Below are positions 1-52,197 of a stretch of DNA of 52,197 nt, piece by piece. Made by a program: the position numbers and the translations under genes. The stretch comes from Clostridia bacterium (GTDB lineage Bacteria > Bacillota > Clostridia > Oscillospirales > CAG-272): positions 1-52,197 of the forward strand of contig JAFYHA010000020.1 of the NCBI GenBank assembly GCA_017539425.1, in the 5' to 3' direction. Below the pieces are notes generated by a model. That model was given only the letters and a program-made list of their open reading frames with translations. It searched no databases and had not been told where the DNA came from. The number at the start of each line of letters is the position of its first letter. Positions within the stretch are counted from its first letter, which is position 1.

Positions 1-43
1 GGGCCGGATCGAAAAATGATAGCCGCAAGATAAGGAGGTAGAT

Positions 44-748
44 ATGAGAGTATTGTCCATACTGTGTCATCCGGATGATATGGAGCTGACCTGCGCTGGG
101 ACGTTGATCAAATGCCGAAAGCGCGGAGACGACGTGTTTGCCTGCCATCTGGCCAACGGGAACATGGGGCATGAGGTGATTCCGCCGGATGAGCTGAGGG
201 AGATCCGGACCCGCGAGGCGGAAAACGCCGGCAAACTGGCCGGGTTTGAAGTCATCAACGGAGATATCGGGGACCTGACCCTGAACGGGTCGGACTTTGA
301 ACAGGTCAAAAAAGTCATACGCATCATCCGCTATGTCCGCCCGGATATGATCATTACGCACGATCCGGCGGATTACTGCTCGGACCATACCGAGGTCTAC
401 CGCTTGGTGTTCAACGCTTCGTTTTCGGCTTCCTGCCCTCACTTCCATCCGGAACTGGGCGGAGCGACCAAGGTTACGCCGATTTATTTTGCCGAGACCA
501 GTTATGCCGTGAATGCCGTGTATAAGGAATACGTGGACATCACGGAGGAAATGGACCTGAAAATGGAGATGCTGGCCTGCCACAAGAGCCAGATCGACTG
601 GCTCCGTGACCATGACCGTATCGATGTGATCCACAACGAGACCATCAAGGCTGCGGACCGGGGAATCCAGTGCGGGGTCAAGTATGCGGAAGGCTTCAAT
701 CAACTTTTGGCGGCGCAGCGCCTGGTCCCGTACCGGATGCTACCGTAA
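44..748 (+). CDS. PIG-L (LmbE-like) family deacetylase
   Basis: This is a 234-residue protein of the PIG-L/LmbE zinc deacetylase family, which removes acetyl groups from N-acetylglucosaminyl and related substrates. The family signature HPDD is at residues 9-12 with Glu14 close by (HPDDME). A second acidic/His segment, DYCSDHTEV, lies in the middle of the protein as expected for the metal site. There is no signal peptide, so it is cytoplasmic. The start has an excellent AAGGAGGT site seven bases upstream. It lies 18 bases before a NagB-like deaminase, which suggests that the two act one after the other on an N-acetylated amino sugar (deacetylate, then deaminate/isomerise). The exact substrate cannot be read from the sequence. 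The first 43 bases of the window hold only its leader and perhaps the end of an upstream gene. Confidence 0.85.
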   Translation: MRVLSILCHPDDMELTCAGTLIKCRKRGDDVFACHLANGNMGHEVIPPDELREIRTREAENAGKLAGFEVINGDIGDLTLNGSDFEQVKKVIRIIRYVRPDMIITHDPADYCSDHTEVYRLVFNASFSASCPHFHPELGGATKVTPIYFAETSYAVNAVYKEYVDITEEMDLKMEMLACHKSQIDWLRDHDRIDVIHNETIKAADRGIQCGVKYAEGFNQLLAAQRLVPYRMLP

Positions 749-766
749 ATACAAGGAGGTAGGAAC

Positions 767-1702
767 ATGGATTTTTTGAGCACGGTCAAAGGGTCTCTTC
801 TGGAAGGGTTCTTCCCGGAAGGCTGGGATATGGCGCGCATCGACGCCTGCTGTGACAAGGGTGTGCGGAGAGAGGCGTTCTGGCACCGCAATTTCAAGCC
901 GGTCGCCTGTGAGACGGTCGCGGATTTTGACACATATATGGGACATGAGATCGCCCTGCAGATCCGGAAAGCCCGTGAAGAGCATCGTAAACTGGCCCTG
1001 ATCCTGCCCGTCGGACCTATGGGTATGTACAGATGGGCGGCCTATTTCCTGAATGAATGGAAAACCGACTGCAGCCACGTCACGACATTCAACATGGACG
1101 AGTGGGCGGACGAAAACGGGAGAACTCTGGACCCGACCAATCCGGCGTCCTTTGAGTTCAGTATGAAGCAGGCTTTTTTCAGCAAGATTAAAAAGACCGT
1201 TCCGGAATCCCAGCGGAACTTCGCAACGTATGACAATCTTCCCACGTATCCGGAAAAGATCGCAGCCTTGAAAGCGGAAGGCGCAAGACTTGTGCTGGTG
1301 TTCGGCATCGGCAGAATGTGCCACATCGCGTTCTGGGAACCGCATTTTGCCAAAGACTACAAGACCGAGGAGGAATGGAAACAGGCACCATACCGCCGCG
1401 GGGCAAAACTGCATCCTCTGACGATCGAGCAGAACGCGATCACGAGTTTCAAATCTCGTACGACGCTCGTTCCTTGTTACGCCAACACCATAGGCCCGGG
1501 GCTTTTTTTGCAGGCGGACTATATCATAGGCGGATGTGACGGGGCGCTCGGAAGGGGTATGGGCTGGCAGGGAATGAGTTTTCTGACCACGCTCCATTAC
1601 GGCCCGGATAGGCACATTACCTCCACGTTTATCCCGACTATGCCCGGCAAACTCTTCTATCTGAAAGAGCTGGCCGGCCCGCTTGTTGCCGAATGCAACT
1701 GA
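767..1702 (+). CDS. Divergent glucosamine-6-phosphate deaminase (NagB-like)
   Basis: This 311-residue protein belongs to the NagB/RpiA sugar-phosphate isomerase superfamily and is longer than classical NagB (about 266). The FNMDEW motif with Asp111 matches the NagB proton-transfer aspartate. [13 protein letters not shown] (residues 180-192) matches the NagB motif GxGxDGHIAFNEP, with His186 and Glu191 conserved. The Asp before the Gly-His of that motif (Asp141 in E. coli NagB) is replaced by Met184. This puts classical deamination in some doubt, and the protein may act on another phosphorylated or unphosphorylated sugar. AAGGAGGT precedes the ATG. It is probably co-transcribed with the deacetylase just upstream, and the pair ends at a hairpin. 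Confidence 0.75.
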
Positions 1703-1724
1703 GAGCAGAAACACAAAATACAGA

Positions 1725-1762
1725 AAAGAGGCATTCTATCCGATCGGACAGGATGCCTCTTT
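1725..1762. terminator. Bidirectional hairpin terminator
   Basis: The arms AAAGAGGCAT and ATGCCTCTTT pair perfectly, and further pairing (TCC/GGA) continues toward the loop. The A/T-rich arm ends supply a T-run in either direction. It sits between the convergent NagB-like and DHH genes. Confidence 0.75.
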
Positions 1763-1777
1763 GAGTGCTTGACGGGG

Positions 1778-2704
1778 TCAAACGTTAAGCGCCTTGATGA
1801 TCTCTGGAAGCAGAGCGTCTACCTGGTCATTCTCTAGCTGGCAGGTGCCGGCGTTCCGGTGTCCGCCGCCGCCATAGCGCAGGCACAGGCTTCCGATATC
1901 GGCGGATGAACCGCGGTTGACGATCGATTTGCCGATCATCACGGCCGTGTTCTGCTTGCGGAAACCCCACGCCACATGAACCGAGATCTGGGTCTCCGGA
2001 TACAACGCATAGATCATGAAACGGTTGCCTGCGTGAATGATCTCTTCGTCTCTGAGATCGAGCACAACCACTTTGCCGTAGACCTTGGCGATGCGTTTCA
2101 GCTGTTCCTTAAACTGTTCGGCCTGGTCGAAATACAGTTCCACACGTTCCTTGACGTCCGGCAGCTCCAGAATTTCATCAATGCTGTGGTTCATGCAGTA
2201 GCCGATAAGTTCCATCATCAAATCATAGTTGGAGATCCGGAATTCACGGAAACGGCCCAGTCCGGTGCGGGGATCCATCAGATAGTGCAAAAGCACCCAG
2301 CCCTTTGGATTCAGGATGTCGTCCATCGTAAAATCCGCACTGTCTCCCTTGTCTACGGCTTCCATCATCTCATCGGTGATGAGGGGAAGCTTCTTCTTTC
2401 CCCCGTAATAGTTATAGACCACGCGGGCGGCACTGCGGGCGTTGGGGTCAATGATCAGTTTGCCGTCGGTCTGCTCGGCATGCAGGCGGTCGATCTCGGA
2501 TTCGTGGTGGTCGAACGCAAGCCCGACACGTGCATCGAACGGAAGATTGGTCGTGATGTCGTTCTCGCTCAGTTCCACTTTCCCGTCCTGGACGTCTTTG
2601 GGATGAACAAACTTGATGTCTTCGATAATGTCCAGTTCGCGAAGGATCATCGCGCACACCAGCCCGTCAAAGTCGCTGCGGGTCACTAAACGTTTCTTTC
2701 CCAT
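1778..2704 (-). CDS. DHH-family phosphoesterase
   Basis: This is a 308-residue cytoplasmic DHH-superfamily phosphoesterase. The N-terminal SDFDG (Asp11, Asp13) and the DHH triad at residues 65-67 (FDHHESE) form the Mn-binding site. The C-terminal GGGGHRNAGTC is the DHHA1 substrate-binding loop. Relatives include exopolyphosphatases, nanoRNases and c-di-AMP/pApA phosphodiesterases, and which of these activities applies is not evident here. The start was placed at an ATG with GGAGG six bases upstream. A longer reading frame to 2737 lacks a site and overlaps the promoter. It is monocistronic and divergent from lysS. Confidence 0.8.
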   Translation of the reverse strand: MGKKRLVTRSDFDGLVCAMILRELDIIEDIKFVHPKDVQDGKVELSENDITTNLPFDARVGLAFDHHESEIDRLHAEQTDGKLIIDPNARSAARVVYNYYGGKKKLPLITDEMMEAVDKGDSADFTMDDILNPKGWVLLHYLMDPRTGLGRFREFRISNYDLMMELIGYCMNHSIDEILELPDVKERVELYFDQAEQFKEQLKRIAKVYGKVVVLDLRDEEIIHAGNRFMIYALYPETQISVHVAWGFRKQNTAVMIGKSIVNRGSSADIGSLCLRYGGGGHRNAGTCQLENDQVDALLPEIIKALNV

Positions 2705-2735
2705 AGGAAGCCTCCGATTAATAGATTCTGCACCC

Positions 2736-2766
2736 ATTATACCACAGCAATCGGTCCCGTGTGCAA
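2736..2766 (-). promoter_or_regulatory. Promoter of the DHH phosphoesterase gene
   Basis: On the minus strand there is TATAAT at 2741-2736 in an extended context (GTGGTATAAT), with a possible TTGCAC -35 at 2766-2761 and a 19-base spacer. It lies 32 bases upstream of the chosen start codon. Confidence 0.5.
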
Positions 2767-2792
2767 GCCTTGTGAAAACGGATTCGATTTTT

Positions 2793-2823
2793 TTGTTTTC
2801 AAAAGGCGGATTTGTGGTATAAT
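2793..2823 (+). promoter_or_regulatory. Promoter of lysS
   Basis: TATAAT at 2818-2823 is preceded by TG in the extended -10 position (TGGTATAAT). The -35 is weak (TTGTTT, 2793-2798, 19-base spacer). It is back to back with the DHH promoter, which has the same GTGGTATAAT core. Confidence 0.55.
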
Positions 2824-2859
2824 AGGTCTATAGTTTGGTAACAGAACGAGGTTTTAACT

Positions 2860-4887
2860 ATGCATTGGTCTGAAGAAATCGCGGAACGCATCATAGCCCG
2901 CAATCCGGACAAGGAAGAATATGTTTGCGCAGCGGGGATCAGCCCGTCCGGATCCATCCACATCGGCAACTTCAGAGATGTGGCCACCAGTCTGTTTGTC
3001 GTGAAAGCCCTGGAGAAAAAAGGAAAGAAGGCCAGACTGCTCTTTTCCTGGGACGAGTTTGACCGGTTCAGACACGTTCCGGCCAATGTCAAGGCTCTGC
3101 CCGGCAACGAGGACATGGACGAAAACATCGGCCGCCCTTACGTGGACGTGCGGAATCCGATCCCTAACGATCCGGCTCCCAACTACGCCAAGTATTTTGA
3201 GAACGAGTTTGAAGCGGCCATCCGCCGGTTCGGGATCAAGATGGACTACCGCTATCAGGCGGATATGAACCGTTCCGGGAAATATGCCAAGTATCTGATC
3301 CAGGCCCTGGAAAAGAGAAAAGAGATATTTGACATTCTGGATTCGTTCCGGACGCAGGATGCCGAGGAGGGAGAGCGGGACCGCTATTATCCGGTCGCCA
3401 TCTACTGCCCCTGCTGCCATAAGGATTCGACTACGATCACCTGGATCAGCGACGATTGCACGAAAGCCAAGTATACGTGCGAGTGCGGGCACAGCGGAGA
3501 CTGGGACTTCACCAAGGATTTCAACTGCAAGCTGGCCTGGAAGATCGACTGGCCGATGCGCTGGCTCTACGAGGGTGTGGATTTTGAGCCCGGAGGCAAG
3601 GATCATGCCTCTCCTACGGGCTCCTACCAGACCTCCAAGGTGATTTCCAAGCAGATCTTCGGATACGAACCGCCGCTCTTCCAGGGGTATGAGTTTATCG
3701 GGATCAAAGGGCTGACCGGAAAGATGTCCGGTTCATCCGGACTGAATATGACGCCGGACACACTGCTGAAACTGTACCAGCCGGAAATGATCCTCTGGCT
3801 GTATTCCAAAACGGATCCGACCAAAGCGTTTGATTTCTGCTTCGATGACGGGATCCTGCGCCAGTACTTCGAATATGATAAAATGCTGACCGATTGCCGG
3901 ACCGGCGCGGCCAATGACGCGATCAAGGCCATCATGTACAATTGCGAGATCGAGGGCCGCTATGTCGAGACCGTCCCGATGTCTCTGCTGGTTCAGCTTG
4001 GCTCGATCGTAGACTTTAATGTCCCGATGCTTGAGACCGTGTTTGAGAAAATCGGCCAGCCTTACAAGCACGAGCAGTTCGCGGACCGTCTGGAAAGGGC
4101 CAAATACTGGCTGGAAGTCTGTGCGCCGGATCAGGTCAACCGGCTGCGGACAACGCGCAACTGGGCCGTCTTTGAGTCGCTGAACGAAGCACAAAGGAAG
4201 GAGGTCGAACTTCTCCATGCGCTGATTGCCCGCGGCGGTTACGATCTGGACGCACTGAATACGGAACTGTATGCCATTCCGAAAACCGTATTTGGAGAAG
4301 ACGCGGACCCGAAAGTCCTCAAGACGGAGCAGGCGGAGTTCTTCCAGACCGTCTACCGGCTGCTCATCGACAAGGAGAGGGGACCCAGACTGTACCTGTT
4401 CCTGTACGCCATCGATCCGGCCAAGTATGTCGGGCTTCTGGATTTCTCATACCCTCAGACGGATGCGGAACGGGAGGCGGATATGCCCCCGGAAGAGTCC
4501 TCCTGCCCGGTGGAAGAGCCGCAGGAAACAAGTGAACCCGATCCCGTTGCGCCGGTTAAGCCGGAAATCACGATCGACCAGTTCAATCTGCTGGACGTTA
4601 GGGTCTGCAAGATCCTGAAGGCGGAAACCGTGCGCAAATCCCGCGCCTGCCTGAAACTCACACTGTTTGACGGATTGAAAAACCGGGTGATCATGTCCAG
4701 CATCAAGGATACCTACACGCCTGAACAGCTGGTCGGGAAAAAGATCCTGGTCGTGGCCAATCTGCAGCCGAACCGGATCTGCAACGTGACGAGTGAAGGT
4801 ATGCTCCTGGCTGCCACCAACGGCGCATGCGGGTGCAAGGTCATTTTTGTGGACGATGCGATTCCGGAAGGGACGCCGTTGCATTGA
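2860..4887 (+). CDS. lysS: Class I lysyl-tRNA synthetase fused to a tRNA-binding OB domain
   Basis: This 675-residue enzyme charges tRNA-Lys. The catalytic part is the class I (archaeal/spirochaete type) LysRS, unlike the class II enzyme of most bacteria. It has a HIGN signature at residues 34-37, a CPCC...CECGHSG zinc-type insert, and KMSGS at 288-292 as the KMSKS loop. After an acidic Pro/Glu linker (about 535-568), residues 570-675 form a Trbp111/EMAP-type tRNA-binding domain (VRVCKILKAE, ending at the C-terminus), like that of MetG. The usual class I enzyme is about 520 residues, so the fusion explains the extra length. The start follows a TATAAT promoter by about 35 bases. Whether the genome also has a class II enzyme is unknown. 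Confidence 0.9.
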   Translation: MHWSEEIAERIIARNPDKEEYVCAAGISPSGSIHIGNFRDVATSLFVVKALEKKGKKARLLFSWDEFDRFRHVPANVKALPGNEDMDENIGRPYVDVRNPIPNDPAPNYAKYFENEFEAAIRRFGIKMDYRYQADMNRSGKYAKYLIQALEKRKEIFDILDSFRTQDAEEGERDRYYPVAIYCPCCHKDSTTITWISDDCTKAKYTCECGHSGDWDFTKDFNCKLAWKIDWPMRWLYEGVDFEPGGKDHASPTGSYQTSKVISKQIFGYEPPLFQGYEFIGIKGLTGKMSGSSGLNMTPDTLLKLYQPEMILWLYSKTDPTKAFDFCFDDGILRQYFEYDKMLTDCRTGAANDAIKAIMYNCEIEGRYVETVPMSLLVQLGSIVDFNVPMLETVFEKIGQPYKHEQFADRLERAKYWLEVCAPDQVNRLRTTRNWAVFESLNEAQRKEVELLHALIARGGYDLDALNTELYAIPKTVFGEDADPKVLKTEQAEFFQTVYRLLIDKERGPRLYLFLYAIDPAKYVGLLDFSYPQTDAEREADMPPEESSCPVEEPQETSEPDPVAPVKPEITIDQFNLLDVRVCKILKAETVRKSRACLKLTLFDGLKNRVIMSSIKDTYTPEQLVGKKILVVANLQPNRICNVTSEGMLLAATNGACGCKVIFVDDAIPEGTPLH

Positions 4888-4908
4888 AAAGCAAAAAGAA
4901 ATAGAAGA

Positions 4909-4935
4909 CAGCGGACGGCGGGAAGCCGTCCGCTG
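4909..4935. terminator. Hairpin terminator after lysS
   Basis: A perfect 11-bp stem (CAGCGGACGGC / GCCGTCCGCTG) has a 5-base loop and lies 22 bases after the lysS stop. The T-run is poor on the plus strand. It may serve both convergent genes. Confidence 0.6.
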
Positions 4936-4959
4936 TTGCGTTCAACAGGACAGTAGAGT

Positions 4960-5775
4960 TCAGGCCGGGGACTGTGCCGGCTGTTCTGCAGTCTCTGCCG
5001 GGGTGTCCGTATCCTGGTCGGGCCGGGTTTTGCGAAGGCAGTCCTTGATCCTGTTCAGTACCGCATCCATATGCGTTGTGTTGGCCAGAACGCCGTTCAT
5101 ATACGGGAGGGAACTGAGTTCAGGAGGAAGGGTGTCCGGCCATTCAAAGCCGGGCATATTGACCAGGATGATGTTTTTCTCCTGGGCAATGGCGTAGATG
5201 AGTTCGCCCTGCAGATTGGCGTCTCCCTTGGAGTCCAGCTTCTTTACGGAGGCAAGACTGTCCGGGGTCAGGATGGCCAGGACATCGGTTGCTCTGTCCA
5301 GAGCTGTGTCTACGCCCAGTGTCCGTACGTCTTCGCTCAGGTAGAAATTGTCGGTATAGACCTTGTATCCCTGGGCGGTCAGGCGTTCGTAGAGCATCGT
5401 GGCAAACGGAGCCGCCGTAGAATTTTTCGCAGTGATGAACAGGATCTGCTCGGATTTGCGCAATAGATTGTCCGGGTCGTTGTTCCGTGCTTTCCGATTG
5501 GCTTCCACGGTTTCGGCAAGGCGCTGCACGGTGACCCTGCGTTCGCTGTCGCGCAGGATCTTCCCGCGGAAATTGATGATGACCGTCAGGACGATTGTGC
5601 CGATGAGCGCGCCCAGAAAGGCGCCGAAGATCCCCAGGGCAATGCAGATGAGCACAGAGAGTATGGCAAGTATCCTCTGGCGGGAGCGAAGGCCGAGCAC
5701 GAAGGGAAGGATACTGAGCAGCAGACCGGCTGCGGCACCCGGGCCGTAGTCGGCGACAAGAGTAGAAAACGTCAC
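4960..5775 (-). CDS. Membrane-anchored TIR-domain protein
   Basis: This protein of about 271 residues starts at a GTG. Two in-frame GTGs exist (5784 and 5775). The second is preferred because GAGGTG lies six bases before it. The N-terminal part (about 14-67) holds hydrophobic segments, probably two or three membrane helices, followed by a charged helix. Residues 109-245 match bacterial TIR domains: ILFITAKNS strand A, LYERLTAQGYKVYTD, LAILTPDSL, then GELIYAI whose Glu (about 191) is where NADase TIRs carry the catalytic Glu, then NIILVNMPGFEWP and LPYMNGV. The C-terminal tail is Asp/Thr/Pro-rich. It overlaps nothing but starts within 12 bases of the preceding coiled-coil gene, so the two are co-translated. 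TIR proteins of this layout act in defence or signalling, and NAD cleavage is inferred only. Confidence 0.7.
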   Translation of the reverse strand: MTFSTLVADYGPGAAAGLLLSILPFVLGLRSRQRILAILSVLICIALGIFGAFLGALIGTIVLTVIINFRGKILRDSERRVTVQRLAETVEANRKARNNDPDNLLRKSEQILFITAKNSTAAPFATMLYERLTAQGYKVYTDNFYLSEDVRTLGVDTALDRATDVLAILTPDSLASVKKLDSKGDANLQGELIYAIAQEKNIILVNMPGFEWPDTLPPELSSLPYMNGVLANTTHMDAVLNRIKDCLRKTRPDQDTDTPAETAEQPAQSPA

Positions 5776-5785
5776 AATAAACACC

Positions 5786-6124
5786 TCACATGGAATCCAT
5801 GAGTTCGTGCAGGGAGTCGTTTACATTGTCAACGGCTTCTGTAATATCGTCAATGTTGGCCAGAGAGGAAAGTGCGGGGACTATGTCCGCGGACATAAGC
5901 GAGGAAACGGATTCCATCTGCTGGCTGATGTTCTGAAAGCCAAGTTCTGCGGATACGGAAAGCGCGGCAATGTTTTTCGCGGAATCATCCGTGCTGGTCT
6001 GGATCTGGTCCAGCCGCACCTCCAGAGCATGCAGGGCCGCAGCCGTGGTGGCAACGGAGCCGACCAGGGCGTGCAGAGCATCTCGGATATCCGTCAACAG
6101 GACAAGCATTTCGTTATCGCTCAT
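5786..6124 (-). CDS. Small coiled-coil protein of unknown function
   Basis: This is a 112-residue soluble protein with no signal peptide or membrane segment. It is almost wholly helical, with long runs of regularly spaced Leu/Ile/Val (for example TDIRDALHALVGSV and LHALEVRLDQIQ), as in a coiled coil or four-helix bundle. The start was set at the ATG with GGAGGT just upstream, 16 bases after the stop of the DUF4430 gene. Its stop lies 10 bases before the preferred GTG of the TIR gene. It resembles the coil of chemoreceptors or phage accessory proteins but matches no family I can name. Its position suggests a partner of the TIR protein. Confidence 0.65.
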   Translation of the reverse strand: MSDNEMLVLLTDIRDALHALVGSVATTAAALHALEVRLDQIQTSTDDSAKNIAALSVSAELGFQNISQQMESVSSLMSADIVPALSSLANIDDITEAVDNVNDSLHELMDSM

Positions 6125-6140
6125 AAAGACCTCCAATTGG

Positions 6141-8033
6141 TTAAGGGTTCGGATTCCAGTCGTAGGATCCCTCTTTGACATCACGGCCGAGTTCCAGGGA
6201 ATAGACCCAATGGATCCGGTCTCCGGGTTCACAGATATAGGTCCCGCAGCCCTTGGACGGCTGCGTGCCGTTGACCACATAGACCCATCCGGACAGATCT
6301 CCGCAGTCCATCTCGTACATGCCTCCGATACCGGTCACGTATGCTCCGGTGTCGTCGCCATTGTGCGTAGTTACGATTCCGTTGGCGCGACAGACATAAT
6401 CCAGCACATCCCAGACGGAAAGATCTTCGGTCCAGAGGACTGTGGTTTCTTTTAAGAGTATACCATCCTGTGGCAAATCAATCAAGAGATCGGAAGACAG
6501 AGCGTTGTAGCACAGGATATCGATCGTCACGACAGGCGCTCCGCTCTCCGGTTCGGTAGATGTTTCCACGTGGAAATGGTCATCTACGGATTCAAAACGG
6601 ACGGCAAACAGGACTATCCCCAAGAGGACCAGGACCGCGACGGCGACCGGGATCCAGCGGGAAGGCGTCAAATGGTGCGACAGGGCAAGGGCCAGTATGG
6701 CGATACCGCCTCCAAGCAGGACGGCGCCAGCCGCGATCCATTTCCACACGGAAGTGGCGGAGCGGGGCGGGGAATCATCTGCCTTGGTCTCTTTGTCCGG
6801 CTCGCGTTCGGATTCCTCTCTGCGGGTCTCCGGTTCGGTCTGGGCCTCAACCGGCTGGCTTTGATCGCTTTCCGGTGTAATCGTACTTTCTGTCTCCGTA
6901 CCCTGCCCGGAACCTGGTTGGGATTCATCCGTCTCCGTTTCGGGAGAAGGGGATTTTGTCTCCGTATCGCTTTCAACCGGAGCTGGAGGGTTGGTTTCCG
7001 TGCTTTCGTGCGGGTCGGTTTCAAGGGGGTCAGAGGATCCGGTCTCGTCCGGGGGCGGCGTCTTGCGCTCGTTGAGCGCGTCAAAATCATACAAGGCGGC
7101 ACCATACTCACGCAGCAGACGGCACGCCGCCAAGGCCTGGAAGGCCTGATAGGTGGCCATCGGGTTTGAGGTCCCGCCGTGAACATGGGAGAAAGAGCCG
7201 TCCGAAAGCGCATAACCCCGGATGACCTCGGTCAGGGCGGGAAGCCCGTCATTGAACCAGGTGTCCGGATCCAGCCCGAGGGCACAGAGAGCCAGGGAGA
7301 CCTGTGCGGAACTCTCCGCGTTCTCTACGCCGTATGAGGCGAATTCGCCGTTTGGTCTGCGCAGGGCGCGTATTCTGGACAAGGCCTTGTCGACCGCGGT
7401 CGCAACGGCAGGAGTGTCCCGGTGGGGCGCCAACGCCGCCAGAGCCATGGACGTAACATCGGTATCGGACTGAGTCCCGGTCAGGGCCCAACCCCCATCC
7501 GCGAACTGGATATCCAGAAGATGGGAAATGAGCGCCTCCCGCCCTGCAAAATCGTAATGATGCGAGTCTGCGAGGATCAGGCCCGTGATGTAATTCATAA
7601 TGTTGCCGTTGCCTGCGCAGGTGGAAAGGACCGTCTGGATGTAGTCGGATTCCTCATCCGGGGCGATGGCGCTGAAAACGAGAGCCATACGCAGCTTCGC
7701 GGGAATGTCCTTGGTCAGGGAAAGATCCGTCGAGTCTATATACTGACGTAATGCGGAGCGGTAATCCGACAGATCCGCGTCCGGGTGCAGCGCCAGATAG
7801 GCAATCGACGACCAGTCATTCACATAGGACACGGAAGGTGTGCCGGACAGGGCGTCCGGCAGACCGAGCGAGACCTGAATCTGGTCCAGAACGTCCCCGT
7901 CGGGCTCGGCGAAGATCCGGATGGTGGCGAACAGACCGCCCAGGAGCAGCGCCACCGTCAGGAACAGACAGGCTACACCCGTTATCCGGGAACGTCTATG
8001 CAGTTGTCGGTGTTGCATTGCCGAAGCAGACAT
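6141..8033 (-). CDS. Transcobalamin-like membrane protein (alpha/alpha domain + DUF4430)
   Basis: This 630-residue surface protein begins with an Arg-rich N-terminus and a signal-anchor helix (about 18-41). An alpha/alpha-barrel of the prenyltransferase/squalene-cyclase repeat type follows (about 50-310), with repeats such as IQFADGGWALTG, RRPNGEFASYG and YALSDGSFSH. A Glu/Thr/Ser/Pro-rich linker (about 318-420) leads to two membrane helices (about 422-445 and 452-475). A C-terminal DUF4430 domain (about 485-630) ends in SGWVYVVNGTQPSKGCGTY. Predicted topology puts both folded domains outside. An alpha/alpha barrel joined to this beta domain is the architecture of transcobalamin and intrinsic factor, so cobalamin or another corrinoid is a candidate ligand. 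It is first gene of a trio with the coiled-coil and TIR genes. Confidence 0.75.
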   Translation of the reverse strand: MSASAMQHRQLHRRSRITGVACLFLTVALLLGGLFATIRIFAEPDGDVLDQIQVSLGLPDALSGTPSVSYVNDWSSIAYLALHPDADLSDYRSALRQYIDSTDLSLTKDIPAKLRMALVFSAIAPDEESDYIQTVLSTCAGNGNIMNYITGLILADSHHYDFAGREALISHLLDIQFADGGWALTGTQSDTDVTSMALAALAPHRDTPAVATAVDKALSRIRALRRPNGEFASYGVENAESSAQVSLALCALGLDPDTWFNDGLPALTEVIRGYALSDGSFSHVHGGTSNPMATYQAFQALAACRLLREYGAALYDFDALNERKTPPPDETGSSDPLETDPHESTETNPPAPVESDTETKSPSPETETDESQPGSGQGTETESTITPESDQSQPVEAQTEPETRREESEREPDKETKADDSPPRSATSVWKWIAAGAVLLGGGIAILALALSHHLTPSRWIPVAVAVLVLLGIVLFAVRFESVDDHFHVETSTEPESGAPVVTIDILCYNALSSDLLIDLPQDGILLKETTVLWTEDLSVWDVLDYVCRANGIVTTHNGDDTGAYVTGIGGMYEMDCGDLSGWVYVVNGTQPSKGCGTYICEPGDRIHWVYSLELGRDVKEGSYDWNPNP

Positions 8034-8041
8034 GGTATACT
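8013..8041 (+). promoter_or_regulatory. Promoter for the 8075 gene
   Basis: TTGCAT (8013-8018), a 17-base spacer and TATACT (8036-8041) lie inside the 5' end of the divergent DUF4430 gene. The predicted transcript starts about 25 bases before the downstream ATG. Confidence 0.45.
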
Positions 8042-8074
8042 ACCTTTCAGACCTGAACGGGGGGAGGACAAGAC

Positions 8075-8623
8075 ATGAGAGAATACTCCTATACGCCGCC
8101 TGCGGCGAAACGGAAGCCCGCGATCGTGGTCGGGTTCCTGATACTGGTCTCCCTGTTGCTGATCCTTGCGTCAGGGTCATTTCCTTACCGGGCACTGTGG
8201 CAGGCCGGAGGGTTCTGCGGACTTGCGGCCGCACTGTTCATCGCCGGCAGCTATCTTCTGCGGGAGTATACCTACCGGATCGTTTCCAGGGAAACGGGTT
8301 TTGATGAGGAAGAACCTGTGTATGCCTATGACTTTGAAATTCTGCAAAACGGAAAGCCGGTCTGCAGGATCGGGCTGGACAGGATCGCGGAAGTCGAACC
8401 GGAAACGGAGCAAAAGGACCCGAAACCCTTTCGCGGACGCACCTATACCTATCGCGCGTCCTGGGAGAAAGCCGGCCGCTGCCGGCTGGTCTTCCTGGAC
8501 CGGGAGACGGATGTCCCGGAAGCGGTTGCGGTCCGGTTTTTCGCGGACGGGACGCTTCTGGAGCTGCTGCGTTCCGGCATTTCGGCCGAAACGGCAGAAG
8601 AATATCGATCCAATCATTTATGA
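8075..8623 (+). CDS. Hypothetical two-helix membrane protein
   Basis: This 182-residue protein of unrecognised family has two hydrophobic segments (about 18-36 and 42-61) after a short Lys/Arg-containing N-terminus. A cytoplasmic, mostly beta C-terminal domain of about 115 residues follows. Its layout (two helices, then IVSRETGF...YAYDFEILQNG strands) recalls bacterial membrane-bound PH-like domains, but this is only a fold guess. GGGGGGAGG stands just upstream of the ATG. It is a single gene ending at a hairpin terminator. Confidence 0.6.
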   Translation: MREYSYTPPAAKRKPAIVVGFLILVSLLLILASGSFPYRALWQAGGFCGLAAALFIAGSYLLREYTYRIVSRETGFDEEEPVYAYDFEILQNGKPVCRIGLDRIAEVEPETEQKDPKPFRGRTYTYRASWEKAGRCRLVFLDRETDVPEAVAVRFFADGTLLELLRSGISAETAEEYRSNHL

Positions 8624-8628
8624 ACCAG

Positions 8629-8649
8629 GCGGCCGCAAGGCCGCTTTTG
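8629..8649 (+). terminator. Rho-independent terminator
   Basis: The stem GCGGCC-GCAA-GGCCGC with a stable tetraloop is followed by TTTTGTT, just after the 8623 stop. Confidence 0.75.
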
Positions 8650-8650
8650 T

Positions 8651-9304
8651 TCATGCGGAGGGATCCGGGTTTTGTGTGTTTTCCGGGTCCTGAGTCTCTT
8701 CCGCAGGAGAATCGTCAGAGGTTACAGAATTTTCAGCGGCTGCGGGAGATTCGGTAGCTTCGGACTCTTCCGGGGAAGGATTCGGATCTTTCTTTTTCTT
8801 GAACACGAAGCCCTTGGAAATGAAATAGTTCAGGATGACCACGATGATGGACGACAGGAGCTTGGCGATCAGTTCGGCATTGATTGCCCAGTTCCGGTGG
8901 AAGAGGACGAAATCGAACTCGGCGCCCTTGAGGATCACGTTGAGCAGCAGGACGAGCAGGTAGGTCATGATCAGGTCAAGCCCGAATGTGCCCAACCGGG
9001 TCAGGGAGAACTTGAACAGCTGAGGCCAGAAGGTACCCTTGCTCCGGTCGGCCTTGGTAAAGACCCATTTCCGGTTGGTGCTGAACGCAACCAGCACGGC
9101 CGTGATCCACTGCAGGACCTGGGCGGTAAAATAGGTCGCCAGATAGGGCCCGCTGGAAATTTCGGCCAGATCGACGCCGAGAAAATGTTTTGCAAAGAGG
9201 AAGGTCAACTCGTAGACGGCCATGGAGCTGAACGTGGTCAGGACTCCGAAAGCCATGTAGCTCAAACCTTCACGGTGCTTTTTAATAAATGCGACTAACT
9301 TCAT
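8651..9304 (-). CDS. GtrA-family membrane protein
   Basis: This 217-residue protein has four hydrophobic helices typical of the GtrA/DPMS-like family (LSYMAFGVLTTFSSMAVYEL, a middle pair, and VVILNYFISKGFVFK at the end). The family helps move polyprenyl-linked sugars or forms part of cell-surface polysaccharide systems. A Pro/Glu/Ser-rich hydrophilic tail of about 50 residues (168-217) is longer than in most members. The start lies eight bases after the cysS stop, so it is translated as part of the cysS transcript. No glycosyltransferase partner is nearby, which leaves its precise role open. Confidence 0.8.
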   Translation of the reverse strand: MKLVAFIKKHREGLSYMAFGVLTTFSSMAVYELTFLFAKHFLGVDLAEISSGPYLATYFTAQVLQWITAVLVAFSTNRKWVFTKADRSKGTFWPQLFKFSLTRLGTFGLDLIMTYLLVLLLNVILKGAEFDFVLFHRNWAINAELIAKLLSSIIVVILNYFISKGFVFKKKKDPNPSPEESEATESPAAAENSVTSDDSPAEETQDPENTQNPDPSA

Positions 9305-9312
9305 AATTTTGA

Positions 9313-10752
9313 TTACTTCACCTGGAACGTGGTGCCGTCCTTGCTGTCGATCAGGAGAATGCCCCGAGCGGCCAGTTCGTTGCGGATCGCGTCGGCCCTC
9401 GCATAATCTTTCGCTTTTTTTGCATCAGCGCGCTCCTGGATCTTGGCACGGATCTCTTCGGCCAGTTCCGGACTGACCCCTGTGCCGGATGAAGCGGACT
9501 CCGCGGAGGCTGCGGCCTTGCGGGATGCCGCTTCCATCAGGTTCAGGCAGAGCACGCTGTCCATATCCTCAAGGGCTTTGCGCTTGGTGGATGCGTTCGT
9601 GTCGGCTTTGAGCACATCATACAGGGCGGTCAGGGCCAGAGAGGTGTTGAGGTCGTTGTCCAGAGCGTCGGTGAATTCTTTCCGGAAGGCGGTCAGGGCC
9701 TCTTCGTCAACGGATTCGTCCGGAGCGGAAGACAGGGCCGCGATCCGTCCGATCAGTTTGTCGTAGGTGACGGCCGCGTTGTCCAGATTCTCCCAGGAGA
9801 AGACCAGGTTCTTGCGGTAATGGGACTGCAGGCAGAACAACCGGTAAGCCATCGGGTCATAACCTTTTTGCTTAAGCAGATCTACGGTCAGGAATTCACC
9901 CTTGGACTTGCTCATCTTTCCGGAGGCCGTATTCAGGTGAAGCACGTGCATCCAGTAGTTGCACCACTTGTGGCCCAGATAGGCCTCGCACTGCGCGATT
10001 TCGTTGGTGTGGTGCGGGAAAGCGTTGTCAATGCCCCCGCAATGGATGTCCAGACGTTCGCCAAGATGTTTCATGCTGATGCACGAGCATTCGATGTGCC
10101 ATCCGGGATAACCCAGGCCCCAGGGAGACTCCCATTTGAGCTCCTGGTCCTCAAACTTGGATTTGGTGAACCAGAGCACGAAGTCGGCTTTGTTCCTCTT
10201 GTTTCCGTCGGCTTCCACGCCTTCGCGGACACCTACCGCAAGATCTTCTTCGGTGAATCCGTGGAAAACATAGTACTGTTCCAGCTTGGACGTGTCGAAA
10301 TAGATGTTTCCCCCGGCCTCATAGGCAAAGCCTTTGTCCAGAAGGACCTGGATGGTCGCAATGAAATCCGAGATGCAATGGGTCGCGGGTTCAATCACGT
10401 CCGGCTTGCGGATGTTGAGAGCGCGGCAGTCGTTGAAGAATGCGTTCGTGTAGAATGCGGCGATCTCCATGACGGTTTTGTGCTCCCGGCGCGCGCCCTT
10501 GAGCATCTTGTCCTCTCCGGTGTCGGCATCCGAGGTCAGGTGCCCGACGTCCGTGATATTCATTACGCGTTTCACGGCATATCCGCTGTAGCGCAGATAG
10601 CGGTCCAGGATGTCCTCCATGATATAGGTGCGCAAATTTCCGATATGGGCATAATGATACACCGTAGGCCCGCAGGTGTACATACTGACTTTGCCGGGCT
10701 CGACGGGAACAAACTCTTCTTTTTGGTGGGATAGGGAATTGTAAAGTAGCAT
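9313..10752 (-). CDS. cysS: Cysteinyl-tRNA synthetase
   Basis: This 479-residue class I aminoacyl-tRNA synthetase charges tRNA-Cys. It has the expected zinc/substrate motif YTCGPTVY (Cys27), HIGN at 36-39, the ECSCISMKHLG and GGIDNAFPHHTNE stretches of the active site, and KMSKS at 279-283. The C-terminal DALR-type helical domain ends with the RADAIRNELAARGI segment typical of CysRS. Length is standard. The start codon has GGAG six bases upstream. It lies 25 bases downstream of the flavin reductase gene and is followed at once by gtrA, so all three may share a transcript. Confidence 0.95.
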   Translation of the reverse strand: MLLYNSLSHQKEEFVPVEPGKVSMYTCGPTVYHYAHIGNLRTYIMEDILDRYLRYSGYAVKRVMNITDVGHLTSDADTGEDKMLKGARREHKTVMEIAAFYTNAFFNDCRALNIRKPDVIEPATHCISDFIATIQVLLDKGFAYEAGGNIYFDTSKLEQYYVFHGFTEEDLAVGVREGVEADGNKRNKADFVLWFTKSKFEDQELKWESPWGLGYPGWHIECSCISMKHLGERLDIHCGGIDNAFPHHTNEIAQCEAYLGHKWCNYWMHVLHLNTASGKMSKSKGEFLTVDLLKQKGYDPMAYRLFCLQSHYRKNLVFSWENLDNAAVTYDKLIGRIAALSSAPDESVDEEALTAFRKEFTDALDNDLNTSLALTALYDVLKADTNASTKRKALEDMDSVLCLNLMEAASRKAAASAESASSGTGVSPELAEEIRAKIQERADAKKAKDYARADAIRNELAARGILLIDSKDGTTFQVK

Positions 10753-10777
10753 GATTTACTCCGTGCGGACGTCCGTC

Positions 10778-11365
10778 TCAGCGAGAGGCGTCCTGATGAT
10801 GGGGATTCTTTTTGCGGACTGCGTATCCGCGTCCGCCGACACGCCGGCCGAGCTCATAGTAGGAGCCGTGCGCATAGCCCAGCAGATGGGCTTTTTCCAG
10901 ATGCAGCTTTCCTGCTGCGTCGATGAGAGCGGGATCCACGTCCACCGCTTCGATTCTGGCCATAAATACCGTATGCGAGCCGAGATCTACCGTGTTGACG
11001 ACGCGGCACTCCAGGGAAAGCGGGCAGTCATCCAGGACCGGACAGTCTATGGTTGAGGCGGGAACCGGATGCAGACCGCAGCGTTCGATCTTGTTGACTT
11101 TCCGCCCGGTACAGACTCCGCAGATGTCTACGGCTCTCGCCAGACGGGAGGAGGGAAAATTGATGGTAAACACTCCGGTTTCCTGCAGAAGGGAAAAGGA
11201 GTATCGGGTTTCCCTGACAGAAATGTATGTCATCGGTGGCTCTGAGTTCAGGATCCCTGTCCAGGCCACGGTGAGGACGTTTGGCTTTTCGTTTGACCCG
11301 CAAACGACAAGAGCGGGCGGGATCGGAGCGGACAGCGCAGCCGCCGGCCAGACGGTTTTCGGCAT
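10778..11365 (-). CDS. Flavin reductase-like (flavoredoxin) protein
   Basis: This 195-residue protein has the flavin reductase-like split-barrel FMN-binding fold. Markers are PALVVCGSNEKPNVLTVAWTG at the front, SVRETRYSFSLLQETGVF, then the CGVCTGRKVNK and LECRVV segments. Relatives bind FMN and pass electrons or reduce flavin, often in anaerobes. The start was moved to the ATG at 11365, which has AAAGGA before it. A longer frame to 11488 would run through the tRNA promoter on the other strand. The C-terminal RRVGGRGYAVRKKNP tail is basic. Substrate unknown. Confidence 0.8.
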   Translation of the reverse strand: MPKTVWPAAALSAPIPPALVVCGSNEKPNVLTVAWTGILNSEPPMTYISVRETRYSFSLLQETGVFTINFPSSRLARAVDICGVCTGRKVNKIERCGLHPVPASTIDCPVLDDCPLSLECRVVNTVDLGSHTVFMARIEAVDVDPALIDAAGKLHLEKAHLLGYAHGSYYELGRRVGGRGYAVRKKNPHHQDASR

Positions 11366-11411
11366 TAGATAGGTCCTTTCGTGCAATGAGAAAAAACGAG
11401 ATAAGGGGTAC

Positions 11412-11440
11412 TTGACTTTTAAGTGGTCTTGTGTTATTAT
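11412..11440 (+). promoter_or_regulatory. Promoter of tRNA-Ser(GCU)
   Basis: TTGACT (11412-11417), a 17-base spacer and TATTAT (11435-11440) lie 34 bases upstream of the tRNA. Confidence 0.65.
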
Positions 11441-11474
11441 GACGTTTGCGAGGTATGCAATGGCCCCTCGCCAC

Positions 11475-11562
11475 GGAGAAGTACTCAAGAGGCCAAAGAG
11501 GCGCCCCTGCTAAGGGTGTAGGCTGGGAAACCGGTGCGAGAGTTCGAATCTCTCCTTCTCCG
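11475..11562 (+). tRNA. tRNA-Ser, anticodon GCU
   Basis: The gene is 88 bases with a 7-bp acceptor stem GGAGAAG/CTTCTCC and discriminator G. The anticodon loop CTGCTAA presents GCT, followed by a long class II variable arm and the T-loop GTTCGAATC. It decodes AGC/AGU. CCA is not encoded, since TTC follows the discriminator. Confidence 0.95.
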
Positions 11563-11565
11563 TTC

Positions 11566-11592
11566 AAATCCTGCGCAAGCAGGATTTTTTGT
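11566..11592 (+). terminator. Rho-independent terminator of tRNA-Ser(GCU)
   Basis: A perfect 9-bp stem AAATCCTGC-GCAA-GCAGGATTT is followed by TTTG and more T. It begins four bases after the tRNA. Confidence 0.85.
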
Positions 11593-11762
11593 TTTTGGAG
11601 GGTATGCGTGCGGTGAAAAAAGGCTCAACGCCGGTTCGCTCCTGGAGCGGAGCTTGTGCACAATCCTAATTATTATACAGCATTTTGTGGATGCGCGCAA
11701 GTGCCCGTGCGTGAAAAGGCCGAAAGCCCCTGAGACCCGACCCGGAGAAAACGTGGCCGGTC

Positions 11763-11791
11763 TTGACAGAAACGGGGTTTCGTGCTATCAT
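11763..11791 (+). promoter_or_regulatory. Promoter of tRNA-Ser(UGA)
   Basis: TTGACA (11763-11768), a 17-base spacer and TATCAT (11786-11791). The tRNA starts 31 bases later. The stretch 11593-11762 shows no supported gene. Confidence 0.7.
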
Positions 11792-11822
11792 TTCCGCAGG
11801 CAGAGGCGCTGCCGCAGTATAC

Positions 11823-11910
11823 GGAGAGATATCGAAGCGGTCATAACGAGGCGGTCTTGAAAACCGTTTGGGTTCTGCCCACGTGGGTTCGAATCCCACT
11901 CTCTCCGCCA
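11823..11910 (+). tRNA. tRNA-Ser, anticodon UGA
   Basis: The acceptor stem GGAGAGA/TCTCTCC has discriminator G and an encoded CCA end. The anticodon loop CTTGAAA presents TGA, with a long variable arm and the T-loop GTTCGAATC. It decodes UCA and related Ser codons. Confidence 0.95.
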
Positions 11911-12013
11911 TTATTTTTGACCGGGGCGTCTGGCTTTGCGTACGGCAAGGCCGGACGCTCTGTCTGTTTCCGGAGCCGTTGCAAAACCTGGAAGGAGGGG
12001 CGAATTCAACCGT

Positions 12014-13930
12014 ATGGGTGTAGCTTTTCATATCTCTGCATTTCTAATCAGCGTTTCCTGCTTGGTGTTCACATTCATACAGAACCGGTATGACAAACCG
12101 CAGAAAAAGATCTACATGGTCATGGTCGCTATCCTGGCCCTGAACACGGTCTCCGAGGCGGCCGTTGAATTTGCAGTGCCGTTTCAAGCCGAAAGTGTAA
12201 TTGCGCAGAACCTGATCCTGGTCAGCAAGTATTTCTACTTTGTCCTTCATGCCGCCGTTCTTCCGCTCCTGGTCTATTATGTGCTCCGGATTACGGGACG
12301 GAGCCACCGCTTTACATTGCTGAAGCATGCGCTCTTTCTGATTCCGGTCGCGGTCGTGGACGTGCTGATGCTCACCAATCCGCTCCACCACTGGTGCTAT
12401 TACTATGAACCCGTGACGTTCGCCTATCATCGCGGATGGGGTGTGACAGCGCTTTATGTGATTTCGGTTTTCTACATCGCGTTCTTTATCGGAACACTGT
12501 TTTCATCCTGGAAAGCGATCACGCAGAAGCGAAGACTGGCGATGTCCTATTTCCTGGTTATGGTGATCGCGGGCATTCTCGTGCAGATGGTTCTGATCAC
12601 CGCACGCGTGGAACTTCTGGCCGAGGCCGTGGCGTTTCTCGGAGTGCTGCTGACCGTGGAGGATGAGGGTGATCTGATCGATTCGGATGCCGGCATTTAC
12701 AACCGGAAAGCTATGCGGATCGACCTGGGAAACCTGATCGCAAACAAGCAATCGTTCAAGATCCTCTGCGTAAAAGTGGAAAATGCAGGAGTCATCCGGA
12801 GAGCAACCGGCTCGAATAACACGGATATCCTGGCCTCTATGCTGTATCGAGAGCTGGTTTCCATTGTGCCCAGATATCTCATTTACCGGACGGCGCCTGA
12901 CACATTCGCGCTGATTCTGGTCGGAAAGCACAGGGCATCTGCGGAAGAGGCCGTACACAAACTGGAAGAGAGGTTCAAAAAAGGATGGTCCTGCAACCAT
13001 ACTGAAGTGATCCTGTCCGCGACCATTATGCTGGCCACTGTGCCGGAAGACATCATGACGGTCGAGGACGCGTTCAACATGACCGACGGAATGCTCCCCC
13101 TCAACCACAAGAAGTTGCTGATCGGGAAAGAGGATCTGAGTTATCTGATCCGCCGCAGGATGCTGGAACGGGCCATCCAGCAGGGGCTGACGCAGGGCAG
13201 ATTCGAGGTGTATTATCAGCCCACGTTCGATGCGGACGGGCTCCGGCTCGTGGGAGCGGAGGCACTTGCGCGTCTGAACGATCCGCAGCTCGGGCAGCTG
13301 ATGCCGGATGAATTCATTCCGCTTGCCGAACAGATCGGCTTGATCGGAGATCTGGACGATTATGTGCTTTACGCAGCCTGCGAGTTTGTGACCAGCGGAG
13401 TCCCCGCGCGGATCGGGATTCAGAGCATCAATGTCAACCTGTCCGTGGTGCAGTGCATCAAACCGGGGTTTGTAGAACATATCATCTCGATCGTGGACGA
13501 GGCCGGCGTGGATCATGCCCGTATCAATTTTGAGATTACGGAGTCCGTGGACGCAAACGATTATGCGGCTATGGGTGCGGTGATCAACGGATTCAGGCAG
13601 AACGGCTTCCGGGTTTATATGGATGATTACGGAACGGGCTTTTCCAACCTGCGCTCCCTGTTCTCCATGGACTTCAATGTGATCAAGATCGACAAATCCC
13701 TGCTTTGGGGTGCACAGGAGAGTGATCTCGGGAGGGTGATCCTGGAGAACAACGTGCGCATGCTGAAGCAGATGGATGTAAAAATACTGGTTGAGGGTGT
13801 GGAAACCCAGGAACAGATCGCGCTGCTGAAAGAACTCGGAGTAGACTATCTGCAGGGATTCTATTTCTCAAAGCCTGTGCCGGAGAATGAACTGATCAGC
13901 CAATACAAATATCTGGATGTGCCCGCTTAG
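12014..13930 (+). CDS. 7TM-type sensor with degenerate GGDEF and intact EAL domain (c-di-GMP phosphodiesterase)
   Basis: This is a 638-residue membrane signalling protein. About seven hydrophobic helices fill residues 1-225, like the N-terminal 7TM sensor of some histidine kinases. Residues about 235-370 are a GGDEF-like domain whose signature is lost (RTAPDTFALIL in its place), so it should not make c-di-GMP. Residues about 385-630 are an EAL domain with E416-A417-L418, INVNLSVVQ, FEITES, DDYGTGFSNL, KIDKSLL, VEGVETQEQ and QGFYFSKP. All metal and catalytic residues appear present, so c-di-GMP hydrolysis is likely. The ATG has AAGGAGG about 15 bases upstream, longer than usual. No other c-di-GMP gene is in the window. 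Confidence 0.85.
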   Translation: MGVAFHISAFLISVSCLVFTFIQNRYDKPQKKIYMVMVAILALNTVSEAAVEFAVPFQAESVIAQNLILVSKYFYFVLHAAVLPLLVYYVLRITGRSHRFTLLKHALFLIPVAVVDVLMLTNPLHHWCYYYEPVTFAYHRGWGVTALYVISVFYIAFFIGTLFSSWKAITQKRRLAMSYFLVMVIAGILVQMVLITARVELLAEAVAFLGVLLTVEDEGDLIDSDAGIYNRKAMRIDLGNLIANKQSFKILCVKVENAGVIRRATGSNNTDILASMLYRELVSIVPRYLIYRTAPDTFALILVGKHRASAEEAVHKLEERFKKGWSCNHTEVILSATIMLATVPEDIMTVEDAFNMTDGMLPLNHKKLLIGKEDLSYLIRRRMLERAIQQGLTQGRFEVYYQPTFDADGLRLVGAEALARLNDPQLGQLMPDEFIPLAEQIGLIGDLDDYVLYAACEFVTSGVPARIGIQSINVNLSVVQCIKPGFVEHIISIVDEAGVDHARINFEITESVDANDYAAMGAVINGFRQNGFRVYMDDYGTGFSNLRSLFSMDFNVIKIDKSLLWGAQESDLGRVILENNVRMLKQMDVKILVEGVETQEQIALLKELGVDYLQGFYFSKPVPENELISQYKYLDVPA

Positions 13931-13966
13931 AAGCAGACATAGCGGCGCAAAAGCAATACGCAAAAA

Positions 13967-14012
13967 GCCGGTGTTTCCGTGCGGCATAGGCCGCGACGGA
14001 GACGCCGGTCTT
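13967..14012. terminator. Nested hairpin between convergent genes
   Basis: GCCGG...TCCGT pairs with ACGGA...CCGGT, enclosing a second stem GCGGC-ATAG-GCCGC. It lies between the EAL gene and the convergent GH31 gene. No clear T-run. Confidence 0.5.
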
Positions 14013-14027
14013 CTGCGTTGTATGGGG

Positions 14028-15992
14028 TCAACCGCGCCGAAATACCGGGATGACGTCCAGAGGAGCGGGGACCGTGATGGTTGAACCGCCAGCATAGGAC
14101 CGCCCGGTCTCCAGATCCGTCCATGTGCCTTTTGGCAGATAGACCCGCCGTTCTCTTGCACCGGCTTCCAGAACCGGGCAGACCAGCAGATCCGGGCCGA
14201 ACAGATACTCGTCGCGAAGATTTGTGCAGAGGGGGTCATCCGGGAATACGTACCACAAGGGACGCATCGGAGGAACACCGGTCCTGTGTGCCTCGTCAAA
14301 TACACTGCGCAGATACGGGCGCATAGCCTGCCTGCGATCCAGGTACTTCCTGAAAATGCCGTAGGCTTCGTCTCCATAACTCCAAATCTCGTTGTCCGCG
14401 CCGGAGCCCATACAGACCTTGCCGCTGACCGGATGACGGATTTCGTGATGCGGATTCCGGTCCCCGTGAAGACGCATGACGGGGCAGTAGGCGCCCCACT
14501 CAAACCAGCGGATCAGCAGCTCCACAAAGGCCGGATCCCGGACATCACCGCCCGAGAAGCCTCCGATGTCCGAATTCCACCAGGGAATTCCGGCAACGCC
14601 CATAGACAGACCTGCGCAAACCTGAATGCGGAAAGACTCCCATGTGGAGGATATGTCACCGCTCCAGGCCAGGGCGCCGTACCGGGCGCTTCCCGCCCAG
14701 GCGCAGCGGATGAGGCTGATGGGCTTTTCCACGCCCTCGGAACGGAGACCTTCATAGAAGTTGCGGGCATAGGCCTGCGGATACAGGTTGCCGACCTGAA
14801 GTCCGGGGCCTTCGCGATAGGTCCAGCGGGACCAGTCGCATACGGAGTATTCCGGTTCCGCCACGTCCAGCCAGTAATCACGAATGCCGAGAGTATAATA
14901 ATTGTCCCGGATCCGGTTCCAGACGAAGTCGCGCGCCTCCGGATTGGTCGTATCATAGAACAGGGTTTTCTGATCGGCGAAGAACATCGAATACAGGCCG
15001 TCGGAGTCCGGACGGATGAGCATACCGCGTTTCTGCATGGTTTTGTAGTTTTCGCTTTCAGTGGATACGGTGGGCCAGACGCTTACGACCAGACGGATCC
15101 CCATCTCGGACAATTGTTCCACCATCCCTTTCGGATCCGGGAAAAAGGCCGGATCGAACCGAAAATCGCCCATTTCGGTCCAGTGGAAGAAATCGCACAC
15201 GATCACGTCGGGCTTGATTCCGCGGGCCGCGTATTCGGATGCGACGCGGAGAATCTCGTCCTGGGAGGAGTAGCGCAGTTTGCACTGCCAGAACCCGAGC
15301 CCGTGCTCGGGCATGGGCGGAGCGTGTCCTACAGCGTCGGCATACTGAGAGCTGATCTGCTGCGGAGTATCGCCAACAGTCAGCCAGTAGTCAATCTGGA
15401 GGGAAGACTCGGATTCCCAGAGAATCTCGTTTGTTCCGAACGTGACGCGGCCAATGGACGGGTTGTGCCACAAAAAACCGTACCCTTTGCTACTGATATA
15501 AAAGGGAACCGAACTCTGCGTGTTACGTTGAGACAGATCAAGGGTACACCCCTTAAGATCCAGTATATCCATCTGATACTGGCCCATTCCGTAAAAATGT
15601 TCCGTTTCGCACCCGGCAAAGGCGACATTGAGTTTGAAGGACCCGTCCGGAAGAGGACGGTATTCGCGTGCCCGGTGCCTTTGAGGACCCGGCGCGCTCC
15701 ATTCGTCAAGAAGGATTCGTCCCGAACGGTCTTCAAAGCGAAGATGCACGCCGCCCTCGTGCTGCCGGGCACGGCAGACCAGGTCTCCCACGGACAGGGA
15801 AGCTTCCCCGTCGTCGATGTGGAGAGCGGGGGCCTGTGGACCGGGACTCAGCAGGGCATAGTCGGTATCAACAGGCATATGGCCCCGGGCAATGCGTACG
15901 CGTACGCTGTTGGTTCCCCAGGGTGTGAGCAGCAGATGTTCGTCGCCGGCTATGCAAAGCAAGCCGTTCTCTAAGTGTCTGAATTCCGCCAT
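14028..15992 (-). CDS. Glycoside hydrolase family 31 (alpha-glucosidase/alpha-xylosidase type)
   Basis: This is a 654-residue cytoplasmic GH31 enzyme. An N-terminal beta-sandwich (about 1-225) with FYGMGQY leads into the (beta/alpha)8 barrel. The barrel carries PDVIVCDFFHW and FRFDPAFFPDP. The nucleophile is in WLDVAEPE (Asp376) and the likely acid/base in WSGD (Asp446), with RLHGDR further on. A C-terminal beta domain ends in VPAPLDVIPVF. The start at 15992 has AAAGGAAC upstream. Reading on to 16490 would cross a consensus promoter on the other strand. No signal peptide, so it acts on imported oligosaccharides. Glucoside versus xyloside specificity is not resolved. It stands alone with no sugar transporter next to it. 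Confidence 0.88.
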   Translation of the reverse strand: MAEFRHLENGLLCIAGDEHLLLTPWGTNSVRVRIARGHMPVDTDYALLSPGPQAPALHIDDGEASLSVGDLVCRARQHEGGVHLRFEDRSGRILLDEWSAPGPQRHRAREYRPLPDGSFKLNVAFAGCETEHFYGMGQYQMDILDLKGCTLDLSQRNTQSSVPFYISSKGYGFLWHNPSIGRVTFGTNEILWESESSLQIDYWLTVGDTPQQISSQYADAVGHAPPMPEHGLGFWQCKLRYSSQDEILRVASEYAARGIKPDVIVCDFFHWTEMGDFRFDPAFFPDPKGMVEQLSEMGIRLVVSVWPTVSTESENYKTMQKRGMLIRPDSDGLYSMFFADQKTLFYDTTNPEARDFVWNRIRDNYYTLGIRDYWLDVAEPEYSVCDWSRWTYREGPGLQVGNLYPQAYARNFYEGLRSEGVEKPISLIRCAWAGSARYGALAWSGDISSTWESFRIQVCAGLSMGVAGIPWWNSDIGGFSGGDVRDPAFVELLIRWFEWGAYCPVMRLHGDRNPHHEIRHPVSGKVCMGSGADNEIWSYGDEAYGIFRKYLDRRQAMRPYLRSVFDEAHRTGVPPMRPLWYVFPDDPLCTNLRDEYLFGPDLLVCPVLEAGARERRVYLPKGTWTDLETGRSYAGGSTITVPAPLDVIPVFRRG

Positions 15993-16083
15993 AACAGTTC
16001 CTTTCCAAGCAGAAGTTCTTACCTTCAGTATAGCAGTGTGCGCATGAAAATGCAACCAGGGGTTCGTACGGGTGCCGGACAAC

Positions 16084-16112
16084 TTGACACCTTTGCAGGA
16101 TGTGGTTATAAT
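16084..16112 (+). promoter_or_regulatory. Consensus promoter of the 16152 gene
   Basis: TTGACA (16084-16089), exactly 17 bases, then TATAAT (16107-16112). Transcription should start about 30 bases before the ATG, and AGGAGGA is at the ribosome binding site. Confidence 0.8.
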
Positions 16113-16151
16113 TGTTTTGTTCCTATATATAAATAGGAGGACAATTGAACT

Positions 16152-16760
16152 ATGATTACAAACAAGTATGCACAGGATTACAGGCTTGAAAACCGTGTCA
16201 ACGCCAAGGGCAAGACCGTGACCAAGGCCGTATATGTCGGAAAATACTATACCTTTGACCGGACACCGGAAAAAATGCGCGCAGAAAAGCGGATTCTTCT
16301 GATAGCAGCCGTATGCGCCTTGGCGATGCTTGCCCTCGGAGCCGGTGTATATAACAACCAGGGCTTTTCTTCCCAGTACTATACGCTCGTTCCGTTTCTG
16401 GTCTGCGCATTCCCGCTGCTCTATCTGGGAATGGCCTTGTATTCCGTCTTTACGTTTAAGGGCAAATGCACCCGGGAGCAAAAGGACCACATCTCGGAGC
16501 GGATTCCGAAATGCGGATTTGCGGGGATGGTCTTTTCGGGTGCTGGCGTAATCGGCATACTGATTTCAACCGGACTCAAGATCGCCGGAGTGGAAGAACG
16601 GCCGGTCCACGCAAACGATATCATCTTCATGACAGCAGCGGTGCTTATGTTCCTGGCATTTCTTGTGGTGTTCCTGCGCAGAAAAGCCTTTTTGATGAAG
16701 GAAACCGGCAAACCGGACGTGCCTGCGGAACCGGCTGAGGGCGACCCGCAATCCCCCTAA
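16152..16760 (+). CDS. Hypothetical four-helix membrane protein
   Basis: This 202-residue protein of unrecognised family begins with a charged, Lys-rich domain of about 45 residues (VGKYYTFDRTPEKMRAEKR). Four hydrophobic helices follow at about 49-67, 77-98, 119-140 and 152-171, with both ends predicted inside. The C-terminus is a short Pro/Glu-rich tail. A perfect consensus promoter and a strong Shine-Dalgarno suggest good constitutive expression. It precedes the opp operon, but that has its own promoter, so a functional link is not implied. Confidence 0.65.
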   Translation: MITNKYAQDYRLENRVNAKGKTVTKAVYVGKYYTFDRTPEKMRAEKRILLIAAVCALAMLALGAGVYNNQGFSSQYYTLVPFLVCAFPLLYLGMALYSVFTFKGKCTREQKDHISERIPKCGFAGMVFSGAGVIGILISTGLKIAGVEERPVHANDIIFMTAAVLMFLAFLVVFLRRKAFLMKETGKPDVPAEPAEGDPQSP

Positions 16761-16818
16761 AATTGCCTGTGTGAGCACGCCGAATTGTGCGGGCGGAGTA
16801 TGAATATGAAAATTTTAC

Positions 16819-16847
16819 TTGACAAAAGCGCTCGTTTTGTGTAAAAT
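16819..16847 (+). promoter_or_regulatory. Promoter of the opp operon
   Basis: TTGACA (16819-16824), a 17-base spacer and TAAAAT (16842-16847). A leader of about 85 bases follows before the oppA start. Confidence 0.75.
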
Positions 16848-16937
16848 ATCTCTTACTTAGCATTAGGGCATGGTATGTCTGTTCGAAATTAAATGACCTA
16901 GTAAAGCTAAACAAATCTATTTTGGAGGAAAAATGCA

Positions 16938-19238
16938 ATGAAAAAGGTTATCAGAATCTTAGCCTTTGTGATTGTGTTGGCGCTTACCGTTTCCGCTATC
17001 GCGGCTTGCGGATCCAAGCCCTCTGACAAACCTCAGGGTGAAGAGTATAAAGGCGCAGATACTCTGGTTGTAGGTTATGCGAACTTTTCTGGCAAGTTCA
17101 GCCCGTTCTTCGCAACTACCGCTTATGACCAGGATGTCGCCGGCATGACACAGCTCGGCCTGATTTCCACTGACCGTGAAGGCAACGTGGTGTATAAGGG
17201 CATCGAAGGCGAAAAGAGAACCTTCAACGGAACCGAGTATACCTACAAGGGTATTTCGGATGTGACTGAGACGATCAACAAAGACGGCACAGTCGATTAC
17301 AAGATCGTTCTGAAGCAGGGCGTTAAATTCAGCGATGGCAAAGAAATGACCGCTGACGACGTGCTCTTCTCCATCTATGTGGTCTGCGACCCGACTTATG
17401 ACGGCTCCACGTCCTTCAGCTCCCTGCCTGTAGAGGGCATGGACAAGTACCTGGCCGGTATGTCTCCTCGCGCCAAGGCTATCTTTGATGGCGGCAACGA
17501 AGGCTATACTGCCAATGATAACTACACAGAAGCTCAGTACACGGAGTTCTGGAACTACTACAACGACAAAGCCGGTGCGGATTTTGCACAGGAAATCGTT
17601 GACTACTGCAAGAGCAAAGGCTACAACGCAGCCACCGACTCCGTCGCGGCTTGCGCTAAGAACTGGGGCTTTGAGCTGGCCGATAACGCCACCACAAAGG
17701 ACTTCTGGGATGCCATCGTAGCCGCTTATCCGGATGCAGCTACCGCTGAAGTCAAAGAGTCTGCCGGTTCTTCTCGGTTTGATCTGACTATGGCTGCTCT
17801 CGGCGAGGCATATCAGGTAGGTGTTGTGACCGGTGAAACGGCTGCCAACATCTCCGGTATCAAGAAAGTGAATGACTATGAGATCTCCATCAAGATGACC
17901 GAGTTCTCCGCTACCGCTATCTACCAGATCGGCCTCACGGTCGCTCCGCTCCACTACTATGGCGACGCCTCCAAGTTCGACGTTTCCAAGAACCAGTTCG
18001 GTTTCACCAAGGGCGATCTGTCCGGTGTCAAGTCCAAGACTTCCAACCCGATGGGCGCTGGTGCTTACAAGTTCGTGAGCTACGCTAACGGTGTTGTGAC
18101 GTTCGAAAAGAACGACAACTACTTCCTCGGCGCTCCGAAGATCAAATACATCAAGTTCCAGGAAACTGGCGACGCGGACAAGGTTCCGGGCGTAACTTCC
18201 GGTCTGTTCGACGTGACCGATCCGTCCTTCAACACCACTGCTGTTGAAAACATCAAGAAGGCCAACTCCAATGGCGAGCTGACCGGCAATGTGGTTACCA
18301 CCAGCACGGTCGACAACCTCGGCTACGGCTATATCGGTGCAAATGCGACCACTGTTTGCGTGGGCGGCGAACCTTCCAGCGCAGCTTCCAAGAGCCTCCG
18401 CAAGGCATTCGCAACCCTGTTCGCTGTGAATAGAGACAAGAGCGTGTACTCTTACTACGGTGAGAGAGCCACTGTTATCCAGTATCCGATCTCCAACACC
18501 TCCTGGGCGGCTCCGAAGCCGAATGATGCAGGCTATGCTCTTGCATACTCCAAGGATGTGGATGGCAAGGACATCTACACTGCCAATATGACCGAAGCTG
18601 AGAAACAGGATGCCGCCCTTCAGGCTGCTATCGGTTTCTTCAAGGCTGCCGGCTACACCTGGGACGAGACCGCGAAGAAATTCACGGCTGCTCCCGATGG
18701 CGCCAAGATGGAATACGAAGTAATCGTCCCCGGTGACGGCAAAGGCGATCACCCCGCTTACGGTATTCTGACCGATACCAAGGCCCAGCTCGAGACGATC
18801 GGCATTACGCTGAACATCAATGACCCGGCTGACTCCAACATCCTGTGGGATGCTCTGGATGCCGGCACACAGAACTTCTGGACAGCCGCTTGGGGCGCTA
18901 CCGTTGACCCGGATATGTACCAGGTGTACTACAGCCAGAACGTTGTGGGTCTGGAAGGTTCCACCGGTTCCAACCACTACAGAATCCAGGATTCTCAGCT
19001 GGATAAGCTGATCATGGACGCCCGCGTCAGCGCAGACCATGACTATAGAAAGGCTACTTACAAACAGTGCCTGGATATCATCCTTGACTGGGGTGTTGAG
19101 ATCCCGACCTACCAGAGACAGAACGCCATCATCTTCAGCACGGAGAGAGTCAACATGAGTACGGTTACTCCTGACATCACCACTTACTGGGGCTGGATGA
19201 ATGACATCGAACTTCTGGAAATGAATCCTACCAAATAA
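16938..19238 (+). CDS. oppA: Oligopeptide ABC transporter, substrate-binding lipoprotein
   Basis: This 766-residue lipoprotein is the family 5 extracellular solute-binding component (peptide/nickel group). The signal peptide ends in IAAC with lipidated Cys24. The domain begins with DTLVVGYANFSGKFSPFF and GDLSG, and contains LKQGVKFSDGKEMTADDV. It is much longer than classical OppA (about 540), with an insert around residues 160-270. GGAGG serves two nearby ATGs. The upstream one (16933) reads only Met-Gln-stop and overlaps the real start as ATGA. Base usage is enriched in preferred codons, as in a highly expressed protein. It is first of a five-gene transporter operon. The substrate is probably peptides, but not proven. 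Confidence 0.88.
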   Translation: MKKVIRILAFVIVLALTVSAIAACGSKPSDKPQGEEYKGADTLVVGYANFSGKFSPFFATTAYDQDVAGMTQLGLISTDREGNVVYKGIEGEKRTFNGTEYTYKGISDVTETINKDGTVDYKIVLKQGVKFSDGKEMTADDVLFSIYVVCDPTYDGSTSFSSLPVEGMDKYLAGMSPRAKAIFDGGNEGYTANDNYTEAQYTEFWNYYNDKAGADFAQEIVDYCKSKGYNAATDSVAACAKNWGFELADNATTKDFWDAIVAAYPDAATAEVKESAGSSRFDLTMAALGEAYQVGVVTGETAANISGIKKVNDYEISIKMTEFSATAIYQIGLTVAPLHYYGDASKFDVSKNQFGFTKGDLSGVKSKTSNPMGAGAYKFVSYANGVVTFEKNDNYFLGAPKIKYIKFQETGDADKVPGVTSGLFDVTDPSFNTTAVENIKKANSNGELTGNVVTTSTVDNLGYGYIGANATTVCVGGEPSSAASKSLRKAFATLFAVNRDKSVYSYYGERATVIQYPISNTSWAAPKPNDAGYALAYSKDVDGKDIYTANMTEAEKQDAALQAAIGFFKAAGYTWDETAKKFTAAPDGAKMEYEVIVPGDGKGDHPAYGILTDTKAQLETIGITLNINDPADSNILWDALDAGTQNFWTAAWGATVDPDMYQVYYSQNVVGLEGSTGSNHYRIQDSQLDKLIMDARVSADHDYRKATYKQCLDIILDWGVEIPTYQRQNAIIFSTERVNMSTVTPDITTYWGWMNDIELLEMNPTK

Positions 19239-19276
19239 AGAGTGCTAACTGAATTGTTTTAATACTCTTAAGGACT

Positions 19277-19302
19277 CGGCAAGCACGTGTGCGTGCTTGC
19301 CG
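19277..19302 (+). other. Intercistronic hairpin oppA/oppB
   Basis: A perfect 11-bp stem CGGCAAGCACG-tgtg-CGTGCTTGCCG lies in the 89-base gap between oppA and oppB with no T-run. Such stems protect the upstream message from 3' decay and let the binding protein be made in excess. Confidence 0.65.
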
Positions 19303-19327
19303 ACGTCTTGATTTTAAGGAGTCCGTT

Positions 19328-20329
19328 ATGGGAAAGTTTATAGTCAAAAGATTGCTTCTTTGTGTAGTCATATTTTTCTTTGCTATGTTCTTGATCTACA
19401 CATTGATTTACAACTTGCCCTCCAGCTACGTGGAAACGACCGCCCGAGAACTCGCTGCCGCGACTTCCAAAATGGGCGGCAAGAATTATCAGGAGTGGCT
19501 GGCACAGTTGAATGAGCAATACGGAATGAATAAAGGCGTGGTGGCCGGCTATTTCACCTGGCTTGGAAACGCCCTGAAAGGCGATTTTGGTACGAGCTGG
19601 AAATGGAATATGGCCTGCACAGCCAAATTTGCCGGTTGCATCTGGAACAGTTTTACCCTTGGACTTGTAGCTTTCGTTTTTGAAATCCTGATAGCGATCC
19701 CGTTGGGAGTCGTGGCAGCCAAAAAGCAGTATAGCATTACCGATTACACGGTGACATGTGTGTCGCTGATCGGTATTTCGTTGCCTACATTCTTTGTGGC
19801 AACCGTATTGAAACTTATTTTTGCAATCAATCTGGGCTGGCTTGATATCGGCGGTATGCACAGCAAGTTCTTTATCGCGGCCAATGCCACTCAGTGGGAA
19901 AATATTCTGGATCTGGGCAAGCATTTCATTTTGCCGGCTATGACGCTGATCTTTGTCAGTATCGGCGGCTTGATGAGATACACCAGAACCAACATGCTTG
20001 AGGTTTTAAATGCGGACTACATCCGCACAGCCAGAGCCAAAGGCCTTTCCGAAGGCAAGGTCATCGGTTATCACGCGTTCCGGAACACATTGATCCCGGT
20101 CGTGACGCTGCTGGGCGGTACGCTTCCCGGACTGTTCTCCGGCGCACTGATCACGGAAACGCTGTTTTCTATCGAAGGTATCGGTTATGTGTCGTACAAT
20201 TCGATGATCAGCGGCGATATTCCGTTTACGATGTTCTATCTTGCACTGATGTCGGTTCTGACGCTGTTGGGGAATCTCATTTCCGATATCCTGTATGCGG
20301 TCGTGGATCCCCGCGTAAGGGTCAATTGA
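19328..20329 (+). CDS. oppB: Oligopeptide ABC transporter permease OppB
   Basis: This is a 333-residue inner membrane permease. The N-terminal helix (KRLLLCVVIFFFAMFLIYTL) is followed by an outside loop and then the conserved permease domain with five more helices. The EAA-type coupling loop is MLEVLNADYIRTARAKGLSEGKVI. The C-terminus GNLISDILYAVVDPRVRV is typical of DppB/OppB. AAGGAG precedes the ATG chosen here; an earlier in-frame ATG overlaps the intercistronic hairpin. It pairs with OppC to form the channel. Confidence 0.92.
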   Translation: MGKFIVKRLLLCVVIFFFAMFLIYTLIYNLPSSYVETTARELAAATSKMGGKNYQEWLAQLNEQYGMNKGVVAGYFTWLGNALKGDFGTSWKWNMACTAKFAGCIWNSFTLGLVAFVFEILIAIPLGVVAAKKQYSITDYTVTCVSLIGISLPTFFVATVLKLIFAINLGWLDIGGMHSKFFIAANATQWENILDLGKHFILPAMTLIFVSIGGLMRYTRTNMLEVLNADYIRTARAKGLSEGKVIGYHAFRNTLIPVVTLLGGTLPGLFSGALITETLFSIEGIGYVSYNSMISGDIPFTMFYLALMSVLTLLGNLISDILYAVVDPRVRVN

Positions 20330-20339
20330 GGTAAGAGTT

Positions 20340-22238
20340 ATGGCAGAGAACAATACAACGAATTTGCTTAACGAAAAGCTCAAGGCCAGAGAAGCGGAAC
20401 AGGCAAAGGAGACCAACGCAAAGCAGGCGGATGAACCGATTGCGCTGGACGATGCGTCCAGAGTGAAAGTTCTCAGCCCTGCAAGACTGGTGTTGAAGAG
20501 ATTCCTGAGGAACAAACTGGCTATTGTCGGTATGGTCTTGCTGATTGCGCTGTTTTCGTTGTCCTTCCTGGGCCCGGTGTTCTATCCATATGGTCAGCTG
20601 GACAAGTTTACGACCGTAAAAGGCATGGAACTGGATTATGCTGTCTGCGGTGTGCCGAGCACATTCAACAAGTATATGCTTGTGGAGAACAAGGCCACAG
20701 ATGAATTCAAGAATTTTGTGGATTCGTTCATCAAGGAACTGAACAACGACGAAGCAGACGAGAAACTTGTAGAACGTATGGGGTCTTCGTTTATCGTGAC
20801 CAAGGGCGTGGACAACGTATACACGGTCAAGATCAAGAGCGCGGAACTGTATGCCTATGACAACATCCGCAAGGAAGTCAAGGTTGGAGAACCTTCTGCT
20901 GAACTGGATGCAAAGATCAAAGCGGCAATCGAAAACAAAGAATCGGAATTCACCTTTGAAGGCGTGTCCTATCAACTGGTTTCCAAGTCCAAAACCGAGA
21001 CGGGTGTGATCGCCACCTATCCGGACGGTGCTGAAGTCGAGGCTATTCTGGCCACAAAACTGACGTTTGATCCGGTGGAAAGCGGTTACAAAGTGGAAGA
21101 TGAGATGATTTCCCTTGCTCTGCTGAATTATCAAAAAGAGAACCGTTTCACCTATAAGGGTGCCGAGTATACCATTGAGATCCATGAAGGCGGCAGCGCA
21201 AAGATCCTGGATTCAACAGGAAAGGCTGTTATTGACATACTGCCTTACTCGATCCGTGACATCAGCGGCAAAGACAGTTTGGGCGGTGGCTTCAAAACAG
21301 CATTCGCGGCTGTTGTCAATCAGATGGAAGCGGAGAAGTCCAGAACCGGGAAATTCAGTTACGACGTACCTCAGCTGGATGCCGATACGGCTCAGTATCT
21401 GACCGATGAAGACGGGAACCTGATTCTGGAAAACGAGGAACTGGCTGTCAACCGCAAGGAAATATCCGGAGAGGTGCGCTACTATGCGAATTATTCCGTT
21501 CGCAAGGAAGTATATGACCTGTATTCTCCGCCTTCCAGAGCCCATATCCTGGGTACGGACGGCGACGGATATGATGTGCTTGCCAGAATCATGTACGGCG
21601 GCCGGATCTCTTTGATCGTCGGGTTCGTGGTCGTGTTCCTGGAAACCATTCTGGGCGTCATTATGGGCGGTATTGCCGGTTTCTTCGGAGGATGGGTCGA
21701 TACGTTGATCATGCGTCTGGTCGATATCTTCTACTGCATACCGACCATGCCGATCATGATCATCATCGCGTCCGTGTTTGACAAACTGAAGGTCCCTCCG
21801 TACGAACGGCTTATGTGGATGATGGTCATTCTGGGCGTACTGGGCTGGTCTGGTATTGCCAGACTGGTCAGAGGGCAGATCCTGTCCCTGCGTGAGCAGG
21901 AGTTCATGATCGCGGCCGAGGCGACCGGTTTGAAGACTAACAGGCGTATTTACAAGCATTTGATTCCGAACGTCATGCCCCAGCTGATCGTATCTATGAC
22001 AATGGGCCTTGGCGGTGTCATTCTGACGGAATCCACGCTGTCCTATCTCGGCCTCGGTGTCAAACATCCGCTGGCTACATGGGGTAACATCATCAACTCT
22101 GTGTCTTCGATCGAAGCCATGAAGAGTTACGTGTACATCTGGCTCCCTGTCGGAATTCTGATCTGTCTTGCGGTTATCGCATTCAACTTTGTCGGTGACG
22201 GCTTGCGCGATGCGTTCGATCCAAAAATGAAACGCTGA
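20340..22238 (+). CDS. oppC: Oligopeptide ABC transporter permease OppC with large external insertion
   Basis: This 632-residue permease is about twice the usual OppC length (around 300). After a charged cytoplasmic N-terminus and the first helix (about 57-80), the loop before helix 2 is expanded to roughly 310 residues (about 85-395) instead of 40 or so. It then returns to the normal OppC motif HILGTDGDGYDVLARIMYGG at about 399. The permease domain follows with the coupling loop EFMIAAEATGLKTNRRIYKH and FNFVGDGLRDAFDPK at the end. The insertion is Lys/Glu-rich, lies outside the membrane, and appears to repeat a short motif (ESEFTFEGVSYQL, ENRFTYKGAEYTI). It may help receive the unusually long OppA or the substrate. 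Confidence 0.9.
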   Translation: MAENNTTNLLNEKLKAREAEQAKETNAKQADEPIALDDASRVKVLSPARLVLKRFLRNKLAIVGMVLLIALFSLSFLGPVFYPYGQLDKFTTVKGMELDYAVCGVPSTFNKYMLVENKATDEFKNFVDSFIKELNNDEADEKLVERMGSSFIVTKGVDNVYTVKIKSAELYAYDNIRKEVKVGEPSAELDAKIKAAIENKESEFTFEGVSYQLVSKSKTETGVIATYPDGAEVEAILATKLTFDPVESGYKVEDEMISLALLNYQKENRFTYKGAEYTIEIHEGGSAKILDSTGKAVIDILPYSIRDISGKDSLGGGFKTAFAAVVNQMEAEKSRTGKFSYDVPQLDADTAQYLTDEDGNLILENEELAVNRKEISGEVRYYANYSVRKEVYDLYSPPSRAHILGTDGDGYDVLARIMYGGRISLIVGFVVVFLETILGVIMGGIAGFFGGWVDTLIMRLVDIFYCIPTMPIMIIIASVFDKLKVPPYERLMWMMVILGVLGWSGIARLVRGQILSLREQEFMIAAEATGLKTNRRIYKHLIPNVMPQLIVSMTMGLGGVILTESTLSYLGLGVKHPLATWGNIINSVSSIEAMKSYVYIWLPVGILICLAVIAFNFVGDGLRDAFDPKMKR

Positions 22239-22253
22239 TTTCGGGTGGTTGCT

Positions 22254-23441
22254 ATGGCATTGAAAAGAAAAAATGTGAATTATATTTCCGGTAAGGAATC
22301 CAGAAATATTTCCAAAAGAAACAGAGAGATCACAAGAAGACTGGAGAAGGAACGGAACAATTCCAAGAAAGACAGTTCTCTGTACATGACAAAAATGCAT
22401 GACGAGAACAATGTCGTGGAAATGGATAACGTCTGCACTTACTTCTTCACGGATATCGGTGTGGTCCGGGCCGTTGACGGCGTTTCATTCAATATTCCTA
22501 AATGCTCAACCGTGGGTGTGGTCGGCGAGTCCGGATGCGGAAAAAGCGTCACATCGCTGTCCTTGATGCAGCTGGTCCAGAGGCCGACCGGTCAGGTCGT
22601 CGGCGGTGAGATCCGCCTGAACAACGACGACGGAACAGCATACAACATCGTCAATACCCCTACGTCCATTATGCAGGAGATCCGCGGCAACAAGGTTTCC
22701 ATGATTTTCCAGGAGCCTATGACGAGCCTGAACCCCGTGTTCAAGATCGGCGCGCAGATCAACGAGGTCCTCGAACTGCATAATAAGGAAATGACCAAGG
22801 AGGAGATCCGGGAAAGAACCCTTGAGATGCTCAAGATGGTCGGCATTGCGAATGCGGAAGGCGTGTACAACATGTATCCGCACGAACTGTCAGGCGGTAT
22901 GCGGCAGCGTGTGATGATTGCCATCGCATTGGCCTGCAGCCCCAAGCTGATCATTGCGGACGAGCCCACAACGGCCCTGGACGTGACCATTCAGGCCCAG
23001 ATCCTGGATCTGCTCAGAAACCTGAAGGACAAGATCAACAGTTCGATCATGCTGATCACCCACGACCTGGGAGTGATCGCGGAAATGGCAGACTATGTCG
23101 TTGTCATGTATGCGGGACGGGTCGTCGAGAAGGGAACGGCACAGGATATTTTCCATAATCCCTGCCACCCGTACACGATCGGCCTGATGAATTCAAAGCC
23201 GGTGGTCGGGAAACAGGTCGAAGAACTGTACAACATCCCCGGAAATGTTCCGAACCCCATCAACATGCCGAACTACTGCTATTTCAAAGATCGCTGTGAG
23301 TTCTGCGATAAGGAAAAGTGTTCCGGCCGCTATCCGCCAGAAATCAAGATCAGCGATACGCACATCGTATCCTGCTATCGGTTTATGGATCAGGGCGAGG
23401 TCATGGGCTATCCCAAGATCATCAACACGGAGGAACTTTGA
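22254..23441 (+). CDS. oppD: Oligopeptide ABC transporter ATPase OppD
   Basis: This 395-residue ATPase powers the transporter. It has Walker A GESGCGKS, the Q-loop FQEPMTSLNP, the signature LSGGMRQR, Walker B LIIADEPTTALD and the switch His in LITHDLG. The C-terminal oligopeptide extension carries Cys residues (FKDRCEFCDKEKC) that in relatives bind an Fe-S cluster. A basic N-terminal extension of about 45 residues (ALKRKNVNYISGKESRNISK) is unusual. The ATG at 22254 was preferred to a GTG nine bases upstream. Confidence 0.93.
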   Translation: MALKRKNVNYISGKESRNISKRNREITRRLEKERNNSKKDSSLYMTKMHDENNVVEMDNVCTYFFTDIGVVRAVDGVSFNIPKCSTVGVVGESGCGKSVTSLSLMQLVQRPTGQVVGGEIRLNNDDGTAYNIVNTPTSIMQEIRGNKVSMIFQEPMTSLNPVFKIGAQINEVLELHNKEMTKEEIRERTLEMLKMVGIANAEGVYNMYPHELSGGMRQRVMIAIALACSPKLIIADEPTTALDVTIQAQILDLLRNLKDKINSSIMLITHDLGVIAEMADYVVVMYAGRVVEKGTAQDIFHNPCHPYTIGLMNSKPVVGKQVEELYNIPGNVPNPINMPNYCYFKDRCEFCDKEKCSGRYPPEIKISDTHIVSCYRFMDQGEVMGYPKIINTEEL

Positions 23442-23443
23442 GT

Positions 23444-24610
23444 ATGGAAGATATCGTAAAAGATACAGCCGTCAACGAGAGCGAAACCAAAAACGACTAT
23501 GTTCTTGAAGTCCGGAATCTGAAAAAGTATTTTCCAATCAAGTCCAGTTTTCTCAGGCTGGTCATCGGTAACGTCAAGGCCGTCGACGGGGTTTCCTTCG
23601 CCATAAAACGCGGAACCACGATGGGACTTGTCGGCGAATCGGGTTGCGGAAAGTCTACAGTCGGACGCACACTGCTCAGACTGCAGAGCAAGACCGAGGG
23701 TGAAGTCATCTTTGATGGCGTGGACATCTTCAAGCTCTCAAAAAAGGAACTGAGAAAGATCCGTCCGAAGATCCAGATCATCTTCCAGGATCCGTATTCA
23801 AGTCTGTCACCCAGAATGCCTATCGGGGAGATCATCGGTGAAGCCGTGCGGGAACACAACATCGTGCCGCCGGAAGAGTACGAAGACTACATCTCCCGGA
23901 TCATGCGTGCGTGCGGACTGCAGGAATACTATAAGGACCGCTATCCGCATGAGTTCTCAGGCGGACAGCGCCAGAGGATCTGTATCGCCCGTGCGTTGGC
24001 CCTGAACCCGGATTTCATTGTCTGCGACGAACCGGTTTCGGCTCTGGACGTTTCGATCCAGGCTCAGATCATCAACCTGCTCAAACAGCTTCAGAGAGAT
24101 TTCAACCTGACCTATCTGTTCATCTCCCATGATCTATCCGTTGTGGAACATATTTCGGACACGGTCGGTGTGATGTATCTTGGTTCAATGGTTGAGTATT
24201 CCGAAACGGAAAAGATCTTCTCCAATCCACTTCATCCGTATACGAAAGCGCTGTTTTCCGCCATCCCGGTTCCGGATCCGGATTACAAGATGGAACGGAT
24301 CGTGCTGGAGGGCAGCATTCCGTCACCGGCCAATCCTCCCAAAGGCTGCAAATTCCACACCAGATGCAAGGATTGCATGAAGATGTGCGAATGCGTTGTC
24401 CCGAATTACAAAGAGGTTGAACCCGGGCATTTCTGCGCATGCCATCTGTACAACTCGGAAGAGGAGAACCAGGCGGCTGAGGAAGAAATGAAGAAGCTCG
24501 AGGAAGAAGCCGAACTAGCGAATAAGCCGGGAACACCTGCAGCAGAGCCTGAGGATGAGGTCGTAGAGGACGCTAAGGAAGAAGAGAAAGCTTCGGAAAC
24601 GAAGGAATGA
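23444..24610 (+). CDS. oppF: Oligopeptide ABC transporter ATPase OppF
   Basis: This 388-residue second ATPase has Walker [10 protein letters not shown]-loop [10 protein letters not shown], signature FSGGQRQR, Walker [13 protein letters not shown] and switch LFISHDLS. The C-terminal part holds [14 protein letters not shown], again consistent with an Fe-S site. A highly acidic tail (about 340-388, rich in Glu and Ala) extends beyond the family norm. It begins two bases after the oppD stop. A long frame to 23318 overlaps oppD and is rejected. Confidence 0.93.
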
Positions 24611-24628
24611 AACTAAACGGAGTTAGAT

Positions 24629-24898
24629 ATGGCCAGAAAAGACAAGGATTTTGAGGATGACGGCCGGGTCATTGCTCCCATGAACGTGGAGGGAATGCCC
24701 TGGTACGATTCCCACAGAGCCAAAAACAAGGACGCGGATGCGGAAAAGAACGCACAGGAATTGAAAAAGATCGGGAAGAAAGAGACTTTCCATCTGATCC
24801 TGGGCGTGCTTGGAGCCGCACTTGCGGTGACCGCCGTGTTTGCCCTGGGATATCTTTTGTTCATTCTGTTCTGCCAGTATGTCTGGTTCAGAGTCTAA
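24629..24898 (+). CDS. Small single-helix membrane protein at the end of the opp operon
   Basis: This 89-residue protein is of unknown function. A charged cytoplasmic N-terminus of about 52 residues (with MPWYDSHRAKNK) leads into one membrane region (about 55-84) ending in aromatic CQYVWFRV. It starts 18 bases after oppF with a modest GGAG site and is the last gene before a strong hairpin. It may be a small transporter accessory subunit. No family recognised. Confidence 0.6.
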   Translation: MARKDKDFEDDGRVIAPMNVEGMPWYDSHRAKNKDADAEKNAQELKKIGKKETFHLILGVLGAALAVTAVFALGYLLFILFCQYVWFRV

Positions 24899-24912
24899 GG
24901 CCGTAAGGCCAA

Positions 24913-24966
24913 GCCAAACAGAAAAGCAGCAGCAAGGTTTTCCTCGCTGCTGCTTTTCTGTTTGGC
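24913..24966. terminator. Perfect 21-bp inverted repeat, bidirectional terminator
   Basis: The arms 24913-24933 and 24946-24966 are perfectly complementary over 21 bases (starting GCCAAACAG, ending CTGTTTGGC), with a 12-base loop. It separates the convergent opp and BMC operons. Confidence 0.8.
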
Positions 24967-24977
24967 GGACAGGAATC

Positions 24978-25826
24978 TCAATACTTTCCGGCGCAGCCGA
25001 ACAGCTGCATCTTTTCCATAGTCGCTTCCTTGACAGCCAGGCGAACGACAGGCATGATGTCGGTCTGTCCCATACCGGGCTTCCAGACTTCGTGGGCGGC
25101 TTTGGCGAAAGCCGTGTTGATGTCGGTGAAGATATTGACCTTGGAGATACCGTTGGCGATGGTGCGTTTGAAATCGTCGTCGGACAGACCGGAACCGCCG
25201 TGCAGCACCAGAGGCGTGCTGACGATGCTGGCGATCTCCTTGAGACGGTCAAAGTCGAGTCTGGGCTTTTCCTTGTATGCGCCGTGTGCAGTACCGATGG
25301 CAACGGCCAGAGCGTCTACACCGGTGACCGTAGCATATTCCAGAGCCTGCTGAGGATCGGTATAGATGCTGTTGTCGTTGGGGCCGTGGTTCTCCGCACT
25401 GGATTCGTTTGCGCCGACATGACCCAGCTCGCCCTCCACGGAAATGCCGCGTTCATGTGCATAGCGCACCAGAGCACGGACTTTCCCCATGTTGCTGTAA
25501 TAGTCATCCGTGGAGCAGTCGAACATAACGGACGTAAAGCCGAGACGGATGGCTTTCTTGACCATATCCAGGGTCAGACCGTGGTCCAGATGCAGAACGA
25601 TCGGGACGGTCGCCTTTTTGGCCAGAGGAAGCAGGAATGCGGACAAATCCTCCAGGGAGGCATACGGGGTCAGGATCTCGGCCGTGCCGATGATGACCGG
25701 CGCGCGAAGCTCTTCGGCGGCTTCAATAACGCCCTTGGCCATTTCCAGGTCCACGGTGTTGAACAATCCTACGGCATAGTGTTCTGCCTTAGCACGAGGC
25801 AGGAGGTCTCTCATAGTTACAAGCAT
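24978..25826 (-). CDS. fba: Class II fructose-/tagatose-bisphosphate aldolase
   Basis: This 282-residue zinc-dependent class II aldolase belongs to the GatY/KbaY/Fba group. It carries the metal-site segments HLDHG, EGELGHVG, GTAHGAYKEKP and VLHGGSGLSDDD, and NIFTDIN near the phosphate site. It condenses or cleaves DHAP with glyceraldehyde 3-phosphate. AAAGG precedes the ATG. It lies 51 bases downstream of the last BMC gene on the same strand with no terminator between. DHAP freed by the compartment aldolase would be a direct substrate, so co-transcription makes sense. Fructose versus tagatose bisphosphate cannot be settled. Confidence 0.88.
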   Translation of the reverse strand: MLVTMRDLLPRAKAEHYAVGLFNTVDLEMAKGVIEAAEELRAPVIIGTAEILTPYASLEDLSAFLLPLAKKATVPIVLHLDHGLTLDMVKKAIRLGFTSVMFDCSTDDYYSNMGKVRALVRYAHERGISVEGELGHVGANESSAENHGPNDNSIYTDPQQALEYATVTGVDALAVAIGTAHGAYKEKPRLDFDRLKEIASIVSTPLVLHGGSGLSDDDFKRTIANGISKVNIFTDINTAFAKAAHEVWKPGMGQTDIMPVVRLAVKEATMEKMQLFGCAGKY

Positions 25827-25877
25827 TGCGGTTTACCTTTCTTATCTGAAAAGTGTAGATGATTGATTGGCGCTGGA

Positions 25878-26072
25878 TCAGAGCAGCCAGACAGGGAGTT
25901 CTTCAGTGATCAGAACATAGTTGCCGTGGCGGGGAGCCTTCTTGGGGGCTGCCTTTTTGGCCGGTTCTTTCACAACGGCCTCGGTCTCTTCCGCAGGGGC
26001 GGCGATCACGGTCTCTTTAACGGCTTCCTTTTTGCCCGCTGCACGGGTGATGCTGCTTTTACCGACTGACAT
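25878..26072 (-). CDS. Small Lys/Ala/Pro-rich protein with C-terminal Trp, McdB-like candidate
   Basis: This 64-residue protein overlaps the end of the ParA gene by 14 bases, so translation is coupled. The start is MSVGKSSITRAAGKK, with AAGGAG about 11 bases before it. Residues 1-48 are low-complexity and probably disordered, mixing Lys/Arg with Glu and Ala/Pro (VKEPAKKAAPKKAPRHG). The last 16 residues, GNYVLITEELPVWLL, are hydrophobic with Trp third from the end. Carboxysome McdB proteins are known to be small, disordered, encoded next to their ParA partner McdA, and to end in an invariant Trp near the C-terminus. The likeness is in form only and no sequence match can be claimed. A cargo tag or shell-binding peptide is the alternative. 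Confidence 0.55.
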   Translation of the reverse strand: MSVGKSSITRAAGKKEAVKETVIAAPAEETEAVVKEPAKKAAPKKAPRHGNYVLITEELPVWLL

Positions 26073-26850
26073 ATTCCATAATCTCCTTTGCAAGATTTGC
26101 ATATTCTTCAGCGCTTCTGGAACTGCGCTTGTATTCGCCAACAGGCTTGCTGTTGTCCTGAGACCATTCGATGGTGCTGTCGATCCGTACGATCGTACGG
26201 AAGACGGTCAGCCCTTCGTAGGAACCCAGTGTGTCCAGAGTCTGCTTAAAGTACTTTTTCCGTTCATCTGCCTTGGTGATGGCGATACCCAGCAGATGGA
26301 TATCCGGGGCAATGGACTGGACCTGCTTGACGAAATCAAACATGTTCGCCAGACCGAAGAGCCCCCAGGGGCTGGCCTCGACCGGAATGATCAGTTCCTT
26401 TGAGGCACACATGATGTTCATGACCCAGCAGCCAAGCGTCGGGGGCGAGTCAATGAGTATATAATCGTAAGTGCCGGAGGCCACTACGTTGGCCAGACAT
26501 TTTTTCAGGATGAATTCCCGCTGCCACTTTGGAAACAGTTCAAATTCCACCGAGCTCATCAAGGTCGAGGAAGGAATGATATCCAGGCCTTTGTACGGAG
26601 TGGGTACGATGAATGCGGCCAGGTCCTTCTGGTCCCGGATCGCATTGTAGATCGTCTTTCCGGATTCGACAAAGGTCAAGGCGGCTTCCTCATCAAAGAA
26701 GGAGAGGGTCAGGTTCAGCTGCATGTCTCCGTCGATGAGCAGGACTCTGCGGCCGGCCCTTGCCATTTCATATCCGACATTGGCACAGGTCGTGGATTTT
26801 CCGCTTCCACCTTTGTTGTTGGCAAAGCAGATCACTTGGGTAAGACTCAT
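26059..26850 (-). CDS. ParA/MinD-family ATPase (McdA-like candidate) in the BMC operon
   Basis: This 263-residue ParA ATPase has the deviant Walker A KGGSGKST at residues 13-20 with the signature Lys13. Walker A' is in LLIDGDMQ and Walker B in YILIDSPP, followed by the KEYLI-like LIIPVEASPWGLFGL helix. There is no N-terminal helix-turn-helix, and a basic C-terminal patch (GEYKRSSRSAEEY) could bind DNA. ParA proteins of this type position plasmids, chemoreceptor arrays and carboxysomes along the nucleoid. Here it lies between a EutP/PduV GTPase and a small Trp-ended protein in a BMC operon, with no parB, so positioning of the compartment is the natural inference. AAAGGAGA precedes the ATG. Confidence 0.85.
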   Translation of the reverse strand: MSLTQVICFANNKGGSGKSTTCANVGYEMARAGRRVLLIDGDMQLNLTLSFFDEEAALTFVESGKTIYNAIRDQKDLAAFIVPTPYKGLDIIPSSTLMSSVEFELFPKWQREFILKKCLANVVASGTYDYILIDSPPTLGCWVMNIMCASKELIIPVEASPWGLFGLANMFDFVKQVQSIAPDIHLLGIAITKADERKKYFKQTLDTLGSYEGLTVFRTIVRIDSTIEWSQDNSKPVGEYKRSSRSAEEYANLAKEIMEYVSR

Positions 26851-26865
26851 ATGGGATGCTCTCCT

Positions 26866-27360
26866 TTACATGGCTTGTGAAGCGGTGCTGCGGCTGCGCC
26901 GGACAGGGCGTCTGACCGTAGGACGGTCACCTGCGCTGTCATCCAGGTAGGCAATGATATCAGATAATCCCTCGCCGGTCACCGAGCTGACCTTGAAGAT
27001 CTTCTTGCATCCGGCTTCCCGTAACCAGTTTTCGGTCATGGGAATGTTGGCATCCGGCTTGTCGATCCCGGTGAGGATTCCGATGACTTCCCGGTTGCAC
27101 ATACAGGTGATATTGGGAGGGAAGAGCGTGAACGGTTCATCTGCACTGCACAGGATCCCGACCACATCCGCCTCGTAGGTGTACAAGGCCAGAGCGGCGC
27201 CAAGTCCGCGGGTCTGCAGGTATTCGCCCGGCGTGTCAATGATCGTATCGGTATAGGAGATGTACTGTGTCTTGCAATAGGACAGTTGTTCTCCCTTGAG
27301 AGCCTGCATCAGGGTCGTCTTGCCGGCGCCTACGCGTCCGGCAAGGATCAGCCTGCGCAT
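26866..27360 (-). CDS. eutP: EutP/PduV-family GTPase
   Basis: This 164-residue small P-loop GTPase is of the kind found in ethanolamine and propanediol microcompartment operons. The P-loop is GRVGAGKT (8-15), the G3 motif DTPGEY, and the G4-like motif GIDKPD. A basic Arg-rich tail of about 20 residues (RRPVRRSRSTASQAM) extends beyond the family domain. PduV has been reported to associate with compartments and affect their movement. With the ParA gene next to it, two candidate dynamics proteins are side by side. It starts five bases after pduU. Confidence 0.88.
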   Translation of the reverse strand: MRRLILAGRVGAGKTTLMQALKGEQLSYCKTQYISYTDTIIDTPGEYLQTRGLGAALALYTYEADVVGILCSADEPFTLFPPNITCMCNREVIGILTGIDKPDANIPMTENWLREAGCKKIFKVSSVTGEGLSDIIAYLDDSAGDRPTVRRPVRRSRSTASQAM

Positions 27361-27364
27361 GGGA

Positions 27365-27739
27365 CTATGTCCTCGTCAGCGGGCAGACCGTAAACCCAAG
27401 CGTGTCCCGCACGTATGTGCAGATGGCCTGGAAGGAGGCTTCTACCTGGGAAACCGTTCCGGTCAGGATCAGCGTGCCGCTGAAACGGTCTACAAAGCCG
27501 AGCTCCGCGCCTGAGGATTTAAGCGCGATATCCGCAATGATGACGGCTGTCTCGGCCGGACTGATCGTCATGACACCGATCGCCGCCTTTGAATATTCAA
27601 CTTGAGGGTCCAGACCGAGTTTATAGTACAAAATCGGGTCCGGATTCGCGACAATGTGCGCCAGTGTGATCTGCCGTCCGGGAACCAGTTCCTGGACAAT
27701 ACGCATCTTGTCATGAAGGGCGATTGGATCTTCACTCAT
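27365..27739 (-). CDS. pduU: BMC shell protein, PduU/EutS type
   Basis: This 124-residue permuted BMC-H shell protein has an N-terminal strand RIVQELVPGRQITLAHIVANP, which in PduU/EutS builds the beta-barrel cap over the hexamer pore. It then has the BMC core (AAIGVMTISPAETAVIIADIALKSS). No strong Shine-Dalgarno is visible before its ATG, unlike neighbouring genes. It is translated between pduT and the GTPase gene. In Salmonella, PduU interacts with PduV, and the same adjacency is kept here. Confidence 0.9.
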   Translation of the reverse strand: MSEDPIALHDKMRIVQELVPGRQITLAHIVANPDPILYYKLGLDPQVEYSKAAIGVMTISPAETAVIIADIALKSSGAELGFVDRFSGTLILTGTVSQVEASFQAICTYVRDTLGFTVCPLTRT

Positions 27740-27759
27740 AATTAGGTGACTCTATCTTT

Positions 27760-28305
27760 CTACAGATTGTCCCACAGTTCTTCGTGCGGGGCTGGAATGA
27801 CCGTATAATTGTTCAGCATGCTCTGTTCCTGAGCGTGCTTGGCACCCGCCTCTACGGCGGCGGTGACGTCTCCGACATCCCCGGTGACCAGGACGATGCC
27901 CTTGCCGCCCATGCCTCTGGAGAGCCGGAGCTCATAGATGGCGACCTTTGCGGTCTTGACGGCAATATCTGCGGCTTTGACGATGCTGGCGGCACTGTAG
28001 GTCTCGATGATGCCAAGACTCCCTTTGCGCTCGGGCGCGACCGTTCCGTACAGGGCGGTGATGACCTGAGGGTCGATCCGGCCCATCAGGGACACGTCGA
28101 CAAGGGTGGACGCAAAGCGTTCCTTGACATGCTCTTCGGCAGCGGTTACATCTGCGATGGAACCGGTCAGCATGATCTCAAACTTGCCCGGACAGACCGG
28201 ATGCGCCGAGACCAGACGGACTCCTGCGCTCTTCAGCGCAGCATCCGTAGCTTCTATGCCCGCAGCAATGCTTTTCAATTCAATTACGCCTACGGCTTGG
28301 TACAT
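27760..28305 (-). CDS. pduT: Tandem-BMC shell protein, PduT type
   Basis: This 181-residue trimeric shell protein is built of two BMC domains (about 1-90 and 93-175). The loop HPVCPGKFEI carries the CPGK Cys that in PduT trimers coordinates a 4Fe-4S cluster at the pore. The second domain begins GSLGIIETYSAASIVKAADI. It lies next to pduS, its usual electron-transfer partner. It is the only BMC-T gene in the operon. Confidence 0.92.
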   Translation of the reverse strand: MYQAVGVIELKSIAAGIEATDAALKSAGVRLVSAHPVCPGKFEIMLTGSIADVTAAEEHVKERFASTLVDVSLMGRIDPQVITALYGTVAPERKGSLGIIETYSAASIVKAADIAVKTAKVAIYELRLSRGMGGKGIVLVTGDVGDVTAAVEAGAKHAQEQSMLNNYTVIPAPHEELWDNL

Positions 28306-28329
28306 AGTGGTTTCGTTCCTTCTGTCACG

Positions 28330-29664
28330 TTAGTTTTCGATGATGATCTTCGTCGGATCGACGAAGATGACCTTCCCGTCGATGGTTGCGTGCTGCGGTA
28401 TGGACAGCCCGGTTCCCGGATCGGCGATCCGCTGGCCTTTGGTCACGTGGTCTCCCACACTGACACAAGGCACACTCGGTGCGCCGATATGAGGATTCAT
28501 ACGGATTTCCACATGGTTTGTGGGCTGCAGTTCCGGCACATAGGTCGGGGTCTTGTCGTATTTGCGGATGCCAAGGCTTTCCATCCACTTGACGGAGTGA
28601 ACCCGCGTCAGGGGACGGTCTTCGGCAATGGTATAGGTTTTGCCCTCCGGAGCGGAGAAGCGGATATGGTCTTTGGCTAGAATGGCTTTGTGCTTGGCAA
28701 TCACGGCTCTTGGCGAAATGTACTGGCAGCAGGCCAGGATCTCGCAGACGCCGCAGGAGGAGCACAGGGAAGCGGTCTTGATCAGTTCGGGCTGATCCTC
28801 TCCCAGTGCGCTGGCCGCCACACGCACATGTTTGTGCGGTTCCAGCGGGTAACCCAGATTGAATCTCGGGCACAGGTCCGTGCAGCGGGTGCACTGGCAG
28901 CACACCGAGGAAGCAATGGCCAGATGGGCTTCCGGTTTGCGCTGCTTGACCATTACGGCGGGAGTGTTCTCGGGAATGATGATCAGCGACTTGGTCGTTT
29001 TGGTCACGATGTGGGTGTTCGGATTGACGATACGGCCCATGGAAGGCCCGCCGTCCAGTACGGCGTCGCCTTCAGGTACGCGGATACCCAGGTGGCTGAA
29101 CAGGTCGGACACGCGCATACCGATTGGAGCCTTGACAACGACAGGATTATCGATATCGCCGTTGATGGTCAGGTTTTTTTCGGTCAGAACGGTTCCGCAG
29201 ACCACGGCGTTGCGGATGTTGAAGATCGTCTCCAGATTGAAGACGATCACACCCTGCGTGATCGGCAGCTGTCCGGGCTGGACCAGCCGGCCGGTCGTTT
29301 CATAGATGAGAGCGATCTCATCACCCATCGGGTAAACGTTCGGAAGTTGCTTGACCGTGATGTCCGGTGCCAGTTCCTGACCTTCGGACAGCCCGAGTTT
29401 TATGCAATTGTGTTTTTTTATGCCGATCAGGCAACGCTTCATACCTACGGCCCGCATCACGATGGTGGCGCCCTCCACGACAAGCGGAAGATAGGCACTC
29501 ATCAGCGAGTAGTCCGTGTAGAGCATAGGCTCGCATTCCGCACCGTTGATGACCAGCGTATCCGCTCCTTCTGCCAACTTGGCAAAGGAAGGGAAGCCGG
29601 CGCCGCCGGCGCCCACGATGCCTGCGGTCTGCATGACCTGCTTCAATTCTTCAAATGTAGTCAA
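28330..29664 (-). CDS. pduS: PduS/RnfC-like flavin and Fe-S oxidoreductase
   Basis: This 444-residue protein has an RnfC/Nqo1-like front (GIVGAGGAGFPSFAKL, NGAECEP) for flavin/NADH binding. It then has SLBB-type residues and two 4Fe-4S motifs (CQCTRCTDLCP and CSSCGVCEILACC). A C-terminal barrel ends at VDPTKIII. In B12-dependent pdu operons it reduces cobalamin. Here no B12 enzyme is encoded, so it more likely moves electrons through PduT to balance NAD(H). The start codon is TTG with AAGGAG eight bases before it. Confidence 0.9.
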   Translation of the reverse strand: MTTFEELKQVMQTAGIVGAGGAGFPSFAKLAEGADTLVINGAECEPMLYTDYSLMSAYLPLVVEGATIVMRAVGMKRCLIGIKKHNCIKLGLSEGQELAPDITVKQLPNVYPMGDEIALIYETTGRLVQPGQLPITQGVIVFNLETIFNIRNAVVCGTVLTEKNLTINGDIDNPVVVKAPIGMRVSDLFSHLGIRVPEGDAVLDGGPSMGRIVNPNTHIVTKTTKSLIIIPENTPAVMVKQRKPEAHLAIASSVCCQCTRCTDLCPRFNLGYPLEPHKHVRVAASALGEDQPELIKTASLCSSCGVCEILACCQYISPRAVIAKHKAILAKDHIRFSAPEGKTYTIAEDRPLTRVHSVKWMESLGIRKYDKTPTYVPELQPTNHVEIRMNPHIGAPSVPCVSVGDHVTKGQRIADPGTGLSIPQHATIDGKVIFVDPTKIIIEN

Positions 29665-29717
29665 AACAGACTCTCCTTGACCGGACGGGGATCAGACCGG
29701 GTCCGGTAAAAACGCAA

Positions 29718-29990
29718 TTATTCGTTCGTGTAATCGATGATACCGACGATCGCGGCATCTGCGGGGATCTCGTTGCCCTCACGATCCTTGGGCAAAGCCA
29801 CACGGGCTGAACTGCCGGTCGTGATCAGGACGGTTTCACCGATACCTGCGCCCACCGCGTCTATGGCGATCATATATTTGTCCGTTTCCTTACCGTTTTC
29901 AATGATATGGACCTGCATGAACTTGGATCCGAGCAGGCTCTCACACTTGCGGGTGGATACGACATTGCCGATGACTTTTGCAACTAACAT
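29718..29990 (-). CDS. pduN: BMC vertex protein, EutN/CcmL/PduN type
   Basis: This 90-residue BMC-P protein forms the pentamers that cap shell vertices. It begins MLVAKVIGNVVSTRKCESLLG, continues MQVHIIEN and the loop IDAVGAGIGETVLITTGSSAR, and ends VGIIDYTN, all hallmarks of EutN/CcmL. It is the only pentamer gene seen. It lies between pduL and pduS. Confidence 0.93.
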   Translation of the reverse strand: MLVAKVIGNVVSTRKCESLLGSKFMQVHIIENGKETDKYMIAIDAVGAGIGETVLITTGSSARVALPKDREGNEIPADAAIVGIIDYTNE

Positions 29991-30011
29991 TGGCCTGGCC
30001 CTTTCTATGAA

Positions 30012-30683
30012 CTATTTCGCGACGGTTACGCGGCTTCCGTTGCCGATGCCTGCGGCATTGGCGTCATCCGTATCCACGTGCATTTCCAGACGAAATTTGT
30101 CGCTGACGCGGATCTGGACGTCATACCAGAGCGTGTGCTTGGTGCCGACGACATCGACGTTGATGTAGTCTCCGTCCTTTACGCCGAAACGGGCGGCGTC
30201 CTCGGGAGACATATGGATATGACGGTTGGCAATGATGCAGCCCTCGTCGAGCTGGACAATGCCTTTCGGACCGACGATAGTGATCGGGGCGGATCCGGAG
30301 AGTTTGCCGGATTCACGCACCGGAGGTTTGACTTTCAGGACATAGGAATCCGTCACCGAGATCTCGACCTGGGACTGCTTACGCAGCGGGCCGAGTACGC
30401 GGACCCCTTCAATGGGCCGCATGGAGGGACCGATCAGGGTCAGGGTTTCCTTGCAGGCGAACTGACCGGGTTGGGACAGGTCCTTGATCGGGGTGAGGGA
30501 ATAGCCTTTTCCGAACAGAATATCGACATGCTCCTGAGTGAGGTGAATATGCCGGTTGGATACGCCGATCGGAATGGACATGTCAGCGGTTGCAGCCGCA
30601 CCTGCGGAAGAACCGGACGGAGCCATTTCGGCAAGCGCGCGTTTGACCATTTCGGCTATCTGTTCACTGGTATAGGATGCCAT
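30012..30683 (-). CDS. pduL: Phosphotransacylase PduL with N-terminal encapsulation peptide
   Basis: This 223-residue enzyme exchanges CoA for phosphate on an acyl group (here probably lactoyl- or propanoyl-CoA to acyl-phosphate). The first 20 residues (SYTSEQIAEMVKRALAEM) form an amphipathic encapsulation helix, followed by an Ala/Ser/Gly linker. Two PduL domains follow with the zinc-binding NRHIHLTQEH and NRHIHMSPED motifs and GPMRP/QVEIS segments. The start at 30683 has AAAGGAAC upstream. A longer frame reaching 30851 would cross hairpins and is rejected. A 232-base gap separates it from the shell gene before it. Confidence 0.93.
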   Translation of the reverse strand: MASYTSEQIAEMVKRALAEMAPSGSSAGAAATADMSIPIGVSNRHIHLTQEHVDILFGKGYSLTPIKDLSQPGQFACKETLTLIGPSMRPIEGVRVLGPLRKQSQVEISVTDSYVLKVKPPVRESGKLSGSAPITIVGPKGIVQLDEGCIIANRHIHMSPEDAARFGVKDGDYINVDVVGTKHTLWYDVQIRVSDKFRLEMHVDTDDANAAGIGNGSRVTVAK

Positions 30684-30822
30684 GATGAAAGTTCCTTTCT
30701 TGTCCGCAGGGAATTGCGGAACCGAATCTATAGAATCGCCTTGCGGCGGTGCATTCAAAGTAAGGCAGCGTACGGAATGCTGCAGGACAGAGTTGAATCG
30801 TCCGGGAAGTTTTTTAAGCCCG

Positions 30823-30855
30823 ACCGATGAGATGGCCCGGGACCATCCCATCGGT
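30823..30855 (-). repeat. 13-bp RNA hairpin between BMC-H and pduL
   Basis: On the transcribed strand, ACCGATGGGATGG and CCATCTCATCGGT pair over 13 bp (one G-U) around TCCCGGG. No T-run follows, so it is more likely a processing, stability or attenuation element than a terminator. Confidence 0.6.
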
Positions 30856-30858
30856 GGT

Positions 30859-30875
30859 GATACTCAGGGAGTATC
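30859..30875. repeat. 7-bp hairpin GATACTC/GAGTATC
   Basis: This perfect stem with a three-base loop lies immediately upstream (in transcription order) of the 13-bp hairpin. Confidence 0.5.
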
Positions 30876-30881
30876 GGGTTG

Positions 30882-30893
30882 TTGAGCGCTCAA
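30882..30893. repeat. 12-bp palindrome TTGAGCGCTCAA
   Basis: This perfect palindrome lies just downstream of the BMC-H stop at 30916. With the two hairpins it makes a run of three inverted repeats in 71 bases. It could be an operator or part of a folded mRNA element. Confidence 0.4.
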
Positions 30894-30915
30894 ATATCAG
30901 TTACGGAAAATCCGA

Positions 30916-31188
30916 TTAACCAATCTTCGGCAGAATCTTCTCAACATCAGAGTGCGGTCTCGGAATGACATGTGTCGCAATGACTTCGCCAAGGCGGGCA
31001 GCAGCAGCGCCACCAGCTTCGACAGCGGCCTTCACAGCACCGACATCACCGCGGACCATAACGCTGACCAATCCGGAACCGATCTTCTCGGAACCGATCA
31101 GGACAACGTTCGCAGCCTTTACCATAGCATCGGCAGCTTCGATCGCAGCAACAAGACCTCTGGTTTCAACCATACCAAGTGCTTCCAT
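30916..31188 (-). CDS. BMC-H shell protein, PduA type (copy 2)
   Basis: This 90-residue hexameric shell protein has the canonical pore loop [20 protein letters not shown] and ends [17 protein letters not shown]. It differs from the protein encoded at 31606-31881 at five aligned positions only, plus an N-terminal Leu, which shows a recent duplication. AGGAGGA is at the start. It is probably a main facet protein through whose pore small polar metabolites pass. Confidence 0.93.
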
Positions 31189-31290
31189 TTGAGTATTCCT
31201 CCTGTTTAGAATGACTAGAGTAATGTTTTCCGCCTGTGGCGGAAGGGTTTGCCGCCCGGCAGTTGTGGAAGGGCGGCTCTATCATGATCC

Positions 31291-31578
31291 TCAGGCCTTT
31301 TTGACCGGCTTGAGGAATTTCATGACTTCGGGGTGGGGACGGGCAATGACTTCGCCCAGTTTGACCTTACCCACTTTGGCCGCTTCCGCCTTGCCGGCAT
31401 CCAGGGATGCCTGGCAAGCGGAAACAGTTCCTTCAACAACAACCGTGACCAGTCGTCCGCCCAAACGCTTTTCACAGCGAATGAACGTTACGTCCGCGGC
31501 TTTGCACATGGCGTCCAATGCAGCGATTGCGGCGACCATAGCCTGGACTTCCAGTAACGCGATTGCTTTTTCTTCCAT
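31291..31578 (-). CDS. BMC-H shell protein with basic pore loop
   Basis: This 95-residue BMC-H domain begins IALLEVQAMVAAIAALDAMCKAADV and ends VIARPHPEVMKFLKPVKKA. The pore-loop region reads CEKRLGGRLVTVVVEG in place of KIGSG, giving extra Arg residues and so a different pore charge. It is placed between the two near-identical PduA-type genes. AAGGAAG precedes the ATG. Confidence 0.9.
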   Translation of the reverse strand: MEEKAIALLEVQAMVAAIAALDAMCKAADVTFIRCEKRLGGRLVTVVVEGTVSACQASLDAGKAEAAKVGKVKLGEVIARPHPEVMKFLKPVKKA

Positions 31579-31605
31579 GTTGAATGTCTTCCTTTATTGT
31601 GTCAA

Positions 31606-31881
31606 TTATTTGATCACGGGCAGGATCTTTTCAACATCGTCGTGCGGTCTCGGGATGACATGCGTAGCAATGACTTCTCCGAGGCGGGCAGCAGCGGCAC
31701 CACCGGCTTCAACGGCGGACTTGACAGCACCGACGTCGCCGCGGACCATTACGCTGACCAGACCGGAACCGATCTTCTCAGAGCCGATCAATCTGACGTT
31801 TGCAGCCTTTACCATAGCATCGGCAGCTTCGATCGCTGCGACAAGGCCTCTGGTTTCAACCATTCCAAGAGCTTCTAACAT
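31606..31881 (-). CDS. BMC-H shell protein, PduA type (copy 1)
   Basis: This 91-residue twin of the 30916-31188 protein has the same KIGSG pore and core. The differences are at surface or helix positions (for example ANVRL for ANVVL, VKSAVE for [18 protein letters not shown] at the end). AAAGGAGA precedes the ATG. Two nearly identical hexamer genes may set dosage or permit mixed hexamers. Confidence 0.93.
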
Positions 31882-31944
31882 AGTTTTGTTCTCCTTTTAA
31901 AAATAGGCATTGTTTTTTGTTTTTCTTGTATTGGATAAGTCCGG

Positions 31945-32262
31945 TCAGATGGTGCTGTTCCGACCCAAGGCGTTGAGCCGGGCAAACCATTCAATCTCTT
32001 CGGATTGACGCGGAATTATTTTGTGGGTGATGTACATCCCTCTCTTTTTGGCTTCGTCTACGCCCGCCATCGTGGCGGCTTCCACGGAGGCCACGTCGCC
32101 TTCAATCTTGACGACCATCACAAGCGGAACCTCACACTTTTCGGCGTTGGCCGGCTTGTTCTTATCGATGGCCACGATCTCAACGGGAGCGGTCTTCGCG
32201 GCTTTGTCGGCGACCACTATGGAAGTTACGAACCCGAAGCATTCAATCATGCCGAGTGCCAT
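31945..32262 (-). CDS. BMC-H shell protein with enlarged pore loop
   Basis: This 105-residue BMC-H protein begins MALGMIECFGFVTSIVVADKAAKTA and ends IIPRQSEEIEWFARLNALG. Between strands 2 and 3 the usual short pore loop is enlarged to DKNKPANAEKCEVPLVMVV, rich in Lys and Asn and with one Cys. That should change pore width or ligand choice. GAGGTG seven bases before the ATG overlaps the end of the adh gene, so the two are coupled. Confidence 0.88.
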   Translation of the reverse strand: MALGMIECFGFVTSIVVADKAAKTAPVEIVAIDKNKPANAEKCEVPLVMVVKIEGDVASVEAATMAGVDEAKKRGMYITHKIIPRQSEEIEWFARLNALGRNSTI

Positions 32263-32278
32263 GGGTCAGCACCTCGAT

Positions 32279-33484
32279 TCAGCCGGGGATGTAGCAGACT
32301 TTGATGCCCTGCTGCGCCACGTTGACTTCGCAGGCTTCGTTCATCTTGTCGAGCGGGAAGGTGTGGGTGATCAGATCTTCGATCGGAATGTTCATTTCCT
32401 TGCACTGACGCAGGAAAGCCATCGTTACGGGGTAATCCTCTGCGGAGTAAGCCCAGGAACCGATCAGGTTGATCTCCTTGTTGCACATGGCAAAGTGCGG
32501 GTTGACCTGGTAGTCGCCGTTGTTCACGAAGAAGCCCATCTCGCACATGCCGCCGCCGCGACGGATGAAATCATAGATGTCGGCAGCTGCTGCAGGAGCA
32601 CCGGTGCACTGGTAAGCAAAATCCGCGCCTGCACCGTCCGTCAGACCCTGGACAATGGCTACGCGCTCTTTCTTGTCCGTGATCTCGCGGAAGTTGATCG
32701 TGGTCTTGGCACCCAGCTTCTTGGCCATTTCCAAACGCTTGGGCGAGCCGTCGATCGCGATGACGTGGTTGATGCCTGCCGCGCGAAGCACGGAGCACAT
32801 CATCAGGCCTACCGGGCCGCAGCCCTGAAGGACGACCTTACTGTTGAAATTCAGCAAGCCGGTCTTCTGTCCGCGGAGCAGAGCATGCACGCACACGCAG
32901 GCCACTTCCAGGAGCATTCTCTGGTTCAGATTCAGGTCGTTGACCACGAAATACGTGGAACCCGGATCCCGGATGAGAATGTATTCGGCGAACCATCCGC
33001 GGAACGGATTGCTCGGATCGATCGGGACAAGCCCGTAAATGCCCTGATTCCAGCACAGGTTTTTCTGGCCGGGGTGGTTGCGGCAGATAAAGCAGTTGTC
33101 GCAGCTGATGACCGAAGTGACCAACTTGTCTCCGACCTTGATCGGATGACCTGCCGTATCTTCCTTGATGTTCTTGCCGAGGTAGACAATCTCACCGGTG
33201 CCTTCATGTCCGAGGACAAGCGGGCACAGACCGAAGGGGTCGCCTTTCCATTCATGGACATCGGTACCGCAGACGCCGCAGCCTTCGACTTTGACGAGGA
33301 TGTCATTGTCGGTCAGCTCAGGCATCGGGAACTCTTTGACCACGAACTTTTTCGGTTCTGCCAGGACCGCGGCCTTTGCGGATTTCGGAATCGCGCAGCA
33401 GGCAGTGGATCCTGTTGAGGAGGTGGACAGTTCGCTCAGGATCTTGCGAACGACCTCTTCAACTTGAGAAGCTGAAACGTCCAT
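32279..33484 (-). CDS. Zinc alcohol dehydrogenase with N-terminal encapsulation peptide
   Basis: This 401-residue medium-chain zinc dehydrogenase is the sorbitol/threonine dehydrogenase-like type. Residues 1-20 (VSASQVEEVVRKILSELS) are an amphipathic encapsulation helix, and a Ser/Thr/Cys linker follows. The catalytic zinc site uses CGVCGTD (Cys72) and GHEGTGE (His93-Glu94). A structural zinc loop is CDNCFICRNHPGQKNLC. The Rossmann motif is GCGPVGLM, then VIAIDGSPKR, which favours NAD(H). Most BMCs use an iron-type PduQ instead. It probably reduces lactaldehyde to 1,2-propanediol and recycles NADH inside the shell. Confidence 0.9.
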   Translation of the reverse strand: MDVSASQVEEVVRKILSELSTSSTGSTACCAIPKSAKAAVLAEPKKFVVKEFPMPELTDNDILVKVEGCGVCGTDVHEWKGDPFGLCPLVLGHEGTGEIVYLGKNIKEDTAGHPIKVGDKLVTSVISCDNCFICRNHPGQKNLCWNQGIYGLVPIDPSNPFRGWFAEYILIRDPGSTYFVVNDLNLNQRMLLEVACVCVHALLRGQKTGLLNFNSKVVLQGCGPVGLMMCSVLRAAGINHVIAIDGSPKRLEMAKKLGAKTTINFREITDKKERVAIVQGLTDGAGADFAYQCTGAPAAAADIYDFIRRGGGMCEMGFFVNNGDYQVNPHFAMCNKEINLIGSWAYSAEDYPVTMAFLRQCKEMNIPIEDLITHTFPLDKMNEACEVNVAQQGIKVCYIPG

Positions 33485-33508
33485 AGTGTATATTCCTTTC
33501 TTGTTTTA

Positions 33509-34963
33509 TCAAACGATGCGGAAGTTGTCCACCATCACGCAGCGGCGGGAGCGGGTGAAGCTCTTGCCGGAGGTCAGGCCCTCACCGGTCGGCCCGGCGA
33601 TGGTAAAGGTGGTATGACCTTCGCCTCCGAAGCCGATGCCGGCATAGGAAGGCGCGTTCTTGACAAAGATGGTGGTTTCCACCGCACGCGCGAACCGGGT
33701 CAGGTTGTCGATGTTCTTGGAATGCATATGCGCGGTGTGGCGGTTGCCGTGCTCAGCCTTGACAGCCAGGTCAATGGCTTCGTCGATGTTCTGCACACGG
33801 ACGATGCCCAGGATCGGCATCATCAACTCGGTCTGCACGAACGGGTGCTCAAACGGAACCTCCGCGATAGCGCAGCGGATCTCGTCACCCACATGGATGC
33901 CGATCTTCTCGAGCAGGACCTTCGCGTCGCGGCCTACGCAGTCGCGGCTGACAGCACATTTGACCTTGCCGTCCTTGTCGGTGGTCTTGTTGATGACCAC
34001 ATCCGCAAGACGGTCGGCCTGTTCACGGGTCAGCAGGTAGCAGCCGTTCTGGAGCATGTATTTGATCAGGTCGTCCGCGATGTTGGCAAACGCGAACACT
34101 TCCTTCTCGGCGATGCAGGGCAGGTTGTTGTCGAAGGTGCATCCGTCGATGATATCCTTGGCCGCTTTCTTGATGTCGGCGGTATCGTCCACGATGACGG
34201 GCGGGTTGCCGGCGCCGGCGCCGATGGCCTTCTTGCCGGAACTCAGCACGGATTTGACAACGCCCGGGCCGCCGGTGCAGACCAGCAGACGGATCAGCGG
34301 GCTCTTGTACATGATCTGGGCCGTGTCCAGGGTGGGCTTGACGACGGAGGCGACCAGGATGGGCGGTCCGCCTGCAGCCGCGCTGGCGCGGTTGACCAGG
34401 TCGACGGCATAGTTGGATGTGGCGATGGCGTTGGGATGCGGATTGAAGACCACACCGTTGCCGGCCACGATCATGCCGATGCTGTTGCAGATGACGGTTT
34501 CAGACGGGTTTGTAGAGGGAGCGATCGCGCCGACCACGCCGAACGGGGCCATTTCCGTAAGCGTGAGACCGTGATCGCCGGTCTTGACCGTCGGAGTGAT
34601 GTCCTCGGTCCCCGGCGTCTTGTCCGCGATCAGGTTGTGCTTGGCGATCTTGTGATCCACGCGGCCCATCTTGGTTTCGGCGACACCCAGAGCCGCCATG
34701 GTCGGCGCCTCCAGTCTTGTCAGGCGACGGATCTCAGTAATGATTTTCTCCCGATTGGCCAGGGACATCGAACGCACGGCCTTGTAGCCTTCGTTGGCGG
34801 CCGCGATGGCGTCGTTCATATCCTCGAAGATACCGATCAGCTTGCGCCCGTTGTACTGGGTTGCATCCCAGTTGGCCGCGGGCTGAGCGGGAGTGTTCTT
34901 CATCTGGGCCAAAACATTTTGTACGATCTCATTGATCTGAGCGTCTGTCCAGTTAATAGCCAT
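33509..34963 (-). CDS. pduP: CoA-acylating aldehyde dehydrogenase, PduP type, with encapsulation peptide
   Basis: This 484-residue enzyme oxidises an aldehyde to acyl-CoA with NAD. Residues 1-21 (NWTDAQINEIVQNVLAQM) form the encapsulation helix and the linker runs to about 37. The aldehyde dehydrogenase core shows PFGVVGAIAPSTNPSE, GGPGVVKSVLSSGKKAIGAG and the catalytic Cys283 in NNLPCIAEKEVF. The last part includes GEGLTSGKSFTR. Its substrate in this locus is probably lactaldehyde, giving lactoyl-CoA for PduL. Confidence 0.94.
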   Translation of the reverse strand: MAINWTDAQINEIVQNVLAQMKNTPAQPAANWDATQYNGRKLIGIFEDMNDAIAAANEGYKAVRSMSLANREKIITEIRRLTRLEAPTMAALGVAETKMGRVDHKIAKHNLIADKTPGTEDITPTVKTGDHGLTLTEMAPFGVVGAIAPSTNPSETVICNSIGMIVAGNGVVFNPHPNAIATSNYAVDLVNRASAAAGGPPILVASVVKPTLDTAQIMYKSPLIRLLVCTGGPGVVKSVLSSGKKAIGAGAGNPPVIVDDTADIKKAAKDIIDGCTFDNNLPCIAEKEVFAFANIADDLIKYMLQNGCYLLTREQADRLADVVINKTTDKDGKVKCAVSRDCVGRDAKVLLEKIGIHVGDEIRCAIAEVPFEHPFVQTELMMPILGIVRVQNIDEAIDLAVKAEHGNRHTAHMHSKNIDNLTRFARAVETTIFVKNAPSYAGIGFGGEGHTTFTIAGPTGEGLTSGKSFTRSRRCVMVDNFRIV

Positions 34964-35007
34964 TTGAATTCTCCTGAAAGTAATTTGTCGGATTCCGGAT
35001 GGAATCG

Positions 35008-35745
35008 TTAGTTTTCGTAAAGTTGAGCCAGAACCTTTGCGGTCACTTCATCTACCGTTTTCTGGTTCTCGGGACTGAGTTTCACTTCGGCGGGCGTTGA
35101 GGCCTTCGGGGAAGTGCAGCAACAGCCGGATTTGGTGGCCGGTGCAGCGGCGGCTCCGGAACGAAGGGCATCCAAGGCGGCCCCTACCGCATTCATACGG
35201 CAGTAGTACTCGCAGGCGTCGATGTTGTCGAACGCATTGTCCAGCGTGTCGGCTACGGCGAAAGCACTGTTGCCGCCGAACAGGAATGCGCAGTGATCTT
35301 TGAGAACGCTGCGGAAGGTGTCGTCGGCTGTGTTGGAAGTCTTGTCATAGGAACCGGCTGGGATCACGCCCAGATAAACCCGGTTCTCCGGAAGAACACA
35401 GTTGTCCACGGCTACGCCCTTGATGGCATATGCGGTCGCCACATTGGGCTGTGCATGGATGATGGCGCGGATGTCCGGGCGCAGGCTGTACATCAGGATG
35501 TGCAGCTTGGCTTCGGAGGTCGGTTCGTAAATGCCCGATCCGATCTTTTTGCCGTTGGCATCCACTTTCACGATCATGTCGCGGGTCAGGCGGTATTTGC
35601 AGACGCCGCGGGGCGTGACCAGATACTCGTTGTCGCTCAGCTTGTAGGAAATGTTTCCGTGCTTGGCGGCAACCAGCTGTTTCGCGTAAAGCCGGTGGGC
35701 GGCCTCGACCATTTGATCTCGGATTTGATATTCGGATACGATCAT
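35008..35745 (-). CDS. Degenerate class II aldolase paralogue with C-terminal encapsulation peptide
   Basis: This 245-residue protein has the fold of FucA/RhaD-type class II aldolases (HGNISYKLSDNEYLVTPRGV, PTSEAKLH with Glu78). The zinc site is broken: the usual HAH is HAQ (His97, Gln99), and the NHG motif near 159 reads NSA, so the third His is Ser160. It should bind zinc poorly or not at all. A Cys-rich stretch (SGCCCTSP) and a linker precede an amphipathic C-terminal helix (QKTVDEVTAKVLAQLYEN) like that of the intact aldolase next door. A structural partner, regulator or altered enzyme are possible. No clear Shine-Dalgarno is seen. Confidence 0.8.
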   Translation of the reverse strand: MIVSEYQIRDQMVEAAHRLYAKQLVAAKHGNISYKLSDNEYLVTPRGVCKYRLTRDMIVKVDANGKKIGSGIYEPTSEAKLHILMYSLRPDIRAIIHAQPNVATAYAIKGVAVDNCVLPENRVYLGVIPAGSYDKTSNTADDTFRSVLKDHCAFLFGGNSAFAVADTLDNAFDNIDACEYYCRMNAVGAALDALRSGAAAAPATKSGCCCTSPKASTPAEVKLSPENQKTVDEVTAKVLAQLYEN

Positions 35746-35791
35746 CTGTCGGTTGCATGTCCGCTAAGGGAAATGCAAGCCCCCTTTCTAA

Positions 35792-36655
35792 TTATTTGTA
35801 AAGCTCGGCCATGACTTTTGCCGTTACCGCATCGATGAACGCGGCGTTAGATTCTGTCTTGGCTGAAATTGGATGTTCAATGGAAACGTCCTTGAAATCC
35901 GAAGCGCCCGGCTCTTCCATCTTCTTGTTGGCCAGAGGCTCGATGTTCTGTTTGCAGCGGCAATTCTCCGTGCCCAGATTCTTGCATTTGGAGCAGCCGG
36001 GATGACGGCCTGGAACATTGAACTTCTTGCGGAGTTCCATCAGCTTCTCCAACTCTTCGCAGGACAGTTCTTTTTCCCCGCCGAGCTGACGGGCCATCAG
36101 GGTGATCTTGGCATAGAACTCCAGCGTTTCCATGTTGAAATACGCTTTCATCAGCGTGTTGCCGACGGTCAGCGCGCCGTGGTTGGCCAGAAGGAACGCG
36201 TCGTGGTCCTGAATGTAGGGCATCAGGGAGTTCGGGATCTCGTCCGTGGACGGCGTTCCGTACGCGCAGGTCGGAACGGATCCCAGGAACAGGGAAGCTT
36301 CGGCCATCGTGTATTTGTCCAGCGGCACGTGGGCCACGGCGAACGCGGTGGCCGTAGGCGGATGGGCGTGCACAACGGCGCGTACGTCTTCGCGCTCGGC
36401 ATAGACTTTCAGATGCACCTTGAATTCGGAGGAGGGATTGTACGGGCTGGATTCCAGCTTATTGCCGTTTGCATCCACGCGGAGGATCATATCCGGGGTC
36501 ATAAACCCTTTGGATACGCCGGTAGGGGTGCAGTAGAATTCGTTCGGGCCGACCTTGACGGAAATGTTGCCGTCATTGGCCGCGACAAAACCGTTCTGGT
36601 ATACGCGGCGGCCGATCTCGCAGATTTCTTTTTTAATTTCAAATGCAGATGGCAT
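35792..36655 (-). CDS. Class II sugar-phosphate aldolase (FucA/RhaD-like) with C-terminal encapsulation peptide
   Basis: This 287-residue zinc aldolase of the L-fuculose-1-phosphate/ribulose-phosphate epimerase family has a complete zinc and catalytic set: Glu77 in PSSEFKVH, His96 and His98 in VVHAHPPT, and His159 in LLANHGALTVG. The usual family length is about 215. The extra tail holds a Cys motif (CSKC at 221-224, CRC at 232-234), a linker and a terminal amphipathic helix (NAAFIDAVTAKVMAELYK). The helix is probably an encapsulation peptide. It likely splits a deoxysugar-1-phosphate into DHAP and lactaldehyde within the shell. Confidence 0.9.
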   Translation of the reverse strand: MPSAFEIKKEICEIGRRVYQNGFVAANDGNISVKVGPNEFYCTPTGVSKGFMTPDMILRVDANGNKLESSPYNPSSEFKVHLKVYAEREDVRAVVHAHPPTATAFAVAHVPLDKYTMAEASLFLGSVPTCAYGTPSTDEIPNSLMPYIQDHDAFLLANHGALTVGNTLMKAYFNMETLEFYAKITLMARQLGGEKELSCEELEKLMELRKKFNVPGRHPGCSKCKNLGTENCRCKQNIEPLANKKMEEPGASDFKDVSIEHPISAKTESNAAFIDAVTAKVMAELYK

Positions 36656-36676
36656 ATCGTTTGTACCGTCTTTCGT

Positions 36677-37870
36677 TTATTTGACCAGATTGAGGGTGTC
36701 CAGGGCGATCATCAGTTCCTCGTCGGTCGGGATGACCAGGGTGCGGACCTTTGCGTCCGGAGCGGAGATGTCCACGTTCTCGCCGCGCGGGCAGGACATA
36801 TTGAAATCCTCGTCAATGGAGATGCCCAGATAATCCATATCGCGGCAGACCGCGGCGCGGAAGGCACGGTCGTTCTCGCCGATGCCGGCGGTGAAGAGCA
36901 CGATGTCCACTCCGTTCATTTCCGCAATATACGATCCGATGATCTTCTTGGCGTCCTGGACCAGGACGTCCAGGGCCAGCTTGGCGCGTTCGTTCCCGGC
37001 GTCGGCGGCCGCCCACACGTCTCGCATGTCGCTGGACACGCCGGACAGGCCGAGCAGACCGGATTTCTTGTTGAGAACGTCGTCCATCTGGTCGGGGGTC
37101 AGGTTTTCCTGTTTCATCAAGTAGGTCACGATGGTGGGATCAATGGAGCCGCACCGTGTGCCCATGGGAAGACCTTCCTGCGGAGTCAAGCCCATCGCGG
37201 TATTGATGACCTTGCCGTGATCCACGGCGGTGATGGAAGAACCGTTGCCGCAGTGGCAGGTGATGATCAGGAGCTGTTCCAGAGGAACGCGGACGAATTC
37301 GGCGGCTTTGTGAGCCACATATCTGTGGGAGGTTCCGTGGAACCCGTATCTGCGGACCTGATATTTTTCGTAGTACTCGTAGGGCAGGGCGTAGATGTAG
37401 GATTTCTCCGGCATCGTGCTGTGGAACGAGGTATCAAACACAGTCACCATGGGCTTGCCCGGCATTGCCTTGCGGCAGGCGTTGATGCCCTTGATGGCGG
37501 GCGGGCCGTGAAGCGGGTTGATGCCCACGATGGATTCCAGATAGCGGAGGACCGAATCCGTAACGATCATGGATTCCTGGAGCTTGCCGCCGTGTGCTAC
37601 GCGGTGTCCGACCGCGTCGATCTCGTCGACGCTCTTGATCACGCCCAGATTGCTGTCCGTCAGGAGCTTGAGCACCAGCGCGATGGCATCGTCATGATCC
37701 TTGAGCTCGATTTCGGACTTGTAATCGTCCTTGCCGGGGCGCTTGTGCGTGACGGCGCCTCCGATTCCAATCTTTTCGCAAAGCCCTTTCGCGATGACCT
37801 TGTTCTCGTCCATATCGAACAACTGATATTTCAGGGACGAGCTTCCGGCATTGACTACCAGGATTTTCAT
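36677..37870 (-). CDS. ackA: Acetate/propionate kinase
   Basis: This 397-residue ASKHA-fold kinase makes ATP from an acyl-phosphate. The N-terminal KILVVNAGSSSLKYQLFDM, the central VFDTSFHSTMP, RYGFHGTSHRYV and ITCHCGNGSS, and FTAGIGENDRAFR toward the end are all AckA signatures. GGAGGT lies five bases before the ATG at 37870. No encapsulation peptide is present, so it works in the cytosol on acyl-phosphate leaving the compartment. It is the first gene of the BMC operon. Confidence 0.95.
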   Translation of the reverse strand: MKILVVNAGSSSLKYQLFDMDENKVIAKGLCEKIGIGGAVTHKRPGKDDYKSEIELKDHDDAIALVLKLLTDSNLGVIKSVDEIDAVGHRVAHGGKLQESMIVTDSVLRYLESIVGINPLHGPPAIKGINACRKAMPGKPMVTVFDTSFHSTMPEKSYIYALPYEYYEKYQVRRYGFHGTSHRYVAHKAAEFVRVPLEQLLIITCHCGNGSSITAVDHGKVINTAMGLTPQEGLPMGTRCGSIDPTIVTYLMKQENLTPDQMDDVLNKKSGLLGLSGVSSDMRDVWAAADAGNERAKLALDVLVQDAKKIIGSYIAEMNGVDIVLFTAGIGENDRAFRAAVCRDMDYLGISIDEDFNMSCPRGENVDISAPDAKVRTLVIPTDEELMIALDTLNLVK

Positions 37871-37944
37871 CAAAAACCTCCAATAAAGAGTGAAATTCTA
37901 ACCTCGAACCGGCAAACCTGCGGAGTGCCGCTTTTACCATGTCT

Positions 37945-37973
37945 ATTATAACATGACCCCCTGCCTTTTGCAA
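37945..37973 (-). promoter_or_regulatory. Promoter of the BMC operon
   Basis: On the minus strand, TTGCAA (37973-37968), a 17-base spacer and TATAAT (37950-37945). The leader to ackA is about 68 bases. Confidence 0.65.
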
Positions 37974-38064
37974 CAAAAAAAGCGCCGTTCTCGGCATTTT
38001 CTACAAAAGGCAACAAGGGAAACACCGCGGAATATCACAGGTTGTTCAAAACTGTCAACGTTGA
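37963..38064. promoter_or_regulatory. Candidate operator region upstream of ackA
   Basis: GCCTTTTG (37963-37970, overlapping the -35) and CAAAAGGC (38004-38011) form an inverted repeat that encloses GCCG-TTCT-CGGC. A 10-bp palindrome TCAACGTTGA lies at 38055-38064. No regulator gene is in the locus. The rest of 37871-38190 shows no gene. Confidence 0.35.
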
Positions 38065-38192
38065 TAACAAGTTAACGTCAAATTCAGAGAATGGTTTGCT
38101 TTTGTTCACAGAATAGCAATATTTTTTGTGAAGGTGAACGAGAACGGTTTTCAAAAAACGGACAGGTTGCACAATGAAAAACGGGTGGTAAT

Positions 38193-38220
38193 GAAAAAAA
38201 GACCCGGACCGGAGTCCGGG
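38193..38220 (-). terminator. Rho-independent terminator of the acyl-CoA synthetase gene
   Basis: On the minus strand, a 7-bp stem CCCGGAC-TCCG-GTCCGGG is followed by TCTTTTTTT. It insulates the BMC promoter from upstream transcription. Confidence 0.85.
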
Positions 38221-38229
38221 TGGAGAGAT

Positions 38230-39954
38230 TCAATGCACCAGATGGCGCTTGATCTTCTTGGAAGTCGTTTTTTCAAATTCTTCATCGCGGAATTCCACAG
38301 ACTGGATCTGCTTGTACCGCACGAGTTTCTTGTTTTCGATCTGGATCTTGTCCCGGATGCAGTCCTGCATATCCTCTGCCGGGGTCCCGTCCGGGAACGC
38401 AGAGGCGTTGGGATAGACGATGGCGACCAGGTTGATCGTTTCGCCGTCTTCGCCCTTCCGGCCGACCACGACGCTTTCCGCGATCTCCGGGATCCCGGCC
38501 AGGTATTCTTCGATCTCCTCCGGGAAGACGTTCTTGCCGTTTTCCAGAACGATGACGGATTTTTTGCGCCCGGTGATATAGATATATCCGGACTTGTCCA
38601 TATAGCCGATGTCTCCGGTGCGGAAGTAGCCGTCCTCGGTAAAGACCTCGGCGCTGGCTTCCGGATTCTTGTAGTAGCCGAGCATCACATTGTCGCCCTT
38701 GACACAGATCTCGCCTTCCACGAAACCGCGGTCGTTGGGCTCCGCGCCCTCTCCGGAATCGATCCGGACCGTGCAGCCGACTACTGCCGGACCAACCGAG
38801 CCGTGTTTCGGGGCATAGTACGGAGTGACGGCGACCAGGGGGGAGCACTCGGTGATGCCGTAGCCCTCACAGATCTGGATACCGAATTCTCCGAACACGT
38901 CCACCATTTCAGGGTTGAGCGGAGCACCTCCGCAGATGATCTTCTTCAGGTTGCCCCCAAACGCGGCCGTGATCTGCCCAAACAGTTTCTGGGACAGGTT
39001 CAGACCCACGAAACGGGCGACCCGGGATACCTTGAGACCGATCTTCAGGTTCCGCTCCATCTCTTTGCGCTTGACTTCGTCCATGATCTTCTTGTACATC
39101 GTGTTGACGAACAGGGGGACTAGGATCAGACCGGTGGGCTTGAACAGGGCGAAGTTGCGCAGCACATGGCGCAGACTGTCGTTGATACAGACGGTCACGC
39201 CCAGGCTGAGTTCGGCCAGCGTGATGCAAAGTTCATAGGTGTGGTGGATCGGGAGGACCGAGACGGTCGTATCTTCTCCCGAAAAGTCCACGCTCGTATA
39301 GGCGGCGCGGCAGGCGGCGACCACATTGCGTTCGCTCAGCATCACGCACTTGCTGCTTCCGGTCGTCCCGGAGGTGAACAGCATCACGGACATACGGTCC
39401 ATATCCGTACTGTCCTCGAGGGTGACTTCCTTGGTTTCGTAAGCGGCCTTTCCAATCTCCAGGATCGTATCCAGAGGAAGGATCCAGGATCCGGTCGTAC
39501 GGGATTCCGTGACGGAAGACATCATCGGGATGAAGGTGTGCACGGAGGGGTGGGACTCCATGATTGGAGCAAATTTCTCATGGAACGAAGGAGAATAGGC
39601 CACGGCATCGATTTCGGCAAAGGCCAGAAAGCCGGAGATCTCCTCGGGCTTGAGATCCTTGTCCATCGGGACCGCGACCCCGCCTGCGATGATGGCGGCC
39701 AGATAGGTCGAGATCCAGAACGGGGAAGTGTCTCCGATCACGGCGATCCGCTTTCCGCCCAGCCCCAGTTTTTTCAGGCCTGCAGCTTCTGAGAATACGA
39801 TACCCTGGAAATCCAGGTAGGTGATGTCTGCGATATGGTTGGAATCATAATAGCGGAATGCGGTTTTATATTGATGGGTGCTCAGGTTCTCGACCAGCTG
39901 GTACAGAGACTGCAGGTCCGGGAGCGCACGGTCATGATATTTGGTTTTAATCAT
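38230..39954 (-). CDS. AMP-forming acyl-CoA synthetase (long-chain fatty acid type)
   Basis: This 574-residue ANL-superfamily enzyme activates a carboxylic acid with ATP and CoA. It shows the phosphate loop FTSGTTGSSKCVML, GYGITECSPLV, GDIGYMDKSGYIYITGRKK and the C-terminal lysine segment TTSKKIKRHLVH. The start at 39954 has AGGAGG upstream, and a longer frame to 40104 crosses its own promoter. It resembles long-chain fatty acyl-CoA or acyl-ACP synthetases. Single gene with its own promoter and terminator, so it is not part of the BMC operon. Confidence 0.87.
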   Translation of the reverse strand: MIKTKYHDRALPDLQSLYQLVENLSTHQYKTAFRYYDSNHIADITYLDFQGIVFSEAAGLKKLGLGGKRIAVIGDTSPFWISTYLAAIIAGGVAVPMDKDLKPEEISGFLAFAEIDAVAYSPSFHEKFAPIMESHPSVHTFIPMMSSVTESRTTGSWILPLDTILEIGKAAYETKEVTLEDSTDMDRMSVMLFTSGTTGSSKCVMLSERNVVAACRAAYTSVDFSGEDTTVSVLPIHHTYELCITLAELSLGVTVCINDSLRHVLRNFALFKPTGLILVPLFVNTMYKKIMDEVKRKEMERNLKIGLKVSRVARFVGLNLSQKLFGQITAAFGGNLKKIICGGAPLNPEMVDVFGEFGIQICEGYGITECSPLVAVTPYYAPKHGSVGPAVVGCTVRIDSGEGAEPNDRGFVEGEICVKGDNVMLGYYKNPEASAEVFTEDGYFRTGDIGYMDKSGYIYITGRKKSVIVLENGKNVFPEEIEEYLAGIPEIAESVVVGRKGEDGETINLVAIVYPNASAFPDGTPAEDMQDCIRDKIQIENKKLVRYKQIQSVEFRDEEFEKTTSKKIKRHLVH

Positions 39955-40018
39955 AAAAGAAACGCCTCCTGTAGGGTACTGGCTCCGTATGCCGGAGCGG
40001 CAGACAAAAGACGTTGCC

Positions 40019-40047
40019 ATTATAGTCGCTTTGAACCAAAAAGTCAA
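40019..40047 (-). promoter_or_regulatory. Promoter of the acyl-CoA synthetase gene
   Basis: On the minus strand, TTGACT (40047-40042), 17 bases, then TATAAT (40024-40019). Divergent from the riboswitch promoter, with 24 bases between the two -35 boxes. Confidence 0.75.
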
Positions 40048-40071
40048 GTGTGCGCATTTTTGCCTGGTTGC

Positions 40072-40100
40072 TTGACAGTCGGAATGACGGGGTGTACAAT
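40072..40100 (+). promoter_or_regulatory. Promoter of the cobalamin-riboswitch transcript
   Basis: TTGACA (40072-40077), 17 bases, then TACAAT (40095-40100). Transcription starts just before the riboswitch. Confidence 0.75.
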
Positions 40101-40107
40101 ACAATCC

Positions 40108-40225
40108 GACAGTTGGAACAGCGCGTGACCTGGGAAATCTCGGTGAGAATCCGTCGCAACCGCCATTACCGTAACCGGGCCTGACCCGTCAAGTCGGAAT
40201 GCCAGCCGTGCTGTGGCAACCTCCG
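40108..40225 (+). ncRNA. Cobalamin riboswitch
   Basis: The leader holds the ordered conserved blocks of cobalamin riboswitches: ACCTGGGAAA, CGGTGAGAATCCG, a CGCAACCGCC core, and the B12 box as AAGTCGGAATGCCAGCC (consensus-like AGTCxGxAxxCCxGCC). Closing pairing near CCAGCCGTGCTGTGG follows. It looks closest to the adenosylcobalamin-variant class, but this was judged by eye. It is followed at 40345 by a terminator hairpin and at 40417 by the DUF4430 gene, so ligand binding should lower expression. Exact ends are uncertain. Confidence 0.75.
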
Positions 40226-40344
40226 GATGCTTTGTGCCGGAGGAACATCCTTGGGTGAGCGTGAAAACGCCGAATGGGAGGGTGCAGCCAGAAACAGAGG
40301 CCTTGTCCGGGATCAGCAGCTCGGCAGAGGCATCGTTTCCTGCT

Positions 40345-40374
40345 CTCTCCGGATCTTTCCGGAGAGTGTTTTGC
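40345..40374 (+). terminator. Riboswitch-linked terminator
   Basis: A perfect 9-bp stem CTCTCCGGA-TCTT-TCCGGAGAG is followed by TGTTTTGC. A competing copy of the arm sequence (CTCCGG...CCGGAGG at 40211-40233) lies just after the B12 box and could pair as an antiterminator. Confidence 0.65.
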
Positions 40375-40416
40375 TTGTTCAACGGTCAATTTTTCACAAA
40401 GAAGAAGGAGTACACC

Positions 40417-41244
40417 ATGAAAAAAGGAACGAGGCTGCTATGCCTGTTCATCAGCGTGGCCATTCTGGCCGTGCTGGGGGCTGTGAGCGCATTTGCAGAG
40501 CCGGACCAGATCGAGGTCAGCCTGCGCATCGAAGGCGTTCATGCCAATTTGTATTATAAAGCCGTGACGCTGACGGTGGAAGGAGACCCGCTGACTGTCC
40601 AGGACCTGCTGACCTATGTGGATGAGACAGAAGCGGAGGTGACCATTACCGGCGCGAGCGCTGGATATGTTACGGCCGTCAACGGTGAGGCGTCCGCTCA
40701 GACGCAGACCGGATGGGACGGATGGATGTTCCGCCTCAACGGCGTGGCGCCGGCAACCGGGATCGATTCCACACTTATTGCGGACGGAGACGAGGTCGTG
40801 TTGTATTACTCGGATGAGTTCGTGACCGGGATGCAGTATCCCGAGATGGACGTGTCCCATCTGAACACAAACGGCGAGATCGTCTTTACCAGTCTGGATA
40901 CCACCTACGATGCACAATGGAATCCAATCGTTGAAAGATGCCCGGTCGCGGGAATGACCGTGACGGTGGGGACAGTGGAGTATGTGACCGACGCGGAAGG
41001 CAAGATCACGCTGGATGCTGAACAGCGGAACAAGACCGCGAACCTGCCGCTTTCCGTCTCCCGTGAGACGGACGGGATCCCGACGGTCCTCAGACTGGCG
41101 CCCAATACCACGATCCATGTCAACAAGGTCATCAACCCCAACACGGGCGACGATCTGTTCGTGACTGCGCTTGTATCCGTTCTGGCTATGGCGGCTTCCT
41201 TGTCCGCTGCGGCATACGTGATCCGCAAAGCGTACTGCAGATAA
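40417..41244 (+). CDS. Cell-wall-anchored DUF4430 (transcobalamin-like) protein
   Basis: This is a 275-residue secreted protein. A signal peptide (KKGTRLLCLFISVAILAVLG, cut after AFA) leads to a DUF4430 domain (about 28-135) with TVQDLLTYVDE and GWDGWMFRLNGVAPATGIDS, the motif shared with the C-terminal domain of transcobalamins. A second beta-rich part (about 140-235) follows. The end carries the sorting signal NPNTGDD, a hydrophobic helix and a short basic tail (IRKAYCR), so a sortase should link it to peptidoglycan. AGAAGGAG precedes the ATG. The upstream cobalamin riboswitch points to a role in corrinoid capture at the surface. Ligand binding itself is inferred. Confidence 0.8.
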   Translation: MKKGTRLLCLFISVAILAVLGAVSAFAEPDQIEVSLRIEGVHANLYYKAVTLTVEGDPLTVQDLLTYVDETEAEVTITGASAGYVTAVNGEASAQTQTGWDGWMFRLNGVAPATGIDSTLIADGDEVVLYYSDEFVTGMQYPEMDVSHLNTNGEIVFTSLDTTYDAQWNPIVERCPVAGMTVTVGTVEYVTDAEGKITLDAEQRNKTANLPLSVSRETDGIPTVLRLAPNTTIHVNKVINPNTGDDLFVTALVSVLAMAASLSAAAYVIRKAYCR

Positions 41245-41264
41245 TTGAACCGAACAAAAAACAG

Positions 41265-41299
41265 CGCGGCGGGTGTCCATCACCCGCCGCGAATTTTTT
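41265..41299. terminator. Strong bidirectional terminator
   Basis: A perfect 11-bp stem CGCGGCGGGTG-TCCAT-CACCCGCCGCG is followed by AATTTTTTG and preceded by an A-run. It serves both the DUF4430 gene and the convergent fusion gene. Confidence 0.88.
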
Positions 41300-41304
41300 G
41301 TTAA

Positions 41305-43947
41305 TCAGGCCTCGAGAATGGAAATGTCCGGAACGGTCAGACTGGCCTTTGTGCCGTCGGCACGGGTGAAGTCCCGCGTGATCTCCGACCCGGAGTCATT
41401 GAGGATCAGCAGCTTGCCGTTCCGTCTGGCCACAAAAACCTTGTCCAGTTTCCCGTCCGCCACGTAGACACCGTGTCCGGCGAGGAAGCCTGTGATCGGA
41501 TCGAAGACGGTTGCCTGTGTTTCACGGATCTGTTCGGGCGTACTGGCTTCCATACGGTAGTTGGAAGACGTCCCCGTCTCGGATACTTTTCCGCCTACGG
41601 TTCCGCCCACGAGGATGGAGGAGACCGTACGGTCAGGCCCGAACCATTTCGCCAGGTAATCCGTGTGCGTGTCCAGGTCATACAGCTCGGTCAGGTTGAT
41701 CCCGACCAGCAGGCCGCCTGCATTCGCGAACCGGTCTATGGCCTGCATCGTGGAGGTCTTGTACGGACCGCCTACCGGAATGAAGAGTGCGCGGATGCCG
41801 TCCAGAAGACCGTCCGCAATCGTCTGGTCACAGGCATAGAGATAGTCCGTATAGTCGCGGAGCACGGTGAACGCCGCATACATGGCACCCTGCCGGCGCA
41901 TGTCCAGCATCATCGGGGTATCCGGATACAGAACGCCGATATCCCTCTCAATTCCGCCCTCCTGGAGAAAGTGCACGTTTTCGGCGAAACGCATGGCCCG
42001 CTCTTCGCTGCCCATGATGTTCGCCCCGTAGTAATGCAGGGACTTGGCTCCGGTCGCGGCTGCGTTGTACACGCGGACGACCAGCCCCCGTTCGGTGACC
42101 TGCCCGGCAGGCTCAAAGCTGAACAGCCCATTGTAGAACGTGGAAGCGCTTGCCACCCAGTTGGTGACCGCAAAGTTGAATGCGTAATTGGAAGCTTCGT
42201 TGGTGATGCGTACACCTCCGCCGACCGCCGCAGAGATCTTGCACTGCTGTGCGAACTCGGAGGCGTGCCACGGCACGGCGTCTCCGCCCGTGCACAGGTA
42301 CAGTTCGGTCGCGGGGAAGTATTTGCGGGCGGTCTGCATCCAGAACGAGGCATAGTCGGTCATGGATTTGCGGTACCAGTCGATAAAGTCGATCCAGCGG
42401 CGGCTCTGCGCGTCATCTTTGGGGACATAGCTGCCCGGACCGTTGCATTCATCCACACGGAACTCCGCGTGGGTAATGTCCAGTGGAGGGTAGGTCACGG
42501 CGCCGAAAGACGGGAAGTCGGTCCCCCAGCAGGCATTGAGCGCAGACAGGTCTCCGTTGAACTTTTCCCCGGCCCACCTGCGGAAATCGGCGCGGGCAAA
42601 ACGGTCTCCGCACCAGTAGCCTCCATGGGAATGGTAGACTCCAGGAATGGCCATGGGCCAGTTTCCGTGCGCCACGCTGACGATGGCTTCACCGAAATCC
42701 CCGCTGATCCCGAAGAGCAGTCCCTCAAAGATATCCGTGTCGCGGTAATGGTCCGCGAAAGCTTTCAGGAAGCGTTCGACCCAGGTGTAGAAGTGTTTGT
42801 CCCAGAATGTCTGGATCCGGCTCTCCGTGCCGTGCTCGCAGCAGACCAGGCCTTCGAAATCGCGGGATGCGCGGTACCAGTCCGGAAGGGAATAGGCCGG
42901 ACCCGCGATGATGAACGGAAGCCAGCGGAGCCCCGCTTCCCGGATGATCCGGACCTGTTCGTCCCAGTGGGAGAAGTCCCATTGGCCTTCGCCCGCGTTT
43001 TCGCAGGACTCCCAGGTAACGTACTGCTCCACCGAGGTAACGCCCATATTCTTGAGATGCTTGAGCGTCTTAAGGTCCGCACCTCCGATGCCGATGCACA
43101 GCTCCTGCCCGTCCGGAATGCGAACGCGCATAGCGTCCAGCTTTTCGGAAAACGGATCCGCTTTGGGCGCCGGAGCCGGCTTGGCCTTTTCTTCCGGCTT
43201 GGACTCTACGACAAGATCCCGGGCGCAGCGGAAACCGACGGACGCATTCGTCCCGCCGCCCAAAATGGTCCGGCGTCTGGCGACCCGGAGGTCCTTGGCG
43301 ATCGAATGATAGCAGCCTCCGCGGCAGACCTTGCTTCCCCCCCAGCCGTCCGAGAAGGAACTGGTGTCGTGCTTCTTGTCCGCATAGGAAAAGAACCAGT
43401 CCTGCACCCATTCGTACACGTTGCCGGACATATCGTACAAACCGAACGCGTTGGGAGGATATGAGCCTACCGGGGACGTGTATTTGTATCCGTCGTTGAA
43501 CTGGGCGTCATGCCAGGGCAGATCGCTGTTGCGGTCCGCAAAATTGGCCTGGGTGCCGTCCGGGACGCTGTCGCCCCAGGAATAGACCGTTCCGCTCTTT
43601 CCTCCCGCAGCGGCATATTCCCACTCTTCTTCAGTCGGCAGACGCTTGCCCCGGAAGGCCGCGTAGGCGGCTGCGGTGCCCCAGTCCACGTTGATGACCG
43701 GGTAGTCCGGGTAATCCAGAAAATAGTTGGGCATATCCGGCCATCTCGGGTTTGCGGGATACCCGCGGTGCGTCGCGTCGCAGAACTCTTTGAATTCCCG
43801 GTTGGTTACGGGGTATTCGTCCATGTAGAACGGGGACACGGTGATCTCGTGTACGGGCTTCTCTTCGGGGTAGCCGTGTTCGCTGCCCATCCGGTATGTA
43901 CCTCCGGGGATCAGCTTCATGCGATCCGGAATCTTAGAGTCGGCCAT
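41305..43947 (-). CDS. FGE-like (SUMF1) domain fused to a glycosidase-like TIM barrel
   Basis: This 880-residue protein has no signal peptide. Residues 1-265 are a formylglycine-generating-enzyme-like fold (LIPGGTYRMGSEHG, PVTNREFKEFCDATHR, RLPTEEEWEYAAAGG, MSGNVYEWVQDW, ASVGFRCARDL). The copper-binding Cys pair of true FGE is not apparent (VCRGGCYHSIAKD). After an Ala/Pro/Lys linker, residues about 290-880 form a beta/alpha barrel and following domains like GH42 (or GH14-like) enzymes: VTSVEQYVTWESCE, GQWDFSHWDE, FGISGDFGEA, then a class I amidotransferase-like domain (RALFIPVGGPYKTSTM) and a small beta end. The start has AGGAGG seven bases before it. Substrate unknown. Confidence 0.75.
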   Translation of the reverse strand: MADSKIPDRMKLIPGGTYRMGSEHGYPEEKPVHEITVSPFYMDEYPVTNREFKEFCDATHRGYPANPRWPDMPNYFLDYPDYPVINVDWGTAAAYAAFRGKRLPTEEEWEYAAAGGKSGTVYSWGDSVPDGTQANFADRNSDLPWHDAQFNDGYKYTSPVGSYPPNAFGLYDMSGNVYEWVQDWFFSYADKKHDTSSFSDGWGGSKVCRGGCYHSIAKDLRVARRRTILGGGTNASVGFRCARDLVVESKPEEKAKPAPAPKADPFSEKLDAMRVRIPDGQELCIGIGGADLKTLKHLKNMGVTSVEQYVTWESCENAGEGQWDFSHWDEQVRIIREAGLRWLPFIIAGPAYSLPDWYRASRDFEGLVCCEHGTESRIQTFWDKHFYTWVERFLKAFADHYRDTDIFEGLLFGISGDFGEAIVSVAHGNWPMAIPGVYHSHGGYWCGDRFARADFRRWAGEKFNGDLSALNACWGTDFPSFGAVTYPPLDITHAEFRVDECNGPGSYVPKDDAQSRRWIDFIDWYRKSMTDYASFWMQTARKYFPATELYLCTGGDAVPWHASEFAQQCKISAAVGGGVRITNEASNYAFNFAVTNWVASASTFYNGLFSFEPAGQVTERGLVVRVYNAAATGAKSLHYYGANIMGSEERAMRFAENVHFLQEGGIERDIGVLYPDTPMMLDMRRQGAMYAAFTVLRDYTDYLYACDQTIADGLLDGIRALFIPVGGPYKTSTMQAIDRFANAGGLLVGINLTELYDLDTHTDYLAKWFGPDRTVSSILVGGTVGGKVSETGTSSNYRMEASTPEQIRETQATVFDPITGFLAGHGVYVADGKLDKVFVARRNGKLLILNDSGSEITRDFTRADGTKASLTVPDISILEA

Positions 43948-43994
43948 AGGAGGATCCTCCTCATAGTATGGTTTTCGGCCCAGGGGCCACTTGC

Positions 43995-44024
43995 ATTGTA
44001 ACATGCGGCAAACGGGATTGGCAA
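43995..44024 (-). promoter_or_regulatory. Promoter of the FGE/glycosidase fusion gene
   Basis: On the minus strand, TTGCCA (44024-44019), an 18-base spacer and TACAAT (44000-43995). Confidence 0.5.
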
Positions 44025-44060
44025 TATGGAAAGCAGAGTTTGCGAAAAAAGTCCAACCCC

Positions 44061-44089
44061 TTGACAGTAGAATGATTAAACGTAATAAT
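44061..44089 (+). promoter_or_regulatory. Promoter of the beta-helix lipoprotein gene
   Basis: TTGACA (44061-44066) is followed after 16-17 bases by TAATAAT (44083-44089). The ATG at 44125 has AGGAGG nine bases upstream. Confidence 0.6.
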
Positions 44090-44124
44090 GTTGTTGTAAA
44101 AAGTTTTCAGGAGGTTGATCATCT

Positions 44125-45174
44125 ATGCAATCATTCTCTAAGATCACCTGTTCCTGGCTGCTTGTCCTTCTGGCTGCAGCGCTGATCCTGACCGGATGCT
44201 CGTTTGGCGAGGCCGTTCCAAAGCCTTCCGAGAGTACGGAAACGCAAAGCGAAACACGGGAGGACGCACCGTCTGAATCCCGGGTACCGGAAACCGGAGA
44301 ACCGGGGAGCAGCGAGACACAGAGTCCGGAAACCGGCAAGACCACGGAGACAGACCGTGCGACCGAAACCGAAAAGTCATCCGAATCCGAGTCCGGAAAA
44401 CCGGTCAGCACCGAAACGGAAAGGCAGACCGAAACGGAAACCGACAAACCGACCGAGACCGAGACGGATCCGTCCTCCGGCCCCGTGATCTATAACATCA
44501 TTCCGGATTGTTCCTGGGGCAACGATACCCGCACGACGGCCGAGGGCGAGTATATGCTCGGTGACGGGGTATACCAGGTCACATTCAAGGCCATTGACGT
44601 CAGCGGCATGAAGTATCTGGAACTGGATCTGTACGTCCCGGATGCGACTAATATCAAAAAGCTGACTGGCAACACACAGTTTGAGATCACCTCCTCGGGC
44701 ATCTATGACAAGGAGGAATACAACTGGACCGCGGGATCCTTCTTCAATGGCGTGAACATCGTGAACGGTTGGAACCACATCAAGAAGAATCTGCCAAAAA
44801 GTTCTGACTGCAATATGACCAGGGTGAATTTCATGCGCTGGTACTGGGTCTCACCCGCAAGCACCATTCCGGGCTGCAAGATCGCCAACCTCAGGTTCAC
44901 CACGGACGGCAGCGTTGAGCCCGAACGGGAGGTCTATGAGTTCACACCGATGGATCCGTTCATTCCAATGACCGCCTATCCCACCGAGGACGTACCGGTG
45001 GCGCTCATCGACCTGACCAAGGCACCGTATAACGCCGATTCGACAGGGCAGCAGGATGTCACGAACAAGCTCAACGCGGCCCTGAAACATGCCCTGGCGC
45101 TGGGCGGAGGCACCGTGTTCCTGCCGGCCGGGAAATACAGGATCACCGATACGATCAGCATTCCGAGTATGTGA
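44125..45174 (+). pseudogene. Beta-helix lipoprotein, N-terminal part (frameshifted)
   Basis: This 349-codon front half of a surface lipoprotein is interrupted by TGA. The signal peptide ends LTGC with Cys25. A Thr/Glu/Ser/Pro-rich spacer (about 27-113) follows, then a beta-sandwich-like module (about 114-262: LELDLYVPDATN, FEITSSGIYD, WNHIKKNL, IPGCKIANLRFT). Then comes the start of a pectate-lyase-superfamily beta-helix (VTNKLNAALKHALALGGGTV, YRITDTISIPS). Reading continues at the same point of the fold in the -1 frame (EYVTLRGDW). The two halves therefore make one protein of about 1,090 residues if the frame is restored. Confidence 0.75.
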
Positions 45175-47399
45175 CGCTCCGCGGCGACTGGCAGAATCCG
45201 GATACCGGAACCGAGTACGGGACCGTGATCCTGGCGGACGTCAAGTCCGAAGAAGCTACCGGAGACAACTCGCTGTTCTATCTGGCCGGTTCCGCGGGTG
45301 TATACGGGCTGACCGTGTACTATCCCGGGCAAAGCCTGACGAACGTAAAACCGTATCCCTTCACCTTCTATACCGGCGACCAGATGCTGGCCAGCGTACA
45401 GTACTGCACGGTCATCAACGGATACCAGGGTGTCGGAGCCTGTGCACTGAACGGGGTCCACGAGATGTTCACGCTGGATCATTTCTACGGAACGTTCCTC
45501 AAGACCGGTGCGGAACTCCGGAATTCTTCGGATGTAGGCACCTGCCAGTCGGTGTATGTCAATCCGAAATACTGGGCGGAGAGCCCCCTGAATCCGGCGC
45601 AGGTGAAACTCGCGGATATCCAGACATACACGCGGGCCAACACGATCGGACTGCTCATCGGAGACCTGGAGTGGACCGAGTTTACGGACATCCAGATCGA
45701 AAGCTGCAAGTACGGCGTCCAGATCACCAAGGGCGTGCGGATTGATTTCGCAGGGTCCTTCTTCGGATCTTCCATTCAGAATTGTGGAACGGCCGTCAAA
45801 CTGGATGCGCTGGATACCCGCTGGGGCATGACCATTGCCAATACGACGCTGGGCGGAAGCGACTACAGCCTGCTGAACAGTTCCGGCGGGATCGTCAAAA
45901 TGGTCAACGTTACGGCCAGTTCCAAGATTCAGGGCAGCGTGACCCGCGAGACGGCGACAGGGTTTGCCGGTTACGAGATTCCGTCCCGGACCTATGTCAA
46001 GCCCGCGGCCAAGCTCTACGTCTTCGACGGGGACAAAACCGGCGCCAGCGATGTGTCCGCATCCCTGCAGGCCCTGCTTCAGACGGCGTCCGCGACAGGC
46101 GGTGTGGTCTATCTGCCCGGCGGATACTATCTGCTGAACCAGGCCATCACGGTGCCGAGCGGCGTTGAACTCCGGGGCAGCGCGGGATCTCCTGCACGCG
46201 ACCAGAGCCGACTCACTAAAGGAACGGTCATCCTGGCCACATACGGCGACTCATCGGCAGCGACCATCGACCAGCCGGCCCTGATCACCCTGCAGACCCG
46301 TTCGGGCATCCAGGGAATCCGGATCGCATTCTACAAGAACGGGCCGCTCAACAACGCAAACGTCAACACCGTGTACGCGATCCGGGGGACAGGCGCGGAT
46401 GTATACTGTGTGAACTGTGCGATCCTCGCGGCTGCCCACGGCGTGGACTTCAGCAACTGCGACCGTCACTATATCCGTAAACTGGTCACAGCCTGCTACT
46501 ACAACACGATGAAGGTCGGCGGAAACGACGGCATCGTCGAAGGATGCCTGCAGAACGGGACGGTGATGCAGCGAATCTCCAGCACCTTCTTCTCCAAGTG
46601 CGAGAACTGGATCACGGGGGATACGCTCTTCAACGGATTCTTCGATCCCATCACACGCAAGGTCCTGGCATATCTGATCATCGGGGACGGAACCAATCAG
46701 CTGGTATATAACACATTTGCGTACGGACCGTACGATTTTCTGACCAATCAGGGCAATACCGGGGCGGTCGCGCTGAACGTCGGGTCCGACAACATAGGCG
46801 GAACGCAGACGGTTCAGCAGTCCGGCAGCCTGACTGTGGCCGGCGCACTGCGCTGGAACGGACGCTCCTATCAGCTCAAGGGCGGAAGCCTGAACCTGTA
46901 TGCCCGCCTGACCATCAACAACAAGGACGAGGGTAAGGAAGAACTCGTCTACACGCCCACAGATCCGGGCACCCCGGTCACGGTGGTGAAACCCAACACC
47001 CCCTGGGCGAACGCGACGAAGGACAATCCGAGTTCGGCATTCAAAATGGGTGACAGCGTCAACGGATTCAAATTTGACGCAGTGGACCTGAGCGAGATGA
47101 ACTTCATCGAGTTCGACCTGTATGTGCCGTCTGTGGACAATCTGAACCAGATCACCACGAATTCCGAGTTCGAGATCTCCTCTTCCGGGACCTGCGACGT
47201 GCAGGAGCACCAGTGGGCCGGAGGCACGTTCCTCAACGGGCAGAACATCCAGGCGGGCTGGAACCACGTGAAGGTCGGACTGAGCGGCCTGTCCGGTACC
47301 AATCCCGAGAACATCAACTGGATCCGCTGGTATTGGGTGGAGCCGAAAGCCACCATCAGCGGATGCAAAGTGGCCAACCTGCGGTTCACCGCAAGTTGA
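45165..47399 (+). pseudogene. Beta-helix lipoprotein, C-terminal part (frameshifted)
   Basis: This is the rest of the protein begun at 44125. It continues in the -1 frame from GAG TAT GTG at 45165, and an isolated start could be the GTG at 45171. It holds two stretches of right-handed beta-helix (LRGDWQNPDTGTEYGTVILA onward, then a second start with SLQALLQTASATGGVVYLPG and ELRGSAGSPARDQSR). These resemble tandem pectate-lyase/Pfam-type helices for surface polysaccharide binding or cleavage. It ends in a beta-sandwich module (about the last 130 residues) closely like the one in the N-terminal half. Without a signal peptide this part would be stranded in the cytosol. Confidence 0.75.
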
Positions 47400-47416
47400 G
47401 CCTCGCAAAAGAATAG

Positions 47417-47458
47417 CCATTCGGCCGGAGAGACGGTGATGTCCCTCCGGCCGATTGG
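47417..47458. terminator. Bidirectional hairpin between convergent genes
   Basis: The arms CGGCCGGAG (47422-47430) and CTCCGGCCG (47445-47453) pair perfectly, and CCA/TGG pairing extends the stem. GTTTTCC follows on the plus strand. Confidence 0.6.
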
Positions 47459-47472
47459 CGTTTTCCGGTTGG

Positions 47473-48156
47473 TTACTTGTTGGTTTTGCGCAGTGCCGTG
47501 GATGACTCGGCGGTCCGGTCGGACGGCTCGGGCTCGGGTTCCGGGTCTTCGTCGGGTTTGACGTCGTCGATCATCATCTGGACGTCCTCCTGGGCCTTTT
47601 GCCGGTCCAGCTCGGTCATACGCAAGATGAAGACGGCGCCCGCCAGTGTCAGGGCGGAGACCACAATGAACGAGATACCGATAAACAGATTGGAACTGTC
47701 TCCGGATTTGAACGGGTTGATGAGGATCACGGCGCCGAGTGCCAGCTTGATCACGGCCAGCATCAAATCGACCCACCAGTAGTTCTTGTGCAGGCGGGCC
47801 TTGTCTATGGTGTGCTGAACCTTGTTCAGACCGAACAGGATCATCACGGCGCCGAACAGGTACACGACCCACTGGTTCACGGCGGCGAATACACCGTTGT
47901 GTCCGATCGTGCAGAGCAGGCCGATCAGAACAAAGGCGATACCGGTGACCAGATCGGTCCCGGAAGCGGCCTCTTCCGCTTTTTCGGTAATGTAGGTATA
48001 GATGTCCTTCAGGCCGAGAATGATGGAGATGATCCCGAGCAGGATGATCAGACCCATCGTCATTTCCTTAGGCATGATCAGGAAGAATATGCCGATGGTC
48101 AGTTCCAGCGCGAAGAAAATCAGATCCCGGATCACTTCGTTGAACTTTTTGAACAT
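47473..48156 (-). CDS. HdeD/DUF308-like membrane protein
   Basis: This 227-residue protein has six hydrophobic helices in three pairs (for example ELTIGIFFLIMP, LIILLGIISIILGL, GIAFVLIGLLCTIG, LMLAVIKLALGAVILINP), as in the DUF308/HdeD family of small integral membrane proteins. A charged C-terminal tail (about 185-227, Asp/Glu/Pro-rich) is cytoplasmic. The ATG at 48156 has GAGGTG six bases upstream and was preferred to a GTG three codons earlier. The family's role (acid stress in enterobacteria) is unproven in Gram-positives. Confidence 0.75.
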   Translation of the reverse strand: MFKKFNEVIRDLIFFALELTIGIFFLIMPKEMTMGLIILLGIISIILGLKDIYTYITEKAEEAASGTDLVTGIAFVLIGLLCTIGHNGVFAAVNQWVVYLFGAVMILFGLNKVQHTIDKARLHKNYWWVDLMLAVIKLALGAVILINPFKSGDSSNLFIGISFIVVSALTLAGAVFILRMTELDRQKAQEDVQMMIDDVKPDEDPEPEPEPSDRTAESSTALRKTNK

Positions 48157-48190
48157 AACGAGCACCTCGTTTGGAGTGATTGTCGCTTAA

Positions 48191-48219
48191 ACTCTACCAC
48201 AGACGCGGGTCTGAGTCAA
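48191..48219 (-). promoter_or_regulatory. Promoter of the HdeD-like gene
   Basis: On the minus strand, TTGACT (48219-48214), 17 bases, then TAGAGT (48196-48191). Confidence 0.55.
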
Positions 48220-48237
48220 GACAAAAACGGGGGATGC

Positions 48238-49311
48238 TCAACCGATTTTGCCGGCCACCAGGGAGCCCATTTCCGAGCACAGGACCTTTTTTGTGCCCTC
48301 GGCCCAGATGTCTCCGGTCCGGTACCCTTCGTCCAGAACCGTGTTCACGGCCTGTTCGATCGAGTCCGCTTCCTTGGCCATCGCGAAGGAATAGCGGAGC
48401 ATCATTGCCGCGGAGAGAATGGTGCCCAGGGGGTTTGCAATGTTCATTCCGGCGATGTCCGGAGCGGATCCGTGGATCGGTTCGTACATGCCCAGAGTGC
48501 CGTCCGAGAGGGAGGCGGAGGGCATCATCCCGATCGATCCGGTCAGCATGGAAGCCTCGTCGGACAGGATGTCGCCGAACATGTTCTCGGTCACGATGAC
48601 GTCAAACTGCGCTGGGTTCCGGATCAGCTGCATCGCGGTGTTGTCCACCAGGATGTCCGAATAGGCGACATCCGGATACTCTTCGCTCAGCTCGTGCATA
48701 ATGCGGCGCCACAGACGGGAGGTATCCAGCACGTTGGCCTTGTCCACGGAGGCCAGCTTGCCCCTGCGCAGACGGGCGGTTTCGAACGCGACCCGTCCGA
48801 TGCGGCGGATCTCGCTTTCCCGGTAGGTCATGTCATCATGGGCGGCGACCTCTCCGTCTTCTTCACCCGTGAACCGCTTTCCGAAATACACGCCGCCCGT
48901 CAGTTCGCGTACGATGAGAAGGTCAATGCCGCCTCCGATTACAGACGCTTTCAGGGGCGAAGCTTCGGCGAGCTGCGGAAAGAGTTTTGTGGGACGGAGA
49001 TTGGCGAACAGGCCCAGTGTCTTGCGGACGGCCAGAAGCGCCTTTTCCGGGCGAATCTGGGGAGGGCAGTTGTCCCACTTCGGGCCGCCGACCGCGCCGA
49101 GCAGGACCGAATCCGCCTGCAGGCAGGTCTGCATACCCTCGTCCGTGATCGGGACGCCGTATTTGTCGATCGAGCAGCCTCCGATGTCCACGTAGGTATA
49201 GTCAAAAGAATGCCCGTAAACGGCCGCCACGCGGTCCAGGACCTTGACGGCCTCCCGGATGATCTCCGGCCCGATGCCGTCACCGGCCAGAACGGTAATA
49301 CGCTTGTCCAT
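48238..49311 (-). CDS. leuB: 3-isopropylmalate dehydrogenase
   Basis: This 357-residue NAD-dependent enzyme catalyses the third step of leucine synthesis, oxidative decarboxylation of 3-isopropylmalate. It shows [10 protein letters not shown] at the start, [21 protein letters not shown], the catalytic [13 protein letters not shown], the metal-binding [22 protein letters not shown] and [18 protein letters not shown] at 49311 is the start, with AAGGAG upstream. Last gene of leuA-C-D-B. Confidence 0.95.
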
Positions 49312-49315
49312 AGAT

Positions 49316-49804
49316 TCAAGACTCCTTGGAAATAGATTTGAGCAGGCCGCCTTTTTCAATGATCTCCTGGATGAAGGGCGGAAAAGGCTGGGCCGTATAG
49401 GACTCGTTCTTCGTCAGGTTGGTGATGACGCCCGTGTCGAAATCGATGCGGACCTCATCTCCGTTTTCGATTTTCCGGCTGGCCTCCGGGCATTCCAGGA
49501 TGGCCAGGCCGATGTTGATGGCGTTGCGGTAGAAAATACGGGCGAACGTGTCCGCGATGACCGCGGAGATCCCGCTTTCCTTGATGGCGATCGGCGCGTG
49601 CTCACGGGAACTGCCGCATCCGAAGTTGGCGCCTCCGACCAGGATGTCGCCCGGACGGACGCGGGACGCGAACGAGGCATCCAGATCCTCCATGCAGTGC
49701 TTGGCGAGTTCGCGGTGGTCCGCCGTGTTGAGATAACGGGCGGGGATGATGACGTCGGTGTCGACGTTGTCGCCGTATTTATGGACTTTGCCCTGTGCCA
49801 GCAT
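49316..49804 (-). CDS. leuD: 3-isopropylmalate dehydratase, small subunit
   Basis: This 162-residue swivel-domain subunit of isopropylmalate isomerase begins [23 protein letters not shown] and has the substrate loop [15 protein letters not shown], both LeuD signatures. It works with LeuC. Start with AAGGAGGT upstream; its stop lies four bases before the leuB start. Confidence 0.95.
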
Positions 49805-49816
49805 AAGCGTACCTCC

Positions 49817-51076
49817 TTATTCCGCGGACGGGCACACGATATGTCCCGCCAGCGCGCTGGCCGCGGCCGTGGCCGGCGAAGCCAGATAGATCTTGGATGT
49901 GATGTGTCCCATCCGCCCCACAAAGTTGCGGTTGGTGGTCGCGACGGCCACTTCATTCTCGGCCAGAATGCCCATATAGCCGCCCAGGCACGGACCGCAG
50001 GTGGGAGTCGAAACGGCGCAGCCGGCCTCGATGAAGGTTTCCAGGTAGCCGCGCTTCAGGCATTCCAGATAGACAGCCTGTGTGGCCGGGATCACGATGC
50101 AGCGCACCCCGGGTGCAATGTGCTTGCCGCGCAGGATACCGGCGGCGGTCTCCATGTCCGAGATGCGCCCGTTCGTGCAGGAACCGATGACGACCTGGTC
50201 GCAGACCACGTCGGTCAGTTCGGACGCGGGTTTCGTGTTTTCCGGCAGATGAGGGCAGGCCACGGTGGGGACGATGGCGGACAGGTCGATCGTGATGACC
50301 TTGTCATAAACCGCGTCCGGATCCGGAGCATAGGCCTTGAAGGGATGGCGTACGCGGCCCTTGCAGTAGGCCTCCGTGATTTCGTCGTATTCGAAAATGC
50401 CGTTCTTGGCGCCCGCTTCGATCGCCATGTTGGCAATGCAGAGGCGGTCGTCGATGGACAGGGAAGACAGCCCGGGTCCGCCGAACTCCATGGACTGGTA
50501 CAGAGCCCCGTCCACGCCGATCTGTCCGATGATGGACAGGATGACATCCTTGCCCGAGCAGGGCTTGTTCAACTTCCCGACCAGTTCAAACCGGATCGCG
50601 GAAGGCACCTTGAACCAGGCTTCTCCGGTCGCCATTCCGGCGGCCATGTCCGTGGAGCCCACCCCGGTGGAAAAGCCGTTCAGGGCTCCGTATGTGCAGG
50701 TGTGGGAATCCGCGCCGATGATGCAGTCACCGGGGCCGACCAGGCCTTTTTCCGGGAGCAGGGCGTGCTCGATGCCCATTTCACCGACGTCGAAATAGTT
50801 CTGGATACGGAAGGACTTGGCAAACGCGCGGCACTGTTTGGTCTGCTGCGCGGCCTTGATGTCCTTGTTGGGTACGAAATGGTCCATCACGAGCGCGATC
50901 TTGGCCGTGTCGAAGACCGAGGTGAAACCGTGCTTTTCAAATTCGTTGATGGCGACCGGGGAGGTGATGTCATTCCCCAGCACCAGATCCAGTTTGGCGC
51001 GGATCAGCTGGCCGGCCGAGACCGACGGAAGCCCCGCGTGAGCCGCCAGGATCTTCTGTGTCATTGTCATTCCCAT
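49817..51076 (-). CDS. leuC: 3-isopropylmalate dehydratase, large subunit
   Basis: This 419-residue aconitase-family subunit binds the 4Fe-4S cluster. Cluster and active-site motifs include [33 protein letters not shown] and [10 protein letters not shown], with [10 protein letters not shown] toward the end. The short (about 420) form is the archaeal/anaerobe type rather than the 466-residue E. coli type. It is 12 bases upstream of leuD. GGAGGTC is close to the start. Confidence 0.95.
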
Positions 51077-51091
51077 GTGGGGAGACCTCCT

Positions 51092-52197
51092 TTACGTGAG
51101 ACCGCCCAGATGGCGGTTGATGGCAGAGAACAGGGCGCGGACGGAGGACATCAGGATATCGTCATCCACCCCGACACCGTAGGAAAGGGAACCGTCTTCG
51201 CAGCGGAAACTGACGTAGGACGCGGCCTTGGCGTCCGTCTTGGAGAAGGACGATACGTCCAGCGCGTGCTCCTGGTAGGTCAGGTCGCTGTATACGAACC
51301 CGTACTGTTCGACCAGGGCGGAGGACAGGGCGTCCAGCCGCCCGTTTCCGATTCCGGAGAACGAGGAGATCGTGCCGTTGTATTCAGCCGTGACGTCCGC
51401 CCGCATCTTGTCGTCCACGTGCGCAAAATGGCAGTCGATCAGTTTCAGCGGGGCCGAAACGTTCACGAACTGTTCGCTGAAGATCTGGAAAACCTCTTCG
51501 GGTTTGAGCTCCGCGTGGCGGTGGTCCGAAACGGACTTGACCGCATAGCTGACGGATTCGCGCATCTTGGGCGGAAGCTGGTAGCCGTAATAGTGCTCCA
51601 GCAGATACCCGATGCCGCCTTTGCCGGACTGGGAGTTGATGCGGATGACGCTGGTCTCGTATTCCCGCCCGACGTCCGCCGGATCGATCGGCAGATAGGG
51701 AACCGTCCACTCGGTGCAGTTGTGTTCCTTCCGCCACTGCATGCCCTTGGCGATGGCATCCTGATGGGAACCGGAGAAGGCCGCGAAAACCAGCGCGCCC
51801 GAGTAGGGAGAACGCTCATAGACATGCATTCTCGTCACCCGCTCGTACAGCTCACAGATCGAGGGCATATCCGAGAAGTCCAGTTCGGGCTCCACGCCCT
51901 GGGCGTACATATTCAGGGCCAGGGTGACGATGTCCACGTTTCCGGTTCGTTCTCCGTTGCCGAACAGCGTGCCTTCCACGCGGTCCGCACCGGCCAGCAG
52001 ACCCATTTCGGTATCCGCCACGCCGCATCCGCGGTCGTTGTGCGGGTGAAGGGACAGGGCCACGGCGTCCCGGTATTTGAGGTGGTCGCTCATATATTCG
52101 ATCTGGCTGGCGTAGACGTGGGGCATGGACAGCTCCACGGTGACCGGCAGATTGATGATGGCTTTATGGTCCGGAGTGGGCTTCCAGATGTCCAGGA
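51092..52197 (-). CDS. leuA: 2-isopropylmalate synthase (5' end beyond window)
   Basis: The C-terminal 367 or so residues of a LeuA type 2 enzyme, open to the window edge. The upstream frame there reads TPDHKAIINLPVTVELSMP, so no start lies inside the window. It holds the catalytic LHPHNDRGCGVADTEM and GTLFGNGERTGNVDIV motifs. The linker helix is followed by the leucine-binding regulatory domain (about the last 130 residues, ending SVRALFSAINRHLGG). It condenses acetyl-CoA with 2-oxoisovalerate and starts the leuACDB operon, 15 bases before leuC. Regulatory DNA of the operon lies outside the window. Confidence 0.95.
   Translation of the reverse strand, partial: LDIWKPTPDHKAIINLPVTVELSMPHVYASQIEYMSDHLKYRDAVALSLHPHNDRGCGVADTEMGLLAGADRVEGTLFGNGERTGNVDIVTLALNMYAQGVEPELDFSDMPSICELYERVTRMHVYERSPYSGALVFAAFSGSHQDAIAKGMQWRKEHNCTEWTVPYLPIDPADVGREYETSVIRINSQSGKGGIGYLLEHYYGYQLPPKMRESVSYAVKSVSDHRHAELKPEEVFQIFSEQFVNVSAPLKLIDCHFAHVDDKMRADVTAEYNGTISSFSGIGNGRLDALSSALVEQYGFVYSDLTYQEHALDVSSFSKTDAKAASYVSFRCEDGSLSYGVGVDDDILMSSVRALFSAINRHLGGLT

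Follow-up and report, generated by a model that had tools for sequence, protein, structure and literature searches.

The window, as we call the whole stretch of DNA analysed here (52,197 nucleotides of contig JAFYHA010000020.1 from a Clostridia bacterium of the CAG-272 lineage, assembly GCA_017539425.1), carries a co-oriented run of minus-strand genes for a catabolic bacterial microcompartment (BMC; Table 1). As drawn, the run starts with an acetate kinase gene and proceeds through shell and enzyme genes to EutP, a ParA-type ATPase, a 64-residue protein and a ketose-bisphosphate aldolase. A scan of the window for promoters and terminators returned only promoter-like sites, located before the kinase gene. 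Judged by eye, and by a pattern that we take to be the one typical of encapsulation peptides, stretches resembling such peptides stand at the N-termini of PduL, the alcohol dehydrogenase and the aldehyde dehydrogenase and at the C-termini of both class II aldolase family proteins. A hydrophobic-moment score separated these enzyme ends (0.41 to 0.73) neither from control ends (ParA C-terminus, 0.71) nor from adaptor ends (0.44 and 0.63).

Table 1. Genes of the BMC operon in the window.
Feature	Position	Strand	Basis or remark
Class II ketose-bisphosphate aldolase, downstream of adaptor	24978..25826	-	Pfam/NCBIfam
64-aa adaptor: N-motif MSVGKSSI, Ala/Lys/Glu/Pro-rich linker, C-motif ELPVWLL	25878..26072	-	translation, family alignment, AlphaFold2
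ParA-type ATPase, BMC-associated clade, deviant Walker A KGGSGKST	26059..26850	-	263 aa; Pfam AAA_31, E 2.4e-49
EutP/PduV-family GTPase, constant neighbour upstream of ParA	26866..27360	-	Pfam/NCBIfam
BMC-domain shell protein, EutS-like by eye	27365..27739	-	PF00936
BMC-T shell protein, two BMC domains	27760..28305	-	Pfam
RnfC/PduS-like electron-transfer protein	28330..29664	-	Pfam/NCBIfam
EutN/CcmL pentameric shell protein	29718..29990	-	PF03319, E 2.6e-27
PduL phosphotransacylase, start placed by eye at MASYT	30012..30683	-	Pfam
BMC-H shell protein	30916..31188	-	Pfam
BMC-H shell protein	31291..31578	-	PF00936, E 5.3e-19
BMC-H shell protein	31606..31881	-	PF00936, E 7.4e-30
BMC-H shell protein	31945..32262	-	Pfam
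Zn alcohol dehydrogenase family protein	32279..33484	-	NCBIfam
Aldehyde dehydrogenase, presumably of the acylating type	33509..34963	-	NF011927, 666.8 bits
Class II aldolase family protein	35008..35745	-	matches below family cut-offs
Class II aldolase family protein	35792..36655	-	matches below family cut-offs
Acetate/propionate kinase, first gene of the co-oriented run as drawn	36677..37870	-	TIGR00016

A first-pass annotation of the window had singled out the ParA with its deviant Walker A motif, which overlaps by 14 bases the gene of a Lys/Ala/Pro-rich protein ending in ELPVWLL and has no parB partner. Translation bears this out: the overlap spans 26059-26072, AAAGGAG precedes the second ATG, and the neighbours of ParA are EutP and the small gene (followed by the aldolase) rather than parB, the Soj and ParB of the source genome being located on a separate contig. 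The small protein (MSVGKSS...ELPVWLL; P0002), hereafter the adaptor, has an aromatic residue within its last five positions and an acidic residue within five of that aromatic. No Pfam or NCBIfam model matched it at E 0.001, and the ParB_N (CTPase) domain is absent from it by Pfam. It is probably disordered, as the same annotation had proposed: AlphaFold2, given 10 aligned adaptors, predicted no fold (mean pLDDT 59, pTM 0.12), and a charge-hydropathy score places its linker on the disordered side, although the whole 64 residues fall on the folded side. Among plain linkers of related adaptors, 64 of 90 score as disordered.

Related ParA genes were located by tblastn. A contig scan found 84 related ParAs, of which 80 loci (50 to 84% identical to the window ParA) were kept; together with the window and 33 loci from genome searches, these make up 114 ParA loci, with some genomes counted twice. 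A small gene with the same ends overlaps ParA in 111 of the 114, so that the pairing of ParA and small protein is more than chance. The offset between the two genes is -14 bases in 94 loci, -26 in nine, -10 in seven and -17 in one. The three ParAs without a recognisable adaptor beside them (L066, L083 and L099) belong to genomes that nevertheless carry BMC genes (G002, G077 and G304).

The 98 distinct adaptors, which include several near-copies from related genomes, are 63 to 375 aa long and are most alike at their two ends. At the N-terminus, M-x-[IVL]-G-K (G4-K5) is found in 96 of 98, the exceptions being L048 and L070, and position 8 is Ile in 92; since adaptors were picked with a loose N-terminal pattern, these N-motif counts are partly selected. 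The C-terminal motif was used for picking only at the nine loci with offset -26, and it is present in all 102 loci chosen by start position and the loose N-terminal pattern with the C-motif unused. In every distinct adaptor, the C-terminus has the form [LMI]-P-x-[YFWH]-L-L or similar, with Pro at -5 in 98/98, Leu at -2 in 97/98 and Leu at -1 in 95/98. Residue -3 is Tyr in 59, Phe in 14, His in 13 and Trp in 12, i.e. Tyr, Phe or Trp in 85, and Asp or Glu occurs between -8 and -4 in 82. The first-pass annotation had drawn on the invariant C-terminal Trp of carboxysomal McdB and suggested searching for a Trp-ended small protein beside ParA at other BMC loci. The small protein was indeed there, whereas Trp is just one choice within the family, made by the window adaptor, L003, L004 and nine other distinct adaptors. 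Between the ends, the linker is free in length and contains Ala (17%), Lys (17%), Val (9%), Thr (9%) and Pro (9%).

The ATPase itself falls into a group of its own. In a tree with four Soj, eight plasmid-type ParAs, two MinD and one McdA for comparison, a single clade with support 100/100 unites the 29 BMC-associated ParAs; the lone McdA, from Gloeothece PCC 7424 (L135), has a very long branch, and the set contains no alpha-McdA. The window ParA lies outside the group of four Soj. It scores 112-126 bits against Soj, 80-140 against plasmid-type ParAs and 61 against McdA (27% identity); against PDB sequences, it reaches 49 bits with McdA and 87 with Soj. Both Walker A lysines, D40, D42 and Q44 are kept in 29/29 clade members (plasmid ParA L148 was left out of the residue table). 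The predicted structure of the window ParA (pLDDT 92) matches Soj best, with 8ray also closest, while McdA ranks 22nd.

As the code 8ray stands in the text of PMC12462528, we took this entry to be M. xanthus ParA-D60A and used it to transfer M. xanthus residue numbers to the clade. That text describes a loop of M. xanthus ParA that forms part of the ParB pocket. In this loop, L139 and G140 are present in 29/29 clade ParAs, and a clade-specific Trp142 is found in 27/29, at a position taken by Leu or Ile in the 12 others compared. Of the 29, 21 have Tyr and five have Phe at Y68 (M. xanthus Y81), and 26 have Glu or Asp at E104 (M. xanthus E117), while the equivalents of M. xanthus E82, D110 and L152 are not kept; the alignment column for L192 is doubtful. 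Judging from this alignment, the partner site of the clade is probably in use but re-tuned. Elsewhere in the protein, Lys198 (29/29) and Trp229 (25/29, with Lys in the other four) are likewise specific to the clade, being absent from the sequences of Soj, plasmid-type ParAs and McdA that were compared.

How constantly does this ParA accompany BMCs? All 80 kept loci are from BMC-carrying genomes, and in 72 of them shell genes adjoin ParA. The genomes of the other eight have 4 to 10 PF00936 matches elsewhere; four of these loci are cut by a contig end just before ParA (L043, L067, L078 and L080) and the remaining four lie among other genes (L048, whose contig measures 4.3 kb, L066, L070 and L075), with the shell genes of L066 located on the same contig some 67 kb off. 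At the level of the class, three of 293 genomes have such a ParA (the source genome, G077 and G214), and all three have a BMC, the base rate for BMCs in this sample being 78/293. A further ParA, in G057 (34% identity, E 6.7e-41), falls outside the clade and was dropped from the counts, though that genome has BMC genes. In a sample of 196 genomes of the source organism's own family, ParA (E up to 1e-50) is present in 25 and a BMC in 49, and all 25 are among the 49. With kinship incompletely corrected in either case, the probability of this by chance comes to 2e-18 when genomes are counted and to 1e-6 when genera are (9/9 ParA genera among 19 BMC genera of 71). Within genus g203, one listed species (G480) has both and another (G331) neither. 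Family f51 has ParA in 9/9 genomes and a BMC in 8/9; the remaining one (G303, 76% complete; L100) has ParA and an adaptor with a ParB_N-type domain but no BMC-domain match in its genome. Conversely, of the 49 own-family genomes with a BMC, 24 lack this ParA at the 1e-50 cut-off, meaning that BMCs can do without it. Co-occurrence of ParA and BMC is thus not sporadic, and ParA is tied to the BMC even when the two are unlinked. The first-pass annotation had named clustering with partition ParAs and sporadic co-occurrence with BMC loci as signs against its proposal: the scores do put the ParA closer to Soj and to plasmid ParA than to McdA, yet it belongs to a clade of its own and keeps steady company with BMCs.

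A glycyl radical enzyme or its activase is encoded in 66 of the 80 loci, L003 and L004 are aldolase-type like the window, and 12 are not typable from the stretch covered; a later search added a further aldolase-type locus (L108/L168). The glycyl radical enzyme of the source genome lies with its activase on another contig, and the 9.5 kb read there (L167, G000:C97:1-9500) showed no BMC gene, which is why the window operon is termed aldolase-type. This enzyme is ~60% identical to the BMC-linked one. With loci that we take to be of the PVM-like or GRM5 type, the operon shares class II aldolases, aldehyde dehydrogenase, PduL and AckA, but it has no glycyl radical enzyme. The ketose-bisphosphate aldolase that follows the adaptor is also found in L003, L004 and L168; it was not found in the other 78 of the 80 loci within the stretch covered.

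Eight of the 98 adaptors (L075, L084 and L100 to L105; by motif) hold an extra domain between the same two ends. Pfam identifies it as ParB_N in 4/4 of those scanned (E 6e-9 to 3e-12); the sole other Pfam match among the four is weak, below cut-off and in L075 (adaptor at 8770-9312 of its locus), and no helix-turn-helix from Pfam was matched. An alignment of six such adaptors has M1, G4, K5, S7, I8, R10 and the final P-x-x-L-L invariant, and the resulting profile, run against the source genome, matches the window adaptor from its first residue (E 0.0017). The same profile gave 11 matches in G077, G304 and G002, none with the C-motif in the stretch read, though it can overlook plain adaptors and missed that of L070 in G003. 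The surroundings examined for these loci, namely 8 kb on either side of the L075 ParA, 17 kb for L084 (L097) and 3 to 4 kb for each of L100 to L105, showed no BMC gene. In the ParA tree, the four included f51 proteins with ParB-type adaptors branch first inside the clade, while L075 is placed among ParAs whose adaptors have plain linkers. This order, several branches of which are weak, fits more than one loss of the ParB_N domain.

By eye, the adaptor [IVL]GK resembles the aliphatic-Gly-Lys/Arg motif by which ParB binds ParA, a stretch too short for a test, and the source genome's own ParB starts MPQKKIGGLGKNYF (it begins ...GGLGKNYF), compared with IGKNSI or VGKSSI in adaptors. The pair shares the ParA fold with Soj/ParB (ParABS), from which it differs in that the adaptors have no reported DNA-binding domain, the ParAs form a separate clade and the cargo is presumably not DNA. 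The presence of a ParB-type domain between the same ends in eight adaptors suggests that the adaptor is a stripped-down ParB, and such relatives suggest that the gene pair evolved from chromosome-separating machinery. A possible, still tentative history, which we rate at somewhat less than an even chance, is that adaptors of this kind arose from a chromosome-type ParB that lost its DNA-binding part, kept its ParA-binding N-terminus and gained a shell-binding C-terminus, and that ParB_N was lost later, so that the two short motifs remained with a free linker between them. In that case, the eight adaptors with a ParB_N-type domain would be living intermediates, possibly with CTP-switched BMC positioning. 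For comparison, the 2018 description of McdB notes no identifiable similarity to any known ParB (text of PMC6328274).

McdA and McdB, with which cyanobacteria space their carboxysomes, are the obvious reference, and the likeness to them suggested by the first-pass annotation holds in part. As in McdAB, a ParA/MinD-type ATPase, with the Walker A Lys and the D40 and D42 equivalents in all 29 clade members, stands beside a small, poorly folded partner that has basic residues (Gly-Lys) near its N-terminus and mostly an aromatic one near its C-terminus, and that would serve a BMC. However, the one McdA compared lacks the deviant Walker lysine of the window ParA and stays outside the BMC-ParA clade, the adaptor motif [LM]Px[YFWH]LL differs from the alpha-McdB consensus R(V/I)WPD, and the BMC is a catabolic one. 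In the sequence comparisons made, the pair fell together neither with McdA nor with carboxysomal McdB.

A closer counterpart may exist at noncarboxysome BMCs. ParA is listed among the ancillary genes of BMC loci in the text of Axen et al. 2014 (PMC4207490), and that of Basalla et al. 2024 (PMC11321042) describes McdB-like proteins near PDU and GRM operons that have Tyr or Phe in the last five residues and acidic residues nearby, a description repeated in a 2025 review (PMC13052382). Likened from this textual description rather than from sequences, the adaptors quite possibly are the same family, although they also use Trp and His and the window operon is aldolase-type without a glycyl radical enzyme. 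Pairs resembling McdAB beside BMC operons, among them the Tyr/Phe-ended proteins of GRM and PDU loci, are already known in principle, having been proposed in the texts of PMC8262871 and PMC11321042. The pair described here, in which the first-pass annotation saw an extension of the McdAB principle beyond carboxysomes, would not be the first of its kind. As far as seen, what is new are the co-occurrence even when unlinked, the anatomy of the adaptor family and the ParB-type intermediates. ParA as a whole word is absent from the main texts of Sutter et al. 2021 (PMC8217296) and of a human-microbiome survey (PMC8156839), and no paper title on a ParB-domain BMC adaptor turned up in the open-access literature searched, which is not proof of absence.

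We consider it likely that ParA and a dedicated cargo adaptor jointly distribute the aldolase-type BMC over the nucleoid and resemble McdAB in action. ATP-bound ParA dimers would coat the nucleoid, and the adaptor would bind the outside of the BMC shell via its C-terminal [LM]Px[YFWH]LL motif. Docking of its N-terminal Gly-Lys motif at the edge of the ParA dimer would trigger ATP hydrolysis and release from DNA, whereupon the BMC would ratchet toward remaining ParA, so that BMCs spread out and are inherited by both daughters. Observed directly are the gene pair, its conserved ends, a ParA clade with intact nucleotide-binding residues and the constant company of BMCs, from which we infer binding of the adaptor to ParA and to the shell as well as BMC movement. 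The proposal gains from what the respective texts report for known systems: the N-terminal 20 residues of H. neapolitanus McdB are enough for McdA binding (PMC12204374), ParB binds ParA via aliphatic residues around a central Arg/Lys (PMC12462528) and McdB requires a C-terminal aromatic residue to associate with carboxysomes (PMC11321042). The separate Soj/ParB of the source genome also counts in its favour. Against it count the three ParAs without an adaptor, the f51 genome without a BMC match, the BMC genomes without ParA, His at the aromatic position, the unkept E82, D110 and L152 equivalents and the overlapping hydrophobic moments.

Other readings account for parts of the same evidence. 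In one of them, the small protein would work inside the BMC lumen as a scaffold or assembly factor, with ParA acting on assembly instead of spacing. This would agree with the overlap between moment scores of adaptor and enzyme ends and with a hydrophobic C-motif that could bind any shell or core protein; we hold it to be unlikely, as the N-motif looks by eye like ParA-binding N-termini and relatives have a ParB_N domain set between these same ends. A chromosome or plasmid DNA-segregation system that came to lie in a BMC operon by chance seems quite unlikely, even though Soj-type and M. xanthus ParA are the best-scoring structures for the ParA, which reaches 140 bits with plasmid-type ParAs in one set and has relatives with ParB_N-type adaptors: the source genome has a Soj/ParB of its own, the four ParB-type adaptors scanned gave no helix-turn-helix, and all 80 loci, those with ParA away from shell genes included, belong to BMC genomes.

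The linker invites yet another explanation, namely that it passively tethers the BMC to DNA with ParA as a modulator. Its lysine content (16.6% over 98 adaptors) and net charge (median +7 in 90 plain linkers) speak for such a tether, but the charge can be as low as -2, and the window adaptor as a whole carries just +3; we hold this reading to be very unlikely. Least probable of all is that EutP is the positioning factor and the ParA pair secondary. EutP is encoded immediately upstream of ParA in 74/80 loci, and its relative PduV has been suggested to position PDU BMCs (text of PMC8262871). The EutS-like and EutP genes are adjacent in 72/80 loci, and in five genomes with ParA away from shell genes (L087, L090, L092, L094 and L095) EutP stays next to the EutS-like gene without ParA. 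EutP is hence more plausibly a companion of the shell gene, and its membership in the positioning module, which the first-pass annotation had raised as a possibility, is rejected.

If the pair does position its BMC, the sugar-degrading BMCs of Clostridia would be actively placed by a ParA of their own, and BMC positioning would become testable outside carboxysomes. The ParB_N-type relatives would connect ParB with an organelle adaptor at the sequence level, and the two short conserved adaptor ends are candidates for peptides that hook cargo onto a ParA ratchet.
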